Source: Oceaniferula flava (GTDB lineage Bacteria; Verrucomicrobiota; Verrucomicrobiia; Verrucomicrobiales; Akkermansiaceae). Taken from it: 64,000 nucleotides of DNA. The DNA lies in contig NZ_JAFBGL010000007.1 in the NCBI RefSeq assembly GCF_016811075.1, positions 1 to 64,000 of the forward strand, given 5' to 3'. Below the pieces are notes generated by a model, which was not told where the DNA came from, searched no databases, and saw nothing but the letters and a program-made list of their open reading frames with translations. The position numbers and the translations under genes are program-made. This document shows positions 1 through 64,000 of this stretch, one piece after another; within the stretch, counting starts at the first letter, position 1; each line of letters starts with the position of its first letter.

Positions 1-170
1 AGCTTGCGCCCTCTAAAAAAAGTAACTGTTAGGCTATAGTGAAAATGAATTTTCAACTTTGCTTTTGACATACCTTCTCATGGAAGGGTTTGCACTCTTC
101 ATCGGTGTGAGCTTGATCAAATCCTTGTCCCACGAAGGATTGCCAATCCTTCGTGACGGCTGGAAATTTC
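1..170. other. Non-coding left edge
   Basis: No supported gene. The stretch lies downstream of the minus-strand gene ending at 171. Its only clear structure is the hairpin at 131-155. Confidence 0.5.
131..155 (-). terminator. Hairpin, probable terminator of the gene ending at 171
   Basis: A perfect 11-bp stem (131-141 with 145-155) closes a 3-nt loop. It sits 16 bp beyond the stop codon of the minus-strand gene. No strong T-tract follows on the minus strand, so termination is inferred from position and stem strength. Confidence 0.5.
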
Positions 171-890
171 CTAACGTGATGCTTGATTGAACCGCTCACT
201 GCGAGGGCGGATCGTTTGCAGACTAACGGCTCGAATTTTCATCCTTTTGCGTTTCGGATCGATATACGTGCACAGCAGCGAGCGTTTCTCCTGTCTCCTG
301 ACCCAGCGGGTGCGGCCGAAGGTTTTCCACCTTTCTCCGTGGGCGTATTGGAAATGCACGTCCAAGAGTCCTTCCTCATTGAGCGAGGGAGTGATGCTGA
401 TGGTTTTCCGTGGAGCTGCGTGAATTCGGCTTTCACCAATCAGACCTCGAACTTTGTGAGGTGAAAAATTGATCAGTTTGTAGGTTCCTTTGGGAAAACT
501 TCGCAAGCTGCGGTCCATGACAAAAGTCCGATACGTCTGACCGCCCGGCACTGGGATAAGAATCAGCAAGGGCTCTTTGATCCCGGGTTTAATCTTCACC
601 TTGGCGAGTTCGGGGTAAACGGTGACGCCCTCCTTGTTGGTCGTTTGCGTTCTCAGCGTCACTGCGCCGTCCTCATCGCGCACGGTTTGAAAAGGCCCGA
701 GGATATTTGCCGTGGAGAGCGCAATCTCATAGAGATCTTTGTTCGGTGATGCTAGGTAGACCGTGTGGTGGTCTTTGGCATGTTCGAAGGCATACAGAGA
801 GACTTTCACCGTTTGCTGGTCGGCGGTCTGCGCGTGCAGGCTGCTTGCGACTAGGGCGAGGATGCTGAGGGCTGGGAGTAAAATTTTCAT
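171..890 (-). CDS. Secreted protein of unknown function
   Basis: A 239-residue protein with a clear N-terminal signal peptide (about residues 1-20, ending LHAQ). No catalytic motif is recognised. The body reads as beta-rich, with alternating short hydrophobic strands, and the last 50 residues are strongly basic with clusters of Arg and Lys. The gene starts only 14 bp after the stop of the cassette A gene (905-4399, same strand), so the two are probably co-transcribed and may work together at the envelope. I do not recognise the family. A soluble periplasmic or surface-associated role is inferred from the signal peptide alone. Confidence 0.75.
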   Translation of the reverse strand: MKILLPALSILALVASSLHAQTADQQTVKVSLYAFEHAKDHHTVYLASPNKDLYEIALSTANILGPFQTVRDEDGAVTLRTQTTNKEGVTVYPELAKVKIKPGIKEPLLILIPVPGGQTYRTFVMDRSLRSFPKGTYKLINFSPHKVRGLIGESRIHAAPRKTISITPSLNEEGLLDVHFQYAHGERWKTFGRTRWVRRQEKRSLLCTYIDPKRKRMKIRAVSLQTIRPRSERFNQASR

Positions 891-904
891 AAACCTATAT
901 ATTG

Positions 905-3900
905 TTAGACTTCGTCCGCGGCGAGCCAGCGGAAAGAGATAATTTCGAATCGGCGACCGTAACTTTGGTTGGTGGCATTGAGTGCTGCCGTTGCTGTTGT
1001 GGGGGCTTGCGAGTCATCGACAAAGGCATGCTGCCGCTGCACCACCGCTTCGCACCACACCTTGACCTGCGTTCCATCGTGCTCGGCCTCTCCATAAGAT
1101 CGGATGCGGAAGGTATCGCCTCTCACGGTGAGCGATGGGGCAAGCCGTCTGAGCAAGTCAGCCTGGGTGATCTGGGTCGCGGCACCATCCGAGCTATGCG
1201 CGGTGAAATTCCCGGAGGTCAGCTCGTTGTTGTTGCGCGCTGTTGGCAGTCCGAAGTCGCTATTGAGCTCTGCGTTTTCAATAGCCGTCTGCAAAGCTCC
1301 GGCATTTGCCGTGGCGGGATCATTGACCAACTGGCGATTAACAAATTCTGCGACCGACTGAAATGGGCCCCGCTTCTTGACCTCGGCAACGGCATGCTCC
1401 GCCAAGGTCAGAATCTGCTCATGGCTCAACCTGCGATGCCCTGCCCAGCGGCTCTGGTCATCGAAGTCTGCCGCCACTTCGTCGCCGATCATGGGGGAAA
1501 AACGAGACACCACCGCGTCAGGAGATTCAGCAACATCGGCCAAGGTGGAATTCGCTGTAAGCACATCCAGAATGGGCAGCGACTCGTTCGTGCCACTGGC
1601 TAAAAACAAGGCCCAGGCCTCAACAGTGGTCGAGTTCACATTGAAGGCACCCCGGTTGTAGAGATACTGTGCGAAAGTAGCGTAGTCGGATGAGCTGACC
1701 GATGGAGTCATGCTCGTGGCCGGCTCGAAATTAGGGTTGGCCAACGCTTTCCCATCTTCAAAAAATTCAGCGATCACCGTATTGAGATCACGTGGGGCAT
1801 TGCCAAATAGAGGGCCTCCTTCAGTAGCAGCAGTCGAGAGGAAATAGCCATCGAACAGGGTGTTGTTCGCCAAGTAGGAATGGTCGAGATGCGTTCCCAG
1901 GCTCCCTGACGTGGCTTTTTCCGACAAGGGCATGATCGGTGCGTTAAAGGCATTTCCAACAATCTGAGTCGTAAGCGGTGCCTGTCCGCCGCTATTCAAA
2001 GGGGCGTGAGAAAACTGGGCTAGTGAGGTCGAAGGGATGAGGGGGATTTGGGCATATGGGGCGTAGTTGACCCCGGTTCCGGATGTCACTCCGCCAGCGC
2101 CATAACCTCGGTTCTGGCTATCGACTTCCACCGCCGGCACCTGGTCCCAGGATGTCATCGGCTCCCAGGTCAGCTCATACTGATGGAACCTCTCATGCTC
2201 GTCCTGATCGATCCCCATGCTGAAGTAGGGGTTGGTGATTCCGTTGTGCAGCCACATTGAGCCATTGGGACTGCCCGCCACGGTGTCGGAGTCTTGCTCG
2301 GTTTTGAGTCGGAGCGAGGCGATCAGAAAAGGCACTTTCTCCGAAGCATCACCTTGCGGCTTGAGGTTCGCCCCGGTCACTGTCATCCGAGACATCTGGT
2401 TGGTATCGAAGCTCGGAAGTTTGGCCTCCATGCTGGTCTCATCAGGCAGGTCGATCTCGATGGCACCAATCTGGATGCGGTTCTCATCGAGGGTTGAGGC
2501 AAAGGCATCGACATCGCTGACATTCGAATCGCTGCCCCCGTCACCGCGATACATTTTCAGATAGGAAACGATCTCCTTGTTGTTTGTCTCCGGCCACAAG
2601 CTACCAGTGCGCTGCACCTTTGCCGGGCTAACACGAACAGAATAAACATCACCGAGCTTCACCTGAATTTGCGATTTATTACTGTTCGCATTGGGCCATG
2701 GACACTGGGCATTGTAATTTTCATCGGTGGAAATATAACGCTCAAACACACCACCGCTTCTCGGATTGAAACCTTCTTCCAAAACCAAGCCTTTGGTGTA
2801 GTTCCAGTTTTTATGATTGTAAGTCGTCCCCTTCGGCGCACCAAACACCTTGTATTCTCCGGGTTTTAACACGATATCGTTAACCCCCTTGGCATCACTG
2901 GGTCCGGTGATGCGGGCGCGGTAGGGAAGTTTGTCTTGCACGTTCTCCACACCGGTCGGGTTGTTGCCCCGGTTGAACATGTAAGCGATGTGCACCGGTT
3001 TCCCCGACGAGGCACTCTTCACGCCACTTTCATCCTCGCGGAAGAACTCGACTTGTAAGGGAAAACGATAGAACTCCAGCTCCATGGCATCGAACCGAAG
3101 CTCCACGTTGTAGGGGTTCCACACAGTGACCACCAGGTCCACCCATAAGCCTAAAAAGCCTACATAAGGATCAGCCAAGCTGTGTTCCTGCGGTGCCATC
3201 GAAAAGATGAACTGAGCGTTGGAAATCACTGGCTGCAGCTGCTGGCGATCGAAATACCCGCTGTCTAATTCCCGCTCATCGTCACTGGCCGCGATACCCA
3301 CTGCCCCGTTGTCGACGCTCACTTTTTGATAAAGCTGATAGTGGGAATGCAGCTGCGACCACTTGGGATCCGGACTCGGCATCGGTTCCGCACCTGAGAA
3401 CCGACCTGGAGCAGCAGCGATGGGCGTTTCGCTGTCGCTGTAAATATACCGATCGGCATATTCAGCCGGCAATGCCTCATCATCGAACAAGAGTGAGAGG
3501 TCCTTCTGATAGCCACCTTCGGCCACATTGGTCAGGAGGCTTTTGGAATCGGCGCTCAGGAAATGGAATGCCTTTCCCTCCTTGGGATCGAACTTGGAGC
3601 CGCTACCCACCAGAGCGGAGCTTCCCAGAGTCACCAACCTCGCTTGCTCGTCGCTGGTGATATCGCTAAGCGGTGCGTAGGAGTCGTCGGAATCAGCCAA
3701 AGCGTGAAAGCCGGAACGCCCTGTGGTGCCAAGCGCCGCGACACGCTCTGCCTCGGTCTCAGGGCTTGGCCTTCCAATTGTTAGGTTTGCCTTTTGTGAT
3801 TCGTCAAAGATATGCCACGCGTATTTCCCCGATCCACCTTGTCCGAGATCGGCCACGTCGACCGTGCTCGCGCGGACGTATTGACTCTCGGGCACATTAC

Positions 3901-4399
3901 CATAGGGCATCGGCAAGGTCCCCTCACCCACCAAGATCACGGAGTCCTCCGGTGACTTCGTGGCGTAGGCGAGATTACTTTGGTTTTCCGGCGTGGTGGA
4001 ACTCAGCCATTGGATGAAGTCGCCCGTTTTCTGCGCTGAGTAGGAAATGGCATTCGTATCGTTGTTAGACGGCTTAAAGGATCGCCACACTCCCAGCAGA
4101 TGAGCCTGGGCGGTGTTGTTCTCGTCGATACTGGCATTGGCGGTGATCCGCTGATCTGGTCCAGCGGCTTTCTGAAGTTCAGCCAGTGCTAACATCAAAC
4201 CCATACGAGCATTCGCGCGTGCGGAAATCAACGCCTGTGACTCTCCGGATGTCCGTTGTTCGAGAGTCGCCATACTCAGCATCGCCATGGCAATCATCAC
4301 CAGCAGCACCATGACACTGACCGTTGCGATCAGGACGAAAGCAGGTCTGTTCCGCAGCTGAGAGCCACGGCCTTGTGCTGATGGATGGGAGTAGATCAT
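905..4399 (-). CDS. Verru_Chthon cassette protein A-like prepilin-type protein
   Basis: A very large (1164-residue) protein. It has a short basic N-terminus followed by one hydrophobic helix at about residues 20-45 (PAFVLIATVSVMVLLVMIA) and then the helical sequence LEQRTSGESQ, the layout of PilX/type IV prepilin-like N-termini. The rest is long, Asn/Ser/Thr/Pro-rich and predicted extracytoplasmic. This matches the Verru_Chthon cassette protein A family (TIGR02600 type), whose function is not established. In those cassettes smaller pilin-like B, C and D proteins usually accompany A. None is visible upstream here, where a GH95-like gene precedes it by 172 bp. Family assignment is from memory of the N-terminal pattern and size. 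Confidence 0.75.
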   Translation of the reverse strand: MIYSHPSAQGRGSQLRNRPAFVLIATVSVMVLLVMIAMAMLSMATLEQRTSGESQALISARANARMGLMLALAELQKAAGPDQRITANASIDENNTAQAHLLGVWRSFKPSNNDTNAISYSAQKTGDFIQWLSSTTPENQSNLAYATKSPEDSVILVGEGTLPMPYGNVPESQYVRASTVDVADLGQGGSGKYAWHIFDESQKANLTIGRPSPETEAERVAALGTTGRSGFHALADSDDSYAPLSDITSDEQARLVTLGSSALVGSGSKFDPKEGKAFHFLSADSKSLLTNVAEGGYQKDLSLLFDDEALPAEYADRYIYSDSETPIAAAPGRFSGAEPMPSPDPKWSQLHSHYQLYQKVSVDNGAVGIAASDDERELDSGYFDRQQLQPVISNAQFIFSMAPQEHSLADPYVGFLGLWVDLVVTVWNPYNVELRFDAMELEFYRFPLQVEFFREDESGVKSASSGKPVHIAYMFNRGNNPTGVENVQDKLPYRARITGPSDAKGVNDIVLKPGEYKVFGAPKGTTYNHKNWNYTKGLVLEEGFNPRSGGVFERYISTDENYNAQCPWPNANSNKSQIQVKLGDVYSVRVSPAKVQRTGSLWPETNNKEIVSYLKMYRGDGGSDSNVSDVDAFASTLDENRIQIGAIEIDLPDETSMEAKLPSFDTNQMSRMTVTGANLKPQGDASEKVPFLIASLRLKTEQDSDTVAGSPNGSMWLHNGITNPYFSMGIDQDEHERFHQYELTWEPMTSWDQVPAVEVDSQNRGYGAGGVTSGTGVNYAPYAQIPLIPSTSLAQFSHAPLNSGGQAPLTTQIVGNAFNAPIMPLSEKATSGSLGTHLDHSYLANNTLFDGYFLSTAATEGGPLFGNAPRDLNTVIAEFFEDGKALANPNFEPATSMTPSVSSSDYATFAQYLYNRGAFNVNSTTVEAWALFLASGTNESLPILDVLTANSTLADVAESPDAVVSRFSPMIGDEVAADFDDQSRWAGHRRLSHEQILTLAEHAVAEVKKRGPFQSVAEFVNRQLVNDPATANAGALQTAIENAELNSDFGLPTARNNNELTSGNFTAHSSDGAATQITQADLLRRLAPSLTVRGDTFRIRSYGEAEHDGTQVKVWCEAVVQRQHAFVDDSQAPTTATAALNATNQSYGRRFEIISFRWLAADEV

Positions 4400-4571
4400 G
4401 AGATGACGGAGGTTCGATTAGGTTCAATTCCATCATGACTGGGAGATCACACGCTGTGCGACGTGGGAGCAGGGCGTTCGGTCCCACATTCACCATTTCT
4501 CCATGATGGATATTCAATATAACTTCATCCTATCCCATTGACTATCCGTAGTTTAACCGATGCCACGATTC

Positions 4572-6953
4572 CTATTCAGGAAAATAAAAACGATGCCCCG
4601 GTAGGCGGATGGTTTGATCATTGAGACCAAAGGCGTTCCGCTTATCCACCGGAACTGGGATCGGAACAATGCTGAGATCCGCCTGATCCAGCGCGACCGG
4701 CGTGAAGGTCACGCGGTCTCCTTGTTGAAGATCGATCGTATAAAACCCGTCTGCTGTCTTCGTTACCTGCGCCGGTTTTGCCTGCTCACCGTTGATCGTG
4801 ATGATAGGATTGGAAATATCGATCTGCACCTGGCACGGCGAACCGGCCAGACTCTTCACCGTCACGAACTGGGTGACGCCGGCTTTTTTCTTGGCACTGA
4901 CCAGAAAAGCTCCTTCGGTGCGCAGCTGGTGAAATGCCACATCCGCCCAGGCTTTCGGCGTGCCGTGAAGGACCCGGATTTTCCCACCCCAGCTCTGCAG
5001 CAACATATCGTGCACGCTGCTGGCAAACGATAGAGGACTCTCGATCACCGGATTGCCTTCGGCATACATCGTGGTCGGGGAAACATTCTTGTGATTGATC
5101 AAGAAATCGAGGTAGTAAGCCGCCTTTTCCGCATCGCCCAGTCGCGCATACATGGAGGCCGCACCCGTTGCGGTGTAGCCGGTGACAGGCATTGCTTTCA
5201 CCTTCTCCTTGCCGTTGATGGTCACATCTAACCAATGATCGACCGATGTCTTCAGCAACTTGGCATCTTTCGGGTTTTCCGGAGTGATTTCTGATAGAGG
5301 AAAAAATGGCAGCAGGTGCGAGTAGTGGCGGTGTGGTTTCTCGAAAGGGATGGTTTTCCCAATTCGCAGACCATTTTCATCCGTTTGGAAATCCACCAAG
5401 TGATCAAGAACATGCTGCCACTTGCTGGCTAAGGGATCGTTGAGCTGATGCTCTTTATCGATGTCGATCAAGGTGCGGCATGCCCAGCGCAGCAGACCGA
5501 TAGTAAAGTTGATATCCTGTCCGCGGCCACCCGGGTATTCTGGCGACCAACTTTTCTTGATGTGGATTTTGCCGTCGTCTGCTTTCACCGGGTTCTCGCG
5601 CAGATAGTTAAGGTAGCCATTCACATTCTTGCGTAGCAGTGGGAACAGTCCGTCACGCATCCGTTTCCGATCGCCCGCGTATTCGCAGTGCAGCCAGTAG
5701 TTATGCAAGATCCAGGCTAACATGTCCGGCGTCTTGGCATTGTCGTAGGAAAGGCAGTCCTGCGGAAACAGGGCACCCAGAGCCATGCTGTCCTTCCAGC
5801 GCTCCGGCACGTTTTTTTCCAAGTTATGAGCATACTTGTCCAGATTGTTAGGAAGCGACGCCCCCACGGACATCCGGTTCGCGGTGAGGTGTGTCCAGTA
5901 AATCAACTGCACGTTCAAATCCCCCCAGACCATCGGCCAGAAGGTGTAGTGATACCACGGCCCTAGGACGTCAAGAATCGGTCCGTCCTCACTCATGGCC
6001 GAAGCTAACTTATACATCTGAATCCAGTAGAATGCCTCCTTCTCCGGATCGTTCATGGTGAGGAAACTCTTCGGGTAATACGCGTGCCACCACTGGCGGT
6101 GCGTGGCGATGAACTTCTGCGCTTTCAGCGATTCTTTGGCCTGTTGCAAGTTGGCTTGGACCGTTGCCTTACTATTCTTCTCTGGAAAACTATGGTGCAC
6201 ACTGGCGAGGAGAGTTTGCTTCCCATCGGCAACTCCCAGAGTTTCCCAAGCGGTCGTGGTTTCACCTCGGTGCTGGTAGAGTTTTTGCAGACAAAACTGT
6301 ATCCCGTCCGCTTCGCTCAACTCCGGCTCGGGCGGCAGAGGATAGGGTGCCTTGCGCATGATGTCCCAGAAGCCTCCCTTCGGTCCTCCACCTCGTTCCA
6401 AGGTTTGGCGCACGGATGATTTGGCCAATTCAGGGTGCCACGAGATCTTTACCGACTCACCATCAGACGCGTCCGTTTCAAAATAAATGACATCGCTGGT
6501 TCGGTGAGTCAAAGCGCGCACTCGATATGATCCGGCGGTCGTTGCTATCGTGCCCACCAGCTCCGCATTCCACAGGTCCAAACGTAAATCGACACCCGTG
6601 ATGTCGCCTTTTGAGGTGAGGTTGAAGTGACCTAATGGAAGCCGACAGCGATAGATCCACAGACATTGATTGCCCTCATACGGTAGCCGATGATCGTAGT
6701 AATCGTGCCGACTGGTAAAGATCGAGATGACATTCTTTGCGCCCTTCGGCTGATAGAAGGTGAATCCCACATTGCCGTTTCCTGAGAAAGGAGCCACCTC
6801 CCAACGATTCGGTATCCGATCCCAAACCATGTCGTGGTTTCCCAAAAACTCTTTGTAACCGATCTTGGCCTCCGCGCTGTTGGGAACCGCAATCACTCCA
6901 ATGAGTGTCGTCGCTAAGACTAAAACGAAGGGGATAAATTTTGATACTCTCAT
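4572..6953 (-). CDS. GH95-like glycoside hydrolase (candidate alpha-L-fucosidase/galactosidase)
   Basis: A 793-residue secreted protein with a signal peptide (residues 1-29, ending AEA). The N-terminal ~280 residues look like the beta-sandwich of GH95-type enzymes. A helical (alpha/alpha)6-type region follows, with GDLNVQLIYW near residue 345 and HRHYSHLLPFFPLSEI near 550, both matching the layout of GH95 proteins. The C-terminus has MLLQSWGGKIRVLHGTP and a small beta-domain, also GH95-like. Known GH95 enzymes release alpha-L-fucose or alpha-L-galactose, which fits the fucose pathway at 51837-61158. The gene is last of the sulfatase operon, 6 bp after the sulfatase at 6960. Conservation of the catalytic residues could not be confirmed, and a divergent specificity is possible. 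Confidence 0.7.
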   Translation of the reverse strand: MRVSKFIPFVLVLATTLIGVIAVPNSAEAKIGYKEFLGNHDMVWDRIPNRWEVAPFSGNGNVGFTFYQPKGAKNVISIFTSRHDYYDHRLPYEGNQCLWIYRCRLPLGHFNLTSKGDITGVDLRLDLWNAELVGTIATTAGSYRVRALTHRTSDVIYFETDASDGESVKISWHPELAKSSVRQTLERGGGPKGGFWDIMRKAPYPLPPEPELSEADGIQFCLQKLYQHRGETTTAWETLGVADGKQTLLASVHHSFPEKNSKATVQANLQQAKESLKAQKFIATHRQWWHAYYPKSFLTMNDPEKEAFYWIQMYKLASAMSEDGPILDVLGPWYHYTFWPMVWGDLNVQLIYWTHLTANRMSVGASLPNNLDKYAHNLEKNVPERWKDSMALGALFPQDCLSYDNAKTPDMLAWILHNYWLHCEYAGDRKRMRDGLFPLLRKNVNGYLNYLRENPVKADDGKIHIKKSWSPEYPGGRGQDINFTIGLLRWACRTLIDIDKEHQLNDPLASKWQHVLDHLVDFQTDENGLRIGKTIPFEKPHRHYSHLLPFFPLSEITPENPKDAKLLKTSVDHWLDVTINGKEKVKAMPVTGYTATGAASMYARLGDAEKAAYYLDFLINHKNVSPTTMYAEGNPVIESPLSFASSVHDMLLQSWGGKIRVLHGTPKAWADVAFHQLRTEGAFLVSAKKKAGVTQFVTVKSLAGSPCQVQIDISNPIITINGEQAKPAQVTKTADGFYTIDLQQGDRVTFTPVALDQADLSIVPIPVPVDKRNAFGLNDQTIRLPGHRFYFPE

Positions 6954-6959
6954 CTTCCG

Positions 6960-8528
6960 CTACTTAGGGGATAGCTCTTGCTTGAGCTGCTTGCACCGTG
7001 CGCGGTGTTTTTTCAGCACCGTTTCATATTCCGGATTGTTCGCTAGGTTCCGCTGCTCTTTAGGGTCGTTGGCCAGGTCGAAAAGTTCTTCGTAGATCGG
7101 CTGCTCGCCTTCGATACCGTCGGGGAGATACTTGTTCCGGTCGTTTTCCTTACTGTAATAGCGGATGTATTTAAATCGCTCGCCACGCACCGCATCCTGC
7201 CGTGGGTATCCTTGATCAGTGAACAGGTTTTCCAGAAAGATGTCTTCGCGCCAACCTACCTTTTTGTTTCCTAACAATGGCACCATACTCTGTCCTTGAT
7301 AGGTTTCCGGAATGCTCAGCCCACACATTTCCAACAAGGTCGCGGGGATATCCTGCCCCACCACCAACTCCGCTCGTTGCGAGCCACGGTTTTCAGCGGC
7401 TAAGTGTGGCGAATAAACGATCAGCGGCACATGCACCGATTCCTCGTAAAGCATCGTTTTCCCACCGAGACCATGCTCCCCGTAGAGCAAACCGTTGTCC
7501 GAGAAAAATACGATGATGGTATTTTCAGCCAAACCTAGTTTTTCTAACACCGCACGAAGGTTACCGACAAATTGATCGATCCCATAAACGGCTCTGGAGG
7601 TTTTCAGCAGCGACCGCTTCAGCGAGGCCTCAGAGAATCGATAGTAACCCGGCTGTTCTTCTCTGGTGATGACATCTTTGGGAAGTGATAGATTTCCAGG
7701 GTAGCCAGCTGGCATGGCGAACTTGTTTTGCTCGCCTTGGTAGAGTGTGGAGTAAAACTTCGGATCTCCGGGTCTTGTCCCCATACCTCCCAAGCTCGCC
7801 TGGTGCGGGAGGTTGAAGTTAATCCATGCGCAAAATGGTTTATTAGGATCGCGCGGTTTGAGCTGCTTTTTAATCGAGGCATGAGCATTCTCGTAGAAAG
7901 AATCATCGCCAGGCTTCAGATACGCTTCAAAGGCCTCAAACAGCCCCTCGATCTGCGACTTGTTTGTTAAATTGCTAAACGTCTTCTTTTTGTCGGCCGG
8001 ATGAAACCCGAGGTGACCTTCGCCATAATAACAGAAATCGATATTCTGCTTGAGCTGTGTATTGCTGCGATCGGCAATCTTGGTGTGGTGCTTGCCGATA
8101 AAAGCGGTCGAGTAGCCTGCCTCTTTGAGCTGCATCAGGAAGCTGTTTCCAAATGCTTTCTCCGAGACAAAATTCTTCGAGACACTGGTGAATCCTACCC
8201 GGTTTGTTCGCTCCCATTGTGCGGTGAAAAGGTTGGCCCGACTGGGACCGCAGATCGGACTGGTGACAAAGGCGTTTTTAAAAAACACCCCCTGCTTTGC
8301 CAATCGATCGATGTGTGGAGTTTGCGTCACCGGGTTGCCGGTCAGGCTCAGTGAGTCGTAGCGCTGATCATCGCTGAGGATGAAAATGACATTCGGTTTC
8401 GGCGTCGGTGCAGCCATTGCGGAGGCCGGACTGAACAACAAACCACATCCTACGAGCCAGACACCCATTGATTTCAACCGTCCACCTTGGCCTACCAGAC
8501 CCTTTGACAACGTTTCTATGTCGCTCAT
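6960..8528 (-). CDS. Secreted sulfatase (S1 family, formylglycine type)
   Basis: A 522-residue type I sulfatase that hydrolyses a sulfate ester, probably on a polysaccharide or oligosaccharide. After an N-terminal export signal (hydrophobic segment about residues 22-38) come the metal-binding LSDDQR (Asp53/Asp54) and the modification motif ICGPSR with Cys93, which formylglycine-generating enzyme would convert. The later FFSDNGLLYGEHGLGGKTMLYEE is the usual second metal and active-site region. Unlike the neighbouring sulfatases it has no long C-terminal extension. It lies 12 bp after the sulfatase at 8541 and 6 bp before the GH95-like gene, so it is an operon member. An alternative start at Met21 (8468) would give a tighter signal peptide. 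Substrate is unknown. Confidence 0.9.
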   Translation of the reverse strand: MSDIETLSKGLVGQGGRLKSMGVWLVGCGLLFSPASAMAAPTPKPNVIFILSDDQRYDSLSLTGNPVTQTPHIDRLAKQGVFFKNAFVTSPICGPSRANLFTAQWERTNRVGFTSVSKNFVSEKAFGNSFLMQLKEAGYSTAFIGKHHTKIADRSNTQLKQNIDFCYYGEGHLGFHPADKKKTFSNLTNKSQIEGLFEAFEAYLKPGDDSFYENAHASIKKQLKPRDPNKPFCAWINFNLPHQASLGGMGTRPGDPKFYSTLYQGEQNKFAMPAGYPGNLSLPKDVITREEQPGYYRFSEASLKRSLLKTSRAVYGIDQFVGNLRAVLEKLGLAENTIIVFFSDNGLLYGEHGLGGKTMLYEESVHVPLIVYSPHLAAENRGSQRAELVVGQDIPATLLEMCGLSIPETYQGQSMVPLLGNKKVGWREDIFLENLFTDQGYPRQDAVRGERFKYIRYYSKENDRNKYLPDGIEGEQPIYEELFDLANDPKEQRNLANNPEYETVLKKHRARCKQLKQELSPK

Positions 8529-8540
8529 TGACTTACGGAC

Positions 8541-10430
8541 TTATTCGACGGCCTGCGCGGTCGACGATGGTGTTTTGGCACTTCGGGTCGCTTTGCTCAC
8601 ATCCGGGTAACTAACGAGGAAGTTGTTTTCATCAATCAGGTTGATCACGTAGTGCGTGGTTCCTTTGGGCAGGGTGGCGGAAATCTTGTTCCCGGCCAGC
8701 ACCGTCGCAGCCTTGCGAAACCACTCTTCGCCGTGTTTGTCTCCGCCGTTGAGGGTGTAGATCAAGTCGGCGCGAGCTAGTTCGGCACCATTTTCCTGAT
8801 AGACGCACTCCACCTTGTCGCCGCTTTGTTTCAGGGAAAGCACCGACGGCACCTTCTCCTTGTTCGGCAGTGTGGCCCGGTAATGAGGATTGTAATGCGG
8901 GTAACTCGCCTTCATCTCCGTGAGAAGTTCGGTGAGCCGAGCATTCATCGCCTTTGCTTTTTCCGGCATCGCATTGACCAGGTTTTTGGCCTCTTCGATA
9001 TCGACCCGTTTTGGTTTTCCATAGCCCATTTCATAGAGCTGATACAATTCCAGCTCGGGCACTTTCGGGTTGCTCAGGTGATCGTAATTACGCACCAGCT
9101 TGAAGTCACCCACGCGAATCGCACTTTCCAGCGCGACACTGTTGGGGAAATGCCATAGCATGGTATCGCGCACCTCGCCGCGATCGTTTGTCACCAGTTT
9201 GGGGTCGGTGGGATCCCTTTTCAGAAGCTTGGAAATATCACAGCCGTCGAAGTGTTTCCCCTCAGGTTCTTGAGTTCCAGTGAGAGAAAGAATCGTCGGG
9301 TAGAAATCGAGTCCATTGACCATCACGTCCGACTGCACACCGTCCTTGATCCCCGGCCCAACTATGATCAGCGGCACGCGAATGCCTCCCTCCATCGCGG
9401 AGATTTTGCCACGATCGAGCGGGTAGTTATCGGTGATGACTTCGCCGGGCATGTTTTCCATCCCTCCATTGTCGGAAGTAAAAATGATATACGTGTTTTC
9501 GCTCAACTTATGTCCAGGCCAGCGTGGATCATCGGTCTTTTCCAAGTAATCAAACATCTGGCCGACGTAGTAATCGAGTTCTTCCACCATGGCGCAGTAG
9601 AAGGGATTGGTCTGGCCCTCGCCCTTCCATTCCTGTGGATTTTCAGGCAGTTCCACGCCGAGTTTTTTCACGTATTTTTTCAATAGCTTCTCACTGCGCG
9701 TATGGATCGGCGCATGCACGAGCTTGGTGGCGTAGTAGAGAAAGAAAGGCTTGTCTTTGTTCTCACGCACAAAAGTGAGTGCATCTTCGCTGAGTTCATG
9801 GGTGGCGAATCCGTTTTCATCGAGCCGATACGGATCGTTTGCCTTCTCTGTGGCGAATCCCGTCAATCGGTGCGGCGTCATTCTCCTGGTGACTCCTGAG
9901 TTGCCGCGCGACCAGTCGAAACCTTGATCTGTCGGTTGGGGAAAAGAATTGTGTTTGATCGCCAGGTGCCACTTGCCGCTGTGGCCGGTGGTGTAGCCAT
10001 TGCTTTTTAATGCCTCAGCGATGGTTACACGCTCGGCGGTCATTTGCCCGCTATACCACGGAGGCATCATGCGGTGGCCCTTTTTACTGTAAGGCGCGGG
10101 TGGTTTGCCGCCGACCACATGAGTCAGTTGCGCGCGTGCAGGATGGAGACCACTTAAAATGGCAGCCCGGCTCGGTGCACAACTTGGTGCGGGCGAATAA
10201 GCCTGCCAAAATTGAACTCCCTTCTTCGCCAGAGCGTCAATATTGGGTGTCTCCATCGGCGACGGTTTGTCGATGTCATAGCACTTCACGTCCTGCCACC
10301 CGAGGTCATCGGTGAGCAGGAGGATGATGTTGGGCTTGGCGGGTCGGTTCTGATCGGCTGCGATCACCGCTGAGTTTCCGGCGATGAGCAGCGTTCCGAT
10401 AGAGAATAATGACAAGTGGAGGTTCTTCAT
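8541..10430 (-). CDS. Secreted sulfatase with C-terminal extra domain
   Basis: A 629-residue S1-family sulfatase. Signal peptide about residues 1-25, metal-binding LLTDDLGWQD (Asp41/Asp42) and formylglycine motif CAPSRAAILSG with Cys84. The TSDNGGMENMPGE segment provides the later metal ligand region. Roughly 100 residues beyond the core (from about 520) form a beta-rich tail containing VECVYQENGAEL and HYVINLIDENNFLVSYP. The same tail occurs in the sulfatase at 16321-18159, and the two genes are close paralogues that share a nearly identical 51-nt stretch near the 5' end. It is the middle sulfatase of the operon, 22 bp after the gene at 10453. Exact substrate not predictable. Confidence 0.9.
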   Translation of the reverse strand: MKNLHLSLFSIGTLLIAGNSAVIAADQNRPAKPNIILLLTDDLGWQDVKCYDIDKPSPMETPNIDALAKKGVQFWQAYSPAPSCAPSRAAILSGLHPARAQLTHVVGGKPPAPYSKKGHRMMPPWYSGQMTAERVTIAEALKSNGYTTGHSGKWHLAIKHNSFPQPTDQGFDWSRGNSGVTRRMTPHRLTGFATEKANDPYRLDENGFATHELSEDALTFVRENKDKPFFLYYATKLVHAPIHTRSEKLLKKYVKKLGVELPENPQEWKGEGQTNPFYCAMVEELDYYVGQMFDYLEKTDDPRWPGHKLSENTYIIFTSDNGGMENMPGEVITDNYPLDRGKISAMEGGIRVPLIIVGPGIKDGVQSDVMVNGLDFYPTILSLTGTQEPEGKHFDGCDISKLLKRDPTDPKLVTNDRGEVRDTMLWHFPNSVALESAIRVGDFKLVRNYDHLSNPKVPELELYQLYEMGYGKPKRVDIEEAKNLVNAMPEKAKAMNARLTELLTEMKASYPHYNPHYRATLPNKEKVPSVLSLKQSGDKVECVYQENGAELARADLIYTLNGGDKHGEEWFRKAATVLAGNKISATLPKGTTHYVINLIDENNFLVSYPDVSKATRSAKTPSSTAQAVE

Positions 10431-10452
10431 AAGACAATAATTGTTAGGTTCA

Positions 10453-12381
10453 TTACTTGGCTTGGAGGATCTCGCTGTATTGCGCGTAGTTGTTCGAATC
10501 GATCACCATGAATCGGTAATACTCGATGTTTTCAGGGATCTTTGCGTTCGCACTTTTTCCCTCTTTGAGAAGGTTGGCGGGGCTGCGCATGCCGGGGATG
10601 GCCACATCCTCAGGTACCTTCTCCTGACGCGAACGACGACCTTTTTTCTTCGCTCCTTTTTTCTTACCCTCCACCGGCGCATCGCAGTAGATCACATAAG
10701 CTTGTTGGATCGTTGGGCCGTCAGGCTTGACGTTGACCCGCGCCATGCGGGTGTTTGCCTTGAACGAAACTTTCCCCAGCTCGGCCACAGGCAGGGTCTT
10801 CTCGGCATAGTTCGGATTGAGATACGGTCCTTCGGCGTGGTTGGCGGCGAGCTCGGCTTCCAGCGTTTCGCTGAGGCGTTTCACCACATCGCTATACTCA
10901 GGGTTTTTCGCGAGGTCTTTGACTTCCTCGTAGTCGTTACGTTTGCCGTCTTTATAAATCTGATAGAGTTCATAGTCATTCGGCACATGGCGCTTGTAGA
11001 GCTTGAAGTCACCTCTGCGGATGGCGGATCTCATGGAATCTTCATCACCGTGGGGAAAGTGCCAGAAGAGGTGATCGCGCTCTTTCCCGGCTGCATCGAC
11101 AATTTTCTGCGACTCCCCTTTGAGCACCGGGGAGATGTCCAAGCCGCTGAGCTCTTTGGCATCTTCCGGAGCGATCTTCGACTGCGTGAGCTTCAGGATC
11201 GTGGGAAAGTAATCGAGCTGATTGACCAATCCATCGAACTGGCTGCCGGCTTCGATTCCTGGTCCTGAGATCACCATGGGCACCCGTATGCCGCCCTCTT
11301 CCGCGTGGGCCTTGCCGTATTTCAATGGGGCGTTGTCTGAGAGGATTTCTTTGCCACGTTTTTCCGCCCCCCCATTGTCGGATGTGAAGAAGATGTAAGT
11401 GGTTTCGATCAGCTTTTTCCCAGGCTGTCTCGGATCGTCGGTTTTTTTGAGGTAATCCACAAGTCGGCCGAGGCTCCAATCGACGGTGGTCACCATCGAC
11501 GCAAAGTAGGGGTTCTGTTGGCCAGGAAGCGTCATGTCGCCAGGCTTCGGAGGGAAGGGTTGGCCCATCTTGTCGCAATAATATTCTAATAACTCGCCAT
11601 TACGAGTCAGCGCCGGCCAGTGAACCATCCAGTGACACAGGTTGAGGAAAAACGGCTTGTCTCCGCTCTCACCGATGAACTTCAATGCCGATTCAGTCAC
11701 CTCGTCATAGGGGTAGGAAATTCCCTGCGGCTTCTTGTCACTGAACGGTGCGTATTTTTCCTTACTGAGAGGATATTTCTTATCGTCTGCCGTAGCAAAG
11801 CCTTTGGTGCGATCGGGCATGCTGCGGTGCGGGCCACGCTCCTGGTTCACCACTTCGAAGCCATAGCTGGAAGCATCCAGGCCGACGTGCCACTTGCCCG
11901 AATGCCCGGTGCGGTAACCATTCGCCTTCATCGCATCGGCCAAGGTGAGCAGCGTCAGGTCCAGCGGATCCTGGAGATACGGATCCACCAATCGCTCGCT
12001 CTTTCCTCCCTCCTCGATTCTCCCAAGGGTGACATGGGTCATGCCAATTTTCGCCGGGTGCTGGCCGGTGATGATGCCTGCGCGCGATGGTGAACAGGTA
12101 GGCGCTGGCGAGTAGCCTTGGGTGAAATTCATGCCAGCTTTAGCAAATTTCGTGATATTTGGAGTCTCGAAGGGACATGGTTTATCGACATCATTGATCT
12201 GCACATCCTGCCAGCCGAGGTCATCGACGTAGAAAATGATGATGTTAGGTGGTGGGTTATCGGCCATGGCGGCTTGTCCGACCAGCAGCGAGGCGAGAGT
12301 TCCAACTGCCAGGCTACGCGCAAAACGACGACGTATACGCGGAGCGAGGGTGAAAGTAATCGACGGTATCAAATTCATCAA
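10453..12381 (-). CDS. Secreted sulfatase with basic insertion in the C-terminal domain
   Basis: A 642-residue S1-family sulfatase and first gene of the sulfatase/GH95 operon. It has a signal peptide with a long basic n-region (to about residue 40, ending AAMA), metal-binding YVDDLGWQDV (Asp53/Asp54) and formylglycine motif CSPSRAGIITG with Cys96. TSDNGGAEKRGKE gives the later metal site. The C-terminal extension resembles that of the sulfatases at 8541 and 16321 but carries an inserted run rich in Lys and Arg (VEGKKKGAKKKGRRSRQEK), which might bind an anionic glycan. A candidate operator lies 82 bp upstream (12463-12481), next to the divergent sensor kinase gene. Confidence 0.9.
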   Translation of the reverse strand: MMNLIPSITFTLAPRIRRRFARSLAVGTLASLLVGQAAMADNPPPNIIIFYVDDLGWQDVQINDVDKPCPFETPNITKFAKAGMNFTQGYSPAPTCSPSRAGIITGQHPAKIGMTHVTLGRIEEGGKSERLVDPYLQDPLDLTLLTLADAMKANGYRTGHSGKWHVGLDASSYGFEVVNQERGPHRSMPDRTKGFATADDKKYPLSKEKYAPFSDKKPQGISYPYDEVTESALKFIGESGDKPFFLNLCHWMVHWPALTRNGELLEYYCDKMGQPFPPKPGDMTLPGQQNPYFASMVTTVDWSLGRLVDYLKKTDDPRQPGKKLIETTYIFFTSDNGGAEKRGKEILSDNAPLKYGKAHAEEGGIRVPMVISGPGIEAGSQFDGLVNQLDYFPTILKLTQSKIAPEDAKELSGLDISPVLKGESQKIVDAAGKERDHLFWHFPHGDEDSMRSAIRRGDFKLYKRHVPNDYELYQIYKDGKRNDYEEVKDLAKNPEYSDVVKRLSETLEAELAANHAEGPYLNPNYAEKTLPVAELGKVSFKANTRMARVNVKPDGPTIQQAYVIYCDAPVEGKKKGAKKKGRRSRQEKVPEDVAIPGMRSPANLLKEGKSANAKIPENIEYYRFMVIDSNNYAQYSEILQAK

Positions 12382-12462
12382 AGTATTATAGGTTCGTTGT
12401 TACCAGTGGATCTATGCACCACTTAGCAACTACTACCCTACCGCGATGGAGCTCATCCGTCC

Positions 12463-12481
12463 ATAGGTCGTTTAGCCGATA
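12463..12481 (-). promoter_or_regulatory. Candidate operator shared by two polysaccharide operons
   Basis: ATAGGTCGTTTAGCCGATA lies 82 bp upstream of the first sulfatase gene of the 12381-4572 operon. It matches the element at 20520-20538 at 15 of 19 positions, in the same orientation and at a similar distance from a minus-strand first gene. It lies in the divergent gap next to the histidine kinase gene, so the response regulator encoded at 14548 is the natural candidate binder. Binding is inferred. Confidence 0.45.
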
Positions 12482-12547
12482 TTGCTTGATGACACAGTCA
12501 GCCTAGAATGTTGGAGTGAACGAAACGTTCTGATACAGTTACAAGCT

Positions 12548-14542
12548 ATGCGAACCCTGCCACTCCTTGCCCTCTTAGCGCTCCTCTACGGAGTTCTTCC
12601 CTTGTTGGCGGCAGCTACGCCTCTCAGTGAGCTCAAACTCTCGCAACTGGAACAACGGCTTCAAGAAATCGATGCCGAACTCAGCCAGCTGGCGCATCCC
12701 AGTCTGCGCACGGGGGTTGGCTCCATCGGCTACCGATCAGCTCGCCATGAAACCAACGAGCACACCGAGTGGGTGCAGATCAATCTCGGCGAAGTCTGCG
12801 CTCTCGATGAAATCATCCTCGTTCCCAACATTTATCGCGACTCTGAAGAAGGCTTCCAGGCCGATGGTTTTCCTACCGAATTCCGCATCATCACGGGCAC
12901 ATCCCCCGATGACCCGGGAACACTCCTTGGAGAGTATAGCTCGGCCACCAGCGAGCCAATGGGCATTGCTCCTCGCATCCTGCCAGCCTATGGAGTGAAA
13001 GCCTCATGGGTCAGGATCGAAGCGACCGAGCTCTCGTTACGAGCTTTCGATAAATACACCAATGCTCACTATCTTTTCCAGCTCGCGGAGGTCTTCGTCT
13101 ATAGTAATGGAAAAAATGTCGCCCTGCACCGGCCAGTCCAAACCTCATCCCAGCATCATGAAATATCGACCAGCCCATGGAATTCGCGCTTTCTGGTCGA
13201 CGGATTTACCCCCTACCTGATGAACGCTGCCCAGGGATTACAAAGTGTGGCTTATATCAGTAAGCCGAACCAATCCTCCGTGCTAACCATTGATTTGGAA
13301 TCGGAAAGTGTAATCGACCGCATCCAGCTACACGCCCTTGAACAAAGCGACACCGTGCCCCAGGCGCATGCAGGAGATCTGGGGATCCCTCACTATTTAC
13401 GGATCGAGGGGGCGTCTCGCTCTGACTTTTCAGACTCCATCAGCCTGCTCGAACAGGAAATGCAAAGCTCCTACGAAACAGGGCCTATTATGATGTGGAA
13501 TATCCCTGCCACCCGCTGTCGATATGTCCGCATCATAGACAACCGTCCGGCGAATACATTCCGCATTGGTTTTGCTGAAATTCAATTGTTTTCTAACAAC
13601 CACAACGTTGCCTTGGGAAAAAAAGTAAGCACCACCGGAGAAGCCACCGTGCACCGATCGCTGGAAGCATTGACAGACGGTCGAAACCTCTATGGAGCCA
13701 TCCTCCCGATCAAAGACTGGATGCATCAGCTGACACGCCGACAAAGACTCGACACCGAACGGCTCTCTATCGCCGAAGAACTCACGCGCCGCTACGCAAG
13801 CCAAAAGACCAACCTCAGATGGATCAGCTGGTTCGCGGCCATCCTACTGGTGGGCACGCTGAGTGTCATCTGGTTCAGTCACATCTCGCGCCAGCGTGCC
13901 ATCGCCAGAACCCGTGAGCGTATCGCAGCGAACCTCCACGATGAGCTTGGCGCCAACCTGCACGCGATCGGATTACTCGGTGACTTTGCAAAAAGAATCG
14001 TAGCTCGAAAAAATGCTACCGACGAGTGGGCTGAGCTAAATGAGGTGATCGATGAAGTGCGCTCACTGACAGAAGAAACAGGAGAAACAGCGCGCTACTG
14101 CACCAACATGTTAGAGACCAAGGAAATCCACGCTAATCTGGTCGGAGAAATGCAGCAAGCGACCACCCGGTTACTCGCTGACCTCGATTATGAAACCTCG
14201 TTTCCAGAACAAAACATCCTGCACCAGCTGAAGCCTCGTCGGCGCATCGACCTCTACCTATTTTACAAAGAATGTCTGACTAACATCATCCGGCATTCCG
14301 GTGCCACCCGAGTCACAGCTGAACTCACTGCCAACGAAAACCTCATCAGGCTAACTGTCCGCGACAATGGCGTGGGCGTATCAGAGGCACAGGCACCCGA
14401 ATCACTACGGCGCCGTGCCAAAATGCTGGGGGGCAGCGTGCTCGCTGAAAACTTAGCCACAGGAGGTTCACAGATCACCCTACAACTTCGCCCTCGCAGA
14501 CGTAGTCTCTTCAATCGCACATCAACTCAACCCCGCGCCTAA
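12548..14542 (+). CDS. Sensor histidine kinase with discoidin-like extracellular modules
   Basis: A 664-residue kinase, taking the ATG at 12548 because it directly begins a signal peptide (MRTLPLLALLALL); an upstream in-frame start at 12482 would add an unlikely leader. Two beta-sandwich modules of F5/8 type C (discoidin) style occupy about residues 50-185 and 190-365, with the recurrent RxxxIxxxxPxxxxxIAEIxxFS-like pattern ending in FAEIQLFS. A transmembrane helix lies near 425-445. A HisKA_3 domain with ANLHDELGANLH puts the phospho-accepting His at 464, followed by an HATPase with N-box NIIRHSGA and DNGVGV. This is a NarL/DesK-type kinase, paired with the response regulator 5 bp downstream. 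Sugar sensing through the discoidin modules is inferred from family and context. Confidence 0.88.
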   Translation: MRTLPLLALLALLYGVLPLLAAATPLSELKLSQLEQRLQEIDAELSQLAHPSLRTGVGSIGYRSARHETNEHTEWVQINLGEVCALDEIILVPNIYRDSEEGFQADGFPTEFRIITGTSPDDPGTLLGEYSSATSEPMGIAPRILPAYGVKASWVRIEATELSLRAFDKYTNAHYLFQLAEVFVYSNGKNVALHRPVQTSSQHHEISTSPWNSRFLVDGFTPYLMNAAQGLQSVAYISKPNQSSVLTIDLESESVIDRIQLHALEQSDTVPQAHAGDLGIPHYLRIEGASRSDFSDSISLLEQEMQSSYETGPIMMWNIPATRCRYVRIIDNRPANTFRIGFAEIQLFSNNHNVALGKKVSTTGEATVHRSLEALTDGRNLYGAILPIKDWMHQLTRRQRLDTERLSIAEELTRRYASQKTNLRWISWFAAILLVGTLSVIWFSHISRQRAIARTRERIAANLHDELGANLHAIGLLGDFAKRIVARKNATDEWAELNEVIDEVRSLTEETGETARYCTNMLETKEIHANLVGEMQQATTRLLADLDYETSFPEQNILHQLKPRRRIDLYLFYKECLTNIIRHSGATRVTAELTANENLIRLTVRDNGVGVSEAQAPESLRRRAKMLGGSVLAENLATGGSQITLQLRPRRRSLFNRTSTQPRA

Positions 14543-14547
14543 CAATT

Positions 14548-15213
14548 ATGAAATCTCCCATCAATATCATGCTGATCGAAGACAGCCCAGCCTACCGCAA
14601 GGTGATCACGCGGACGCTGGCGAGCGAGACCGATATCAGCCTCTCCAGTCAGTTTGGCACGGCAGAAATCGCCCTACGTAGTTTGGAAAGTGCCTCCGCC
14701 CACGCTGCTCCTGACCTCGTCCTACTGGATCTCAATTTACCGGGGATGAGCGGGCTTGAAGCGCTGCCGTGGATTCATGAGTATTCCCCGGATACCAAAG
14801 TCATCATTCTCACTCAATCGAATCAAGAGGCCGATATCGTAACGGCTATCTCGCAGGGAGCATCGGGTTACATGCTCAAGAGCAATACGCTCGATCAACT
14901 CACTGACGGCATCCACAACGTCATGAATGGTGGTGCATCGCTTGATCCGACCGTGGCGAAATTCCTCATTGGTCAGATAAAAAAACAGCCCCCGGCGAGC
15001 TCCGAAGAAACACCACTCAGTCAACGGGAGATGGAGGTGCTACAACTCATCGGTGAAGGTTTGCAGAAAAAGGAAGTGGGTGACCGGCTCGATATCAGCC
15101 CGCGCACCGTGGCGGCTCACGTGGAAAACATCTATGTAAAACTCAACGTTAAGAATGCTCCGTCAGCAGTGAACAAAGCCCATCAGCTCGGCATTTTTCC
15201 AACCGATGAATAA
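14548..15213 (+). CDS. NarL/LuxR-type response regulator
   Basis: A 221-residue two-domain regulator. The receiver domain (about 1-125) has the acidic pair near the N-terminus (MLIEDSP), phospho-acceptor Asp61 in LVLLDLNLPGMSG, and the conserved Lys in GYMLKSN. A LuxR-type helix-turn-helix follows at about 155-212 (LSQREMEVLQLIGEGL, then SPRTVAAHVENIYVKL). It sits 5 bp after the HisKA_3 sensor kinase, its evident partner. Flanked on both sides by sulfatase operons that share a 19-bp upstream element, it probably controls their transcription, although this is inferred from position. Confidence 0.93.
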   Translation: MKSPINIMLIEDSPAYRKVITRTLASETDISLSSQFGTAEIALRSLESASAHAAPDLVLLDLNLPGMSGLEALPWIHEYSPDTKVIILTQSNQEADIVTAISQGASGYMLKSNTLDQLTDGIHNVMNGGASLDPTVAKFLIGQIKKQPPASSEETPLSQREMEVLQLIGEGLQKKEVGDRLDISPRTVAAHVENIYVKLNVKNAPSAVNKAHQLGIFPTDE

Positions 15214-15230
15214 CAGCTGACCAAGTGATC

Positions 15231-15266
15231 AAAAAAATCCCCAACGACCACAATGGCCACTGGGGA
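15231..15266. terminator. Terminator between the response regulator and the PEP-CTERM gene
   Basis: Stem TCCCCA (15238-15243) pairs with TGGGGA (15261-15266). A run of seven A on the plus strand gives a T-tract on the minus strand, so it should terminate the PEP-CTERM gene. It may also serve the convergent response regulator gene. Confidence 0.6.
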
Positions 15267-15297
15267 GTAAGAGAGATCCTATGTTTTGGGAGTCTGC

Positions 15298-16149
15298 TTA
15301 CGCACGACGGCGGAACAGGAGAGCGAGCCCCCCCAAGCTCAATAACGCGGCCGAGCTGGGTTCAGGCACGGTTGCGATTAAGCTGATATTATCCAAGCTC
15401 GTTGTCGTAGCCGTCAAGGGATCCGAGACATCGGTGTAAAAGACCAATGCCACGTAATCAAAATCAGAAACCCCTGTGATGTTACCACTCAACCCCGGTG
15501 TGTTGTTAGGAGTTGCATCGGCCGCTTCGTCGGCATGCCAGGCGTAACTCGCCAGATCAACCGTCGTGCTAAATGAGCCTGTTGTGCCAGCCGCAAAGGT
15601 CAGGTCATTGTTCATGCTTTGCGGTGCGTCCGCGCCAGTCAGCAGGTTGATGTCACCATGCCTGAGTTCTGCCTGGGTATTGTTCTGCAAGGAACCGTTC
15701 GACGTGCCATTGTTCATCAGAATGTCGCTAGTCCCACCACCGTCTTGTGTATTCACCGTGTATCCGTAGAGGGCAAACTTCAGGGTAGCGGTGCTGCCCA
15801 CTGTGTAGTCGAATGACAAGGTGAGTTGGCTCAAATTAGCGGCCAAACCGTCGGTGGCTATAACGGTCGACATCGGAGCCTCGTTATCCAGTGATGTTGC
15901 ACTCGTGCCTGCATTGGAAAGCGTGCCTCCAGAGATACTCCACAATGGATTTTCCTTGTTACTTGTATACCAACCGTCATCGACCTGAGACGTCCGAATG
16001 CGTGAATTTGTTTTGATCGTCCCTGCATCGAAGCTATCAGAAATCAAAGTAGCTGCTGGGGCTGCCAGAGGGCTCAGAGCAAGACAGGAAGCTCCAATTA
16101 CACGCAGAGGTTTCTGTTTGTTACGAGGGGGGATTGTTCGAGTATTCAT
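15298..16149 (-). CDS. PEP-CTERM sorting-domain protein
   Basis: A 283-residue secreted protein. The N-terminus has a basic n-region and hydrophobic stretch (about residues 15-33). The body is Thr/Ser/Asn/Gly-rich and beta-rich, with an LTLSFDYTVGSTATLKFALY segment typical of lectin-like or adhesin-like beta-sandwich folds. The C-terminus VPEPSSAALLSLGGLALLFR followed by RRA is a textbook PEP-CTERM tripartite signal (motif, transmembrane helix, basic tail) recognised by exosortase-type systems. PEP-CTERM proteins are usually delivered to the surface or exopolysaccharide. It sits between the two-component system and the second sulfatase operon and may bind polysaccharide, but this is only suggested by context. 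Confidence 0.85.
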   Translation of the reverse strand: MNTRTIPPRNKQKPLRVIGASCLALSPLAAPAATLISDSFDAGTIKTNSRIRTSQVDDGWYTSNKENPLWSISGGTLSNAGTSATSLDNEAPMSTVIATDGLAANLSQLTLSFDYTVGSTATLKFALYGYTVNTQDGGGTSDILMNNGTSNGSLQNNTQAELRHGDINLLTGADAPQSMNNDLTFAAGTTGSFSTTVDLASYAWHADEAADATPNNTPGLSGNITGVSDFDYVALVFYTDVSDPLTATTTSLDNISLIATVPEPSSAALLSLGGLALLFRRRA

Positions 16150-16208
16150 GTTGGTTATTCTAATTCGACGGGTTGTTTCTTAGCGACTTAGTTCGATTAG
16201 TCGTTTCT

Positions 16209-16263
16209 CCTATGTGAAGCTACCCACTCGGCTAAAAATGGCTACCCGTCGTCTTGCCTATGT
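16209..16263. promoter_or_regulatory. Direct repeats upstream of the PEP-CTERM gene
   Basis: GCTACCC occurs at 16219-16225 and again at 16241-16247, spaced 22 bp (about two helical turns). CCTATGT flanks them at 16209-16215 and 16257-16263. The spacing suggests cooperative regulator binding 60-115 bp upstream of the PEP-CTERM start. No factor is identified. Confidence 0.3.
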
Positions 16264-16320
16264 TCTCATGAACATCTTCTAATATACCTAAACATCTACT
16301 TTGAGAGCCCCGATCTATGA

Positions 16321-18159
16321 TTAATGACTCTTTTTCCCCGTCTTTTTCTTCCATTCCGGATAACTCACCAGGAATTGATTTTCATCGATCAAGTTGATCA
16401 AAAACTTCTTCGCTCCCGCCGGGATTTTCGCGCTGACTTTACTGTCGGAAACGACGGTAGCCGGAGCACGGAACCACTCTTCGTATCGCTCGCCGGGGTT
16501 CATGGTATAGATCAGGTCGGCGCGTTTGACCTTGGCTCCGTTTTCCTGATAAGTGAACTCGACGGTATCTTCGCTGCGTTTTTGTGATAGCACTTCCGGG
16601 ACCTTGTCTTTGTTCGGCAGAGGGATCTTGGTCTTCGGGTTGTAGTAAGGATAACTCGCGTCCATCTCGGTGAGAATCTCCGTGAGCCGTTGATTCATCG
16701 CCTTGGCCTTCTCTGGCATTGTTGCGGATAAATCCTTGGCCTCCTCGATATCCACGCGCACCGCCTTGCCATTTTCGCTTCGATACAGATGATAGAGCTG
16801 CAGCGGTGTGGTGGCGGCATTTTTCACATGATCGTATTTGCGGATCAGTTTGTAGTCGCCCATCCGGATGCTGCTCTCCATGGCGGCACCGTGGGGGAAG
16901 TGCCACACCATGGTATCACGCACCTTACCCTCGGCATCTTTGACCAAGCTGGCATCGGTCGGGTCCTTATGCAAAAGCGTGGAGAGATCACAGCCATCGA
17001 GGTTTTTATCCGCCGGCTTCTTGGTTCCGGTAAGCGACAAAATCGTCGGGTAGAAATCCAGCCCATTCGCCATGACCTGAGTCTGCACGCCGGAGGCAAT
17101 TCCCGGTCCGGTGATGATCAGGGGCACGCGGGTGCCTCCTTCTTTGGCGGAAATCTTACCACGATCCAGTGGATTGTTATCGGTGTAGCGCTCCTTGGGA
17201 TTGCCTTCCATGCCCCCATTATCCGAGGTGAAGATGATATAAGTATTCTCACTCAGCTTGTGACCCGGCCAGCGGGGGTCGTCGGTTTTCTCCAGGTAAT
17301 CAAAGACCTGACCGACATAGTAATCAAGCTCCTGCACCATGGCGCCGTAGAACGGGTTCTTTTGCCCGGAATCCTCCCTGGTATAGACATCCTTCGGGTC
17401 CACGCCCATGCGTTCGGCGTATTTTTTCAGGTGGGCCTCGGAGCGGGTATGGATTGGCGAGTGCACTAACCAGGTGGCGTAGTAGAGGAAAAATGGTTTG
17501 TCTTTATTCTCCTTCAAAAAGGCCAGTGCGTCCTCATTCGTTTGGTGAAAGGGGTAACCATTTTGATCGAGTCGATATGGGTCGTCAGCGGCCTCGGTCG
17601 CGAAACCTGAGAGTCGATCCTCCATCCGACTGCGCGAGCCACGGTCGGAGCGGCTGTAATCAAACCCCACATCTTTTGGCTGCGGAAAGGCGTTGTGACT
17701 GATGGCGATGTGCCACTTTCCTGAGTGCCCCGTGGTATAACCGTTCTGACCGAGGATCTTGGCCAGGGTCAGTTCATCGGCTGGCATCCGGCCACTGTAC
17801 CATGGATCCATCATACGTGAATTCGGAGTCCGTGGTGCGGGCGGGGCACCACCGACCACACTGGTCTTCTGTGCCCTGGCTGCGTGGTTGCCACTCATGA
17901 TGGCACAGCGGGACGAGGCGCAGACCGGCGTGGGCGAATACCCCTGCCAGAACATCACGCCTTTCTTGGCAAGTGCATCGATGTTGGGAGTTTCATACGG
18001 TGAGGGATCGTCGATGTCATAGCATTTCACGTCCTGCCACCCGAGGTCATCGGTGAGCAGCAGTAAAATATTCGGTTTCTCAGGGCGCTTCTCCTCAGCA
18101 TGGAGACTGCCCAGCCATGGCAGCGAGACGCTGGCTAACATTACGATGGATTTCTTCAT
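16321..18159 (-). CDS. Secreted sulfatase with non-standard CASSR modification motif
   Basis: A 612-residue S1-family sulfatase, close paralogue of the one at 8541-10430. Signal peptide about residues 1-21, metal-binding LLTDDLGWQD (Asp37/Asp38) and putative formylglycine site CASSRCAIMSG with Cys80. The third motif position is Ser where Pro or Ala is usual, and a second Cys follows Arg84. The later TSDNGGMEGNPKE region is intact. The same beta-rich C-terminal domain as its paralogue is present (VEFTYQENGAKV, LINLIDENQFLVSYP). It is last in the operon that begins at 20449, 35 bp after the glycosidase candidate. Activity is probable but the modified motif leaves some doubt about Cys maturation. 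Confidence 0.88.
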   Translation of the reverse strand: MKKSIVMLASVSLPWLGSLHAEEKRPEKPNILLLLTDDLGWQDVKCYDIDDPSPYETPNIDALAKKGVMFWQGYSPTPVCASSRCAIMSGNHAARAQKTSVVGGAPPAPRTPNSRMMDPWYSGRMPADELTLAKILGQNGYTTGHSGKWHIAISHNAFPQPKDVGFDYSRSDRGSRSRMEDRLSGFATEAADDPYRLDQNGYPFHQTNEDALAFLKENKDKPFFLYYATWLVHSPIHTRSEAHLKKYAERMGVDPKDVYTREDSGQKNPFYGAMVQELDYYVGQVFDYLEKTDDPRWPGHKLSENTYIIFTSDNGGMEGNPKERYTDNNPLDRGKISAKEGGTRVPLIITGPGIASGVQTQVMANGLDFYPTILSLTGTKKPADKNLDGCDLSTLLHKDPTDASLVKDAEGKVRDTMVWHFPHGAAMESSIRMGDYKLIRKYDHVKNAATTPLQLYHLYRSENGKAVRVDIEEAKDLSATMPEKAKAMNQRLTEILTEMDASYPYYNPKTKIPLPNKDKVPEVLSQKRSEDTVEFTYQENGAKVKRADLIYTMNPGERYEEWFRAPATVVSDSKVSAKIPAGAKKFLINLIDENQFLVSYPEWKKKTGKKSH

Positions 18160-18194
18160 AAGATATTGAGTGTATCACACATTCTGTGCGTTGG

Positions 18195-19367
18195 TTATTT
18201 CCAATCAATCCGAGCCTGTTTCTTTTCGAGATCGACCCAAACCGAGGCATGCTTGAACTCGCGCTTGAACTCCCAGCCGGACTTGACGGCATCAGCCAGT
18301 GGTGGGCCCAATTTTTGATCAAATTCAGGATACCACTCGAGACAGCCCATATCCATCACATAGCCCCAGCTGTAGATGAAATAAGCGTGTTCCTGCGCAG
18401 CCACCAGGAAGGCCGCCAAGGGAAATGTGATATTCTTTGCCGCGAGTTTTCTCTTCTCCTCGAGCGGCTTTTTCATCGCGTCCTTATCGAGCCAAGAGAA
18501 CCCAGGCCAGGCTTTGACGACCACGATCTTCCCGGCCTTCCCTGCCTTAATGATCGCCTCCATGTCCGCCAAGATGCACTCCTTGCTATCGCTGCGGAAG
18601 TGACCGAAATGCTCGATCATCACGGCGTCAGTTTGCTTCATGAAATCATTGCCAATTTTGCGTGGCGGCGTGCTGCGGACTCCATTGTAAACGATCAGTT
18701 GGTCATCGCCTAACTTCTCGCGGGTTTCTTCGACGATGTCCACGAGTCCTTGCTGGATCGCCTGATACTTGTCACTCCCCCATAACCTTTTGTTCGCGGA
18801 GGCAACCACTTGGGGAAAGGCATCCATGAAAACACCATCGCAGCTGCCCTGCACAACGGCCTTGTGGGCGACGTCCACCCACCATTTCCGGACTTGCTTG
18901 TTGGATAGGTCGTAACGTTTGAATCGACCCTGTTTCAGATCGAGCTCACCATCCGTCTTCTTCAGCCACCACTCCGGGTGCTTTTGATAGTCGTCATGGG
19001 CACGGAACATCGGGTAATCGAGAAAGGTGTTCCAGTAGAAGATCACCTTCATCTCAGGGTTCAGCTTTTTCAACTGCCTTGCTTCCTGTTCAATGGCATC
19101 TTCAGTGTGTTTAAACTGCTTGCTGCCGTGGCCTTTTTCCAAGCAGACAAAATTCGAGCGTGTGGCGACAAATTTGGCCTCCTCGGCGGTCAGCAGAGCT
19201 CCCGATTCCCCAAAATGAAAAGCTACCGGCACCTTGTCCCAGCTGAATTTCGGATAGTGGTCGCGTTCTTGTGCCGAGCTATTTGTTCCGCAAACGATCG
19301 TTACACAGGCCAGAGTGAGCTTGAGTTTAGCTTGAAAGTCTATTTTCATGTTAGATATGATATACAA
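18195..19367 (-). CDS. Putative secreted TIM-barrel glycoside hydrolase (GHL15-like)
   Basis: A 390-residue protein with a short leader and hydrophobic signal segment (about residues 8-30; Met7 at 19349 is an equally plausible start). The pattern of strands, with WDKVPVAFHFGESG, VIFYWNTFLDYP, GVFMDAFPQV (Asp in strand 4 position) and AVMIEHFGHF (Glu about 70 residues later), resembles TIM-barrel hypothetical glycosyl hydrolases such as GHL15. Some endo-fucanases (GH168) are a possible relative, but I cannot confirm that without a search. The Asp and Glu named are candidate catalytic residues. It lies between a propeller glycosidase and a sulfatase in one operon, so an endo-acting role on a sulfated fucan-like polymer is a reasonable hypothesis. 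Confidence 0.6.
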   Translation of the reverse strand: MYIISNMKIDFQAKLKLTLACVTIVCGTNSSAQERDHYPKFSWDKVPVAFHFGESGALLTAEEAKFVATRSNFVCLEKGHGSKQFKHTEDAIEQEARQLKKLNPEMKVIFYWNTFLDYPMFRAHDDYQKHPEWWLKKTDGELDLKQGRFKRYDLSNKQVRKWWVDVAHKAVVQGSCDGVFMDAFPQVVASANKRLWGSDKYQAIQQGLVDIVEETREKLGDDQLIVYNGVRSTPPRKIGNDFMKQTDAVMIEHFGHFRSDSKECILADMEAIIKAGKAGKIVVVKAWPGFSWLDKDAMKKPLEEKRKLAAKNITFPLAAFLVAAQEHAYFIYSWGYVMDMGCLEWYPEFDQKLGPPLADAVKSGWEFKREFKHASVWVDLEKKQARIDWK

Positions 19368-19408
19368 TGATTCTTAGATATGAATGATCTACGCCTCTCA
19401 CAGTTTCC

Positions 19409-20449
19409 TCACTTGCTGACCTCACCCTTCCAGCCGTCGATTTTCAAGATATAACCAGCGCTTGGTTGGTCGTCGTGGCATGCGAGATAGAGATACTCAG
19501 GCTCGCCATTTTTCCATAAAATACTGGGCCGCTCACTGCGCGCTAGCTCGTGGCCGTAGTAAAGGTGGTTTGTTTGATATCCCACCTTTGGCAGTCCCCA
19601 GTGGATGCCGTCCTTCGATTGATAGATCAGCCCCGGACGAAACCCTCCAAGGCGAGCCTTCCCTTGCGGTTTACCTTCCAGCATGCCCTTCACATTTTGT
19701 CGGTCTTCCACGATCATGTAGTAGCTCCCTTTGTAGTAAAAAGCATAGGGATCCTCGATATCGAGCTTCTGTTTCGCGTAGGAGAGCACCGGGTTTTCTT
19801 TGGTCATCGTGTAGGGGCCTTCGATGTGATCACTAGTGGCGAGTGATATTTCTCTGAAAATCTCGCCGTCGACAGTTGTCATCGTCTTATGATAGATCCG
19901 GAATTTGCCATCGGGAGTGACCACAAAGCTAGGGTTCGAGGCGTGCTGCCCATTCTCTTGGGTAGCTCTGAGAATTGGGTTATACGGACTTTCCATCCAC
20001 GGCCCCTGCAGCGATTTCGCGGTGGCGATGCCGACCTCTTGCTTGGAGCCATTTTCATCCTGGTGACGGTTCAGCAAGAACACCAGCACGTAGGTGTCAC
20101 CCACTTTGCTGATCTGGGGGTTGTGATAGCTGGCTTGATCGCTGACAAAGACATCGCCTAACAAGGTGTAAGGTCCTTCGGGCCGATCCGCCACCCAGTG
20201 CACAATCTTGCTGTTCTTTTTCCAGTCTCCACCCTGGTCACGATTGGGTATCACCGAGTTGAACACATGCACCTTCCCTTTCTCGTCATAAATCGGAGCC
20301 ATCCCCCATGTCCAGGAACCTTCGTCGGAGGGTAAAATATAAGGTCCAGGAACCAATGATTGCACAAAGGCCGATTCTTCAACGGCGATTGCGGCATGTG
20401 AAAAAAGTCCCGTGACAATGGCGGCGAGTAATAGCGATGTGAATTTCAT
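19409..20449 (-). CDS. Secreted five-bladed beta-propeller glycosidase (GH43/GH117-like)
   Basis: A 346-residue protein with signal peptide (residues 1-22, ending AIA). Repeated blade motifs are visible: YHNPQISKVGDTYVLVF, SNPSFVVTPDGKFRIYH and DIEDPYAFYYKGSYYMIVED, each an NP or DP turn followed by a strand with aromatic residues. This is the pattern of clan GH-F and related propeller enzymes (GH43, GH117). The Asp of EDPYAF and the Glu in the last blades are candidate catalytic residues. It is the first gene of the 20449-16321 operon and carries a candidate operator 71 bp upstream. A paralogue is encoded at 53496-54575 in the fucose locus. Exo-acting removal of a deoxy or anhydro sugar is possible; specificity is unknown. 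Confidence 0.7.
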   Translation of the reverse strand: MKFTSLLLAAIVTGLFSHAAIAVEESAFVQSLVPGPYILPSDEGSWTWGMAPIYDEKGKVHVFNSVIPNRDQGGDWKKNSKIVHWVADRPEGPYTLLGDVFVSDQASYHNPQISKVGDTYVLVFLLNRHQDENGSKQEVGIATAKSLQGPWMESPYNPILRATQENGQHASNPSFVVTPDGKFRIYHKTMTTVDGEIFREISLATSDHIEGPYTMTKENPVLSYAKQKLDIEDPYAFYYKGSYYMIVEDRQNVKGMLEGKPQGKARLGGFRPGLIYQSKDGIHWGLPKVGYQTNHLYYGHELARSERPSILWKNGEPEYLYLACHDDQPSAGYILKIDGWKGEVSK

Positions 20450-20503
20450 AATGGACGAGTGATGAGAACCTCTAAGAACTCATGCGTTAACATCATGCAT
20501 CTC

Positions 20504-20525
20504 ACCTATGCCATGATCTATAGGT
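20504..20525. promoter_or_regulatory. Inverted repeat overlapping the shared operator
   Basis: ACCTAT (20504-20509) is mirrored by ATAGGT (20520-20525) across a 10-bp spacer, so half-sites are about 16 bp apart centre to centre. It overlaps the 19-bp element at 20520-20538. The pair could bind a dimeric regulator at the promoter of the glycosidase operon. Confidence 0.4.
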
Positions 20526-20538
20526 CATTCGACCGATA
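20520..20538 (-). promoter_or_regulatory. Candidate operator, second copy
   Basis: ATAGGTCATTCGACCGATA matches the element at 12463-12481 at 15 of 19 positions and lies 71 bp upstream of the minus-strand operon starting at 20449. It contains the small palindrome GGTC-ATTC-GACC. Inferred binding site of the response regulator encoded at 14548. Confidence 0.45.
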
Positions 20539-20601
20539 GCTGGTTGCCTCCTGATCAAGACAGCAACTGGCTTATGCTGTCGACCACTCCCGACAACACA
20601 C

Positions 20602-20650
20602 AAAAAACCCGTGGGCATTGTCCCCAAGTAAGGGAGCAACTATCCACGGG
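20602..20650 (-). terminator. Rho-independent terminator of the small secreted-protein gene
   Basis: CCCGTGG (20608-20614) pairs with CCACGGG (20644-20650), and six A on the plus strand (20602-20607) form the minus-strand T-tract. It lies just beyond the stop of the gene at 20681. Confidence 0.8.
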
Positions 20651-20680
20651 CGTTGTAAATCACCTCAAAAAATCGGTGTC

Positions 20681-21100
20681 TCAGGGGCGGGCGGCATAGA
20701 CTAACTTCTCTTGAGTCTTTTTGGCTACACGCACTCCGGTATCAACGATGCGCATACCAACGTAGCCATCGGTGCTGCGCACGGTGATCTTGGCCGGGCC
20801 GACAAGTGGCAGAGGATACTTGGAGGTTTCATCCAGCGTGCTGGTGCGATCGCGCCGCACAGAAAAGCGGAGGAAAGCGCATTGGCTTCCAGCTTTGCTG
20901 TAGGCAATGACACCTGATGCTGAGTAGACCAAGGCTGTCTCTCCTTTTTCAAGCGTAATGGTATCACCAGCACTAGCCAGTGTGGCGTAGCTATCGGCAG
21001 CAGCGGAGGCCGCCATCGCCAGTGAGCCAAGCGATAACAGTGCCAAATCTTTCAAAGGGCGGCTTATCAGAGTGGGAAGTTGGAAGGGTATGTATTTCAT
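20681..21100 (-). CDS. Small secreted protein of unknown function
   Basis: A 139-residue protein with a somewhat long basic leader and signal segment (hydrophobic about residues 20-36, ending SAAA). The mature part is about 100 residues, beta-rich, with ITLEKGETALVYSASG and PLPLVGPAKITVRSTDGYVG, ending in a basic tail. No catalytic motif or Cys pair typical of a known family was seen; there is one Cys in QCAFLRF. It is a single-gene unit bounded by its own terminator and by the terminator of the upstream sulfatase gene. It lies among polysaccharide genes, so a binding or surface role is possible but unsupported. Confidence 0.7.
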   Translation of the reverse strand: MKYIPFQLPTLISRPLKDLALLSLGSLAMAASAAADSYATLASAGDTITLEKGETALVYSASGVIAYSKAGSQCAFLRFSVRRDRTSTLDETSKYPLPLVGPAKITVRSTDGYVGMRIVDTGVRVAKKTQEKLVYAARP

Positions 21101-21474
21101 TGGTCTAAAGTGTTAGAATTTAATGAGATACAAGAATAAGATGACCGTGGGAGCCGCTCAATAGGATTAGGCATGCTTATGATCCGGTGATTGTTTAGAG
21201 CGGTGAACGGCTCAGGCTGTAATCTCTGTGATACTTATTCTTTTCGATTGATCCACAGCTATTCACATCGTTTATTAAAGCGCCACTTTTTGCATTCTCC
21301 TGCTTAAGCGATGTTGATATCCAGTGTCATTCGGTATGGCAGTGAGCCTCTACAGACCTCCGCTACTAGCTCGTTTACAAAAAACAAAACACCCGTCATT
21401 TCCTGATATCTTACCAGGTCATGACGGGTGAAAAGAGGTGCTGTGAGCCGTCTGATGACGGCGATTGGAACAGC
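21101..21474. other. Intergenic region with terminator and promoter sequence
   Basis: This 374-bp stretch has no supported gene. It holds the strong terminator of the sulfatase gene at 21377-21430 and, nearer 21101-21300, the presumed promoter region of the small secreted-protein gene, where I could not pick convincing -35/-10 boxes. Confidence 0.5.
21377..21430 (-). terminator. Rho-independent terminator of the sulfatase at 21475
   Basis: A perfect 10-bp stem, CACCCGTCAT (21390-21399) with ATGACGGGTG (21421-21430), is followed on the minus strand by a T-rich tract (plus-strand AAAAAACAAAA at about 21379-21389). It lies 45 bp past the stop codon. Confidence 0.85.
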
Positions 21475-23040
21475 TTAGTTTTTCAACTCTGAGTAGAGCG
21501 CAATGATTTCCTCGTTAAAGGGGATGGGGCCATTGTTCTGTTGGGGGGCTCCGGCTGTGGAACGACCCGACTTTAGCACCGTGGCCAGCTCGCTAACCAG
21601 CTCCTTCACCAATTCAGGATGCTGATCCTGAACGTTGGTTTTTTCGGTCGGGTCAGACTTAAGGTTGAACAGCTGAACGCGCGGAAGCTTTTTGTTTTTC
21701 CACGCACGGGCAGGCGTTGGGCCGGACCAGCCACCGGAGCCCGGGCAGAGGCACAGTTTCCAGTCGCCCTTGCGGATGGCGAAGCTGCCAGTAATCGAGT
21801 GGTGCACGATCTGCGGACGTGCGACCTGCTCTGCTCCTTGAAGTGTCGGGAGGAAGGAAAAGGAATCCGGAGCTTCGCTGGCTTTCAGGTCATCGGACTG
21901 GCCAATCACTTCAGCACAGGTAGCAAAGATATCGGTCTGGCAGAGGGTGCGATCGCTTTCGCTTCCTGCAGCCACTTTCCCAGGCCAGCGCACCACGAAG
22001 GGCACGCGGTGACCACCTTCGTAGATGTCCGCCTTATGTCCGCGCAACGGGCCGTTAGGGAAGTGTCCTTTTTTCGCCAGATCAGGGAGGTCAGCTTCAG
22101 GTGAGCAGCCGTTATCAGTAGTGAAAATCACCAAGGTCTCATCGGCGATGTTTTGCGCATCCAGCTCGGCGAGCACTTCGCCCACCACCCAGTCGGTCTC
22201 CATCAAGAAGTCGCCATAGGTTCCAAGTCCGGATTTGCCCAGCCAGCGCTTTGAGGGCGTGATGGGGGTGTGGGGACTGGTCAGTGGCAGGTAGAGGAAA
22301 AACGGAGCCTCGGTCTTGGCCTGACGCTTGATGAAGGCACGGGCTTCACGGGCAAAATCAGGCAGCACCTGATCGGAGGTCATTTCCTTCACGGCCGCTC
22401 CCCAGCGCTCTCTCCAGAAGGTGCGCGAGACAGTGGGGATCGCCGTGGCTTTGTCATTCCGCAAATAAACATAGGGCGCCATATCGAGGCTGGCTGGATA
22501 GAGAAAGTCTTCGCTGAATCCAAGATCCACTGGGCCGTTGACCGCCTTTTTCGTGTAATCAATGTCCCAGCCGAGCCCCTTGGTCGGGCCTTCTTCGGCT
22601 TCACGTTTCTTCGCTAACTTCTGCCAGCCGAGCCCCAGGTGCCACTTGCCAATGACCGACGAGTGGTAGTCGTGACGACCGAGAAACTTCGCCAAAATCG
22701 TCTCCCCATTGCGAATCAAAGGTTTCGAGGTGCCTCCGAGCACGCTTCGCTTGAGTGGTGATCGCCAGTTGTAACGACCTGTTAGTAGAGCGTAGCGCGT
22801 GGGTGTGCAGACGGAGGAAGACGTGTGGGCATCGGTGAAACGCATGCCCTCCTTGGCGAGGCGGTCGATGTGAGGAGTGGCTGCCTTGCCGCCGTTGTGC
22901 GCGACGTCGCCCACGCCCATATCATCGGCGAGGATGACGATGATATTCGGTTTGTCTGCGGCGTCTGCAATGCTCCAGGGAACGACTAGCGCTGCCACGG
23001 TGAGAGCCACGGGTGTGATTTGTTTGAATAGAGAGTTCAT
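21475..23040 (-). CDS. Secreted arylsulfatase-like sulfatase
   Basis: A 521-residue S1-family sulfatase. Signal peptide about residues 1-28, metal-binding ILADDMGVGD (Asp39/Asp40), canonical formylglycine motif CTPTRYALLTGR with Cys78, and the TTDNGCSPEADLPD region for the second metal and active-site contacts. It contains the Lys of IGKWHLGLGWQ. It is of a different subtype from the other four sulfatases here: it lacks their C-terminal domain and has the CTPTR form common in N-acetylgalactosamine- or aryl-sulfatase-like enzymes. It is a single-gene unit with its own strong terminator. Substrate unknown. Confidence 0.92.
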   Translation of the reverse strand: MNSLFKQITPVALTVAALVVPWSIADAADKPNIIVILADDMGVGDVAHNGGKAATPHIDRLAKEGMRFTDAHTSSSVCTPTRYALLTGRYNWRSPLKRSVLGGTSKPLIRNGETILAKFLGRHDYHSSVIGKWHLGLGWQKLAKKREAEEGPTKGLGWDIDYTKKAVNGPVDLGFSEDFLYPASLDMAPYVYLRNDKATAIPTVSRTFWRERWGAAVKEMTSDQVLPDFAREARAFIKRQAKTEAPFFLYLPLTSPHTPITPSKRWLGKSGLGTYGDFLMETDWVVGEVLAELDAQNIADETLVIFTTDNGCSPEADLPDLAKKGHFPNGPLRGHKADIYEGGHRVPFVVRWPGKVAAGSESDRTLCQTDIFATCAEVIGQSDDLKASEAPDSFSFLPTLQGAEQVARPQIVHHSITGSFAIRKGDWKLCLCPGSGGWSGPTPARAWKNKKLPRVQLFNLKSDPTEKTNVQDQHPELVKELVSELATVLKSGRSTAGAPQQNNGPIPFNEEIIALYSELKN

Positions 23041-23198
23041 GTTGATCTTGGCCTTATACTACCAGCCACATACTGCCAAGAATTCAGACATTTTTCTTAA
23101 AGTTCCACTTCCGCCCTGCATCGCCCTATCCACCGAGGTTTTCGCTGATGACGATGTCCACAATCCTCATGATTCACCTTCACCGCCTTCGATCCAAG

Positions 23199-23232
23199 TT
23201 GACAAAACCCTATAATATTCTTATATAGGAAT
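23199..23232 (+). promoter_or_regulatory. Promoter of the YeeE/YedE genes with ArsR-type operator
   Basis: A -35 box TTGACA (23199-23204) is followed after 17 bp by TATATA (23222-23227). A palindrome ATTC-N8-GAAT (23217-23232) overlaps the -10 region. As I recall, persulfide-sensing ArsR proteins of the SqrR/BigR group recognise ATTC-N8-GAAT operators, and an ArsR-family gene lies just downstream at 24499. Repressor occlusion of the polymerase site is the inferred mechanism. Confidence 0.6.
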
Positions 23233-23270
23233 AAACCGATAAGAAGTCATCGGGAAACAATCATTCAAAG

Positions 23271-23840
23271 ATGAAAAATACAGAATCAAACCCAACCGTG
23301 GAACTGAGTCCCCTCAGTTTACACCGTAAAAAATGGAACCCCTACCTGGTTGGCACCGGCATTGGAGTTCTGAGCTGGCTGGCCTTCCTGCTCGTCAACA
23401 AACCCATTGGCATGTCCACTGAGATTTCCAAGTTCTCAGGCTGGGTGGCCAGCATCTTCGTGGGCTGGGAGGCCGTCAGCGAGAACGCCTATTGGGCGAG
23501 CAAGACACCGGCCTTTGGTTACAGCACCCTGTTCCTCATTTTCACAGGCCTCGGAGCCTGGATCAGTGCTCACTTTGGTAAGGATATTTCCTTTGAGAAA
23601 GTGCCAGACGTCTGGGCTCAGCATCAGGGCGGAGGTGTGGCAAAGCGGATGATCGCCGCATTTTTCGGCGGTGCCATCCTACTCTACGGAGCACGTATGG
23701 CAGGTGGCTGCACCAGCGGCCACGGCATCAGCGGAACGATGCAGCTCGCGTTGTCCAGCTGGGTGTTTTTCCCCGTCATGTTCGTCACCGGCTACATCAC
23801 TGCACGCCTGTTATTCCGCAAAACCAATTCAATTTCTTAA
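23271..23840 (+). CDS. YeeE/YedE family membrane transporter, N-terminal-type half
   Basis: A 189-residue inner-membrane protein with four to five hydrophobic helices. The signature RMAGGCTSGHGISG carries the conserved Cys of the sulfur-transport (DUF395, YeeE/YedE) family, which moves thiosulfate or related sulfur compounds. The next gene (23861) encodes the matching half with LYGYCPGTAVAAIATGR, so the transporter is split over two genes, as in many bacteria. The 21-bp gap indicates one transcript. Expression probably depends on the ArsR-like regulator at 24499 through the operator at 23217-23232. The exact substrate is not certain. Confidence 0.85.
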   Translation: MKNTESNPTVELSPLSLHRKKWNPYLVGTGIGVLSWLAFLLVNKPIGMSTEISKFSGWVASIFVGWEAVSENAYWASKTPAFGYSTLFLIFTGLGAWISAHFGKDISFEKVPDVWAQHQGGGVAKRMIAAFFGGAILLYGARMAGGCTSGHGISGTMQLALSSWVFFPVMFVTGYITARLLFRKTNSIS

Positions 23841-23860
23841 TCATATAACCCAACTGACCC

Positions 23861-24424
23861 ATGAATATACCTATTGCAAAAGACAGTATCGAGGGCCTCG
23901 TGCTCGCTGCTACTTTCGGCCTCATCTTTGGCGTCCTGCTCAACAAGGGCCGAGTCACCGACTACAACGTCATCGTAAATCTATTCCGACTGAAAGATTT
24001 CACCGTGATGAAAATCATGCTCACTGCCATCGTGGTGGGCGGCATTGGCGTAGCGCTGATGATCAACGGAGGCCTCATCGAAGGCTATCAAGTCAAACCG
24101 GCCAACCTGCTCGGTGTAATCATCGGCAGTGGCATTTTCGGTGTTGGCATGGCTCTTTATGGATACTGTCCTGGAACTGCGGTCGCCGCGATCGCCACCG
24201 GTCGCTTGCATGCCCTGATGGGCCTGTTCGGTATGCTGGTGGGAGGGATCGCTTACGCACTCAGTTTCAGCTGGGTGAAGGAACACATCCTCAATGTCTG
24301 GAGTCAGGGCAAAGTGCGACTCCCTGATGTCACGGCCATACCTACCGCCGGATGGTGGGTGATCTTGGTCGCTATCGCAGCCACGGCCTTCACCTTGATC
24401 GAAAAAATGTCGAAGAAAGCCTAA
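23861..24424 (+). CDS. YeeE/YedE family membrane transporter, C-terminal-type half
   Basis: A 187-residue membrane protein with about five hydrophobic helices. LYGYCPGTAVAAIATGR contains the second conserved Cys-Pro-Gly element of DUF395 proteins. Together with the upstream half it should form a sulfur-compound channel or transporter. An extra helix at the C-terminus (WWVILVAIAATAFTLIEK) ends the protein. It is convergent with the ArsR-type gene. Function assigned from family; thiosulfate is the best-supported substrate for characterised members. Confidence 0.85.
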   Translation: MNIPIAKDSIEGLVLAATFGLIFGVLLNKGRVTDYNVIVNLFRLKDFTVMKIMLTAIVVGGIGVALMINGGLIEGYQVKPANLLGVIIGSGIFGVGMALYGYCPGTAVAAIATGRLHALMGLFGMLVGGIAYALSFSWVKEHILNVWSQGKVRLPDVTAIPTAGWWVILVAIAATAFTLIEKMSKKA

Positions 24425-24475
24425 ACGTTTTCAGAGAGAGTAGCGGGTCTTGAAAATAGGCAAATCCGTGAGTCT

Positions 24476-24493
24476 GCCGAGTCGAAACTCGGC
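24476..24493. terminator. Hairpin between the convergent transporter and regulator genes
   Basis: GCCGAGT-CGAA-ACTCGGC forms a perfect 7-bp stem with a CGAA tetraloop. It lies between the stop codons of the convergent genes at 24424 and 24499. No T-tract is present on either strand, so a terminator role is inferred. Confidence 0.45.
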
Positions 24494-24498
24494 CGGAG

Positions 24499-24846
24499 CT
24501 AGATCACGAAGTCGATTTCCCCGCGCCCTCTCTGTTCTTCGTCCAGTTTCTGACAGACCATTCGGCACAGTGAATAGACGAAATCTCCCTTCACGGAGTA
24601 ATACACCTTCACCCCTTCCTTGCGCCTGTTAAGCAGTCCGGCATCAAACAAGATCTTGAGATGTTTGGACACACTTGCCTGAGCCAGACCGGTCTCATCA
24701 ACCAGATCACCGACCGTGCGTTCGCCTTCCTTCACCTCCTGAATCAGAGCCAATCGACCCGGTTCAGAGAGCACGCGAAATGTGGCCGCCATCGCCTCCA
24801 GCGCTTCCTCACCCAGTTTACCTTGTTGCTTTTTCTTCTTTGGCAC
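24499..24846 (-). CDS. ArsR-family transcriptional regulator (possible sulfur sensor)
   Basis: A 115-residue winged helix protein with a Lys-rich N-terminus. ATFRVLSEPGRLALIQEVKEG and the recognition helix region ASVSKHLKILFDAGLL are typical of ArsR, and GVKVYYSV is the wing. Two Cys lie close together at residues 94 and 98 (LCRMVC) in the last helix. SqrR/BigR-type persulfide sensors use one Cys in an early helix plus one in the last helix; here the early position (about residue 36) is Gln, so any thiol switch would have to use Cys94/Cys98. It is convergent with the YeeE/YedE genes, whose promoter carries an ATTC-N8-GAAT palindrome. A metal-sensing role is not excluded. Confidence 0.85.
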   Translation of the reverse strand: MPKKKKQQGKLGEEALEAMAATFRVLSEPGRLALIQEVKEGERTVGDLVDETGLAQASVSKHLKILFDAGLLNRRKEGVKVYYSVKGDFVYSLCRMVCQKLDEEQRGRGEIDFVI

Positions 24847-24858
24847 GCCCTATTTTAT

Positions 24859-24894
24859 TCTATCTTCGCCATATTATCAACCCACGAAGATAGA
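24859..24894. promoter_or_regulatory. Inverted repeat in the arsR / DUF3365 divergent gap
   Basis: TCTATCTTCG (24859-24868) and CGAAGATAGA (24885-24894) form a perfect 10-bp inverted repeat with a 16-bp AT-rich spacer. It lies 13 bp upstream of the ArsR start and about 65 bp upstream of the DUF3365 gene. Candidate operator for autoregulation, unlike the ATTC-N8-GAAT site. Confidence 0.45.
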
Positions 24895-24958
24895 TACAGC
24901 CACGGAAAAATGATTTCCGCCCGCCAATCCCACTCTTCATATCAACCCACCTAGACCG

Positions 24959-25558
24959 ATGAATCACTATCTCCTCCTCGCCGCTCCCTTGATGCTATTG
25001 ATGTATTCCTCCTGCGATCGCCCCTCAACGGCAGACACGACAGTAAACACGACCGATCACGCCGCGGCAGCAGAGATTGGTGAACAAGCTTCCGCCAAGC
25101 TCATGAAAACCCTTGGCACCCAGCTCAAATCTGCCCTGCAACAGGGAGGGCCAGAGAATGCGCTGCATGTCTGTCAGCAAATCGCCCAGCCTCTTACGGC
25201 TGAAGTCAGTCGGGACGATGTGAATTTCAAAGTGACACGAACTGCCTTGAAAGTGCGCAATCCGCTGAATGCTCCCGATGTCACCAGCCGAGAAATCATG
25301 GAAAAGTGGCAGCGTCTCATGTCGGGCGGAGAGGATCTTCCAGAACATGAAATCATCGAATCTGGCGACCAGCTGGTTTTCTACAAACCGATCATGACCC
25401 AAGAAATCTGCCTCAAATGTCATGGTGATTCTAATAGCTTCTCCGCCGAGCTTCGCTCAAACTTGAACCGTCTCTACCCCAAGGACGAGGCAATCGGTTT
25501 TAAAAAAGGAGACCTCCGAGGTGCCTTCCGCGTGGAGATTTCTACGGACGGTCTTTAA
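24959..25558 (+). CDS. DUF3365 (Tll0287-like) heme-binding exported protein
   Basis: A 199-residue exported protein. The hydrophobic leader ends MLLMYSSCDRP, which may be a lipoprotein site although Tyr at the -3 position is not ideal. The remainder matches DUF3365/Tll0287-like proteins: a helical region with VCQQIAQPL, then FKVTRTALKVRNPLNAPD, and the c-type heme motif CLKCH followed by GDSNSFSAEL. The only CXXCH is this one, so a single heme is expected, bound outside the cytoplasm. Members are thought to be redox or gas sensors or electron carriers; the exact role is unknown. It is divergent from the ArsR-type gene. Confidence 0.82.
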   Translation: MNHYLLLAAPLMLLMYSSCDRPSTADTTVNTTDHAAAAEIGEQASAKLMKTLGTQLKSALQQGGPENALHVCQQIAQPLTAEVSRDDVNFKVTRTALKVRNPLNAPDVTSREIMEKWQRLMSGGEDLPEHEIIESGDQLVFYKPIMTQEICLKCHGDSNSFSAELRSNLNRLYPKDEAIGFKKGDLRGAFRVEISTDGL

Positions 25559-25560
25559 AC

Positions 25561-27207
25561 CTAACGAATCTTTTCAAGCAGGCTGCTGAGTGTCTTTTTC
25601 AAGGTCGCTCTATCGGCGATCGTTTTCGGATCGTCGAAGCCTAACCAGACGACGCTCACAAGATCCGGCTGGAACGAAATAGCCCAGCCGTCTCGGCGGG
25701 AGGCGGTGGAGGTCACGAGCTGGCTACCGGAAGATTTTAGCCCCGCACTCGCCTGCTCGGCCACCACCTTGGAGATGGCGGACGTGGTTGCGATGGTATT
25801 TTCATAGAGCACATTCCCCTCCATGTCGGTGATGGCCATGATCATGTGCGGCTCGGGTCGCTCGCCCTGATGCACGATCGCAGAGGCGGCGGTGGCCAGC
25901 TCCATGGGAGTGGCGGCGATGGCTCCGCGGTAGAGGTCTTCGGTCTCTTGATACGGACCTTCGAAGCCAAAGCGCTTACTCAGTCGCAGTGTCTCCTTCA
26001 CTCCAAGCTGGCGTCCGGTTTGCACCATCGAGGTCGGGATCACCACCTTGCTACGCTCCAGCGCCATGGCGGTGAGGAAGGGGTAAAATGCCGGTCCGAG
26101 GTCGCGCTTGCTGAGCCACGCGCGGTTGAAGGGCGACTCGCCGTAATCGCGACCGCCACAAAGCGCAAGAATGCCACCGCTGCTGGGATCGAGCACCACC
26201 ACGGCGCCTTGCAGCTGCTCCGCATTCTCGATGCCAGTGAATGGTGCCTGCATCGCTCTGGTCGCCTGCTCTTGCAGCTTCGAATCGAGTGTGGTGAAGA
26301 TCTTCAACCCGCCGCTGCGGATATCGTGCTGGTCCAAAATCTTCTGGAGGCGGATTCGAATGCTTTCACGGGCGTAGGAGCTGTTACGATTCCGATCGGC
26401 TGCCGCCACCAGTCGGATCGGGTCGTCCAGCGCCGCAAGTTTCTCTTCTTCGGTCAAAAACCCACACACCACCATCCGTGCCAACACCTCATCGCGCTGC
26501 GCTTTTGCCCCTTCCAAATTTCTGAATGGGGAAAAGATATGCGGTCCACGGATGATCCCAACTAACAACGCGCACTCACCGGTGTTAAGATCGGCGGCGG
26601 CCCTGTCAAAATATGTCTGCGCCGCCTCCTCCACACCGTGGCATCCGGAGCCAAAATAAATGCGGTTGAGGTAGTGTGTCAGAATCTCATCCTTCTCATA
26701 CTGCCCCTCAATCCTCAGGGTCAGCGCGATTTCCAGGAACTTCCGGTGCAGCGACTTCGCCCGCATGTTGTAGCTGTTGCGCGCCAGCTGCATGGTCAGC
26801 GTGGAAGCTCCCTGGGTGAATGATCGGTCCTTGATGTTGCGCAGGGTGGCGCGGATGAGACCTTTGACATCGACTCCACTGTGGTCGAAAAAGCGCGCAT
26901 CCTCACGCGCCTCGAGCGCCTTCACCATCATCTCGGGGATCTCCTCCCTGGTGATCAAACGCCGCCGCTCTCCATGCATGGCACCGATGGCTTCGCCATT
27001 GCGGTCGAGGATTTCAGACCGCTCCGGCATCTTCCCCACGTCCGCCAGATTGAACTGCAGCGCGAGGTAGAAATAATACAAGGCCAGTGCCGTCAACAGA
27101 GCACCGACCACCAGTCCCCACTTCACTGTCCAGCGCAGTGGGCGGTGCAAGCGCTCGGGAATCCATGACGGCAGACGCGAGGCTTGGTTGGCAGGTTTCC
27201 AAGTCAT
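25561..27207 (-). CDS. Class A PBP-like glycosyltransferase with degenerate transpeptidase domain
   Basis: A 548-residue protein. It has a membrane anchor near residues 29-50 and a GT51 glycosyltransferase domain with intact motifs: REDARFFDHSG (catalytic Glu102), GASTLTMQLARN and KDEILTHYLNRIYFGSG. The following transpeptidase-like domain has lost its catalytic residues. Where class A PBPs have GSxFKPF, this one has GPAFYPF (Pro372 and Tyr375 replace Ser and Lys). The KTGTT motif is replaced by a STASRRD-containing segment, and no SxN is seen. It should polymerise glycan strands but not cross-link them. It lies 82 bp downstream of an intact class A PBP gene on the same strand. The transpeptidase remnant may bind partners or peptides. 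Confidence 0.88.
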   Translation of the reverse strand: MTWKPANQASRLPSWIPERLHRPLRWTVKWGLVVGALLTALALYYFYLALQFNLADVGKMPERSEILDRNGEAIGAMHGERRRLITREEIPEMMVKALEAREDARFFDHSGVDVKGLIRATLRNIKDRSFTQGASTLTMQLARNSYNMRAKSLHRKFLEIALTLRIEGQYEKDEILTHYLNRIYFGSGCHGVEEAAQTYFDRAAADLNTGECALLVGIIRGPHIFSPFRNLEGAKAQRDEVLARMVVCGFLTEEEKLAALDDPIRLVAAADRNRNSSYARESIRIRLQKILDQHDIRSGGLKIFTTLDSKLQEQATRAMQAPFTGIENAEQLQGAVVVLDPSSGGILALCGGRDYGESPFNRAWLSKRDLGPAFYPFLTAMALERSKVVIPTSMVQTGRQLGVKETLRLSKRFGFEGPYQETEDLYRGAIAATPMELATAASAIVHQGERPEPHMIMAITDMEGNVLYENTIATTSAISKVVAEQASAGLKSSGSQLVTSTASRRDGWAISFQPDLVSVVWLGFDDPKTIADRATLKKTLSSLLEKIR

Positions 27208-27289
27208 GGTATTTATTCAGAGATCAAGATAAAGTGCTCACAGGCCCGACGAGTCACAGCTCGTCCCGGGCTTAGAAAATTTGGCTCGT

Positions 27290-29656
27290 CTACTCAACGG
27301 GGATCGCTCTCGGCGGACGGTCCGGCTCCACAGGAATCGCCCTTGGCGGAGTGCGGTTAGTTCTGCGGGGAGCCACGGCGCGCAGCGGGTGAATGGTGCA
27401 GTAGTCGCGAGGCTCCGGCATGATATCGGCAGGGACTTTGGCATTGTAGGCCGAGTTGTGAGCCTCGCAGCCACTGGTGGCGTGTTTGGCCGACCAGCGA
27501 CAAAGCCGAGCAGTTTGTAAGCGTAGCGGTTTGAACTTCGGCGTGGCGTAACCCAGTCGACCCGCCACCTTCATCACATCGGTCCAGATCGGTGCCGCCA
27601 GGGTTGAGCCGTAGCCGCGGTTGATGATCTTTTGGGGTTTATCCATGCCCACCCAGACAGCGCATGTTAGATTCCCGGTGTAGCCGGCAAACCAGGCGTC
27701 TTTGTAATCGTCGGTGGTGCCGGTTTTGCCTCCGCAGGGTGCTTTGTAGCCCAGGGCGCGGACCTTGCGGCCGGTGCCTCGATCGACCACTTGTTGAAGG
27801 ATGTTAGAGACGCTCCAGGTCGCTCCAGGCTCGGCCGCGCTGACCACCAGCTTGCCGGAATCTCCCTTGCCCGGGTAGAGGCGCTCGCCCTCGGCGTTGC
27901 GAATTTCCTGAATGATGTAGGGCCGATACCAGTCGCCATTGTTAGGGAACACCGTGTAGGCACTCGCCACCTGCCAAGGGGTGGCTTCCCAAGAGCCTAA
28001 GAAGGAGGATGGGGTCATCGGGATGCCGTCGATAAACCCAACGTCGATGGCTGTTTGGTTGACGTTTTTCAGTCCGGCAAAGTTTCCGACCCGAGCCGAT
28101 GAGGTATTTCTCGAGCGCACCAGAGCGTCTTCCGCGGTGATGTAGGTGCCGAATTTTCCATCCGAGTTATGCAAATTCCAGGTGCCGGACATACCATCGA
28201 TTTCTCCCGGCTGGATCCGGCTGTCGCGCACCCATGTTTGTGGCAGCATGCCGTGATTGAAGGCAGTGAGATAAACGAAGGGTTTGAACACGGAGCCGAT
28301 CTGGCGCTTGGCCTGGATCGCGCGGTTGTATTTGGATTCATCGGCATCGCGTCCTCCCACCACGGACAAGACCGCGCCGCTACGGTTCTCGATGACCACG
28401 GCTGCGCCCTGCAGATACGCCGGCTCGCCGCGTCGCCCCTGCGGTTTGCTCTGCCATTGCTTGCGTGTTTGGTGTCGGTAGCCGGAGGTTTTTTCCACCT
28501 TGGCGAGGTTGCGTTCCATGGATAGCTCGGCGGCGCGCTGGATGGTGTGATCGATGGTGGTGATCACCGTCAGCCCACCCTCCTCGATGTTGTGCTCCTC
28601 GAGGATGCGATCGAGCTCACGCCGGACGCAGTCCATGACGTAGGTGTCCTGGATGACGCGCCGGTTTTTGGGTCGGATACGCAGTTTTTCCTTCTTCGCA
28701 GCGTCTGCCTGCTCCTGGGTGATGTGTTCGTAGAGCACCATCCGCCCCAGGGTGACATCGCGCTCATGGGTGGCTTTGTCGATATTCTTGAATGGAGAAA
28801 AAGCATTCGGCCCGCGGATGATCCCCGCCAGCATCGCCGCCTCCGAGAGCGTCAGCTGGTTGGCCGATTTCTCGAAATACGTGCGCGAAGCCGCTTCGAT
28901 GCCGCGGATCGAGTGACCCCAGAAAATCCGGTTCATGTAGTGCTGAAGGATCTCGTCCTTTTCGTATCGCTTCTCAATTCTGAACGCGACCGCCATTTCC
29001 AAGAACTTCTGGTCGATCAATTTCAGCTTCGACGGCTTCGGTCCGGTGTCGGGTGGGAAGTAGGTATTCTCCGCCAGCTGGATACTCAGGGTTGAGCCTC
29101 CTTGGGCCAGGCGTTTGCGGCGAATGTTTTCTTTGAATGCCCGCGCCAGACTGCGCACATCGATCGCTCCATGGTCGTAAAACCGGGCGTCCTCACGGGA
29201 AATCAAGGCGTCCCGGAAGTAGGGCGACACCTGATCGAAGTCGACCAAGTAACGGTTGTCCCCGTGCAGTCGGCCAAGCTCCACCTTGCCCTCGCGGGCG
29301 TAGACCATGGTGCGGGCCGGCATTTCCGCCACCTTATCGAGGTTGTAGCTGCTGGCGCGGACGAAGTAAAAGATGGCTAACAGCGCCAGGAAACAGGCCG
29401 CGATCAGAGCCAGCGAACCAGCTACGCAAGCCGGCCATTTCACCGCCGGATGCCAGTTTCGCGTGATCCTTCCTACCAGCATGAAGGGCCAGAACAACAA
29501 GGTGAACAGCGCGCCGCGCGGCTTCGGTGCCGCTTTCTTCCCGCCCCGCTTGCGAGTGGATTTTTTCCCAGACGCACGCGATTTACGCTTAGGAGCACTC
29601 TTGGGTGGACGAAGTCTGCCACTCCCTGAGCGTGTGTTAGTTTTGCGGCGTGCCAT
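27290..29656 (-). CDS. Bifunctional class A penicillin-binding protein (PBP1A-like)
   Basis: A 788-residue peptidoglycan synthase. The first 50 residues are a highly basic cytoplasmic tail, then a transmembrane helix near 78-100. The GT51 domain has REDARFYDHG (Glu155) and GGSTLSIQLAEN. The transpeptidase has all three motifs: GSVFKPF (Ser455, Lys458), SRN in VRSRNTSSARV, and GGKTGTTDDYKDAWFAGYTG. The C-terminus is Pro/Arg-rich and ends with a duplicated PPRAIPVE. It polymerises and cross-links peptidoglycan at the inner membrane. The transpeptidase-dead paralogue follows on the same strand. Confidence 0.93.
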   Translation of the reverse strand: MARRKTNTRSGSGRLRPPKSAPKRKSRASGKKSTRKRGGKKAAPKPRGALFTLLFWPFMLVGRITRNWHPAVKWPACVAGSLALIAACFLALLAIFYFVRASSYNLDKVAEMPARTMVYAREGKVELGRLHGDNRYLVDFDQVSPYFRDALISREDARFYDHGAIDVRSLARAFKENIRRKRLAQGGSTLSIQLAENTYFPPDTGPKPSKLKLIDQKFLEMAVAFRIEKRYEKDEILQHYMNRIFWGHSIRGIEAASRTYFEKSANQLTLSEAAMLAGIIRGPNAFSPFKNIDKATHERDVTLGRMVLYEHITQEQADAAKKEKLRIRPKNRRVIQDTYVMDCVRRELDRILEEHNIEEGGLTVITTIDHTIQRAAELSMERNLAKVEKTSGYRHQTRKQWQSKPQGRRGEPAYLQGAAVVIENRSGAVLSVVGGRDADESKYNRAIQAKRQIGSVFKPFVYLTAFNHGMLPQTWVRDSRIQPGEIDGMSGTWNLHNSDGKFGTYITAEDALVRSRNTSSARVGNFAGLKNVNQTAIDVGFIDGIPMTPSSFLGSWEATPWQVASAYTVFPNNGDWYRPYIIQEIRNAEGERLYPGKGDSGKLVVSAAEPGATWSVSNILQQVVDRGTGRKVRALGYKAPCGGKTGTTDDYKDAWFAGYTGNLTCAVWVGMDKPQKIINRGYGSTLAAPIWTDVMKVAGRLGYATPKFKPLRLQTARLCRWSAKHATSGCEAHNSAYNAKVPADIMPEPRDYCTIHPLRAVAPRRTNRTPPRAIPVEPDRPPRAIPVE

Positions 29657-29800
29657 AATAATTGAAATAAAATCGTCTGTGTAGGAGTCTGATGGATTGA
29701 AAGAGGGCGTTTGCGGCCGGTTTCAAATCGGCGACGTTTTCCCAGACAGGACCACGTCGCCGGTCAGTCGACTCTACCGTACAGCGCTCCATTCCGCTAG

Positions 29801-29812
29801 TGTTGCTATAAA
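29801..29812 (+). promoter_or_regulatory. Possible extended -10 promoter for the HtrA operon
   Basis: TGTTGCTATAAA has an extended -10 form (TG-N-TATAAA) 64-75 bp before the protease start. No clear -35 is seen, as expected for extended -10 promoters. The assignment is tentative. Confidence 0.3.
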
Positions 29813-29875
29813 ATTTGTGGAACAAGCCTCAGACTCGGCTACGCTGGATACAATGAAACCAAAATTTATAAAAAA

Positions 29876-30877
29876 ATGTTTCCAAGAATCAAATTACCCA
29901 ACCTAGCCGCCATCGTCGGCCTGACCTCTCTCATCGCGGTCAATGGGCTGCAGGCGCAATCGTCGATCGATGATCTCTCCGACCTGAAAAAGCTGCAGAG
30001 CAAGGTCCAGCGGGTTGCCAAAAAGGTGATGCCCGCAACCGTCTCGCTGTTCTCCACCAAAAATGGAGCCTCCGGCAGTGGAGTCATCGTCAACCGCGAA
30101 GGCCTTATCCTCACCGCCGGTCACGTCATCCGGGGAGCTGAGGAAATGACCGTCATCCTCCCCGACGGCACCCAAACGCAAGGGAAAGTGCTCGGAGCAA
30201 ACTACACCCGCGATGCCGCCATGGTGCAAATCACCGATACCAACAAAGTCTGGCCGTATGCGAAAATTGGCAGCGCCAAGAAACTGGAAATTGGCGATCT
30301 GGTGGTGGCCCTGGGCCACGCCGGCGGCTTCGATGCGGTGCGCACCCCACCAGTGCGCTTTGGCCGCATGATTGCCCGTGGCGACAACCAGTTCATCACC
30401 ACCGACTGCACCCTGATCGGAGGCGACAGTGGTGGCCCCTTGTTCGATCTGGATGGCCGCGTGATCGGCATCCACTCATCCATCGGCATGTCGCTGTCCT
30501 CCAACAACCACGCCAGCATCGATGGCTTTCTCCAAGACTGGAAAAAACTCGAAGCCGGAAAAACATGGGGCCGTCTCGGCGGCAGCAGCATGGACGATCC
30601 CGACTCCCCGGTGATCGGCGTCCTTACGGGCGACAGTGAACGGGGCGGCATCGTCATCCGTGCCGCCTTTGAAGGTGGCCCAGCCTTTGACGCCGGCATC
30701 CGTGCGGGTGATATTTTACTCAGCATCAATGGCCGCCGCGTCACTAACCTGCGGGCTCTCCACGCAGAGATCGTGCGCCACGCACCCGGCGATGTCATCC
30801 TCGTGCGGCTTGCTCGTGGTCAGCAAAACATCACCCGCAAGGTCAAGCTCGGCCGTCGCGGTGACTTCCAAGAATAA
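29876..30877 (+). CDS. HtrA/DegP-like periplasmic serine protease
   Basis: A 333-residue trypsin-fold protease with a signal peptide (residues 1-28, ending LQAQ) and one C-terminal PDZ domain (about 245-325). The catalytic triad is complete: His83 in LILTAGHVI, Asp113 in YTRDAAMVQI and Ser185 in GGDSGGPLFD. It is shorter than DegP, with one PDZ, like DegS-type or single-PDZ HtrA enzymes. It likely degrades or inspects misfolded envelope proteins. It is followed 44 bp downstream by a related protein whose His and Ser are missing, so the two may form an active/inactive pair. Confidence 0.92.
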   Translation: MFPRIKLPNLAAIVGLTSLIAVNGLQAQSSIDDLSDLKKLQSKVQRVAKKVMPATVSLFSTKNGASGSGVIVNREGLILTAGHVIRGAEEMTVILPDGTQTQGKVLGANYTRDAAMVQITDTNKVWPYAKIGSAKKLEIGDLVVALGHAGGFDAVRTPPVRFGRMIARGDNQFITTDCTLIGGDSGGPLFDLDGRVIGIHSSIGMSLSSNNHASIDGFLQDWKKLEAGKTWGRLGGSSMDDPDSPVIGVLTGDSERGGIVIRAAFEGGPAFDAGIRAGDILLSINGRRVTNLRALHAEIVRHAPGDVILVRLARGQQNITRKVKLGRRGDFQE

Positions 30878-30921
30878 CGCAGTCCCTCTGAATTTCCCCA
30901 ACTCACTCAACCCACTATCTC

Positions 30922-32217
30922 ATGAAACATCCATCACGCATCATTGCCACCGGATTACTCGCCCTCACCCTGCATGCCTCCGCCCAGAGCGGACTGCGCA
31001 TGCCGAATCCACTGGACACCCTGAACCCCGCCGAACGCAGGTTGCTGAGCACTCAGGCCGACCAGTTTTTCAACGCCGTCAAGCCGGCCGTGAACACCGC
31101 CGCGCAGAGCACCGTGAACGTCACCTTCCGCGGTAAACGCATCGCATTGGGCACCGCCATTTCTGAAGACGGCGAGATTCTCAGCAAGTGGAGCGAGGTC
31201 GCCGCTGCCAGCCAACACCTCGTCATCATCACCGCCGATGGCTCCCAGCACGCCGCCATCGTCACCGGTGTTTATCCGGAGCACGATCTCGCGATCATTA
31301 AAACCGACGCCAAACTGACTCCGGTCCAGTGGGCCAAGCAGGCGGCACCGGAACTCGGCGACTTCATCGCCTTGGCAAACCCCGCCGGTGAAGCCGAGGG
31401 GCTCGGCGTGGTCAGTGTGAAACCACGCAGCCTGCGCGAGCGCGACAAGGCCTACCTTGGCGTCATGATGGACTTCACCGTAGCCGGCGAAGGTGGCATC
31501 CCACTGACCCGCGTGATGCCCGATTCCGGAGCGTTCAAAGCCGGCTTGAAGGACGGTGATGTTGTCGTGGCCATCGACGATCGGAAAATCAACGGTGCCA
31601 TGGAAATGCGCAACCTGCTCCAGCGTCTGGTGCCGGGCTCTGAAATCAAAGTCCGCTACCGCCGCGGCGACGCGGAACACAATGCCATGGTCCACCTTGG
31701 CTCGCGTGCCGATAACGATTCCATCCGCCGCGTGCCTCAGGCACGAATGTCGAAAATGCAGCGCATGGGCGCCATCCCCAGTAAAGTGCGCGAGAATTTC
31801 CCCAGCGTGATTCAATCGGATATGGCCATCGAGCCCAACGATGCCGGAGGCCCGGTCGTCGATCTCGAGGGCAGAGTCATCGGCGTTTCCATCGCCCGTG
31901 GCAGCCGGATCAAGACCTTCATCATCCCGACCACTACCGTGCTCGATGTGCTCGCCACCAAGCCGGAGCCTTACCGCCCCGGCATGGTGACAGAACTGAA
32001 CCAGCAACTCGCTGGCAACAATCAAGTCACCCGCCGCAGCACCCCCAACGCACGCAACCGAAGGGTGCTGCCGGAGAGTGATGACGATCCAATGGGCCGC
32101 GTGCGCAAGCACCTGCGCGAGATCGAGCGTAACCACGACTCCACCGAAGAAAGCTTGCGCGCGATCGAAGACGCTCTCCGCCGCATGGGAGAGCTCGAGC
32201 AACGTAGTCAGCGCTAG
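30922..32217 (+). CDS. Pseudo-HtrA protein with PDZ inserted into an inactive protease fold
   Basis: A 431-residue exported protein (signal to about residue 22). Residues 55-160 resemble the first half of a trypsin-like HtrA domain, with EHDLAIIK retaining Asp122, but the His position reads LSKWSEV (Ser91). A PDZ domain follows (about 175-262). Only then does the second half of the protease signature appear: SDMAIEPNDAGGPVVDLEGR, where the nucleophile is Ala308. The C-terminal ~70 residues are charged and helical, probably coiled coil. With two triad residues lost it cannot be a standard serine protease. It follows the active HtrA by 44 bp and may regulate, recruit or compete with it. Confidence 0.88.
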   Translation: MKHPSRIIATGLLALTLHASAQSGLRMPNPLDTLNPAERRLLSTQADQFFNAVKPAVNTAAQSTVNVTFRGKRIALGTAISEDGEILSKWSEVAAASQHLVIITADGSQHAAIVTGVYPEHDLAIIKTDAKLTPVQWAKQAAPELGDFIALANPAGEAEGLGVVSVKPRSLRERDKAYLGVMMDFTVAGEGGIPLTRVMPDSGAFKAGLKDGDVVVAIDDRKINGAMEMRNLLQRLVPGSEIKVRYRRGDAEHNAMVHLGSRADNDSIRRVPQARMSKMQRMGAIPSKVRENFPSVIQSDMAIEPNDAGGPVVDLEGRVIGVSIARGSRIKTFIIPTTTVLDVLATKPEPYRPGMVTELNQQLAGNNQVTRRSTPNARNRRVLPESDDDPMGRVRKHLREIERNHDSTEESLRAIEDALRRMGELEQRSQR

Positions 32218-32306
32218 ATTCCCCCACTCAACCAATCAATAAAACTTGAGTAATTTTTTAAATTGTTTGATTGCCATCCAGCAACACTCGGGCACAGTAT
32301 CTTCTT

Positions 32307-32627
32307 ATGGCGAACCCAACTAACGTTCTCGCGAGTGGAATCGAAATTACCGGCTCCATCAAGTTTGTTAATGACATGGTCATTGACGGTAATGTCGAAG
32401 GTGAGATCACCTCAGAAAAAGGCAAGGTCACCATCGGTGAAAATGCCATGGTCCAAGGTGATGTCAAAGCCGGTGAAGTGAAGCTCTTTGGCAAGGTCAA
32501 AGGCACCATCACTTCCGAGCGCTGCGAGCTGAAAACCAAGTCCAAGCTCGATGGTGACATCAAAACCAAGATGCTCAGCATGGAGGAAGGCGCTGTCCTA
32601 TCCGGTCGCACCGACATCGGCGGATAG
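32307..32627 (+). CDS. Bactofilin family cytoskeletal protein
   Basis: A 106-residue protein (start at the Met of MANPTNVLASG; an upstream in-frame start at 32271 adds 12 unlikely residues). Nearly the whole chain is a repeating right-handed beta-helix pattern, with GSIKFVNDMVIDGNVEGEI, then GKVTIGENAMVQGDVKAG, the bactofilin (DUF583/polymer-forming cytoskeletal) signature of GxIxGxV turns. Bactofilins self-assemble at the inner membrane into filaments that position envelope enzymes. Close association with the preceding PBP and HtrA genes fits a role in envelope organisation. Confidence 0.92.
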   Translation: MANPTNVLASGIEITGSIKFVNDMVIDGNVEGEITSEKGKVTIGENAMVQGDVKAGEVKLFGKVKGTITSERCELKTKSKLDGDIKTKMLSMEEGAVLSGRTDIGG

Positions 32628-32660
32628 TCCCCAAGTTCATTGCCACAACGAACTCAAGCA

Positions 32661-32690
32661 GCCGGAGCCCAAGCGCTCCGGCTTTTTTTT
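32661..32690 (+). terminator. Rho-independent terminator after the bactofilin gene
   Basis: GCCGGAGC (32661-32668) pairs with GCTCCGGC (32675-32682), followed by eight T (32683-32690). Strong intrinsic terminator on the plus strand, 34 bp past the bactofilin stop. Confidence 0.9.
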
Positions 32691-32726
32691 GCCCCCTGCT
32701 CCGGGCGGGGGTGGAAGCTGGTCGGC

Positions 32727-33689
32727 TTAGTTCGCCTGCCAATCGATCCGGCGCACCGTGCCGCCGATGCTTTTTCCGATCAACTGCTGCCGGGTTTTCT
32801 GGTCCAGCGACGACTGCTCGAGCAGGTAGTGATCGAGAATACCCGGAAGGAGCACCTTGAGTGCCCGGGTGACATCGGCATCGACCCGAGGCAAGCGCCG
32901 TGGGCCGCCGGTGGGATCTGAGAAGCTGAAATGGTTCGCGTCATAGAACCAGATCAGGTGCTTATCCCCCTTCGGCATCAGTTGGAAAAAGTCGCGGTGG
33001 CCCTGCCCGGCAATATCGCGCGTGCCTGAGATACCGACAAAGGGACGGGTGACTTTTTTAAAACTATCCTGGTTGAAAAACTCTCCGTTGGCACTCTGCG
33101 GACTCAGCCCAATGCCTAACACAATCCTCGGCTCGGCCAGATTTTCCACGAGCCCCACCGGCTTCACTCCGCAGCTGACCATGGCGGTGTAGGCACCGTA
33201 GGAATGCCCGATGATGGCAATCTGGGTGAGATCCATGCGCCCTTTGAATCGAGGGTCAGACGTGTTCAGCTGCGTCGCCAGATCGATGGCAAACTTGACG
33301 TCGAGCGGTCGGTTTTTGCGCGGGATCATGTCCTTGCCGGAATCCAACAATGCCGCCTTGAAACCCAGCCCCTTGTTGCGCATGCGCTGGCGAATGTTAT
33401 CCGTGTTGCTGGTGACATGTTCCAGGCAGAGTGCGACATAGCCCTGCTTCGCCAGCTCCGCGGCAATGGCATACATGCCGTGCCGACTGCCCGCTCCGCC
33501 GTGCGAGATCAGCACCAGCGGACGGGCGCTGGTTTGTTTCGGCAAATGAAAGGTCAGCGGCACATTTCTCTGTCGGTTCACATCCTGGTTGGTCGGTAAA
33601 TCGATCACCGCCGCCTGGGCATGAAGCTCGGCGTGCAGGGCGAGTGTCAAAAGCGATGCGGCGAGTAGGGTTCTGAGGGGTATCTTCAT
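32727..33689 (-). CDS. Secreted alpha/beta hydrolase
   Basis: A 320-residue protein taking Met at 33689, which starts a signal peptide ([18 protein letters not shown], ending LHAQA); a longer frame from 33782 would bury it. [14 protein letters not shown] gives the oxyanion-hole region and [10 protein letters not shown] the nucleophile elbow Ser; a late His in ANHFSFSDP is the likely triad member. The layout resembles dienelactone-hydrolase-like or platelet-activating-factor acetylhydrolase-like lipases and esterases in the periplasm. It is convergent with the bactofilin gene. Substrate unknown. Confidence 0.8.
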
Positions 33690-33849
33690 GGGCACTGGCC
33701 GGGTTTCTTTGGCAATCAATGCTAACACGAGAACGCTGGGGAAGTTTCGCAGAAGCTGAAATGAACCACTCCGCAACTGCACCGTCGTTCATGGTGCGCT
33801 GCATGGATTCCATCCTTTTCTCATCGGCAGCACCTGCCAGAATACTGGG

Positions 33850-35001
33850 GTGACGAAGAAACGCATCCCCCTCAGCACCCGTGGCGCCGCGCTTGCGGGT
33901 GGCTCGGTGGCCTTGCTGGCTGGCGGTATGGTGATGGTGGACGGCTTTCTCATGGTGCTCGGCTTCTGCGGCATCGTTTTTCTCATCGTCGCTTGGGGGC
34001 TGGGAAAACTCAGCCTGAGAGGGCTCGAGGTGCAGCTGCAAATGCCCGTGAGGGTCAGCGCCGGCATCCCCTGCGAGCTGGAGCTCACCCTGCTGAACCA
34101 CCGCAACCTGCTCGATGCCTTTCAGACCGAGCTGATGTTATTCCTCCCCGGATCAGGTGGCGGCAAGAACCGGGGCTCACGAGTGGAAGCGGTCGCACCG
34201 TGGACCGCCAGCGGCTCGGCCTCGAGGGTCAGCCAGCAGGTGACGCTGCGCGGAAGAGGCTTTGCCGAGCTGCATCCGGTGATCATCACCTGCAGCTTCC
34301 CGCTCGGCCTGTTCCGCATGTCTAAGCGGATGGAAATCCGGCGCGAGCTGACCATCACCCCTCGTCCCATCGTCCCGCTGGAACTCAATAGCGACGGATC
34401 GATGCACGATGCGGTGCCGCGCAGTGGCAGCTCGGCCGGCCATGCCTTTGGCGAGCCACGTGGGATTCGTCCGTGGCAGGCGGGTGACTCCGCCAGACAC
34501 ATCCACTGGGCCGCATCGGCCCGCGCGCTGGCCCGTGGTCACAGCCTGAGGGTGCGCGAGTATGATCCACCCGGCTTCCACCCCGACCACTGCCATGTGG
34601 TCTTCCATTCCTTTGCCACCGGCGGTGAAATGCTGCGGGAAGATCGCTTCGAACGTGCCTTGTCCTTGCTCGCCGGCACCCTCACCGAGTTGCAGGGAAA
34701 TGGGATACCGTGTATGCTGACGGCAGACTTTAACGATTGGCAACCGGCGCTCTGCACCACGCGGGCGCAGCTGGTAGAGTGCCTCTGCCGGCTCGCCAGA
34801 ATCCGCCGTGCCCGCGGGACCGAGGCCCACGATCTCGAGCAGGCCCTGCGCGCCGTCTCCCCGGAGCATACCTTGATGATCATCTCGGACATGTCACCGG
34901 AGTCGTGGCAGCACCTCCTTTCCAAACATCCCCACACCCTGATCGTCGACATCCGCCAGGTGAAATACCGCAATCGGAGTTTACACGCACTGGTTGGTTA
35001 A
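33850..35001 (+). CDS. DUF58 domain protein
   Basis: A 383-residue membrane-linked protein, starting with GTG. Two hydrophobic segments lie near residues 13-30 and 33-50. The DUF58 core has the characteristic GEPRGIRPWQAGDSARHIHW, followed by LRVREYDPPG, then a vWA-like region. DUF58 proteins accompany MoxR AAA ATPases and transglutaminase-like proteins. The next gene (35037) is such a transglutaminase, 35 bp downstream, while the MoxR gene lies at 38947-39861 on the other strand. Function in envelope assembly is inferred from genomic context in many bacteria. Confidence 0.88.
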   Translation: MTKKRIPLSTRGAALAGGSVALLAGGMVMVDGFLMVLGFCGIVFLIVAWGLGKLSLRGLEVQLQMPVRVSAGIPCELELTLLNHRNLLDAFQTELMLFLPGSGGGKNRGSRVEAVAPWTASGSASRVSQQVTLRGRGFAELHPVIITCSFPLGLFRMSKRMEIRRELTITPRPIVPLELNSDGSMHDAVPRSGSSAGHAFGEPRGIRPWQAGDSARHIHWAASARALARGHSLRVREYDPPGFHPDHCHVVFHSFATGGEMLREDRFERALSLLAGTLTELQGNGIPCMLTADFNDWQPALCTTRAQLVECLCRLARIRRARGTEAHDLEQALRAVSPEHTLMIISDMSPESWQHLLSKHPHTLIVDIRQVKYRNRSLHALVG

Positions 35002-35036
35002 CCGACCATCCCCTCAGACCTCTCCCCTTCTCCCTC

Positions 35037-36827
35037 ATGCGCACCATCGTTCTCATCCTCGCCGTCGCTGGCGCCTACGCTCTGCTGCGTGGTTGGTCCG
35101 GCGGGCCGGGGCTGCTACTGCGCTGCTGTCTGGCAGTCGCGGCGCTGGTCGCAGGACTGGCCATCTGGGGGGCTCGACCCGAGCGATCCCACACCCGACC
35201 GAGGATGAAAAACATGCGGCGGGCCGGACTGCTCGATTACCTCAGCCTCGGTGCCGCCCTGGTGTTCACCGAGGCCTGCTTTGTGGCCCTCACCAGCAGC
35301 CTGGCTGGGCCAGCGCAGGAGCTCGCCATGTTCACCCGCGAAGGCATGGCCGAGCTGCGCGATGGCGGCGGCGCTGGACCCGGCGAGGACCTGGGCAACG
35401 ACATCCGTTTCGATGGCGAACGGTCAGGCACCTGGATTTTCAAGAAGAACCTCGAGCGCGATCTCCCCAAACAAAGTAACCACAAACCCACCAACAAACC
35501 GGAGGTCTTTGTGGAGCTGGAAAATGCCGAGGACGCGGCGAAGCTGCTGCACTCCCGCATCCACCTGAGAGCCTTCGCATTCTCCAAGTTCAACGGACTC
35601 TCTTGGTCGGCAGTACCCAGCACCCGCATCCAGCTGCAATCCCCGATTGAGTTTAACCAGACAAATGCTGCCACTGCCGAGATCGAGCCGATCCCTCACC
35701 GGATCTTCCACGCGGTCAATCCGAACGGGCAAAATGTCTTCACCGCGCTCCACGGTGCGGTGTCGACGGATCTGCCGGTGCTCGATCGACTGGCGGAGGA
35801 CATTTTCATGCTCCCGGATTCCGCGACTCCCATCACCGGCTACAACTACACCGCCAGCTCGAAGTCGGTGCACCTCACCGACCTGCTCGACGAAGATCTC
35901 TTCCCCGCGCTGGCGACCAAGGATGAGCTGGAGCTGCCCGCCGCGATGGAGCAGCAGCTGCGCCAAACTGCCACCCTTTTCCAAGAGGAACCCGACCTCA
36001 GCAGCCGACTGCTCGCGCTGCGCCACCACCTGCAAGATCGCTACACCTACTCGCTGGAAACCACCAATGCCAGTGGAGCAAATCCCTTGGAGAACTTTCT
36101 CTATCAGGAAAAAAGAGGCTACTGCGAGCACTTTGCCACCGCCGCAGCGATGCTCTGCCGAGCCATGGGCGTGCCTAGTAGAATTGCCTACGGTTGGTCC
36201 GGCGGTAGACTCTACAGGTCGCAAAATATGTTTCTCTTCCGTGCCAAGGATGCGCACGCCTGGACGGAGATCAAGCTGCACGGTTACGGCTGGGTGGTGT
36301 TCGATACCACGCCTCCCGATAACGATGCCACACCGGACTCGCACACGGCGCCCGATAACGAACCTGCCCCCATCCCAGAGGAAGCACTCGCCGCCGATGT
36401 GGAGTCGACCGATGATGACGACCCCGGCCTGGCCACCGGCGTGAACTACACCACCCTGCTGACTGCCCTCGGAGTGATCACCGCCTGCGCCATCGGGTTC
36501 CTCGTTATTCGCCGGTGGAAGCGCCCGCAAACCACAGCGGACGGCCAGCCCCTGCGTCATCCGGAGCCAGCTTACCTGCTGCATTTCAAACAAGCCTGCC
36601 AAAGCCTCGGCTGCCCAATGCCGCTGGGTCGCACCCTCCGGCAACACATGCAGTCCCTGCAAAAACTCGACCACGCACCGGAGTTTGGCGACCAATTGTT
36701 AGCCTACCATTACGGAGTGCTCTATGGAGATACCCCCAAGGATAGCAGCGAGGAAAAGCAGCTGAACCAGCACATCCGCGCATGGAAAACCCAAGTCACG
36801 GAGACGCAAAACAGCCAGACCGCCTAG
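35037..36827 (+). CDS. TgpA-like transmembrane transglutaminase-like protein
   Basis: A 596-residue protein from Met of MRTIVLILAVAGAY; the longer frame from 34737 overlaps the DUF58 gene and is rejected. N-terminal membrane helices lie near residues 1-45 and 65-90. The transglutaminase-like core has GYCEHFATAAAML (Cys), DAHAWTEIKLHGYGW (His) and VVFDTTPP (Asp), a complete Cys-His-Asp triad. A transmembrane helix near 470 (TLLTALGVITACAIGFLVI) precedes a cytoplasmic tail. With the upstream DUF58 gene this is the usual pairing with MoxR ATPases. Peptidase or transglutaminase activity on envelope proteins is possible. Confidence 0.87.
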   Translation: MRTIVLILAVAGAYALLRGWSGGPGLLLRCCLAVAALVAGLAIWGARPERSHTRPRMKNMRRAGLLDYLSLGAALVFTEACFVALTSSLAGPAQELAMFTREGMAELRDGGGAGPGEDLGNDIRFDGERSGTWIFKKNLERDLPKQSNHKPTNKPEVFVELENAEDAAKLLHSRIHLRAFAFSKFNGLSWSAVPSTRIQLQSPIEFNQTNAATAEIEPIPHRIFHAVNPNGQNVFTALHGAVSTDLPVLDRLAEDIFMLPDSATPITGYNYTASSKSVHLTDLLDEDLFPALATKDELELPAAMEQQLRQTATLFQEEPDLSSRLLALRHHLQDRYTYSLETTNASGANPLENFLYQEKRGYCEHFATAAAMLCRAMGVPSRIAYGWSGGRLYRSQNMFLFRAKDAHAWTEIKLHGYGWVVFDTTPPDNDATPDSHTAPDNEPAPIPEEALAADVESTDDDDPGLATGVNYTTLLTALGVITACAIGFLVIRRWKRPQTTADGQPLRHPEPAYLLHFKQACQSLGCPMPLGRTLRQHMQSLQKLDHAPEFGDQLLAYHYGVLYGDTPKDSSEEKQLNQHIRAWKTQVTETQNSQTA

Positions 36828-36837
36828 TCGATATTTC

Positions 36838-37899
36838 TTAGTCGAGCATCGACCGGTAAATCTCGATCTGGTCCTGGTTCAGCAAACGCAGCTGGTGGCG
36901 ATATTGTTTCACCGCTGCCTCACGCCGGCTGTTCATCAGATCGGTGATGATTTCCTCTTTGACACTCTCAAAGGGAAGTAACTCAGCAGCTTTCACCCCG
37001 GTCACCTCGACGAGATGCCAGCCGAGCTTGGTACGCAGCAGCGTCGGTTGCTTCGGTGTCATGGAAAATACCGCCGTGGCAAAATCGCCGGGTAAACGTT
37101 TCTTGCGCAGCCAGCCGAGATTTCCGCCGCGGTCTTTGCTCGAGGCATCTTCACTCAGGCTGGCAGCGAGTTCGGCGAACTTGATTTCTTCCTTTTGCAG
37201 CTTGATCAGGTGCTCCTGCAGCGTCGCTTTCGCTTCGTCGGAGGGATGGTCCAGAGTGGGCAGGAACACATGGCGCACTTCACGCCGCTCCGGCATGGTA
37301 AGCTGCTTCTTGTGATCGTCATACCAGCTGCGGGCATCCTGCTCGCTCACTGTGATGGCATCTTTGATTTTCAGCTGCACATAATGGTCCTGCTGAATGC
37401 GGGCAGCGATGCGAAACCGTAACTCTTCACGACTCTCAATCCCCTGTGCGCCCAGCGCCTGATCGAGCTCGTCGGCGGTGGCGAAGCGTTTCTCAAACTG
37501 CGCCAGCTCGGCATCAATCTCAGCCTCGCTCACCGGGGCCTCCTCTCGGTTGACCCGCGCCTTGATACGCAGGATCGCTTCGTCAATCAAGTCGTCCAAT
37601 GCCGCCCAACGCAGCAGTTTCAATTCCTGCTCGCTGACCTTTTCCGGATCGCGCCCAGTGCGCCACAGCTTTTCCTGCACCCGGTAATCGACCTGGCTGC
37701 GGTAGATCGGACCATTCCAGACCTTGGCACAGACGCCCTGAGACATCGCACGCTGGGCGCGGTCGGCCGGCGAGCGGAACATCGCTTGCAACTCCTGCTG
37801 AAGAGGCCCCTTGAAGACAAAAAAATCGCAGACCATATAGAGCACCAGCACCGACCACAGGGTCATGCGGATGACAAAGGATTGGCTCATTTTCAGCAT
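36838..37899 (-). CDS. Membrane-anchored parvulin-type peptidyl-prolyl isomerase
   Basis: About 350 residues; start uncertain between Met at 37899, Met at 37890 and an upstream one at 37932. An N-terminal signal anchor (VIRMTLWSVLVLYMVCDFFVF) is followed by a SurA-like helical chaperone region (residues ~60-200). A parvulin rotamase domain follows, with REVRHVFLP, FAELAASLSEDASSKDRGGNLGWLRKKRLP split by a loop, and KLGWHLVEVTG. It folds exported proteins at the periplasmic face. It is divergent from the TraB-like gene and convergent with the transglutaminase gene. A membrane anchor replaces the usual cleaved signal. Confidence 0.87.
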   Translation of the reverse strand: MLKMSQSFVIRMTLWSVLVLYMVCDFFVFKGPLQQELQAMFRSPADRAQRAMSQGVCAKVWNGPIYRSQVDYRVQEKLWRTGRDPEKVSEQELKLLRWAALDDLIDEAILRIKARVNREEAPVSEAEIDAELAQFEKRFATADELDQALGAQGIESREELRFRIAARIQQDHYVQLKIKDAITVSEQDARSWYDDHKKQLTMPERREVRHVFLPTLDHPSDEAKATLQEHLIKLQKEEIKFAELAASLSEDASSKDRGGNLGWLRKKRLPGDFATAVFSMTPKQPTLLRTKLGWHLVEVTGVKAAELLPFESVKEEIITDLMNSRREAAVKQYRHQLRLLNQDQIEIYRSMLD

Positions 37900-38002
37900 G
37901 CCGCAGCCTAGCAATCGCAGCCGCTGCGGCAACCCTGATGTTTACCAGCACCCGATTTTCAGACATAATCCCCAGCGCAACGCGCTTTCCTAATACTTCA
38001 CG

Positions 38003-38929
38003 ATGAAAAAAATCCTCCTCACCCTGCTCGCCAGCTGTGCTCTTCCGGCCATGGCCCAAGTTGACGCCCCAGCGGCCAAGGCGGCAGACGCCACCCAGTT
38101 CATTCGGGTCGATCGCGATGCGCAGCATGTCCGACTCCAGACAGGGGTGACCCGCTACGTCAAAGCCGGCGTCACAGTGGATCTCATCGGCGCGGTGCAC
38201 ATTGCCGATGCCAAGTATTACCAGCAGCTCAACAAGGAGTTCACCCAGTATGAAGCGCTGCTCTACGAAATGATCGGCGGCGAAAACATCGCCAAGGGCC
38301 CGGAGGCGAAGGCTGAAAATGCCGAGCCACAAGAGAAGGTGAAGGATCCGATGATGGCTATGCTCGGCAATGTTTACACCCTGGTCAGCAAGTTCCTGCA
38401 ACTTCAGGGGCAGAAGGAAGGCATCGACTACAGCCCCAAGAACTTCGTCCACGCAGACCTCTCACTAGCAGAGTTTCAAAAGCTCCAGACGGAAAAAGGA
38501 GAGTCGCTGTTAGGATTCGCGATGCAAAACGCACAGAACGAAAAAGCCGCCGCCAACCAGCCGGACCCCGCCAAACTGCTCACCGCCATCCTCAGTGGTA
38601 ATGCCAATCTGATGAAGCTGGAACTGGTCGATACCCTCGGCGGCGCCAACGACCAGATGGGCGGCATGTTAGGCGAGAGCGTCATCATCGGCGATCGTAA
38701 CAAGGCCTGCCTGAAAGTCCTCCAGCAGCAAGTCCAGGCCGGCAAAAAGAAACTCGCCATCTTCTACGGCGCGGCGCATTTCCCCGACATGGAAAAGCGC
38801 ATGCTGAAAGCGGGCTACCGCAAGATCGAGCACCGTTGGTTGACCGCCTGGGACATCCCCAAAGCAGCCGCGGCACCGCAGAAAAAAGCCCCACAAAAAG
38901 CGCCTGAGGCCATGCCGGACGCCGCCTAA
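38003..38929 (+). CDS. TraB/GumN-like exported protein
   Basis: A 308-residue protein with signal peptide (ends PAMAQ at residue 19). VDLIGAVHIADAKYYQQL near residue 60 and IFYGAAHFPDMEKRM near 255 are the two His-containing signatures (GxxH) of the TraB/PrgY/GumN fold. In between is an insert of about 100 residues, helical and Gln/Lys-rich. The C-terminus is Ala/Lys/Pro-rich. Some members are proteases or act on pheromone peptides; the role here is unknown. It is divergent from the parvulin gene and convergent with moxR. Confidence 0.75.
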   Translation: MKKILLTLLASCALPAMAQVDAPAAKAADATQFIRVDRDAQHVRLQTGVTRYVKAGVTVDLIGAVHIADAKYYQQLNKEFTQYEALLYEMIGGENIAKGPEAKAENAEPQEKVKDPMMAMLGNVYTLVSKFLQLQGQKEGIDYSPKNFVHADLSLAEFQKLQTEKGESLLGFAMQNAQNEKAAANQPDPAKLLTAILSGNANLMKLELVDTLGGANDQMGGMLGESVIIGDRNKACLKVLQQQVQAGKKKLAIFYGAAHFPDMEKRMLKAGYRKIEHRWLTAWDIPKAAAAPQKKAPQKAPEAMPDAA

Positions 38930-38946
38930 AAAACCCCAAGGCACCC

Positions 38947-39861
38947 CTATGGCACCGGCGTTTCCTTGATCGCCCCGGCGAGGATGGGCTCAGGGGACGA
39001 ACCGTCATCAGGCAGCAACCGATGCCGCATGACGTGAGGGAAAATTGTTTGCACATGATCGGGGTGCACTGCCGATTGACCTTCCAGGAAGGCACTCGCC
39101 TGGGCCGCCCGCATCAGCGCCAGTGACGCACGCACCGAGATCGTGTGCCCGCCACCTGCCACCCGACGCACCGTTTCGCAGAGGTTGATGATGTAGTCGT
39201 TTAAAGCCTCGCTAACCGGCATCTTGGCCGCCTGATCCTGCAGGGTGAGAATTTCCGAGGGTTCTAACAACGGGTCGCGGGAGCTGCCATTGATCGCACC
39301 GGCGGCATGCGCATTGAGAATGCTTTTTTGCACTTCGGCATCCGGCAGCGACATCGGGATCGATAGTAAAAAGCGATCCAACTGCGGCTCGGGCAGCGGA
39401 AAGGTGCCGGTCGAGGAGGTGATGTTCTGCGTTGCGACCACCAGAAACGGGTCTTCGAGGTCGCGCGTTGAGCCATCGATACTGACCTGACCTTCATTCA
39501 TCGCTTCTAACAATGCCGACTGCACCCGCGGCGATGTCCGGTTGATTTCATCGGCGAGCAGGAGGTTGGAAAATACCGGGCCGGGGACGAATTCGAACTC
39601 ACCGTTGTGCTGCTTGTAGAGGTGATAGCCGAGGATGTCGGAGGGCAGCAGGTCCGGGGTAAATTGGATCCGCTTGAAGCTGCCACCGATGCCATTGGCC
39701 AGGGTCTGCGCCAGCGAAGTCTTGCCAACGCCGGGAGCCCCTTCGATCAGTGCATGCCCTCTGGCCAGCAATGCCGTCAGCAGCAGATTGCTCGCCTCCT
39801 CAGCGCCCAACACCGCGGCGGTGAGCCGGCTTTGTAGTTCATGCAGTTTTCTGACAGGCAT
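38947..39861 (-). CDS. MoxR-family AAA ATPase
   Basis: A 304-residue ATPase. The start at 39861 (Met of MPVRKLHELQ; the adjacent Met at 39864 is equally possible) is chosen because a longer frame from 40110 runs into the repeat-protein gene. Walker A is IEGAPGVGKTSLAQ, Walker B LLLADEINRTSP, and sensor 1 lies in VVATQNITSSTGTFPLPEPQ, all typical of MoxR. MoxR ATPases act as chaperone-like partners of DUF58 and transglutaminase proteins; those genes are at 33850-36827, separated here by the parvulin and TraB-like genes. Confidence 0.92.
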   Translation of the reverse strand: MPVRKLHELQSRLTAAVLGAEEASNLLLTALLARGHALIEGAPGVGKTSLAQTLANGIGGSFKRIQFTPDLLPSDILGYHLYKQHNGEFEFVPGPVFSNLLLADEINRTSPRVQSALLEAMNEGQVSIDGSTRDLEDPFLVVATQNITSSTGTFPLPEPQLDRFLLSIPMSLPDAEVQKSILNAHAAGAINGSSRDPLLEPSEILTLQDQAAKMPVSEALNDYIINLCETVRRVAGGGHTISVRASLALMRAAQASAFLEGQSAVHPDHVQTIFPHVMRHRLLPDDGSSPEPILAGAIKETPVP

Positions 39862-39913
39862 CATCCGCGCCACTTTTGCAGGTCTGGAGAACGAATCAAC
39901 CCAAGACTCTGTG

Positions 39914-41119
39914 CTACTGGCGTTTTCTGGCCGACTGAATCCGCTTCTGCGAGGCCTCATCCAGTCCGCTATCCGCGAGCCAACTGGCTGCCGAATCCGG
40001 GTCGTTGCGCATGAACCTGCGGCCATAATCCACCAGTGCCTTAGTGCGCCGCGTGGTATCGCTGATGGTGCTGGCCCACTGGATCGCCGCCGCTGGATCC
40101 TGACGCACAAGCCGATCCGAAAACCCCTTCACCGCAGAATCTCGCATGGGCGACTCTGCCATCTCGTTCAGCTGGCTGGCAGCGGCCTCCGCATCCTGCC
40201 GCGCCCAGCGTGAAAAGACCGAGTCCATGCCCTGGTTCTGACCGTCGCTCTGCGGCAAGGTCGTCAGCCAGGCGACCGCTTTCGCCGGGTCCTCATCTGC
40301 AAACTCACGGGCCACACGACTCACCGCCGCGTCCCGCACCCTGCCCTCCGGCAGGTTTTCAGACCATCGTGCCACATCCTCCGTGCTCGAGCTTCGCAGG
40401 AAGGAGGCTGCGACCACATTGATCATCTTAGCGGCATCGCGGTCGTTTGTGCCCGACTGGTCGAGGATGAAATTCGTCGCGAGAATCGGATCGTTATGCG
40501 ACATGCCGTAGACCGCGGCCCACTTCAGGCGGTTGCTATTTTTCCGGTCGTCCGGCAGCTGATCGAACCACTGCGCCACAGCTTGGGGGTCGGCACTGGC
40601 CCAGCCACTGAGTAGCGCCGCGTGGTCTCTTTTTTCACTGGTTTCACCAAAAGTCACCGCACTTTCGCCCGCCAGGGCTCCCCAGGCGTAGTTGAACTCC
40701 CGCCACTCATCGGAATCGTCGGGCAAATGGGCAATTTGCTCCCGGAGAAACATGGCATTCTCCGCCGTCATCGACTCGAGAAGTTTGGCAAAGGCGATCT
40801 GGCGTTCGATGGGATCGTTGCTGGTCTTCAGCAGCTGCCCGAGCGATCGGATCCCGGCATCGGAGAGCTTTGTCTTGCCTGCCTGCCGACCAGCACCCGC
40901 AGCGGAATGATTGCGCGATGTCGCTCTCGCTCCAGGGGCACCGTGCCCAGCTCGTTGGTAACGCTCCGAATAACGGGCGCCGACACGTGAATCCGCATCT
41001 TCGGAATCCGTGGATGCTGCGCCGGTGAAGTTCTTCGCGCCCACCACAAAAGCGATGCCTGCGACCACGGCCCAAATGATGTGTATGTAGAGTGCATTTT
41101 TCATAGCGATTTTCATCAA
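39914..41119 (-). CDS. Helical-repeat exported protein
   Basis: A 401-residue protein with an N-terminal hydrophobic segment (about 8-28) that may be a signal anchor, then a low-complexity region rich in Gly/Ala/Ser/Arg (about 35-80). Residues ~160-395 consist of about seven repeats of 30-38 residues with the pattern DPxxAxxWxxxLPxxxxRDxA, for example DPAKAVAWLTTLPQS and DPAAAIQWASTISDTTRR. Similar DP-AA-W repeats occur in numerous verrucomicrobial proteins and probably form an alpha-solenoid like TPR or Sel1 repeats. A protein-binding scaffold in the periplasm is the likely role; no enzyme motif. It lies 52 bp upstream of moxR on the same strand. Confidence 0.8.
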   Translation of the reverse strand: MMKIAMKNALYIHIIWAVVAGIAFVVGAKNFTGAASTDSEDADSRVGARYSERYQRAGHGAPGARATSRNHSAAGAGRQAGKTKLSDAGIRSLGQLLKTSNDPIERQIAFAKLLESMTAENAMFLREQIAHLPDDSDEWREFNYAWGALAGESAVTFGETSEKRDHAALLSGWASADPQAVAQWFDQLPDDRKNSNRLKWAAVYGMSHNDPILATNFILDQSGTNDRDAAKMINVVAASFLRSSSTEDVARWSENLPEGRVRDAAVSRVAREFADEDPAKAVAWLTTLPQSDGQNQGMDSVFSRWARQDAEAAASQLNEMAESPMRDSAVKGFSDRLVRQDPAAAIQWASTISDTTRRTKALVDYGRRFMRNDPDSAASWLADSGLDEASQKRIQSARKRQ

Positions 41120-41333
41120 TACGCATTGCCTGAGACAATCTTGCGGTTAGTCTGCTAGATGTCATAGATAACAATTTCCATGTCAACAAGCGAACGCCAA
41201 ACTGACTACCGAACGCAGCATGACACACAGTTCATTTATTTTTGAACTTGAGATTTGCTAGCCCTCTCTCGAGGGGTTAATTTCCATACATCCGTTACAA
41301 TTTTTTCATTCTTTACCACCTTCCATTACATTC

Positions 41334-42680
41334 ATGAGCGCTCAATTATTTGGCACCGACGGCATCCGCGGTGTCGCCAACCAGTTTCCCATCACCCCCG
41401 AAGTTGCTCTCAGAATCGGCCGGGCGGTCGCCCGTGTGCTGCAGGCAGACGGTCACAAACGACACAAAGTGGTCATCGGAAAAGACACCCGACTTTCCGG
41501 ATACATGCTGGAAACAGCGATCACCAGTGGACTTGTTTCCGAAGGCTCCCGCGTGCTGCTCACCGGTCCAGCCCCCACACCGGCCATTGCCCACCTCACC
41601 AGCTCGATGGGCTGTGACGCCGGCATCATGCTGACCGCCTCGCACAACCCCTACCAAGACAACGGGATCAAGATTTTCGGTCGCGATGGATACAAGCTCA
41701 ACGATGAACTCGAGCTGGAAATCGAAAAGCTCATCCTCGCCGACGAGCTCGAGCAGCCTGAGCGAGATTTGGGAAAAGCGATCCGCATCGACGACGCCCT
41801 AGGCCGCTACATCGAGTTCACCAAGAATGCCGCCGGTGCAGGATCGTTGCACGGATTGAAGGTGGTGGTCGATTGCGCCAACGGTGCCGGCTACTACGTC
41901 GGCCCGTTGATCTTCGAAGAGCTCGGAGCCGAGGTGATCGAACTTTCCACTCAGCCGGACGGACGCAACATCAACGAAGGCTGCGGCGCGCTTCACCCTG
42001 AACGCGCTGCCCGGGCAGTGATCGATCACGGTGCCGACGTCGGAATCTGCCTCGATGGCGATGCCGACCGCGTTATCTTCTGCGATGAAACCGGCCAGGT
42101 GGTCGATGGCGACCGGCTCCTCTGCCTCTGCGCCAAAGCACTGAAAGCCAAAGGCAAACTCAAGGGCAACACCCTGGTCGCCACTGTCATGAGCAACCTC
42201 GGCCTGCGTGATGCCTTGGAAAAAGATGGCATCGCACTGGAAACCACCGGCGTGGGCGATCGCCTGGTGATCGAGCGCATGCGCGAAAAAGGCTACAACC
42301 TCGGCGGCGAAAACTCCGGCCACATCATCTACTCAGACCACGCCACCACCGGTGATGGCATCATGAGCGCGCTGATGGTGCTCTCGATGATGCGCGAGCA
42401 AGAGGTCAAACTTTCCGAACTCGCCGACTGCATGGACATCTACCCGCAGGTTTTGTTAGGGCTCGACGTGACCGAAAAACCACCGATCGAAGAAGTGCCG
42501 GAAATCCACAAAGCCATCCAACATGCCGAGGAAACCTTTGCAGAAAAAGGTCGGGTGTTAGTTCGCTACTCCGGCACCGAGCGTAAAATCCGCGTGCTCA
42601 CCGAGTGCTCGGATTCTGAAATGGCGCAGACCCAGGCAGACCTCATCGCCGCCGCAATCCAGAACACCATCGGAGCTTAA
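41334..42680 (+). CDS. glmM: Phosphoglucosamine mutase GlmM
   Basis: A 448-residue alpha-D-phosphohexomutase that converts glucosamine-6-phosphate to glucosamine-1-phosphate. The N-terminus [12 protein letters not shown], the active-site serine loop [17 protein letters not shown], the metal-binding DGDADR, and the sugar loop [12 protein letters not shown] with the phosphate-binding RYSGTE are all intact. First gene of the amino-sugar operon that ends with glmS. Confidence 0.97.
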
Positions 42681-42684
42681 TCCC

Positions 42685-43539
42685 ATGAGCCTCACCATCC
42701 ATCCAACCCAAGAAGCCAACTGGTGGCCACTGCTGCAAGACCAAGCATGCGGCACGCAACTCATCGCCGGAAAAACTCTGCTCGAGCTGCAGCAACAGAA
42801 CGCCGATGGCATCAGTGACGCGCATCAATACGATAACGCATGGATCACTCAGGCCGACTGGGAAAAGCTCGCCGCTGCCGCACAGCCCGCCGTTCTCAAA
42901 TCGGCACAAGGCTACACCCTAGCATGGACCGGTGATCAAAACGGCGAAGAAATCACAGCCTCCGAGCAATCGTTCCTAATCAACTACGCCTGGGAATTCA
43001 TCAGCCTCAACGAGCAAATTGTCAGTCAGCTCAACGCCAACGATTTCCAAGGTGACGTCAGCCCCGCCGCCCACATCGATGGTTTTGTCAGCGTTGGCAA
43101 GGGCAGCAAGATCCTTCCCGGCGTGGTCATCGAGGGCAACGTCGTCATTGGTGAGAACTGCAAGATCGGCCCGAACTGCTACCTGCGCGGGTCCACCACC
43201 ATCGGCAACGATTGCCACATCGGCCAAGCGGTTGAAATCAAGAACTCCATCGTCGGTCACGGCTCATCCGTCGGCCACCTTTCCTACGTCGGCGACTCCG
43301 TCATCGGCAATCAAGTCAACTTCGGCGCCGGCACCATCACCTCCAACTTACGTCACGATGGAGCCAACCACAAATCCATGATTGAGGGTCGTCTGTTAGA
43401 CACTGGTCGCAGGAAATTCGGAGCCATCATCGGCGACGGCACCCACACCGGCATCCTAACAGCTATCTACCCCGGTCGCAAACTAGGCCCCAACTCATCG
43501 ACGAGACCGAACGACACCGTCGAGCGTGATCTTACGTAA
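42685..43539 (+). CDS. Stand-alone left-handed beta-helix acyltransferase (GlmU-like C-terminal half)
   Basis: A 284-residue protein, 4 bp after glmM. An N-terminal ~115-residue region precedes a left-handed beta-helix of hexapeptide repeats from about 120 ([19 protein letters not shown], then [18 protein letters not shown]). The typical end [21 protein letters not shown] matches sugar-nucleotide acetyltransferase helices such as the GlmU C-terminal domain. There is no pyrophosphorylase signature in this protein. With glmM upstream and glmS downstream it probably acetylates glucosamine-1-phosphate, the step normally done by the GlmU C-terminal domain; uridylylation would then need a separate gene outside the window. 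Substrate is inferred from the operon. Confidence 0.85.
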
Positions 43540-43541
43540 TC

Positions 43542-43557
43542 TGCCACCTCAGTGGCA
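43542..43557. other. Intercistronic hairpin before glmS
   Basis: TGCCAC-CTCA-GTGGCA forms a 6-bp stem in the 65-bp gap between the acyltransferase and glmS. It may affect mRNA processing or attenuation, but no T-tract follows, so read-through is expected. Confidence 0.3.
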
Positions 43558-43604
43558 CACACTCCCCAATTTCCCAATCACCCAATCCCAATAACTATAT
43601 CACC

Positions 43605-45440
43605 ATGTGCGGAATCGTAGGATACACCGGCAAACGCTCAGCCATGCCCGTTCTCATCAGCGGACTTAAAAAACTCGAATACCGTGGATATGACTCTGCG
43701 GGCGTTGCGCTCTCTTCGGATAGCGGCATTCTGATCAGAAAACAAAGTGGCAAGGTCGCGGGTCTCGCGGATCAGGTGGAGGGCGAGAAAGAGCTGCTTT
43801 CCCAGTCTCACTCAGGGATCGCCCACACCCGCTGGGCCACCCACGGACCACCGACGACACTCAACGCCCACCCCCACGAAGGCAACGATGGCCGCGTGGT
43901 GCTGGTGCACAATGGCATCATCGAGAATCACAACGCCCTTCGCGATCGCTTCAAGGCCGCAGGCCACACCTTCAAATCGGAGACCGATTCCGAAGTGCTC
44001 GCCCACCTCGTGGAAGCCAACTATGAGGGCGATTTGTTCGAAGCGGTGAAGAAGTCGCTCAAGGAAGTGGAAGGCACCTATGGCGTCACCTGCATGAGCA
44101 AGGATGAGCCCGGCGTGTTAGTCGTCGCTCGCAGCGGTTCCCCCATCGTCATCGGTCTCGGTGAGGACGAAACCATCGTCGCTTCCGATGCCTCAGCCAT
44201 CATCACCTACACCCGTCAGGCGATCTATCTGGACGATAACGACATCGCACGCATCGAAGGCAGCAAAGTCGATATCCAAAGCCTCGATTCCGGAGCCGTC
44301 ACACGGACACCTTCCGAGATCGATTGGTCACCGGACGCTGCCGAAAAAGGAGGCTACGAGCACTACATGCTCAAGGAAGTCTTCGAACAACCGGAGGCGA
44401 TCAAGAACACCATCCGCGGTCGCATCGATCTCAATCGGGGCACTGCCATCCTTTCAGGTCTCAACCTGACACCGCGTGAAATTGTCGACATCCAGCGCCT
44501 GCTCATCGTCGGCTGTGGCACATCCATGAATGCCGGACTGATCGGCGAATACGCCGTGGAGGACTTCGCAGCCATCCCTGCCGAAGTCGAGCAAGCCGCA
44601 GAGTTCCGCTACCGGAACCCCATCGTCGGCAGCCGCGATATGGTGCTGGCGATCAGTCAGTCCGGAGAAACAGCCGACACCCTCGCCGCCGTGCGCGAAG
44701 CCGTGGACAAGGGGTCGCTGGTCGCCGCTCTGGTGAATGTCGTGGGTTCCACCATCGCCCGCGAAACTGGCCGAGGCATCTACCTCCACGCCGGCCCTGA
44801 GATCAGTGTGGCTTCGACCAAGGCCTTCACCAGCCAAGTATCCGTGCTGTTGATGATCGCTCTGAAAATCGCCCGCTCTCACCGACTCTCACGCGAGGAC
44901 GGGATTCAAATTGCCAAGGAAATCGAACGTATTCCCGAGCTCGTGCAAGAGGTGTTAGACATCAACGACCAGATCGCCGAAGTCGCCGCCCACTACGCGA
45001 ACTACGATAACGCTTTCTACATCGGTCGCGGCTACATGTTCCCCGTGGCTCTCGAAGGCGCGCTCAAGCTGAAGGAAATTTCCTACATCCACGCAGAAGG
45101 CTATCACTCCGCCGAACTCAAACACGGCCCGATCGCCTTGTTGGAAGAATCCATGCCGGTGATCGCTCTGCTCAACCAAGGCCCCGGTCAGGACAAATCT
45201 CTCAGCAACGTCGCCGAGTGCAAGGCACGCAAGGCTCCGGTGTTAGGTGTGATCACCGCAGGCGATGAAGAAGCCCGCAAGACCTGCGACCACGTCATCG
45301 AGATCCCCGCTTGTCCGCAATACACCGCCGTGGTTCCCGCCGCAGTTGCCCTGCAACTTTTCGCCTACCACGTCGCCCGCATCCGCGGCTGCGCAATCGA
45401 CCAACCACGGAACCTCGCGAAAAGCGTGACCGTGGAGTAG
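43605..45440 (+). CDS. glmS: Glutamine-fructose-6-phosphate aminotransferase GlmS
   Basis: A 611-residue enzyme that makes glucosamine-6-phosphate from fructose-6-phosphate and glutamine. It starts with the catalytic Cys after Met (MCGIVGYTG), with RGYDSAG, THTRWATHGPP-type loops (AHTRWATHG) in the glutaminase domain. Two SIS domains follow, including CGTSMNAG, ISQSGETADT and HGPIALLE. The C-terminus KSVTVE is the usual end. Last gene of the glm operon, followed by a bidirectional terminator. Confidence 0.97.
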   Translation: MCGIVGYTGKRSAMPVLISGLKKLEYRGYDSAGVALSSDSGILIRKQSGKVAGLADQVEGEKELLSQSHSGIAHTRWATHGPPTTLNAHPHEGNDGRVVLVHNGIIENHNALRDRFKAAGHTFKSETDSEVLAHLVEANYEGDLFEAVKKSLKEVEGTYGVTCMSKDEPGVLVVARSGSPIVIGLGEDETIVASDASAIITYTRQAIYLDDNDIARIEGSKVDIQSLDSGAVTRTPSEIDWSPDAAEKGGYEHYMLKEVFEQPEAIKNTIRGRIDLNRGTAILSGLNLTPREIVDIQRLLIVGCGTSMNAGLIGEYAVEDFAAIPAEVEQAAEFRYRNPIVGSRDMVLAISQSGETADTLAAVREAVDKGSLVAALVNVVGSTIARETGRGIYLHAGPEISVASTKAFTSQVSVLLMIALKIARSHRLSREDGIQIAKEIERIPELVQEVLDINDQIAEVAAHYANYDNAFYIGRGYMFPVALEGALKLKEISYIHAEGYHSAELKHGPIALLEESMPVIALLNQGPGQDKSLSNVAECKARKAPVLGVITAGDEEARKTCDHVIEIPACPQYTAVVPAAVALQLFAYHVARIRGCAIDQPRNLAKSVTVE

Positions 45441-45471
45441 GAACCACCACGTAGAACGTGGCTAAAGACGC

Positions 45472-45503
45472 AAAAAGCCAGCACTAACAAGTGCTGGCTT
45501 TTT
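45472..45503. terminator. Bidirectional terminator between glmS and the lactate dehydrogenase gene
   Basis: A 10-bp stem (45476-45485 with 45490-45499) has a four-nucleotide loop, five A upstream and T-rich sequence downstream. It is suited to ending both convergent transcripts. Confidence 0.88.
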
Positions 45504-45549
45504 CTTGAATCGTATCGCCAGATTAACCCGACGAGATGGAAGCCTTTGG

Positions 45550-46698
45550 CTAGGATACCAAGTGTCTTGGGAAGTCCTCGACCTTGGCGCAGGCGATCTG
45601 CTCCATCACCTGTTGCAGCTGCTTCTTGAGCATCTCGAAGGTGTGGTGACCGCCGTGCTGGCCGAGGGCGCAGACGCCATACATCGGGGTGCGGCCTAGG
45701 AAGGTGAAGTCGGCACCACTGGCCAAAGCTGCTGCAACGTCTTCGCCGGAGCGGATGCCGCTGTCCATCATCAGCTTGATCTTGCCTTTGAAATCGGGGG
45801 CAAGCTGCTGCAGTGGAGTGATGGTCGATTGCCCACGGTCGAGCTGTCGGCCGCCGTGGTTCGAGACGATCATGCCATCGAGCCCCAGCTTCACCGCTAG
45901 CTCGGCGTCTTCGGGATTCACCACGCCTTTGATGACGAGATTGCCTTTCCACTTGTCACGGATCGGGGCGATCTTCGCCTCAGTGAGTCGGCCGGAGAAG
46001 GTTTTGTTCATGAACATCCCAAGGTGTTTCATATTCAGACCTTTGGGGATGTATGGTTTCATGGTCTCAAACTCCGGTGCCCCGGCAAACAGCTGGCTGA
46101 ACGACCAGGTGGGGTGGGTGCACATTTGGAAAATATTGCGCAGCGTCATGCGCGGCGGGATCGAGAGACCGTTGCGAATTTCCTTCGGCCGATACGCAAA
46201 GGTTGGGGTGTCGGCCAGGATCACCAGGGTCTTACATCCGGCGTCCCAAGCACGATCTAGCAGCTTGTCACGCAGCTCGTCCTCGGCCGGGTGATAGAGC
46301 TGGAACCAGAAGTCGCCATCGGTGATTTTGGAAATCTTTTCGATGTCTGCCGTGCCGACCGTGGAGAGCACGAAGGGGATGTTGTGATCGGCAGCCGACT
46401 GCGCCAAATACTCACAGGATTTTGGCCACATCAAGCCCTGGAGGCCGACGGGGGCGACACCGAAGGGAGCGTCGTAGGTTTTACCAAACAACTCGGTCTT
46501 CTGCGATGCCCCGGCGTAGTCGCCCAGATACCATGGCTTCAACTGAACCTTGCGAATGTCCGCGATGTTGCGATCCAAGTTGACCTCGGAAAAGCAGCCA
46601 CCTGATAGATAATCGTAGGCAAATCCAGGCATCCGCTTTTTCGCCTTCTTAATGAGGTGATCAACGGACGGGTATTCGGAGTTAAAGTATTCCTTCAT
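45550..46698 (-). CDS. FMN-dependent L-lactate dehydrogenase-like alpha-hydroxy acid oxidase
   Basis: A 382-residue FMN-dependent TIM-barrel enzyme. VIKGVVNPEDAELAVKLGLDG leads to the catalytic SNHGGRQLDRG with its active-site His and Arg. The FMN region GVAPVGLQGLMWP and a late MDSGIRSGEDV match LldD, glycolate oxidase and related enzymes. The best fit is L-lactate dehydrogenase (quinone-linked), but other 2-hydroxy acids are possible. L-lactate is an expected end product of the L-fucose route encoded at 51837-61158, so a metabolic link is plausible. Single gene bounded by a terminator on its 3' side. Confidence 0.9.
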   Translation of the reverse strand: MKEYFNSEYPSVDHLIKKAKKRMPGFAYDYLSGGCFSEVNLDRNIADIRKVQLKPWYLGDYAGASQKTELFGKTYDAPFGVAPVGLQGLMWPKSCEYLAQSAADHNIPFVLSTVGTADIEKISKITDGDFWFQLYHPAEDELRDKLLDRAWDAGCKTLVILADTPTFAYRPKEIRNGLSIPPRMTLRNIFQMCTHPTWSFSQLFAGAPEFETMKPYIPKGLNMKHLGMFMNKTFSGRLTEAKIAPIRDKWKGNLVIKGVVNPEDAELAVKLGLDGMIVSNHGGRQLDRGQSTITPLQQLAPDFKGKIKLMMDSGIRSGEDVAAALASGADFTFLGRTPMYGVCALGQHGGHHTFEMLKKQLQQVMEQIACAKVEDFPRHLVS

Positions 46699-46787
46699 GG
46701 CACGAGGCGGTTGACCACGGCAGGCCGATATCGACCGCCGTGGGACTGGTGAAGAAGTAACGCTGAGATCGTTAGCCGTCGATGCTA

Positions 46788-48038
46788 TTACAGCTGTTTC
46801 GCGTCATCCAGACGTGGGTGGCCATTTTTCAGATCCTCGCGTGAGAGGCCTTTGCCGCGGTTCATTTTGTCCATGTCCTTGAAGGTTTCCACCATGGCGT
46901 GGATCGCGGCGATGACGTCGGCGGTGTGGCCGGTTTCGGAAATCGTGTGCATGTTGCGGATTGGGAAGCCAATGGAGGTAGCGGCGCTATCGAAGCCAGC
47001 CAGCGCGGCGGCCATGGCATCGGTGCCGGTGTCGCGACCTGCAAAGTCGATCTGATAAGGAATGCCGTTTTTCTGACAAGATTTCTCGATCAGGCTGTTG
47101 AGGAACTGGCTGGTGATCGAGCCGTTGGTCAGGGTGAAGCCCTTGCCCATGCTGAGTGAGTTCATTCTGCGGGCGGCGATGCCTGGAGCGGCGTCGTAAT
47201 CGTGGTTCACATCGGAACCGATCAGGATATCCGGCTTGAGTTCACCGGCGATGGCGGTGGCGCCGAAACGACCGATCTCTTCGTGTGTGGCGATGGTGTA
47301 AAGCACACGCACATTCTTCAGTGGTGACTTCGCGAGGATCTTGGCAATTTCCGCAACCACAAAGCAGCCGAGGCCGTTATCGAGGTAGGCGCCGTAGAAG
47401 CTGTCGTCAGAGAAACCGCGCTTGATCGGGCGATTGAGAATGATCGGGTCGCCAGGGCGGATGCCGAGGGCTTCGATTTTTTCCTTACAGTTCTCGCCGT
47501 GCATCTGCAGCTCGAGATACATCATTTCCGGCTTCAGACCTTTGTCGCCGGTGCGCTGAGCTGGCTCGGAGAAGTGGATCGCGCCGAGGGCTTCGATGGT
47601 GCCGCCTTCGATGGTGCGATAGGTGCCTGGCTTGTTAGGAACCTGGCTAAAAAGTTTCACCTCGTGCCCGATCAGGGTGCAGGGCAGGAAGGAGTCGGTG
47701 TTGATCCAGATCTTGCCATCCTTGTCGATGTTGCGGACCTGCATGCGGATCTTATCGGCGTGACCAATGATCATCACGGAAGTCATGTCGTCTTGGCCCG
47801 GGTGGGTATCGACGACGAGGCCGGCGTTGCCTTTGAACTGGTGGATACCCCAGGACTTGGGCATGAATTTCTCAAAATACGGCTTCAGCACACCGTAGGA
47901 CATGGCGGCCTCCAGACCGATCGGACTCGGAGCGGCGAGCACTTCACGCATGAAGTCGAACTGCGCCTTCGGCATCGGCTTCTCCCAAGCGGCTGATTTT
48001 TTCGAGGCGGTCTTCTTGGTCGTTTTTTTCGTAGCCAT
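46788..48038 (-). CDS. M42 family glutamyl aminopeptidase-like peptidase with basic tail
   Basis: A 416-residue enzyme. The start at 48038 begins with a Lys-rich tail (MATKKTTKKTASKKSA), so the peptidase core is about 360 residues, the usual M42 length. Metal-binding motifs visible are MIIGHADKIRM, GAYLDNGLGCFV, ATHEEIGRFGATA and IGSDVNHDYDA, and a last His in MHTISETGHTADV. These enzymes are cytoplasmic co-catalytic zinc aminopeptidases that form dodecamers. The basic histone H1-like N-terminus is unusual. The PurN gene upstream has its own terminator. Confidence 0.9.
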   Translation of the reverse strand: MATKKTTKKTASKKSAAWEKPMPKAQFDFMREVLAAPSPIGLEAAMSYGVLKPYFEKFMPKSWGIHQFKGNAGLVVDTHPGQDDMTSVMIIGHADKIRMQVRNIDKDGKIWINTDSFLPCTLIGHEVKLFSQVPNKPGTYRTIEGGTIEALGAIHFSEPAQRTGDKGLKPEMMYLELQMHGENCKEKIEALGIRPGDPIILNRPIKRGFSDDSFYGAYLDNGLGCFVVAEIAKILAKSPLKNVRVLYTIATHEEIGRFGATAIAGELKPDILIGSDVNHDYDAAPGIAARRMNSLSMGKGFTLTNGSITSQFLNSLIEKSCQKNGIPYQIDFAGRDTGTDAMAAALAGFDSAATSIGFPIRNMHTISETGHTADVIAAIHAMVETFKDMDKMNRGKGLSREDLKNGHPRLDDAKQL

Positions 48039-48141
48039 ATGGATAATAAGTGGTTTCTGGCATTGGAAATACACCACCCCACTGGCATGTCGAGCAGGGA
48101 TGCTTGGCGACTCACTCGCTGAGCACCATATTTTTTGACCC

Positions 48142-48178
48142 AAAAAAAACCGTCGTCAGCAGGGTTGGGACAACGACG
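48142..48178 (-). terminator. Rho-independent terminator of purN
   Basis: CGTCGT (48151-48156) pairs with ACGACG (48173-48178); eight A on the plus strand (48142-48149) give a minus-strand T-tract. It ends the purN transcript before the M42 peptidase gene. Confidence 0.7.
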
Positions 48179-48189
48179 TCGGGGACTCT

Positions 48190-48792
48190 CTACGCCGGTC
48201 TTCCCAGTGCGAGATTGATCGCTTTCGGATAGAGCTGATGTTCCTGCTCCTGGATCCGTGCATGCAGGGTCTCTGCGGTATCATCGGAAAAAACCGGCAC
48301 CCGCGCTTGCAGGATGATCGGGCCGGTGTCCATGCCGGCATCGACGTAATGCACGGTGCAGCCCGACTCCTTGGCGCCATCTTCCACCGCCTGTTTCCAC
48401 GCCATCAGACCTGGGTAGGCTGGCAGCAGTGACGGGTGGATGTTGAGAATCTTGTTAGGAAAGACATCGAGCATCGCCTGTTTCACCAAGCGCATGAAGC
48501 CGGCGAGGCAGACCATCTCCACGCCTGCGGCTTTCAACTCCGCGGCGACAGCGGCTTGGGAGGCATCCGGAAAGCGGGTTTTATAGCCAGCGCAATCGAT
48601 CACTCGCGCAGGGATACCTGCTTTTTCAGCGCGTTCGAGGATGTAGGCGTCCGGATTATCGGAGAGCACCAGCACGATTTCGGCATTCAGGGTGCCGGCC
48701 TCGATGGCATCGAGAATTGCCTGCATATTCGAGCCGGAGCCGGAGCCGAGGACTCCGAGTTTGATCTTCGCATCGCCGTTGGACATGCCCAT
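48190..48792 (-). CDS. purN: Phosphoribosylglycinamide formyltransferase PurN
   Basis: A 200-residue enzyme that transfers a formyl group from 10-formyltetrahydrofolate to GAR in purine synthesis. The phosphate-binding GSGSGSNMQAI near the N-terminus, LAGFMRLVKQ, the active-site NIHPSLLPAYPG with the catalytic Asn and His, and VHYVDAGMDTGPII with the catalytic Asp are intact. The start could be Met1 or Met3. It is divergent from the M29 peptidase gene. Confidence 0.96.
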   Translation of the reverse strand: MGMSNGDAKIKLGVLGSGSGSNMQAILDAIEAGTLNAEIVLVLSDNPDAYILERAEKAGIPARVIDCAGYKTRFPDASQAAVAAELKAAGVEMVCLAGFMRLVKQAMLDVFPNKILNIHPSLLPAYPGLMAWKQAVEDGAKESGCTVHYVDAGMDTGPIILQARVPVFSDDTAETLHARIQEQEHQLYPKAINLALGRPA

Positions 48793-48874
48793 TTCCTAGG
48801 TGCCGCAATCGATCCGAGCAAATGAAATCTGCCTTCTCTTGACTCATCGCCCCAGTTTCTCGACTGTCACTGCC

Positions 48875-49975
48875 ATGCAAGACCCAAGAATTTCCGAACT
48901 CGCCCAGCAGCTCGTCCGCTATTCCACCAAGATCAAGAAGGGTGAGAAAGTGCTGCTCCACCTCATCGACGTGCCGGATGAGCTCGGCATCGCCCTGATC
49001 CGTGAGGTCAGAGCGAAGAAGGGGATCCCAGTGTTAAAGCTGGATCATGGTCGCCTGAGCCGTGAAATGTCGATGGCTGCCAGCGATGACCAGTATGAGC
49101 TGATCGCCAAGCACCAGCTCGCCGAGATGAAAGACATGGATGCCTACATCGCCATTCGTGGATCGCACAACATCTGCGAAACCAGCGATGTCCCCGCCGC
49201 CAAGATGAAGACGGTGATGAAACACATGCGCAAAGTGATGAACCACCGCGTTGATAAAACTCGCTGGTGTGTGCTGCGCTGGCCCCACCCTGCGATGGCC
49301 CAGCAAGCAGGCATGAGCACCGAGGCCTTCGAGGAATTCTACTTCAACGTCTGCCTGCTCGACTACAAATCGATGCTCCCCGCGATGAATGCCCTGAAGC
49401 GACTGATGGAAAAAACCGACCACGTGCAGATCAAAAACGAAGGCACCGACCTCGAGTTTTCCATCAAAGACATCCCCGCCGTGGTCTGCGGCGGCCACTA
49501 CAACATCCCCGACGGCGAAGTGTTCACTGCTCCGATCAAGGATAGCGTTGAAGGTGTGATCACCCACAACGCACCGACCGTTTACCAAGGGATCCCATTC
49601 GACAACATCCGCCTCGAATTCAAAAAAGGCAAAATCGTCAAGGCGGACGCCGGCTCCCAGACCAAGGAACTCAACAAGATCCTCGATTCCGATCCGGGCG
49701 CGCGCTACATCGGCGAGTTTGCCCTCGGCTTCAACCCCCAGATCATGGAACCGATGCGCGACATCCTCTTCGATGAGAAAATCGCCGGCTCGTTCCACTT
49801 CACCCCCGGCCAAGCCTACGAAGAAGCCGACAATGGCAACCGCTCGCAGGTCCACTGGGACATGGTCACCATCCAGCGCAAGGACTACGGCGGTGGGGAA
49901 ATCTACTTCGATGGAAAGCTCATCCGCAAGGACGGCGTATTCCTACCCAAGTCCCTGCACGGGCTGAACTACTAA
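48875..49975 (+). CDS. M29 family aminopeptidase
   Basis: A 366-residue metallo-aminopeptidase (start at [13 protein letters not shown]; the frame is open upstream to 48800). Full-length M29 proteins are about this size. [27 protein letters not shown] and [14 protein letters not shown] carry family-typical Glu and His positions, and the metal-binding region near the end includes [26 protein letters not shown]. It removes N-terminal residues from peptides in the cytoplasm. Followed 17 bp later by the DsbD_N-like gene. Confidence 0.9.
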
Positions 49976-49992
49976 ACCACCCCCAACCCACG

Positions 49993-50802
49993 TTGCCCCC
50001 GAAAATCCAACTCGCCAGCCTCTGCCTCGCCCTGGCCACCGTCACTGTCCAGGCCGAAGCAGCGAAAGGTCTCGAGATCGCCCTGATCTCGGAAACCACC
50101 ACCGTGGTGCCCGGTGAGCCGTTCACGGTGGGTCTGCATATCGAGCATGACGCAGGGTTCCACACCTACTGGAAAAACCCGGGCATCGTCGGAATGGCGA
50201 CCGCAATCGACTGGACACTGCCAGCCGGATTCACCGCCTCGGAGATCCGCTGGCCGTATCCGGAACTGACAAAAATGGCCCAGCACCCGTGCCACGGCTA
50301 CGAGCGCGATGTCACCCTGCTAGTGACCATCACCCCGCCCAAGGAGATCGCCAGTCGGACGGTCTCACTGCAGGCCGCGACGCGCTGGATGTGCTGCGCC
50401 GACCAGTGCAGCCCGGGAGCCCAAACCTTGACGCTCGATCTCAAAGTTTCCGACTCACCCACCCCAGATCCTGCCGCGGCCAAGGTGATCGCCCAGGCAC
50501 AACAGGAAATCCCGCAAAGCTCAAAAGCCTGGTCCGGCGCAGTGCTGAGCGGGCCGAACGAGCCCGTGGTCCGAATCCAAATCAACACCCCGCATGATGC
50601 CGATCTCAGCGAGGCCTACCTTTTTTCCTGTGACGGCCAGATCTCATCCGATAAAAAGCAAACCTTCACGCGTCGTGCCGACGGCTCATGGTTGCTGACC
50701 ACCGAGCGCAGTGCCTTTTCCCCCAAGAACCCCAAACAGCTCAGTGCCGTCCTCAAGGTCGGCACGCACCACATCCTCATTCACCCGAAATACTCCCCCT
50801 AA
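49993..50802 (+). CDS. DsbD N-terminal-like secreted protein
   Basis: A 269-residue protein beginning with TTG, followed by a signal peptide (ends VQAEA at about residue 22). The sequence matches the immunoglobulin-like alpha-domain of DsbD/ScsB-type thiol-disulfide interchange proteins: PGEPFTVGLHIEHDAGFHTYWKNPG, shortened here to its start, KMAQHPCHGYE and RWMCCADQCSPG with several Cys. In many bacteria this domain is fused to membrane electron carriers; here it stands alone. It probably accepts electrons or binds thiols in the periplasm. The downstream ThuA-like gene is in the same direction, 22 bp away. Confidence 0.75.
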   Translation: MPPKIQLASLCLALATVTVQAEAAKGLEIALISETTTVVPGEPFTVGLHIEHDAGFHTYWKNPGIVGMATAIDWTLPAGFTASEIRWPYPELTKMAQHPCHGYERDVTLLVTITPPKEIASRTVSLQAATRWMCCADQCSPGAQTLTLDLKVSDSPTPDPAAAKVIAQAQQEIPQSSKAWSGAVLSGPNEPVVRIQINTPHDADLSEAYLFSCDGQISSDKKQTFTRRADGSWLLTTERSAFSPKNPKQLSAVLKVGTHHILIHPKYSP

Positions 50803-50824
50803 ACCCCACCCCTTCGAACTCATC

Positions 50825-51817
50825 ATGAAATATCTCATTCTACTCGCCCTCAGCATCATGTCTGCCACCGCCCAAATCACCTACCAAGGGACCGAGGGTC
50901 CAGGAAAAGGCAAGCACATCGTCTTTGTCACCTCGGACCACGAATACCGCGCCGAAGAATCCTGCCCAGCCTTAGCCCGCATCCTCGCCAAGCACCACGG
51001 CTTCAAATGCACCGTGCTTTTTGGTGTCAATGAACAGGGAGAAATCACAGCGGGAGCATCCAACATCCAAGGCCTGGAAGCCCTGCAAGAAGCCGACCTG
51101 ATGGTCATCTTCACCCGCTTCCTCAATCTCCCCGATGAGCAGATGAAACACATCGTCGATTATGTCGACCGCGGCGGCCCGGTGGTCGGGTTCCGCACCT
51201 CCTCCCATGCCTTCAAGATCCCAGCAGACGCCACCTACGCGCGCTACAGCTACAACTACAAAGGCGCCGACTACGAAAAGGGATTCGGTCACCAAGTGCT
51301 CGGAAACACCTGGGTCGGCCACTACGGCAAGAACCACAAACAAGGAACCCGCATCCAGCTGATCCCCTCACAGCAAGAACACCCGATCCTGCGCGGAGTG
51401 AAGGACGGCGCTTTCTGTCACGCAGGTGGATACAATGGTGTGGCGCGTGAAGGCTTCACCGTGCTGGCCAACTCCCAGCCGATGGTCTCGATGAAAAAAG
51501 ACGCCAAACTCGATGCCAAAAAACCACCCGTCCCCTGCACATGGACACGTCACTACACCGGTAAAAATGGCACCCAAGGCCGCGTCTTCCACTCGACCCA
51601 AGGGGCATCGGAAGATTTATTAGACGATAACTACCGTCGCATGGCCATCAACGGCATCTTCTGGGCGGCCGGACTGGAAAAGGAAATCAAAGCCGATGCC
51701 GATGTCAGTTTCGTCGGAGATTACAAGCCATCCACATTCCGCCAGGCCGGCCACGTCAAAGGCGTGAAACCGTCGGACCTCGCCGACTTCGACAGCCCGA
51801 TCATGCCTAAAAAGTAA
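50825..51817 (+). CDS. ThuA-like domain secreted protein
   Basis: A 330-residue protein with signal peptide (MKYLILLALSIMSATAQ). The flavodoxin or class I glutamine-amidotransferase-like ThuA fold is seen in GKHIVFVTSDHEYRAEESCPALA, split in this record to its start, and in VIFTRFLNLPDEQMKHIVDYV and PVVGFRTSSHAF. The WTRHYTGKNGTQGRVFHSTQG region is also family-typical. ThuA-like proteins are linked to carbohydrate use; enzymatic activity is unproven. The chosen start gives a signal peptide; a longer frame from 50711 overlaps the preceding gene. It converges with the fucose locus 19 bp downstream. Confidence 0.85.
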   Translation: MKYLILLALSIMSATAQITYQGTEGPGKGKHIVFVTSDHEYRAEESCPALARILAKHHGFKCTVLFGVNEQGEITAGASNIQGLEALQEADLMVIFTRFLNLPDEQMKHIVDYVDRGGPVVGFRTSSHAFKIPADATYARYSYNYKGADYEKGFGHQVLGNTWVGHYGKNHKQGTRIQLIPSQQEHPILRGVKDGAFCHAGGYNGVAREGFTVLANSQPMVSMKKDAKLDAKKPPVPCTWTRHYTGKNGTQGRVFHSTQGASEDLLDDNYRRMAINGIFWAAGLEKEIKADADVSFVGDYKPSTFRQAGHVKGVKPSDLADFDSPIMPKK

Positions 51818-51836
51818 GGCATTACACAGTGACCCG

Positions 51837-52667
51837 TTAGACTCGGTAGAAGCGCTCTGCCGAGCCTCTGAAAATCATCTCCTGTTCCGGCTCACTTAGT
51901 GAGCTGGTGAGGCTGAGCACAGTCTCCAGCCAGCTGGCGTATGGCGTGGCACCCAGCGATACCGGCCAATCGGATCCGAACATGATCCGCTCTGGCCCGA
52001 AGGCTTCCAGCACGGTGTCGAAGTAAGGCTGAAACAACTCGGCCTTGCACGCCGACCCGTCACGCACCTCGGTGACCAGACCGGAGAGCTTGCAGCAGAG
52101 GTTTTCATGCTGGGCAATTTGTCGAATCCCCTTCGCCCAAGCCTCAGGGAAAACATCAGCACGCACGGAGGGTTTGGCACAGTGGTCGAGCACGATCGGC
52201 AGGTTTTCGTGTCGACCCACAAAGGCGTCGGCCACGTCTAACTGGTCTTCAAAAATCAACAGATCGTAACTCAATCCGCGCGCTGCCAAGAGGTCGACAC
52301 CGCGATCGAAGGCGTCGTTCGCCAAAAACTCCTCATCTGCCGCACCTTGGGTGATTTCACGGATTCCCTTCATCAATGGTTGCGCGGCGAGTCGATCGAG
52401 AACCTCTGACACATCATCAGAGCGCAGATCGGCCCAGCCAACGATACCACAGATCAGATCGGTTTCGGCCGCCTGGGCGATGAGAAAATCGTTCTCCTCC
52501 AGACTGCAACGCGCCTGCACCGCGATACTTTGAGTCACGCCGGTATCGGCCAAGGTAGATTCCAGATCTTCTGCTAGGAAACTTTTCTGCAAAGAGGTTT
52601 CCAGCCAGGAGAACTCAGCTTCGTTGAAGGTCCAAAGGTGGTGATGGGAGTCGATTAGCTTAGTCAT
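51837..52667 (-). CDS. Amidohydrolase, probable L-fuconolactone hydrolase
   Basis: A 276-residue amidohydrolase-2 family enzyme. DSHHHLW provides the metal-binding HxH, VLDHCAKPSV a later His, and MFGSDWPVS the catalytic Asp. This is the family of L-fuconolactonase and L-rhamnonolactonase. It overlaps the mutarotase gene by 8 bp, with its ATG inside that gene's 3' end. It would hydrolyse L-fucono-lactone to L-fuconate, between the dehydrogenase (55857) and the dehydratase (58179). Confidence 0.85.
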   Translation of the reverse strand: MTKLIDSHHHLWTFNEAEFSWLETSLQKSFLAEDLESTLADTGVTQSIAVQARCSLEENDFLIAQAAETDLICGIVGWADLRSDDVSEVLDRLAAQPLMKGIREITQGAADEEFLANDAFDRGVDLLAARGLSYDLLIFEDQLDVADAFVGRHENLPIVLDHCAKPSVRADVFPEAWAKGIRQIAQHENLCCKLSGLVTEVRDGSACKAELFQPYFDTVLEAFGPERIMFGSDWPVSLGATPYASWLETVLSLTSSLSEPEQEMIFRGSAERFYRV

Positions 52668-53421
52668 CGGGTGTGTCGGTTTCGAGAGGGATCATGCCCA
52701 ACCAGACATGCCCCTTCGCGGCGGCTTGCGGCAGAGGGATCTGACAGGGATCGGTGAATGTCCACCAGCGTTGATTGACGGGACTGGCCGCTTGCATGGC
52801 CATGTCTTTATCAAAATCGTCGCCGCTGTATTGAAAGCGGTAAAAAAGATACGGTTGATTCTTTTCCGGGTCGCCCAACTCGATGAGAAAAATATCGAAA
52901 CGGCGGATCTGCGAACGCCCAATCGCCTCGACCACACCCGGCCAAACGTTATCATGCAGCAGGCGGTATTCGGCTTCCTTTTCCTTCCTCAGACCGGTGA
53001 CCGCAGCATGCCAGGACGCCCCCTCCGGAGTCATCCCAGCGCACACGGCGGGGCGGATCCGGCAGATCGTCTCGGCACGCACCCAGGGCGATTGCTCACC
53101 GCCTGCGTGGCGTGGATGCGGCAGCAGGCATGGCTGCAAGCGATCGAAAACCGGCTTGAACCGGGGGGACTCTGCGAGTGCTTGCCAGCACGATTCCGCC
53201 ATCGCAGCGCTGTCTGCATCTTTCACATCCATGATCGCCACGACCACCTCGGAGCCCTCGATTTCTTCACAGAAAAATTGCAGATTCAAGATCCCCGCGT
53301 CGCCCAAGGCCGATGATTGCTCGCCCAGGCACTTCACGGCGGCAGCAGCCCCAGAGCGATCGCGCAGTAGTGCACACCAGGCTACCGGGTGCTGCTGACT
53401 CAGAGGGACTTGGGTGGTCAT
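52660..53421 (-). CDS. RhaM-type mutarotase with a tandem degenerate N-terminal domain
   Basis: A 253-residue protein with two related ferredoxin-like halves. The C-terminal half (about residues 145-245) is a typical L-rhamnose mutarotase: KEAEYRLLHDNVWPGVVEAI, RRFDIFL, then NQRWWTFTDPCQIPLP. The N-terminal half follows the same pattern (GILNLQFF, then SPRFKPVFDRLQPCLLP) but lacks the LHDxVWP His and the WW pair. Standard RhaM is about 105 residues, so this is a fused tandem. It should interconvert sugar anomers, here probably L-fucose or L-rhamnose. It overlaps the lactonase gene downstream. Confidence 0.87.
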   Translation of the reverse strand: MTTQVPLSQQHPVAWCALLRDRSGAAAAVKCLGEQSSALGDAGILNLQFFCEEIEGSEVVVAIMDVKDADSAAMAESCWQALAESPRFKPVFDRLQPCLLPHPRHAGGEQSPWVRAETICRIRPAVCAGMTPEGASWHAAVTGLRKEKEAEYRLLHDNVWPGVVEAIGRSQIRRFDIFLIELGDPEKNQPYLFYRFQYSGDDFDKDMAMQAASPVNQRWWTFTDPCQIPLPQAAAKGHVWLGMIPLETDTPDD

Positions 53422-53495
53422 TGCTTGAATAGGTGGGGGGTAATGGGAACGTGAGGCGGCTCACTCGCATGGACCGAGCCCCCTGCGTAGACGGT

Positions 53496-54575
53496 CTATT
53501 TTTCACCTTCGGGTGAAATTTCCAAGAGATGCACATTGGTGCCGTCCGAACCATCGGTGGCGACCCCACAGGGGACATACATGTAGCGAGGCTGGCCATT
53601 GACGAGTAGGATCTGAGGGCGTTCAAATTTGACGCGGTTCGAGTAATGCACTTTAAATTTCTTGCGATCCGTCCCCTTGAGGTAGGCGGTCTCAAAGCGT
53701 GGAAATGCCTGTTGGGGTTTCGGATTGAACGTGATGCCATCCTTGGAGCGCCACAGCAGGCCGCCCCCTTTTTCGATCATTCCGTGATTATCCGTGGTGA
53801 CAAAGCAAACCTCGCCGTTCCAGTGGAAGGCATAACCGTCCTCGATGGTGGCATTATTTTTGGTGATCGGGTCGGGGTGAAACACATAAGGCCCCTCCAC
53901 CTGATCGGCAATGGCAACACCCATGACCGACCTTTTGCCATCGCTCGACTTGAAATAGAGGTGAAACTTTCCGTTAGGCATCTCTAACAAAGCCGGATTA
54001 CAAACTCCATTACTTGGCTTATAGCACCACACAGAATCGTCGGAGGGGATATCGAGTAGCGGTTTCTTAAACGATCCGTTGACAGGTTTCCAAGGCCCTT
54101 TCAGCGAATCCGCAATCACCATACCGATGCGCTGGTTACCAGGTTGCCCTTTTCTAGCAGGACGCCCGATATAGCTCAGCACATAACGACCATCGGACAG
54201 GCGCTGGATGTTCGGGTTGTGGAGGCCGAGTCGATCCCAGCGCTTCGTGTCTGGCTGAGGTTTCAGGATTGTCTCCTGATAGGTGAACGGTCCTTCCGGT
54301 GAATCCGCCATGTAGCGTGCGATTTCGCAATCGAACCTCCAGCCTTTGTTGAACGGAATTTTACCGGGCCAGCGGGCGACGAAAAGGTGCACCTTGCCAT
54401 CGTCATCCATCACGGGCGATGCCCCCCACAGGTCCCAACCGGGCTCGTTGAGAATAATTCCACGGTAGTTCCAGGATTTCGAAAACGTCTCAGGCTTTGT
54501 CGCCGGAGCTTCCTTCGCAACGGCGATCTGGCAGAAACATGAGGCCAGTAAGATGAGGGATGGTAATTTAAGCAT
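53496..54575 (-). CDS. Secreted five-bladed beta-propeller glycosidase (GH43/GH117-like)
   Basis: A 359-residue protein from the Met at 54575, which opens a signal peptide (MLKLPSLILLASCFCQIAVA). Blade motifs include LGLHNPNIQRLSDGRYVLSY, VCNPALLEMPNGKFHLYF and IEDGYAFHWNGEVCFV, closely parallel to those of the propeller at 19409-20449. The enzyme should remove a terminal sugar from oligosaccharides. It lies between the AraC-type regulator gene (100 bp upstream) and the mutarotase gene (74 bp downstream). Its paralogue sits in the sulfatase island, which links the two loci. Confidence 0.72.
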   Translation of the reverse strand: MLKLPSLILLASCFCQIAVAKEAPATKPETFSKSWNYRGIILNEPGWDLWGASPVMDDDGKVHLFVARWPGKIPFNKGWRFDCEIARYMADSPEGPFTYQETILKPQPDTKRWDRLGLHNPNIQRLSDGRYVLSYIGRPARKGQPGNQRIGMVIADSLKGPWKPVNGSFKKPLLDIPSDDSVWCYKPSNGVCNPALLEMPNGKFHLYFKSSDGKRSVMGVAIADQVEGPYVFHPDPITKNNATIEDGYAFHWNGEVCFVTTDNHGMIEKGGGLLWRSKDGITFNPKPQQAFPRFETAYLKGTDRKKFKVHYSNRVKFERPQILLVNGQPRYMYVPCGVATDGSDGTNVHLLEISPEGEK

Positions 54576-54674
54576 GGGACGTTGTCGTGGTAGGCAAGTT
54601 CGAATAAGATAAGGGATGTCACGCCCAATGCCATTCAAAACTCGCCGACGCCATCGGCAAGTGAACCAGTCATT

Positions 54675-55793
54675 CTAACGGAATGCGGAGGGAGCCGTTC
54701 CTATCGACTTTTTGAATGACCGGTAAAACGTTGTGTATTCGTTAAAACCGACGGTGTAGGCAATTTGTTCGAGCGTCAAATTCGAGCGCTCCAGCAGCTT
54801 CTTCGCCGCCCTCACACGAGCGTCTAGAATGTTGGCTGCCAGCGGCGCGTGGCCGTGGTCTTTGAGAATCCGGTTCAGCGAGCGCACGCTGAGACCGCAA
54901 TGTTTCGCCACCACTTCCGCGGTCAGGGAGGCATCGGCAAAGTCCGCGTTGATCTTCTGGAACACCAATCCGAGCGCCGGATGTTGGTTTTGCAACTTCC
55001 GTGCCAGCTGGTAGCGCTGGTGCAGCTGCAGAGGAGGCACCTCGGTGCAGCTGGGTGGCAGCGCATGATCCAGGTAACGTTGATGCAGGGTCTTGGCGGC
55101 AAGGTAACCGACATGCCGATGGTTCACATCGATGCTGGAAAAGATCACCGCGCCATTTTCGTAGTAAAACGGATCGTTATCGACCCCCAACACCACCAAG
55201 GAGTCTTCCAAATTGGCATTGGCGGGTTCTAACAAGTTCAATAAAGCCCGCGCATTACGATCGTTGACGCAGAACACGCCGGACAGAGGATCTGACGACA
55301 TCTTTTTCTGCAGCCACAGGGCCGCCGGCTCTAACGACTCCGAGCTAATGCACTCGGCATGGTGGCCATGCTTTTTCAAATGATCGCAAAATCCATCCTG
55401 TCTCTGGCAGGAATAGTAATGCTGGGAAACATCCGTGATGTAGGTGAAATCCTTGCACCCTAACTCCAGAAAATACTCGGCGGCCATGACTCCCACCGCG
55501 TAGGAATCGACACGCACGCAGGAGGTCTCGGTGTGGTCGAAAACGCTGTTGATGCAGACCGCAGGTAGCGATCGCTCACGGACTCGCTCGATATGCCAAG
55601 GCTGGTGGAAGTAGCCGATCAGGGCGTCCGGCTCTGAAGCAAGGGCATCTTCCCACGACAGCGAGTGGCTGCCGTCCTTGCAGATGATCTCGATTTCCGG
55701 ATGTTCCCGGGCATAGTCGTGGATTCCCAACTCCGTGACGAAGCGCTCGGCGGAAGAGCGGCGGAGGGCTAGGGCGAGACGAATAGTTTGCAA
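54675..55793 (-). CDS. AraC/XylR-type transcriptional regulator
   Basis: A 372-residue regulator. Residues ~5-260 resemble a LacI-like or periplasmic-binding-fold ligand domain as in XylR (RLALALRRSSAERF, then VCINSVFDHTETSCVRVDS and VLGVDNDPF). The C-terminus has a two-HTH AraC domain (LTAEVVAKHCGLSVRSLNRIL and LTLEQIAYTVGFNEYTTFYRSFKK, each within the 20-residue limit when split). The gene sits within the fucose operon between the dehydrogenase and propeller genes. A fucose or fucose-catabolite inducer is the natural guess. Confidence 0.88.
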   Translation of the reverse strand: MQTIRLALALRRSSAERFVTELGIHDYAREHPEIEIICKDGSHSLSWEDALASEPDALIGYFHQPWHIERVRERSLPAVCINSVFDHTETSCVRVDSYAVGVMAAEYFLELGCKDFTYITDVSQHYYSCQRQDGFCDHLKKHGHHAECISSESLEPAALWLQKKMSSDPLSGVFCVNDRNARALLNLLEPANANLEDSLVVLGVDNDPFYYENGAVIFSSIDVNHRHVGYLAAKTLHQRYLDHALPPSCTEVPPLQLHQRYQLARKLQNQHPALGLVFQKINADFADASLTAEVVAKHCGLSVRSLNRILKDHGHAPLAANILDARVRAAKKLLERSNLTLEQIAYTVGFNEYTTFYRSFKKSIGTAPSAFR

Positions 55794-55856
55794 AGCGGAC
55801 TGGGTTCCCCCGCACGCTATGGCATGCTGGGGGAAAGATCAATCCCATCTCCCGGC

Positions 55857-56639
55857 CTAACCTTTTTCCACAGCCCCGTAAGAGCGATCGAGATGCACGT
55901 AGCCACCGTCCGGATAGAGAATCTGCCCGGTGGTATGGGCCGAACGGTCCGAGGCGAGGAAGACCACTGTATTGGCAATTTCCTCGGAGGTGGTCATGCG
56001 GTTCTCGAAGGGAATGCGCGACTCGATGTCTTGCACCGCCGCTTCAGGATCGTCGAGGGTATCCAGCCAGTTCTGATAGAGGGGAGTCATCACCTCCGCC
56101 GGCACCACGCTGTTCACCCGGATCGAGTGCTTGGCCAAATCCAGCGCCCACTCGCGAGTCAGGGCATTCATTGCGCCCTTGGACGCGGCGTAGCCAGAGG
56201 TGGCCCCCTGACCGGTATCGGCGACCTTGGAAGAAATGTTGACGATGAACCCCTTGGACCCAATCAGGGCATCTAACGCGTAATGAGTAAGCGTGAAAAC
56301 ATGGAAGATATTCTTCTGCAGCGAGGCCATGAAATCCGCGGGGCTTTGTGACAGCGACACGCCATCGTTAACGCCGGCATTGTGCACGATGCCATCAAGC
56401 CGACCATACTTCTCCAAGGTTTCCTCAATCGCGAGCCGGCAAGCTTCCTCGGAGGTCAGTTCGGCCTCAATGACATGGCCGCGACCGCATTGCTCGATCA
56501 GCTGCCTGCCGACATCCGGCGAGCGGCCGACGATAACAGGAATAGCGCCCTCGGCAGCAAAAGCTTCGGTGCAGCCAGCGCCAATGCCCTTGGCGCCGCC
56601 GGTGATGATGACAACTTGGTCGGTAAGGTGAAGATCCAT
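55857..56639 (-). CDS. SDR, probable L-fucose dehydrogenase
   Basis: A 260-residue NAD(P)-dependent SDR. TGGAKGIGAG is the nucleotide-binding loop, HNAGVNDGV the NAG motif, and ISSKVADTGQGATSGYAASK with YAASK as the catalytic Tyr-Lys. The first oxidation of L-fucose to the lactone in the non-phosphorylative route uses an SDR of this size, and the operon has lactonase, dehydratase and transporter genes next to it. The assignment to L-fucose is from pathway logic; a related 6-deoxyhexose or D-arabinose-type substrate is possible. Confidence 0.83.
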   Translation of the reverse strand: MDLHLTDQVVIITGGAKGIGAGCTEAFAAEGAIPVIVGRSPDVGRQLIEQCGRGHVIEAELTSEEACRLAIEETLEKYGRLDGIVHNAGVNDGVSLSQSPADFMASLQKNIFHVFTLTHYALDALIGSKGFIVNISSKVADTGQGATSGYAASKGAMNALTREWALDLAKHSIRVNSVVPAEVMTPLYQNWLDTLDDPEAAVQDIESRIPFENRMTTSEEIANTVVFLASDRSAHTTGQILYPDGGYVHLDRSYGAVEKG

Positions 56640-56660
56640 GGTGAATAGGAATAGCTGATG

Positions 56661-58166
56661 TTAGATCGCTTCGCCAGGTTCGGTGACGTGGATCACGGGA
56701 CGGGGGCGACGAAACGCGAGACCGTAAACCGCGATGATGACAAAGCAAAGCACCGGCAGGTAGAAGGAAGCCCGGGTGGCCGTGAGACCAAACATATCGC
56801 CGCTATCGATCATCATGCCTTGCAGTTTCGGCATGAAGGCGCCGCCGACGATGGCGAAGATCAATCCGGCCGAGCCCAGCTTGGCATCCTCACCCACGCC
56901 CTCGAGGGCGATTCCGTAGATGGTGGGGAACATCAGTGACATGCAGGCTGAAATGCCCATCAGCGAGTAAAGTCCGGCCATGCCGCTGAGATAGATCGCG
57001 CCGAGAGTGGTGGCGATTCCCCCGATCGACAAGAGCGCGAGCAGCTTGCCGGGTGAGATGTATTTCAGGAAGTAGGTGCAGACAAAACGGAATCCGAGGA
57101 ACAGCACGAGGGCAGCAATCTGGTGTTTGCCGGCAGTAGCATTATCGATGCCGAGCTCATTCTCGCAGTAGTGGAAAATGTAGGTCCAGACCATGATCTG
57201 CACGCCGACGTAAAAGATCTGCGCCACCACGCCACCGAGGTAGCGGGGGTTGGCAAAGAGCCGCTTCGCCGTAGCGCCGAGATTCAGAGCTTCGCCTTTT
57301 TCATGACGCTGCTCCGGCACCTTGTAGAACACGAAGATCAGAAAAACTGCGAGCACGGTGATGCCGAGGATGGTGTAGCTGGTGGAGGCGAGGCTGAGAT
57401 CGTGCTCCTGGAGCTCGACGAAGCTCTTGCCGTCGAAGGTGGCGATGTCGCCATTCTGATAGGCGGTGATGGTTTGCTCGGTGAGCTTGCCGAGGTCCTC
57501 CACGGGGGTGTTCTCCAGGTAGCTGCGGACGTTGGGATCGTTGAGGTTCTCCTTCGGTGTGTGCTTCAGAAAGGGCAGGATGTAATGCTCTGACTCGGCG
57601 CTGTCCGCAGGAGACAGCTCGGCCTGAATGCTACCGACGTCATGTTTGAATGCCGCCATGTCGAGGCTTGGCAGCACCACCGCAGCGGCCACACCGGCCC
57701 CAGCCAGGGCCCCAATCGGGTTGAATGCCTGGGCGAGGTTGAGTCGGCGTGTGGCGGTCTCTTCCGAGCCCATCGACAGGATGAACGGGTTCGCAGTGGT
57801 CTCAAGGAATGCGAGGCCGAAGGTCAGAATGTAGAAGGCGATGATAAACAGGGTGAAGTTCACACTCTGTGCCGCCGGAATGGTGATCAACGCCCCAACG
57901 GCGAAGAGCAGCAGACCGACGAGAATGCCCGCCTTGTAGGAAAATTTCCTGATGAAAATGGCCGCAGGGATCGCCATGGTGGCATAGCCCCCGTAGAAGG
58001 CCATCTGCACCCAGGCCGCTTTGTCGTTGCTGGTGTTGAAGACGTCCTTGAAGACTTTGACAAAGGGATCCGTGAAGTTGTTCGCAAAGGCCCAGAGTGG
58101 AAACAGAATCGTGACCAGAATGAACGGAACGAGGTATTTTTTTGAGACAACAGGTGATTTTTCCAT
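56661..58166 (-). CDS. fucP: FucP-type L-fucose:H+ symporter (MFS)
   Basis: A 501-residue MFS transporter with 12 predicted helices. The FucP family patterns PLWAFANNFTDPFVKVF and LAFLETTANPFILSMG are present, with acidic residues in helices 1 and 4 at the positions important for proton coupling and sugar binding in FucP. FucP is usually about 430 residues; here the extra length lies in a hydrophilic stretch of about 90 residues between helices 6 and 7 (about residues 170-265). It imports L-fucose or a similar sugar. It follows the L-fuconate dehydratase gene by 12 bp. Confidence 0.9.
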   Translation of the reverse strand: MEKSPVVSKKYLVPFILVTILFPLWAFANNFTDPFVKVFKDVFNTSNDKAAWVQMAFYGGYATMAIPAAIFIRKFSYKAGILVGLLLFAVGALITIPAAQSVNFTLFIIAFYILTFGLAFLETTANPFILSMGSEETATRRLNLAQAFNPIGALAGAGVAAAVVLPSLDMAAFKHDVGSIQAELSPADSAESEHYILPFLKHTPKENLNDPNVRSYLENTPVEDLGKLTEQTITAYQNGDIATFDGKSFVELQEHDLSLASTSYTILGITVLAVFLIFVFYKVPEQRHEKGEALNLGATAKRLFANPRYLGGVVAQIFYVGVQIMVWTYIFHYCENELGIDNATAGKHQIAALVLFLGFRFVCTYFLKYISPGKLLALLSIGGIATTLGAIYLSGMAGLYSLMGISACMSLMFPTIYGIALEGVGEDAKLGSAGLIFAIVGGAFMPKLQGMMIDSGDMFGLTATRASFYLPVLCFVIIAVYGLAFRRPRPVIHVTEPGEAI

Positions 58167-58178
58167 AGTGAGGTAGGT

Positions 58179-59516
58179 TTAGTGTTTGGGGGGGGATTCA
58201 AATCGAGCTCCGCACTTCTCAGGCGGACGGTTCGCCCAGACTTTACCAGTCGGGTAGGTGTGGTCGGCAAGGAAATCGCTGTGGAACTCCAGTCCCCAAC
58301 CGGGGGCCTTCGGGGTGACGTAGTGACCGTCCTTCGTAGCGACCGGATGTTCCACGCACTCGGCGAGGAAATCGATGTATTCCACCAGCTGGGTATCCGA
58401 GTGACCGCTGACCGCGATCTGGTCCCACATGCCGTAGTGCTGGATCATGTTGCACAGGGCGATGCCGCCGCCGTGCGGGCAGACGGGGATGTCATACTTC
58501 GCCGCCATCAGGATATTGGCCATGACGTCATTGACGCCGGCCACCCTCACCGCATCGATCTGGCAGTAACCGATGGCTTTGGATTTCAACAGCTGCTTAA
58601 AGATCACCGGTGATGCACCTTGCTCACCGCAGGCCATTTTGAAGGACGCGTCTTTGAAGGTTTCGGAGAGCTCCACGTAGCCTAAGACATCGTCGCGGGC
58701 GATGGGTTCTTCGATCCATTTGAGGTTGTATGGCAGGTAATGTTGGATGTGCTCCTTGGCCTCATCCACGCCCCAATACTGGTTGGCATCGACCATCAGG
58801 TTTTGGTCCGGACCGATGGCCTCGCGGGTGAACTTAATCCGGGCGACATCGTCCTCGAGGTTCTGGCCGACCTTGAGTTTGAAGGTGTCAAAGCCGGTTT
58901 TCTGAAGCTTTTGGATGGTTGCAATGATTTGCTCATTGCTCAGCCCCAGCCAGCCTGCTGTGCAGTAGGCTTTGGGACCGATTTCCGACATCTGCTGCTC
59001 GCGGGTCGCCTTGTTCGCCTTCGCCTTGTGGAGAATTTCCAGCGCCTCCTCGGGAGTCAGCGCGTCTTTGATATTCCGCCAGTCGATGCAGTGATCGACG
59101 ATGAACTCGGGCTCGAGATCGACCAGCAGTTTCCACAGGGGTTTGCCCTCCTGCTTCGCCCAAAGGTCCCACATGGCGTTCAGAATGGCACCGCAGGCCA
59201 TGCGGAACACACCATCGTGCAGCCAGCGGAGCTGATGGTGATCGATCAGGCGCTTGTAGAGCTTGATCGGTGAGGTGGTAAAATCCTCGAGGTCCGATCC
59301 GATGACGAGCTGCGTCAGGTCCTGAATCCCGTGGCAAATCCAATCGGTGCCGGCGCCGATGGTGAACACCACGGAAACACCGCGGAGACCATTGTCGGTT
59401 TCCAAATGTAGCACCGCGGAGGAGTAATCCGGCTCGGTGTGGAAGGGGTCGGACCCCAAGAGATCATCCGAGGTAGGGACACGGAGATCGATGACGTTGG
59501 CGGAGGTGATCTTCAT
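58179..59516 (-). CDS. L-fuconate dehydratase (enolase superfamily)
   Basis: A 445-residue member of the enolase superfamily. FKLKVGQ contains the KxK catalytic base; MVDANQYW, WIEEPIARDD and ACGEQGAS hold the three metal ligands (Asp, Glu, Glu); PHGGGIALC holds the His. N-terminal DLRVPTSDDLLGSDPFH is typical of L-fuconate dehydratase. It converts L-fuconate to 2-keto-3-deoxy-L-fuconate. It overlaps the downstream FAH-type hydrolase gene by the ATGA type of junction at 59513-59516, showing translational coupling. Confidence 0.93.
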   Translation of the reverse strand: MKITSANVIDLRVPTSDDLLGSDPFHTEPDYSSAVLHLETDNGLRGVSVVFTIGAGTDWICHGIQDLTQLVIGSDLEDFTTSPIKLYKRLIDHHQLRWLHDGVFRMACGAILNAMWDLWAKQEGKPLWKLLVDLEPEFIVDHCIDWRNIKDALTPEEALEILHKAKANKATREQQMSEIGPKAYCTAGWLGLSNEQIIATIQKLQKTGFDTFKLKVGQNLEDDVARIKFTREAIGPDQNLMVDANQYWGVDEAKEHIQHYLPYNLKWIEEPIARDDVLGYVELSETFKDASFKMACGEQGASPVIFKQLLKSKAIGYCQIDAVRVAGVNDVMANILMAAKYDIPVCPHGGGIALCNMIQHYGMWDQIAVSGHSDTQLVEYIDFLAECVEHPVATKDGHYVTPKAPGWGLEFHSDFLADHTYPTGKVWANRPPEKCGARFESPPKH

Positions 59517-60376
59517 TGTTCTTTAACCGCTGTTTGTTTCTGCGTGCCGAGCCCTTCGATGCCGAGTTCCACGACGTCACCTTCCTTAAGATAAACCGGC
59601 GGATCAAAGCCGAGCCCCACCCCTGCCGGAGTGCCGGTGGAGATCACATCGCCCGGCAGCAGGGTCATGAACTCGGAGAGGTAGCTGATCACGTGCTGGA
59701 CGTTGTAGATGAAATCGGAGGTGTTGCTGTTCTGGATTTTCTTGCCGTTCAAGCTGAGCCAGAGGTCCAGGTTGTTCGGGTTTTCAATCTCGTCCTTGGT
59801 GGCGACGTAAGGACCGAACGGAGCATAGGTGTCGGCTGATTTTCCCTTCACCCACTGGCCCAGCTTTTCCAACTGCCACTCGCGCTCCGAGTAATCGTTG
59901 TGCACCGCGTAGCCGGCGACGTAATCGAGGGCGTCTTCTTTGGAGACGTATTTGGCCTTCTTGCCGATGACCACAGCGAGCTCCACTTCCCAGTCGGTTT
60001 TGTCCGACTTGCGCGGGATCACCACGTCGTCGTTCGGTCCGGCCCAGGCGGTGGTGGCTTTGAAAAAGACCACTGGCTCGGTGGGTGGCTCCATGCCGGA
60101 TTCGGCGGCGTGGGCGGCGTAGTTCAGGCCGATGCAGACGATCTTCGACGGACGCGCAATCGCGGGGGCTAGTTTCACCTCATCGAGCTTGGATTCCGGC
60201 AATTCCTCGCGCTTGGCCACCAGGAAATCATGCAGCCGCGACAGACCATCCGTTTCAAAAAATTGCTCGTTCCAGTCCTCGCCGAACGATGAGCAGTCCA
60301 CAGCGGTGTTCGAGCAGTCCTTGCAGATGATGCCAGGTGTCAGGGTGTCGTTTTTATAAAATCGAATCAGTTTCAT
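59513..60376 (-). CDS. FAH family hydrolase, probable 2,4-diketo-3-deoxy-L-fuconate hydrolase
   Basis: A 287-residue fumarylacetoacetase-family enzyme. CIGLNYAAHAAE, the metal-binding DWEVELAVVIGKKAK and the terminal GDVISTGTPAGVGLGF are typical. In the oxidative L-fucose route a FAH-family hydrolase cleaves 2,4-diketo-3-deoxy-L-fuconate to pyruvate and L-lactate. Position between the fuconate dehydratase and the second SDR supports this. Its start codon region overlaps the dehydratase gene by four bases on the minus strand at the 3' end of this gene. Confidence 0.88.
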   Translation of the reverse strand: MKLIRFYKNDTLTPGIICKDCSNTAVDCSSFGEDWNEQFFETDGLSRLHDFLVAKREELPESKLDEVKLAPAIARPSKIVCIGLNYAAHAAESGMEPPTEPVVFFKATTAWAGPNDDVVIPRKSDKTDWEVELAVVIGKKAKYVSKEDALDYVAGYAVHNDYSEREWQLEKLGQWVKGKSADTYAPFGPYVATKDEIENPNNLDLWLSLNGKKIQNSNTSDFIYNVQHVISYLSEFMTLLPGDVISTGTPAGVGLGFDPPVYLKEGDVVELGIEGLGTQKQTAVKEQ

Positions 60377-60408
60377 GTCTTTTCAATGGTTGTGCTTGGT
60401 CGTCTTGC

Positions 60409-61158
60409 TTAGCGAAGAAGTGTGACGCCGCCGTCGATGTCGTAGGCAGACCCGGTGATGAAGCCGGCTTTATCGGAGGTCAGGAAGGCAATCAGCTCGG
60501 CAATCTCCTCGGGTTTCCCCATGCGGCCGATCGGTTGATACTCGCTGAGTTTGCTGAACATTTCAGCGAGCTCGTCTTCAGGGTAGTTTTTCTCCAAGTA
60601 GCCATCGACGAAGGGAGTGTGCACCCGCGCCGGGCAGACGCAGTTGCAGCGGATGTTTTTATCCACATAATCGCGAGCAACGGAAAGCGTCATACTCAGC
60701 GCTGCACCCTTGGACATCGAGTAGGCAAAGCGGTCCTGGATCCCCACCTTGGAGGCAATCGACGCCAGGTTGACAATTGCGCCCTCTCCAGTGGACAGCA
60801 TTTTGGGAATGGCGTAGTGCAGACAGTGGTAGATGCCTTTGACATTCACGCCGTAAATTTTATCGAGCTCCTCCGGGCTGCAGGTCTCGACATTGCCGAT
60901 CGCAGCGATGCCGGCATTGTTGACCAAGATATGGACCTCCGAGATTTGTTCAAAGGCCTTGGCAACTGACTCGGTATTAGAAACATCGCAAGCCAGGCAC
61001 TCCGCACTCCCTCCGGCCGCCTTGATCGTGTCGGCGGTTTTACCACCCGCTTCGGTATCGAAGTCGAGGATGACAATGTGGTGTTTTTCTTCTGCGAGAC
61101 GTAGTGCGACGGCCTGGCCAATGCCAGATCCAGCTCCTGTGATGACGGCTGTTTTCAT
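60409..61158 (-). CDS. SDR, probable 2-keto-3-deoxy-L-fuconate dehydrogenase
   Basis: A 249-residue SDR, starting at MKTAVITGAGSGIGQA (61158); the frame is open to 61212 but the upstream residues do not fit the family. NNAGIAAIG and the catalytic YSMSKGAALSM are present, and the final GSAYDIDGG is standard. It would oxidise the 4-hydroxyl of 2-keto-3-deoxy-L-fuconate with NAD to the 2,4-diketo acid that the adjacent FAH-type enzyme cleaves. First gene of the fucose operon. A second, different SDR at 55857 does the first step. Confidence 0.87.
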   Translation of the reverse strand: MKTAVITGAGSGIGQAVALRLAEEKHHIVILDFDTEAGGKTADTIKAAGGSAECLACDVSNTESVAKAFEQISEVHILVNNAGIAAIGNVETCSPEELDKIYGVNVKGIYHCLHYAIPKMLSTGEGAIVNLASIASKVGIQDRFAYSMSKGAALSMTLSVARDYVDKNIRCNCVCPARVHTPFVDGYLEKNYPEDELAEMFSKLSEYQPIGRMGKPEEIAELIAFLTSDKAGFITGSAYDIDGGVTLLR

Positions 61159-61317
61159 GATATCAATGCAAGTTGCTAATGAGTCTGGTAGCGTAATGCG
61201 AGCAGAAAGCATGCATCCATAGCTAATTGGGACGAGATCACGGCGTATCGGGACTCGTTTCGATAGCCAAAGCGAAAATTCTCCCCATTCCCCCGTCGCA
61301 GCCTCTTCATCGGTCCA

Positions 61318-62148
61318 TCACCGCCCCAGCACCAGTGCCATGAGCCCAAGTCTACCTTTGACACCGAATTTTTTGTACAGCCCCCGTGCGTAATCGTGCA
61401 CGGTATGGGCGGAGAGTTTCATATGGTCGGCGATCTGACTTTCAGACATCTCCGTTAGTAAGTAGCGGTAGGTTTCGCGCTCGCGTTTGCTCAGTGGCGA
61501 ACTGGCCACCATCGCCCCGTGCTCAAGAAACATTCGCTTGTGCAGCTCAGCCGTGCCGGCGGAGGCGAGGTAGATGAGATTCTTTTCAGATTCGGTGAAC
61601 GGCTCGGCATCTAACGGACGATCTAGAAATATACACGCCTCGCACTCATCATTCAGCGTAACCACGCTGCTCAAGCGATCGCTGACACCGAAGTAATGTA
61701 AAAAGTCCCGACGAAACCAATCGTTCTCCCAATCTTCATCACTAACAATATCGCGACGTAGAATAGCGCGAGTGCTGCCACTGTTAGCGCAAATCGCACG
61801 GGTGTAATCATCAGCCCCCTCACGCTGCGCGCGCACGAACCAACGGTCCATGACTGCTTTCAAGTTTTTCTGCTTGTTTGTATACACCGCGGCGATCGAC
61901 ATCCAACCATTGAGCCCTTCGTGAATAAGGTCATGATAATCGGCGGGAATGTTCTTGGGTGACGCCTCTTGCTTTTTCAAAGCCAACCACGTGGCTGAAT
62001 GAGCCCCAACCATTTCACTCAACCTAGTGAGAAAGGTATGCACCGCTAGCTCCGTGTGACACACAGGGAATGACGCCACCTCATGCCATAGATCGCGCAA
62101 TTGATCTGGCGGGTATGATTTACCGTTACTACCTTTCGTATCTAACAT
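61318..62148 (-). CDS. LuxR-type transcriptional regulator
   Basis: A 276-residue protein. The C-terminal ~60 residues form a LuxR-type helix-turn-helix (LSKRERETYRYLLTEMSESQ, then LSAHTVHDYARGLYKKFGVK). The N-terminal 200 residues have no receiver-domain Asp pattern and may be a GAF-like sensory region (SSVVTLNDECEACIFLDRPL). So it is probably a one-component regulator. It lies upstream of the fucose operon on the same strand, with a 159-bp gap, and is divergent from the GHL10-type glycosidase gene, whose shared promoter region holds a perfect 12-bp inverted repeat. Confidence 0.87.
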   Translation of the reverse strand: MLDTKGSNGKSYPPDQLRDLWHEVASFPVCHTELAVHTFLTRLSEMVGAHSATWLALKKQEASPKNIPADYHDLIHEGLNGWMSIAAVYTNKQKNLKAVMDRWFVRAQREGADDYTRAICANSGSTRAILRRDIVSDEDWENDWFRRDFLHYFGVSDRLSSVVTLNDECEACIFLDRPLDAEPFTESEKNLIYLASAGTAELHKRMFLEHGAMVASSPLSKRERETYRYLLTEMSESQIADHMKLSAHTVHDYARGLYKKFGVKGRLGLMALVLGR

Positions 62149-62531
62149 AGTGAACGCACAGATTACTTTGGAATATTACTAGAAGCAAGGTCTATCTAAC
62201 ACGCTAACCATAGTATTGGTAGCGATAAAGTTAGAAAAAAAGTTACTTTTCCTTCAAAGATACCCCTCGATAGGGGGGTTGCAACACCCAGTTAGCGTGT
62301 TATTTTCGCTTTGTGTTTAACGCTTTGCTGTGTGGTCGCCATGTGTGTTTCTCATGTGTGTGTGACATCAGAATACAATGATTCGGTTCTTCTGAACCAG
62401 GCGATCACACAGCTCTTTTTTCTAACGGCAAGCGATAATCGGTGGATCCCCTTGATGATTCAATCTCAAAAATCCGATCTCTCTCTGGCTTTCAGCTTGC
62501 ATCTAAATCGGCATCACCGAGGTTTACGCTC
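62149..62531. other. Divergent promoter region with inverted repeats
   Basis: A 383-bp non-coding region between the LuxR-type gene and the GHL10 gene. It holds the perfect 12-bp inverted repeat at 62197-62208/62291-62302, a short GC hairpin CCCCT-CGAT-AGGGG at 62263-62276, an A-run and T-rich tracts, and a TG-rich stretch near 62340-62370. A small ORF at 62311-62535 is not credible as a gene. Confidence 0.5.
62197..62302. promoter_or_regulatory. Perfect 12-bp inverted repeat, candidate regulator sites
   Basis: TAACACGCTAAC (62197-62208) and its exact reverse complement GTTAGCGTGTTA (62291-62302) flank an 82-bp interval. The arms are 94 bp apart, about nine helical turns, which would place bound dimers on one face of the DNA. 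The nearby LuxR-type regulator is the first candidate, with looping or dual control of both divergent genes as the inferred mechanism. Confidence 0.5.
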
Positions 62532-63977
62532 ATGACAATGCGCCTGTGGATCATCCTAACAGCAATTTTTTCCACTCCCCTCTCCGGATTGGCCCAGCAA
62601 TACGCCCCAAGCCGCGAAGCGCCGCCGTTAGTAACACGTGAATTCCGTGGCGCTTGGGTGGCATCAGTTTACAATATCGATTGGCCAAGTCGCCAAGGTC
62701 TATCCGCATCCAGCCAACAGGCAGAGCTCCGTGCGATGCTCGACCAAATGGCCCGACTCAATCTCAACGCGATCATTTTCCAAGTCCGACCTCATGCCGA
62801 TGCACTTTACCGCTCGAGCCTCGAACCATGGAGCCCTTGGTTAAGTGGCACCATGGGCCGATCCCCCGGCTACGATCCACTAGCCTACTGCATCGCCCAG
62901 GCCCACGCACGCGGGATCGAAGTGCACGCCTGGTTCAACCCCTTCCGCGCCCTCCCCAATGCGTCGATGCCAACCTCATCGAAACACGTCGCCCGCACCC
63001 ATCCCTCAGTGATCAGGAAGTTCAAGAACTACAAGTGGATGGACCCCTCGAGCTCCTTCACCCGCCAGCGTGCACTGTCCGTGATCCTCGATGTCACCCG
63101 TCGCTACGACATCGATGGCATTCATATTGACGACTATTTCTACCCTTATCCGGATGTGGATAAAAACGGTCGGGCCAAACAGCAGTTCCCCGATGGCAAG
63201 AGCGCATCGCAGCGGCGGTCCTATGTCGATTCCTTCGTCCGCGACATGTATACCTCGGTGAAAAAAACCAAACCCTGGGTGCGTGTCGGCATCAGTCCCT
63301 TTGGCATTTGGAAACCAGGAGTCCCCTCAGGCACCACTGCCAGCATCAATGCCTACGAACATCTAGCCGCCGACTCTCGGAAGTGGCTGGCCAACGGTTG
63401 GTGCGATTATATGTCGCCTCAACTCTACTGGCGCATCGCTGGCCCGCAAAGCTACAGCCGCCTACTCAACTGGTGGCGCGCACAGAGCAGTCGACCAGTC
63501 TGGCCAGGCATCGCCACCTCGCGCATCAACAGCAGCGAAGACCCTGGCCGACCCGCGAGCGAGATCGTTAATCAGGTGCAACTCTCCAGAACCATTGGTC
63601 GGAACTACGCCGGTCACGTCCACTGGAGCATGAAAAGCCTCAAACAGAACCGTGGTGGCATTTCCAGCCTCCTCACCAAGCAATCCTACACCACCCCTGC
63701 CCTCGTTCCTCCCATGCCGTGGATGAGCAAGACACTGCCGCCGACTCCACAGGCGCAGGCAGTGACATCGCGTGGTGGCGTCAACCTGCGATGGACCGCG
63801 GTGAAAAGCAGTGCCAAGTATGCAGTGCAGGCACGCTACGGCCGAAATTGGTTCACTGTAAAAGTGGTGCCCGGTGCTGTGACCCAGCTACTTCTGAAGG
63901 GCTCCCCGGACGCCATCGCGGTGAGTTCAGTCGATCGCTACGGCAATACAAGTCGCCCTTCCGTGATTGCACGTTAA
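62532..63977 (+). CDS. GHL10-type putative glycoside hydrolase
   Basis: A 481-residue secreted protein from the Met at 62532, which opens a signal peptide (MTMRLWIILTAIFSTPLSGLA); the frame is open upstream to 62442. The GHL10 (DUF187) TIM-barrel features are all visible: EFRGAWVASVYNIDWPS, LNAIIFQVRPHADALY, GIEVHAWFNPFRA, YDIDGIHIDDYFYPYP and RVGISPFGIWKP. The C-terminal ~90 residues resemble a fibronectin-like domain. Enzymatic specificity is not established for most members; some act on peptidoglycan-like or polysaccharide substrates. Confidence 0.85.
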   Translation: MTMRLWIILTAIFSTPLSGLAQQYAPSREAPPLVTREFRGAWVASVYNIDWPSRQGLSASSQQAELRAMLDQMARLNLNAIIFQVRPHADALYRSSLEPWSPWLSGTMGRSPGYDPLAYCIAQAHARGIEVHAWFNPFRALPNASMPTSSKHVARTHPSVIRKFKNYKWMDPSSSFTRQRALSVILDVTRRYDIDGIHIDDYFYPYPDVDKNGRAKQQFPDGKSASQRRSYVDSFVRDMYTSVKKTKPWVRVGISPFGIWKPGVPSGTTASINAYEHLAADSRKWLANGWCDYMSPQLYWRIAGPQSYSRLLNWWRAQSSRPVWPGIATSRINSSEDPGRPASEIVNQVQLSRTIGRNYAGHVHWSMKSLKQNRGGISSLLTKQSYTTPALVPPMPWMSKTLPPTPQAQAVTSRGGVNLRWTAVKSSAKYAVQARYGRNWFTVKVVPGAVTQLLLKGSPDAIAVSSVDRYGNTSRPSVIAR

Positions 63978-64000
63978 GAGGTTACCGCGAGGGCCAATTG

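Follow-up and report, generated by a model that had tools for sequence, protein, structure and literature searches.

The HtrA-type proteases DegS, DegP, and DegQ each consist of one kind of subunit, with an intact catalytic triad and a PDZ domain that follows the protease domain. In DegS, according to a review (PMC11642142), a ligand bound by the PDZ domain shifts loop L3 (residues 176-189), Arg178 of L3 then contacts the LD loop of the neighboring subunit, and one ligand thereby activates two subunits. That arginine is also involved in inhibition, through a salt bridge and contacts with the unliganded PDZ domain (PMC11642142). With sensing and cutting present in every subunit, the allostery of HtrA proteins is hard to dissect.

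Precedents already exist for the coupling of active and dead HtrA domains. In magnetotactic bacteria, the HtrA-type protease MamE and its dead HtrA-type partner MamO are encoded in one gene cluster, and MamO promotes proteolysis by MamE, acting through its C-terminal transporter domain, while its dead protease domain binds metal (PMC4794232). Plant Deg7 carries potentially active and degenerate HtrA domains in a single chain, ordered PD-PDZ-PDZ-PDia-PDZ-PDZ, and the degenerate protease domain is reported to be involved in trimerisation (PMC3473262).

The pair of genes considered here, A and B, lies within a window of 64,000 nucleotides (the whole stretch of DNA analysed) from Oceaniferula flava. 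It recalls MamE/MamO in joining an HtrA-type protease to a dead partner, but it differs from that system, in which MamO works through a transporter domain, and it recalls Deg7 in bringing together potentially active and degenerate domains, but as two genes rather than one chain, and with the PDZ domain of the dead part nested, also in fused relatives, rather than placed after the protease domains. B has the same protease fold as DegS, DegP, and DegQ (Z about 23 against PDZ-less DegS), yet the pair differs from them in having two kinds of subunit, of which one has lost its triad and has its PDZ domain elsewhere. In other folds, a PDZ domain between parts of a protease is familiar from the site-2 proteases and the S41 C-terminal processing proteases, which are catalytically active. 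The pair is a new arrangement with a testable mechanism, neither a new fold nor a new chemistry; should B prove to be a dedicated allosteric subunit, the pair would be the only HtrA known to us that has one. A description of an HtrA with a nested PDZ domain was not found in the open-access literature searched, which included part of PMC6411480, and the main text of a paper on the essential genome of Verrucomicrobium spinosum (PMC12283558) mentions no HtrA, protease, PDZ, or trypsin. The features of the locus are as follows.

27290-29656, minus strand: class A penicillin-binding protein gene, divergent from A (Pfam Transgly and Transpeptidase)
29876-30877, plus strand: gene A, HtrA-type serine protease, 333 aa (open reading frame, Pfam, alignment of triad columns)
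30922-32217, plus strand: gene B, catalytically dead HtrA-type protein with nested PDZ domain, 431 aa (open reading frame, Pfam, AlphaFold2, alignments)
31045-31437, plus strand: B, protease fold part 1, about residues 42-172, with Ser91, Asp122, and Arg169 (alignments and model; limits set by us)
31444-31707, plus strand: B, PDZ domain, about residues 175-262, at the position of the L3 loop (Pfam, model, alignment with DegS, DegQ, and DegP)
31774-31974, plus strand: B, protease fold part 2, about residues 285-351, with Ala308 in the Ser position (alignments and model; limits set by us)
31981-32214, plus strand: B, charged helical C-terminal tail, residues 354-431 (helices of the model)

A protease fold interrupted by a PDZ domain

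A is a normal small HtrA. Pfam finds Trypsin_2 at residues 67-199 and a single C-terminal PDZ domain at 245-325, so that A has both the triad and the PDZ-after-protease order of the HtrA/Deg (S1C) group. The residues first proposed as the triad, His83, Asp113, and Ser185, do fall in the triad columns of the alignment, and all three are intact in every one of 89 aligned A's. The matches of A in the PDB are of the DegP type. Against the model of the Do subfamily (TIGR02037, NCBIfam; curated cut-off 416.2) A scores 150.7 bits and B 99.1 bits, the latter in three stretches; against the MamO model (NF040961; curated cut-off 800) the scores are 50.1 and 23 bits. A is presumably proteolytically active, and the N-termini of both A and B look like signal peptides.

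B lies on the same strand as A, 44 bases away. Its Trypsin_2 domain is split: Pfam finds positions 1-96 of the 144-position profile at residues 77-161, followed by PDZ_2 at 188-258, and the remainder of the protease, at about 291-345, is recognized by comparison with solved HtrA chains. The second part opens with a linker typical of the family, resembling SxRRxxFPxVxQxD. In the AlphaFold2 model of B, made with an alignment of 50 rows (pLDDT 89.6, pTM 0.76), the PDZ domain is likewise nested. VIA-align superimposes the model on two PDZ-less chains of DegS, 2r3u_A (183 residues of a 202-residue chain, Z 22.6, rmsd 3.2 Å, spanning residues 43-350 of the model) and 2rce_I (184 of 198 residues, Z 23.0, rmsd 4.4 Å, spanning 36-350). 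Since the flanks on either side of the PDZ domain align to DegS, the model indicates a single trypsin-like fold that the PDZ domain interrupts. Foldseek, among the 50 matches listed, returned HtrA chains, with TM scores (normalised to the query) up to 0.32, values this low against whole HtrA chains being expected from the changed domain order. A profile of the B family matched all 60 solved chains listed, each in two or more stretches. The first-pass annotation had placed the PDZ domain of B inside the protease fold rather than after it, and Pfam, the predicted structure, and the alignment with DegS all agree; a normal order of protease and then PDZ domain did not appear, and is ruled out by model and alignments. 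By the marks of the S1C group, then, B has the double-barrel fold and lacks both the triad and a PDZ domain after the protease. The long charged C-terminal helix ascribed to B is present in the window as three predicted helices (354-371, 390-404, and 409-430) but is not general in the family: many orthologous reading frames, such as the genome's second B of 339 aa, are too short to encode the tail.

The active site of B was compared over an alignment of 89 A/B pairs to the DegS, DegQ, and DegP proteins of E. coli. Its triad columns hold Ser91, Asp122, and Ala308, as had been proposed. Histidine is absent from the His position in all 89 B's, which have Ser (85), Glu (2), Ala (1), or Thr (1), so no orthologue that would speak against a dead site by its histidine came to light. 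The Asp position holds Asp in 87 and Asn in 2. At the Ser position are found Cys (22), Val (22), Ala (14), Met (14), Thr (7), Ile (6), and four others, and the idea that Ala308 is itself conserved as a functional residue must be given up; it is the loss of Ser, not the Ala, that is kept. In a separate set of 55, a single B (L053) has Ser at this position, yet it lacks His. A motif of B's own, K-x-S-E, surrounds the lost His: in the 50-row alignment Lys89 and Ser91 are at least 90% conserved, and Asp122 fully so. This points to a remodelled site rather than to decay, and the conserved motifs rule out that B is a decaying pseudogene.

The protease fold of B breaks off after VSVKPRSL and resumes at ENFPSVIQSD, segments that align with DegS residues of about 173-180 and 185-193, respectively. 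Given the limits of L3 in DegS, the inserted PDZ domain falls within L3. A has a short L3, 13-15 residues in 87 of 89 A's versus 17 in DegS and DegP, whereas that of B, with the PDZ domain excised, runs to 20-25 residues in 88 of 89 (a length that depends partly on the cut points chosen). The equivalent of DegS Arg178 is Arg in all 89 B's (Arg169 in the window) and in 86 of 89 A's. Arg169 is also at least 90% conserved in the 50-row alignment of B, two of whose B's are not among the 89. Since the arginine is common in A too, it is no distinguishing mark of B, and A may form a trimer that activates itself. The equivalent of DegS Gln191 is Gln in 76 of 89 B's versus 30 of 89 A's. No clear counterparts of the DegS LD-loop residues were found in either A or B in the alignment of the 89 pairs.

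Pairing, fusion, and distribution of A and B

The pairing of B with A is near-obligate. In loci that were fetched for a match to B, many of them from related genomes, so that the counts are not of independent events, 95 distinct B's were found, 77 of them immediately downstream of an A on the same strand, 13 fused to A (12 in the order A-B, one in the order B-A), and 5 without an A call. Contig ends truncate two of these five, L079 and L089. Two others, L077_3169 and L088_1790, each neighbor a gene that fuses A and B in the order A-B, and their N-terminal extensions are long; the one in L088 resembles a protease (E 2e-5), whereas any such resemblance in L077 is not significant. The last, L144, has no A nearby, although one is encoded elsewhere in its genome (G266), on a separate contig. 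A further set of 17 loci, of which 15 were picked because of long frames or because they belong to family f44, yielded 10 more A-B fusions and one more B-A fusion; four chosen for long frames (L166, L167, L179, and L180) turned out not to be fusions. In the 76 unfused pairs, the median gap between A and B is 3.5 bases, with 73 gaps of at most 50 bases and the longest of 156, some negative gaps arising from the choice of the longest reading frame.

Both fusions in the reversed order, B before A (L128 and L170), come from family f44, outside the class. The fusion at L168 (G527:C1:243000-251500, reading frame 3039-6803, minus strand) is 1254 aa long, and the roughly 500 residues that precede its A domain match no Pfam family at E 0.01.

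A and B have also diverged together. Over 89 pairs (the 95 B's less the five without an A call and L072, where a contig end leaves only a fragment of A), the distance matrices of A and B correlate with a Mantel r of 0.90, a value reached by none of 2000 shuffles (best 0.14). Mirrored trees partly reflect shared species history, a concern that is answered in part by the paralogous pairs: the 29 genomes that have exactly two pairs provided 327 clear cross-genome comparisons, of which 324 matched the partners in the same way, and 79 unclear ones were set aside. A maximum likelihood tree of B, rooted at the midpoint, has two large groups, of 44 and 45, with the position of several long-branched fusions unsure, and most genomes of the Akkermansiaceae family with two pairs have one pair in each group. 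Absence, too, is shared. In 16 hand-picked genomes, an A-like match scores at least 151 bits in all six that have B, and in the ten in which B was not found no such match exceeds 98.1 bits (three of these ten are only 69-83% complete). Orthologues, adjacency, fusions in both orders, matching distances, and co-absence bear out the initial suspicion of a dedicated active/inactive pair. The partnership of A and B is well supported, if indirectly.

Some couples may possess just the nested PDZ domain. Pfam finds one PDZ domain in the fusions L060 and L126, the nested one, and hence B holds the only PDZ domain of the couple. In genus g3 (L135, L137, L139, and L141), the A of one pair is just 246-254 aa long and matches the A profile over the protease only, so that here too the PDZ domain of B seems to be the couple's sole one. 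The natural A-B fusion L169 (675 residues) was predicted as a single chain, using 41 aligned rows (14 fusions and 27 B's alone), with pLDDT 88.6 and pTM 0.85, the linker at 327-341 falling below 50. That the pTM reaches 0.85 although the linker is poorly predicted suggests that A and B adopt a defined arrangement within the fusion, but a mixed trimer is beyond what the folding of one chain can reveal. When this model was superimposed by VIA-align, the alignment lay mostly in the A half (residues 23-321).

All genome counts given here include the window's own genome. Searched with the single B protein at E 1e-10, 31 of 39 genomes gave a match, mostly in its own genus and family. A profile of 50 rows at E 1e-40, scored on the best 8 first-look candidates per genome, found B in 194 of 260 genomes of the family and in 170 of the 239 genomes sampled from the order, representing 40 of 48 genera; B is thus a family and not a one-off. 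Genus g3, presumably Akkermansia, accounts for all 20 of the non-matching genomes listed in the family search and 18 of the 20 listed in the order search, and 15 other genomes of g3 carry B according to the family search. In a sample of the phylum (E 1e-15, with scoring of 5 candidates per genome), matches came from 197 of 387 genomes, but the long colinear ones among those listed were limited to B's own family, a second family of the order, and f44, the rest being partial, as generic HtrA proteins give. Within the order of f44, 3 of 6 genomes match. A search of plasmids with the genome's second B gave no match. Planctomycetota may have similar proteins. Orthologues across the order rule out chance or an artefact of annotation, and the observation made in the first-pass annotation is confirmed as real and wider than could be seen from one sequence.

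Possible roles of the dead partner

Regulation, assembly, or an adaptor function had been suggested for the pair. The pair and its altered domain order are supported, and the function itself can be approached only by inference. What narrows the reading to a sensing subunit is the insertion in the loop equivalent to L3, together with the retained L3 arginine. A and B would be two subunits of one envelope HtrA-type assembly, in which A would cut and B cannot. B would retain the protease fold as a docking scaffold, with the PDZ domain in place of the L3 loop. That domain would bind exposed C-termini or an envelope partner, and binding, being built into L3, would alter the interface between A and B and so switch or aim A. 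That B is such a non-catalytic sensor or adaptor subunit of a mixed HtrA assembly has, in our judgment, slightly better than an even chance of being correct. It presumes that A and B, as separate proteins, come together in a mixed oligomer and that the PDZ domain of B binds a ligand. The more specific proposal, an HtrA of two components that divide cutting and sensing between them and in which replacement of L3 by a PDZ domain wires ligand binding into the neighbor-activating interface, we advance tentatively, as possible but short of an even chance. On the sensor reading, the effect of B on A would be activation, rather than inhibition or targeting.

Because Arg178 of DegS is inhibitory as well as activating, conservation of its equivalent cannot tell activation from inhibition, and B might instead be a brake, capping or diluting oligomers of A and keeping A off until a ligand of the PDZ domain releases it. 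Dead subunits can poison oligomers, and the pairing, the fusions, and the dead site agree with a brake as well as with a sensor. Resting DegS, moreover, is held off by the unliganded PDZ domain and L3, Arg178 included (PMC11642142). A fusion that fixes one dead domain per active one would, however, always carry its brake, and release would have to occur within the chain; we consider a brake unlikely.

Perhaps B serves only for targeting or as a chaperone adaptor, docking A while its PDZ domain tethers A to an envelope partner, possibly the cell-wall machinery, with no allostery at all. MamO offers a precedent, since the part of it that promotes proteolysis by MamE is the transporter domain rather than the dead protease domain (PMC4794232). 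The genes flanking A may offer another argument: a homologue of class A penicillin-binding proteins stands divergent to A in 28 of the 82 loci whose flank was long enough (in 7 more it was too short), spanning seven genera, g3 included, and two families, and three of these were confirmed by Pfam to have Transgly and Transpeptidase domains. A link of the pair to cell-wall synthesis is a lead. The neighbor was not found in the other 54 of the 82 loci, though, and an adaptor of this kind leaves unexplained why the PDZ domain sits in L3 rather than at the C-terminus, and so we judge it rather improbable. Least of all would we expect B to be an independent protein, repurposed for instance to bind a ligand or metal and sharing only an operon with A. 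The K-x-S-E motif around the lost His might be taken to mean that the old site is under a constraint of its own, but fusions in both orders, paired divergence, and co-absence would be hard to account for, and we regard this as most improbable.

If the sensor reading is right, an HtrA with cutting and sensing split between subunits is present across much of one order, frequently as two pairs in a genome, and evolution appears to have separated here the two activities that every subunit otherwise combines. The natural fusions fix A to B at one to one, and the paralogous pairs within one genome can serve as controls of specificity. The pair touches, besides, on envelope quality control in the Akkermansia family.

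Neighboring genes and other couples in the genome

On the minus strand of the window, 25561-29656 holds two genes in tandem that resemble penicillin-binding proteins; the one at 27290-29656 is the one checked with Pfam. Downstream of the pair, a bactofilin was considered as a general partner and rejected, as it occurs in 6 loci only, the window included, all of one genus (reading frames of at least 100 aa examined). The symporter beside the second pair is found in 7 loci, all in the window's genus. A function in defence was set aside, PADLOC giving no match for B and weak matches for A.

The genome has a second nested pair, on contig C3 (L009, 4539-5618 and 5681-6700). A further gene (C8, L192/L008, 325-1962, minus strand) fuses an intact protease to a dead domain that has the K-x-S-E motif and no PDZ domain. 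This dead domain is a relative of B, either in an ancestral form or after loss of the PDZ domain, and its existence implies that the PDZ domain is not needed for pairing. Among 30 genomes, a long orthologue of this fusion was found in G013 only.

An active/dead tandem of normal domain order, Trypsin_2, PDZ_2, and PDZ_3, occurs at L188 (G000:C3:54000-60000, 1211-4219, minus strand). It has a match in 27 of the 30 genomes, with the copies adjacent on one contig in 25 of the 27 and those of the other two, G005 and G007, broken at contig ends or incomplete, and it is present as well in genomes that lack the nested system, for example G015. Its dead members, 20 in number, have Glu (16), Gln (2), Ala (1), or Ser (1) at the His position, Asn (19) or Glu (1) at the Asp position, and Phe (15) or Tyr (5) at the Ser position. 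Ser is kept in all of the 19 active members, Asp in 18, and His in 15, the rest being gaps. With several couples of intact and dead HtrA proteins in one genome, coupling looks like a habit of the lineage, of which the nested PDZ domain looks like the most elaborate form seen here.

At L187 (G000:C10:145000-150500, 1110-3947), an HtrA with four PDZ domains is followed by a Trypsin_2 protein of 251 aa that has no PDZ domain and is, by eye, degenerate. Couples of this type were found in 2 of the 30 genomes, the window's own included.
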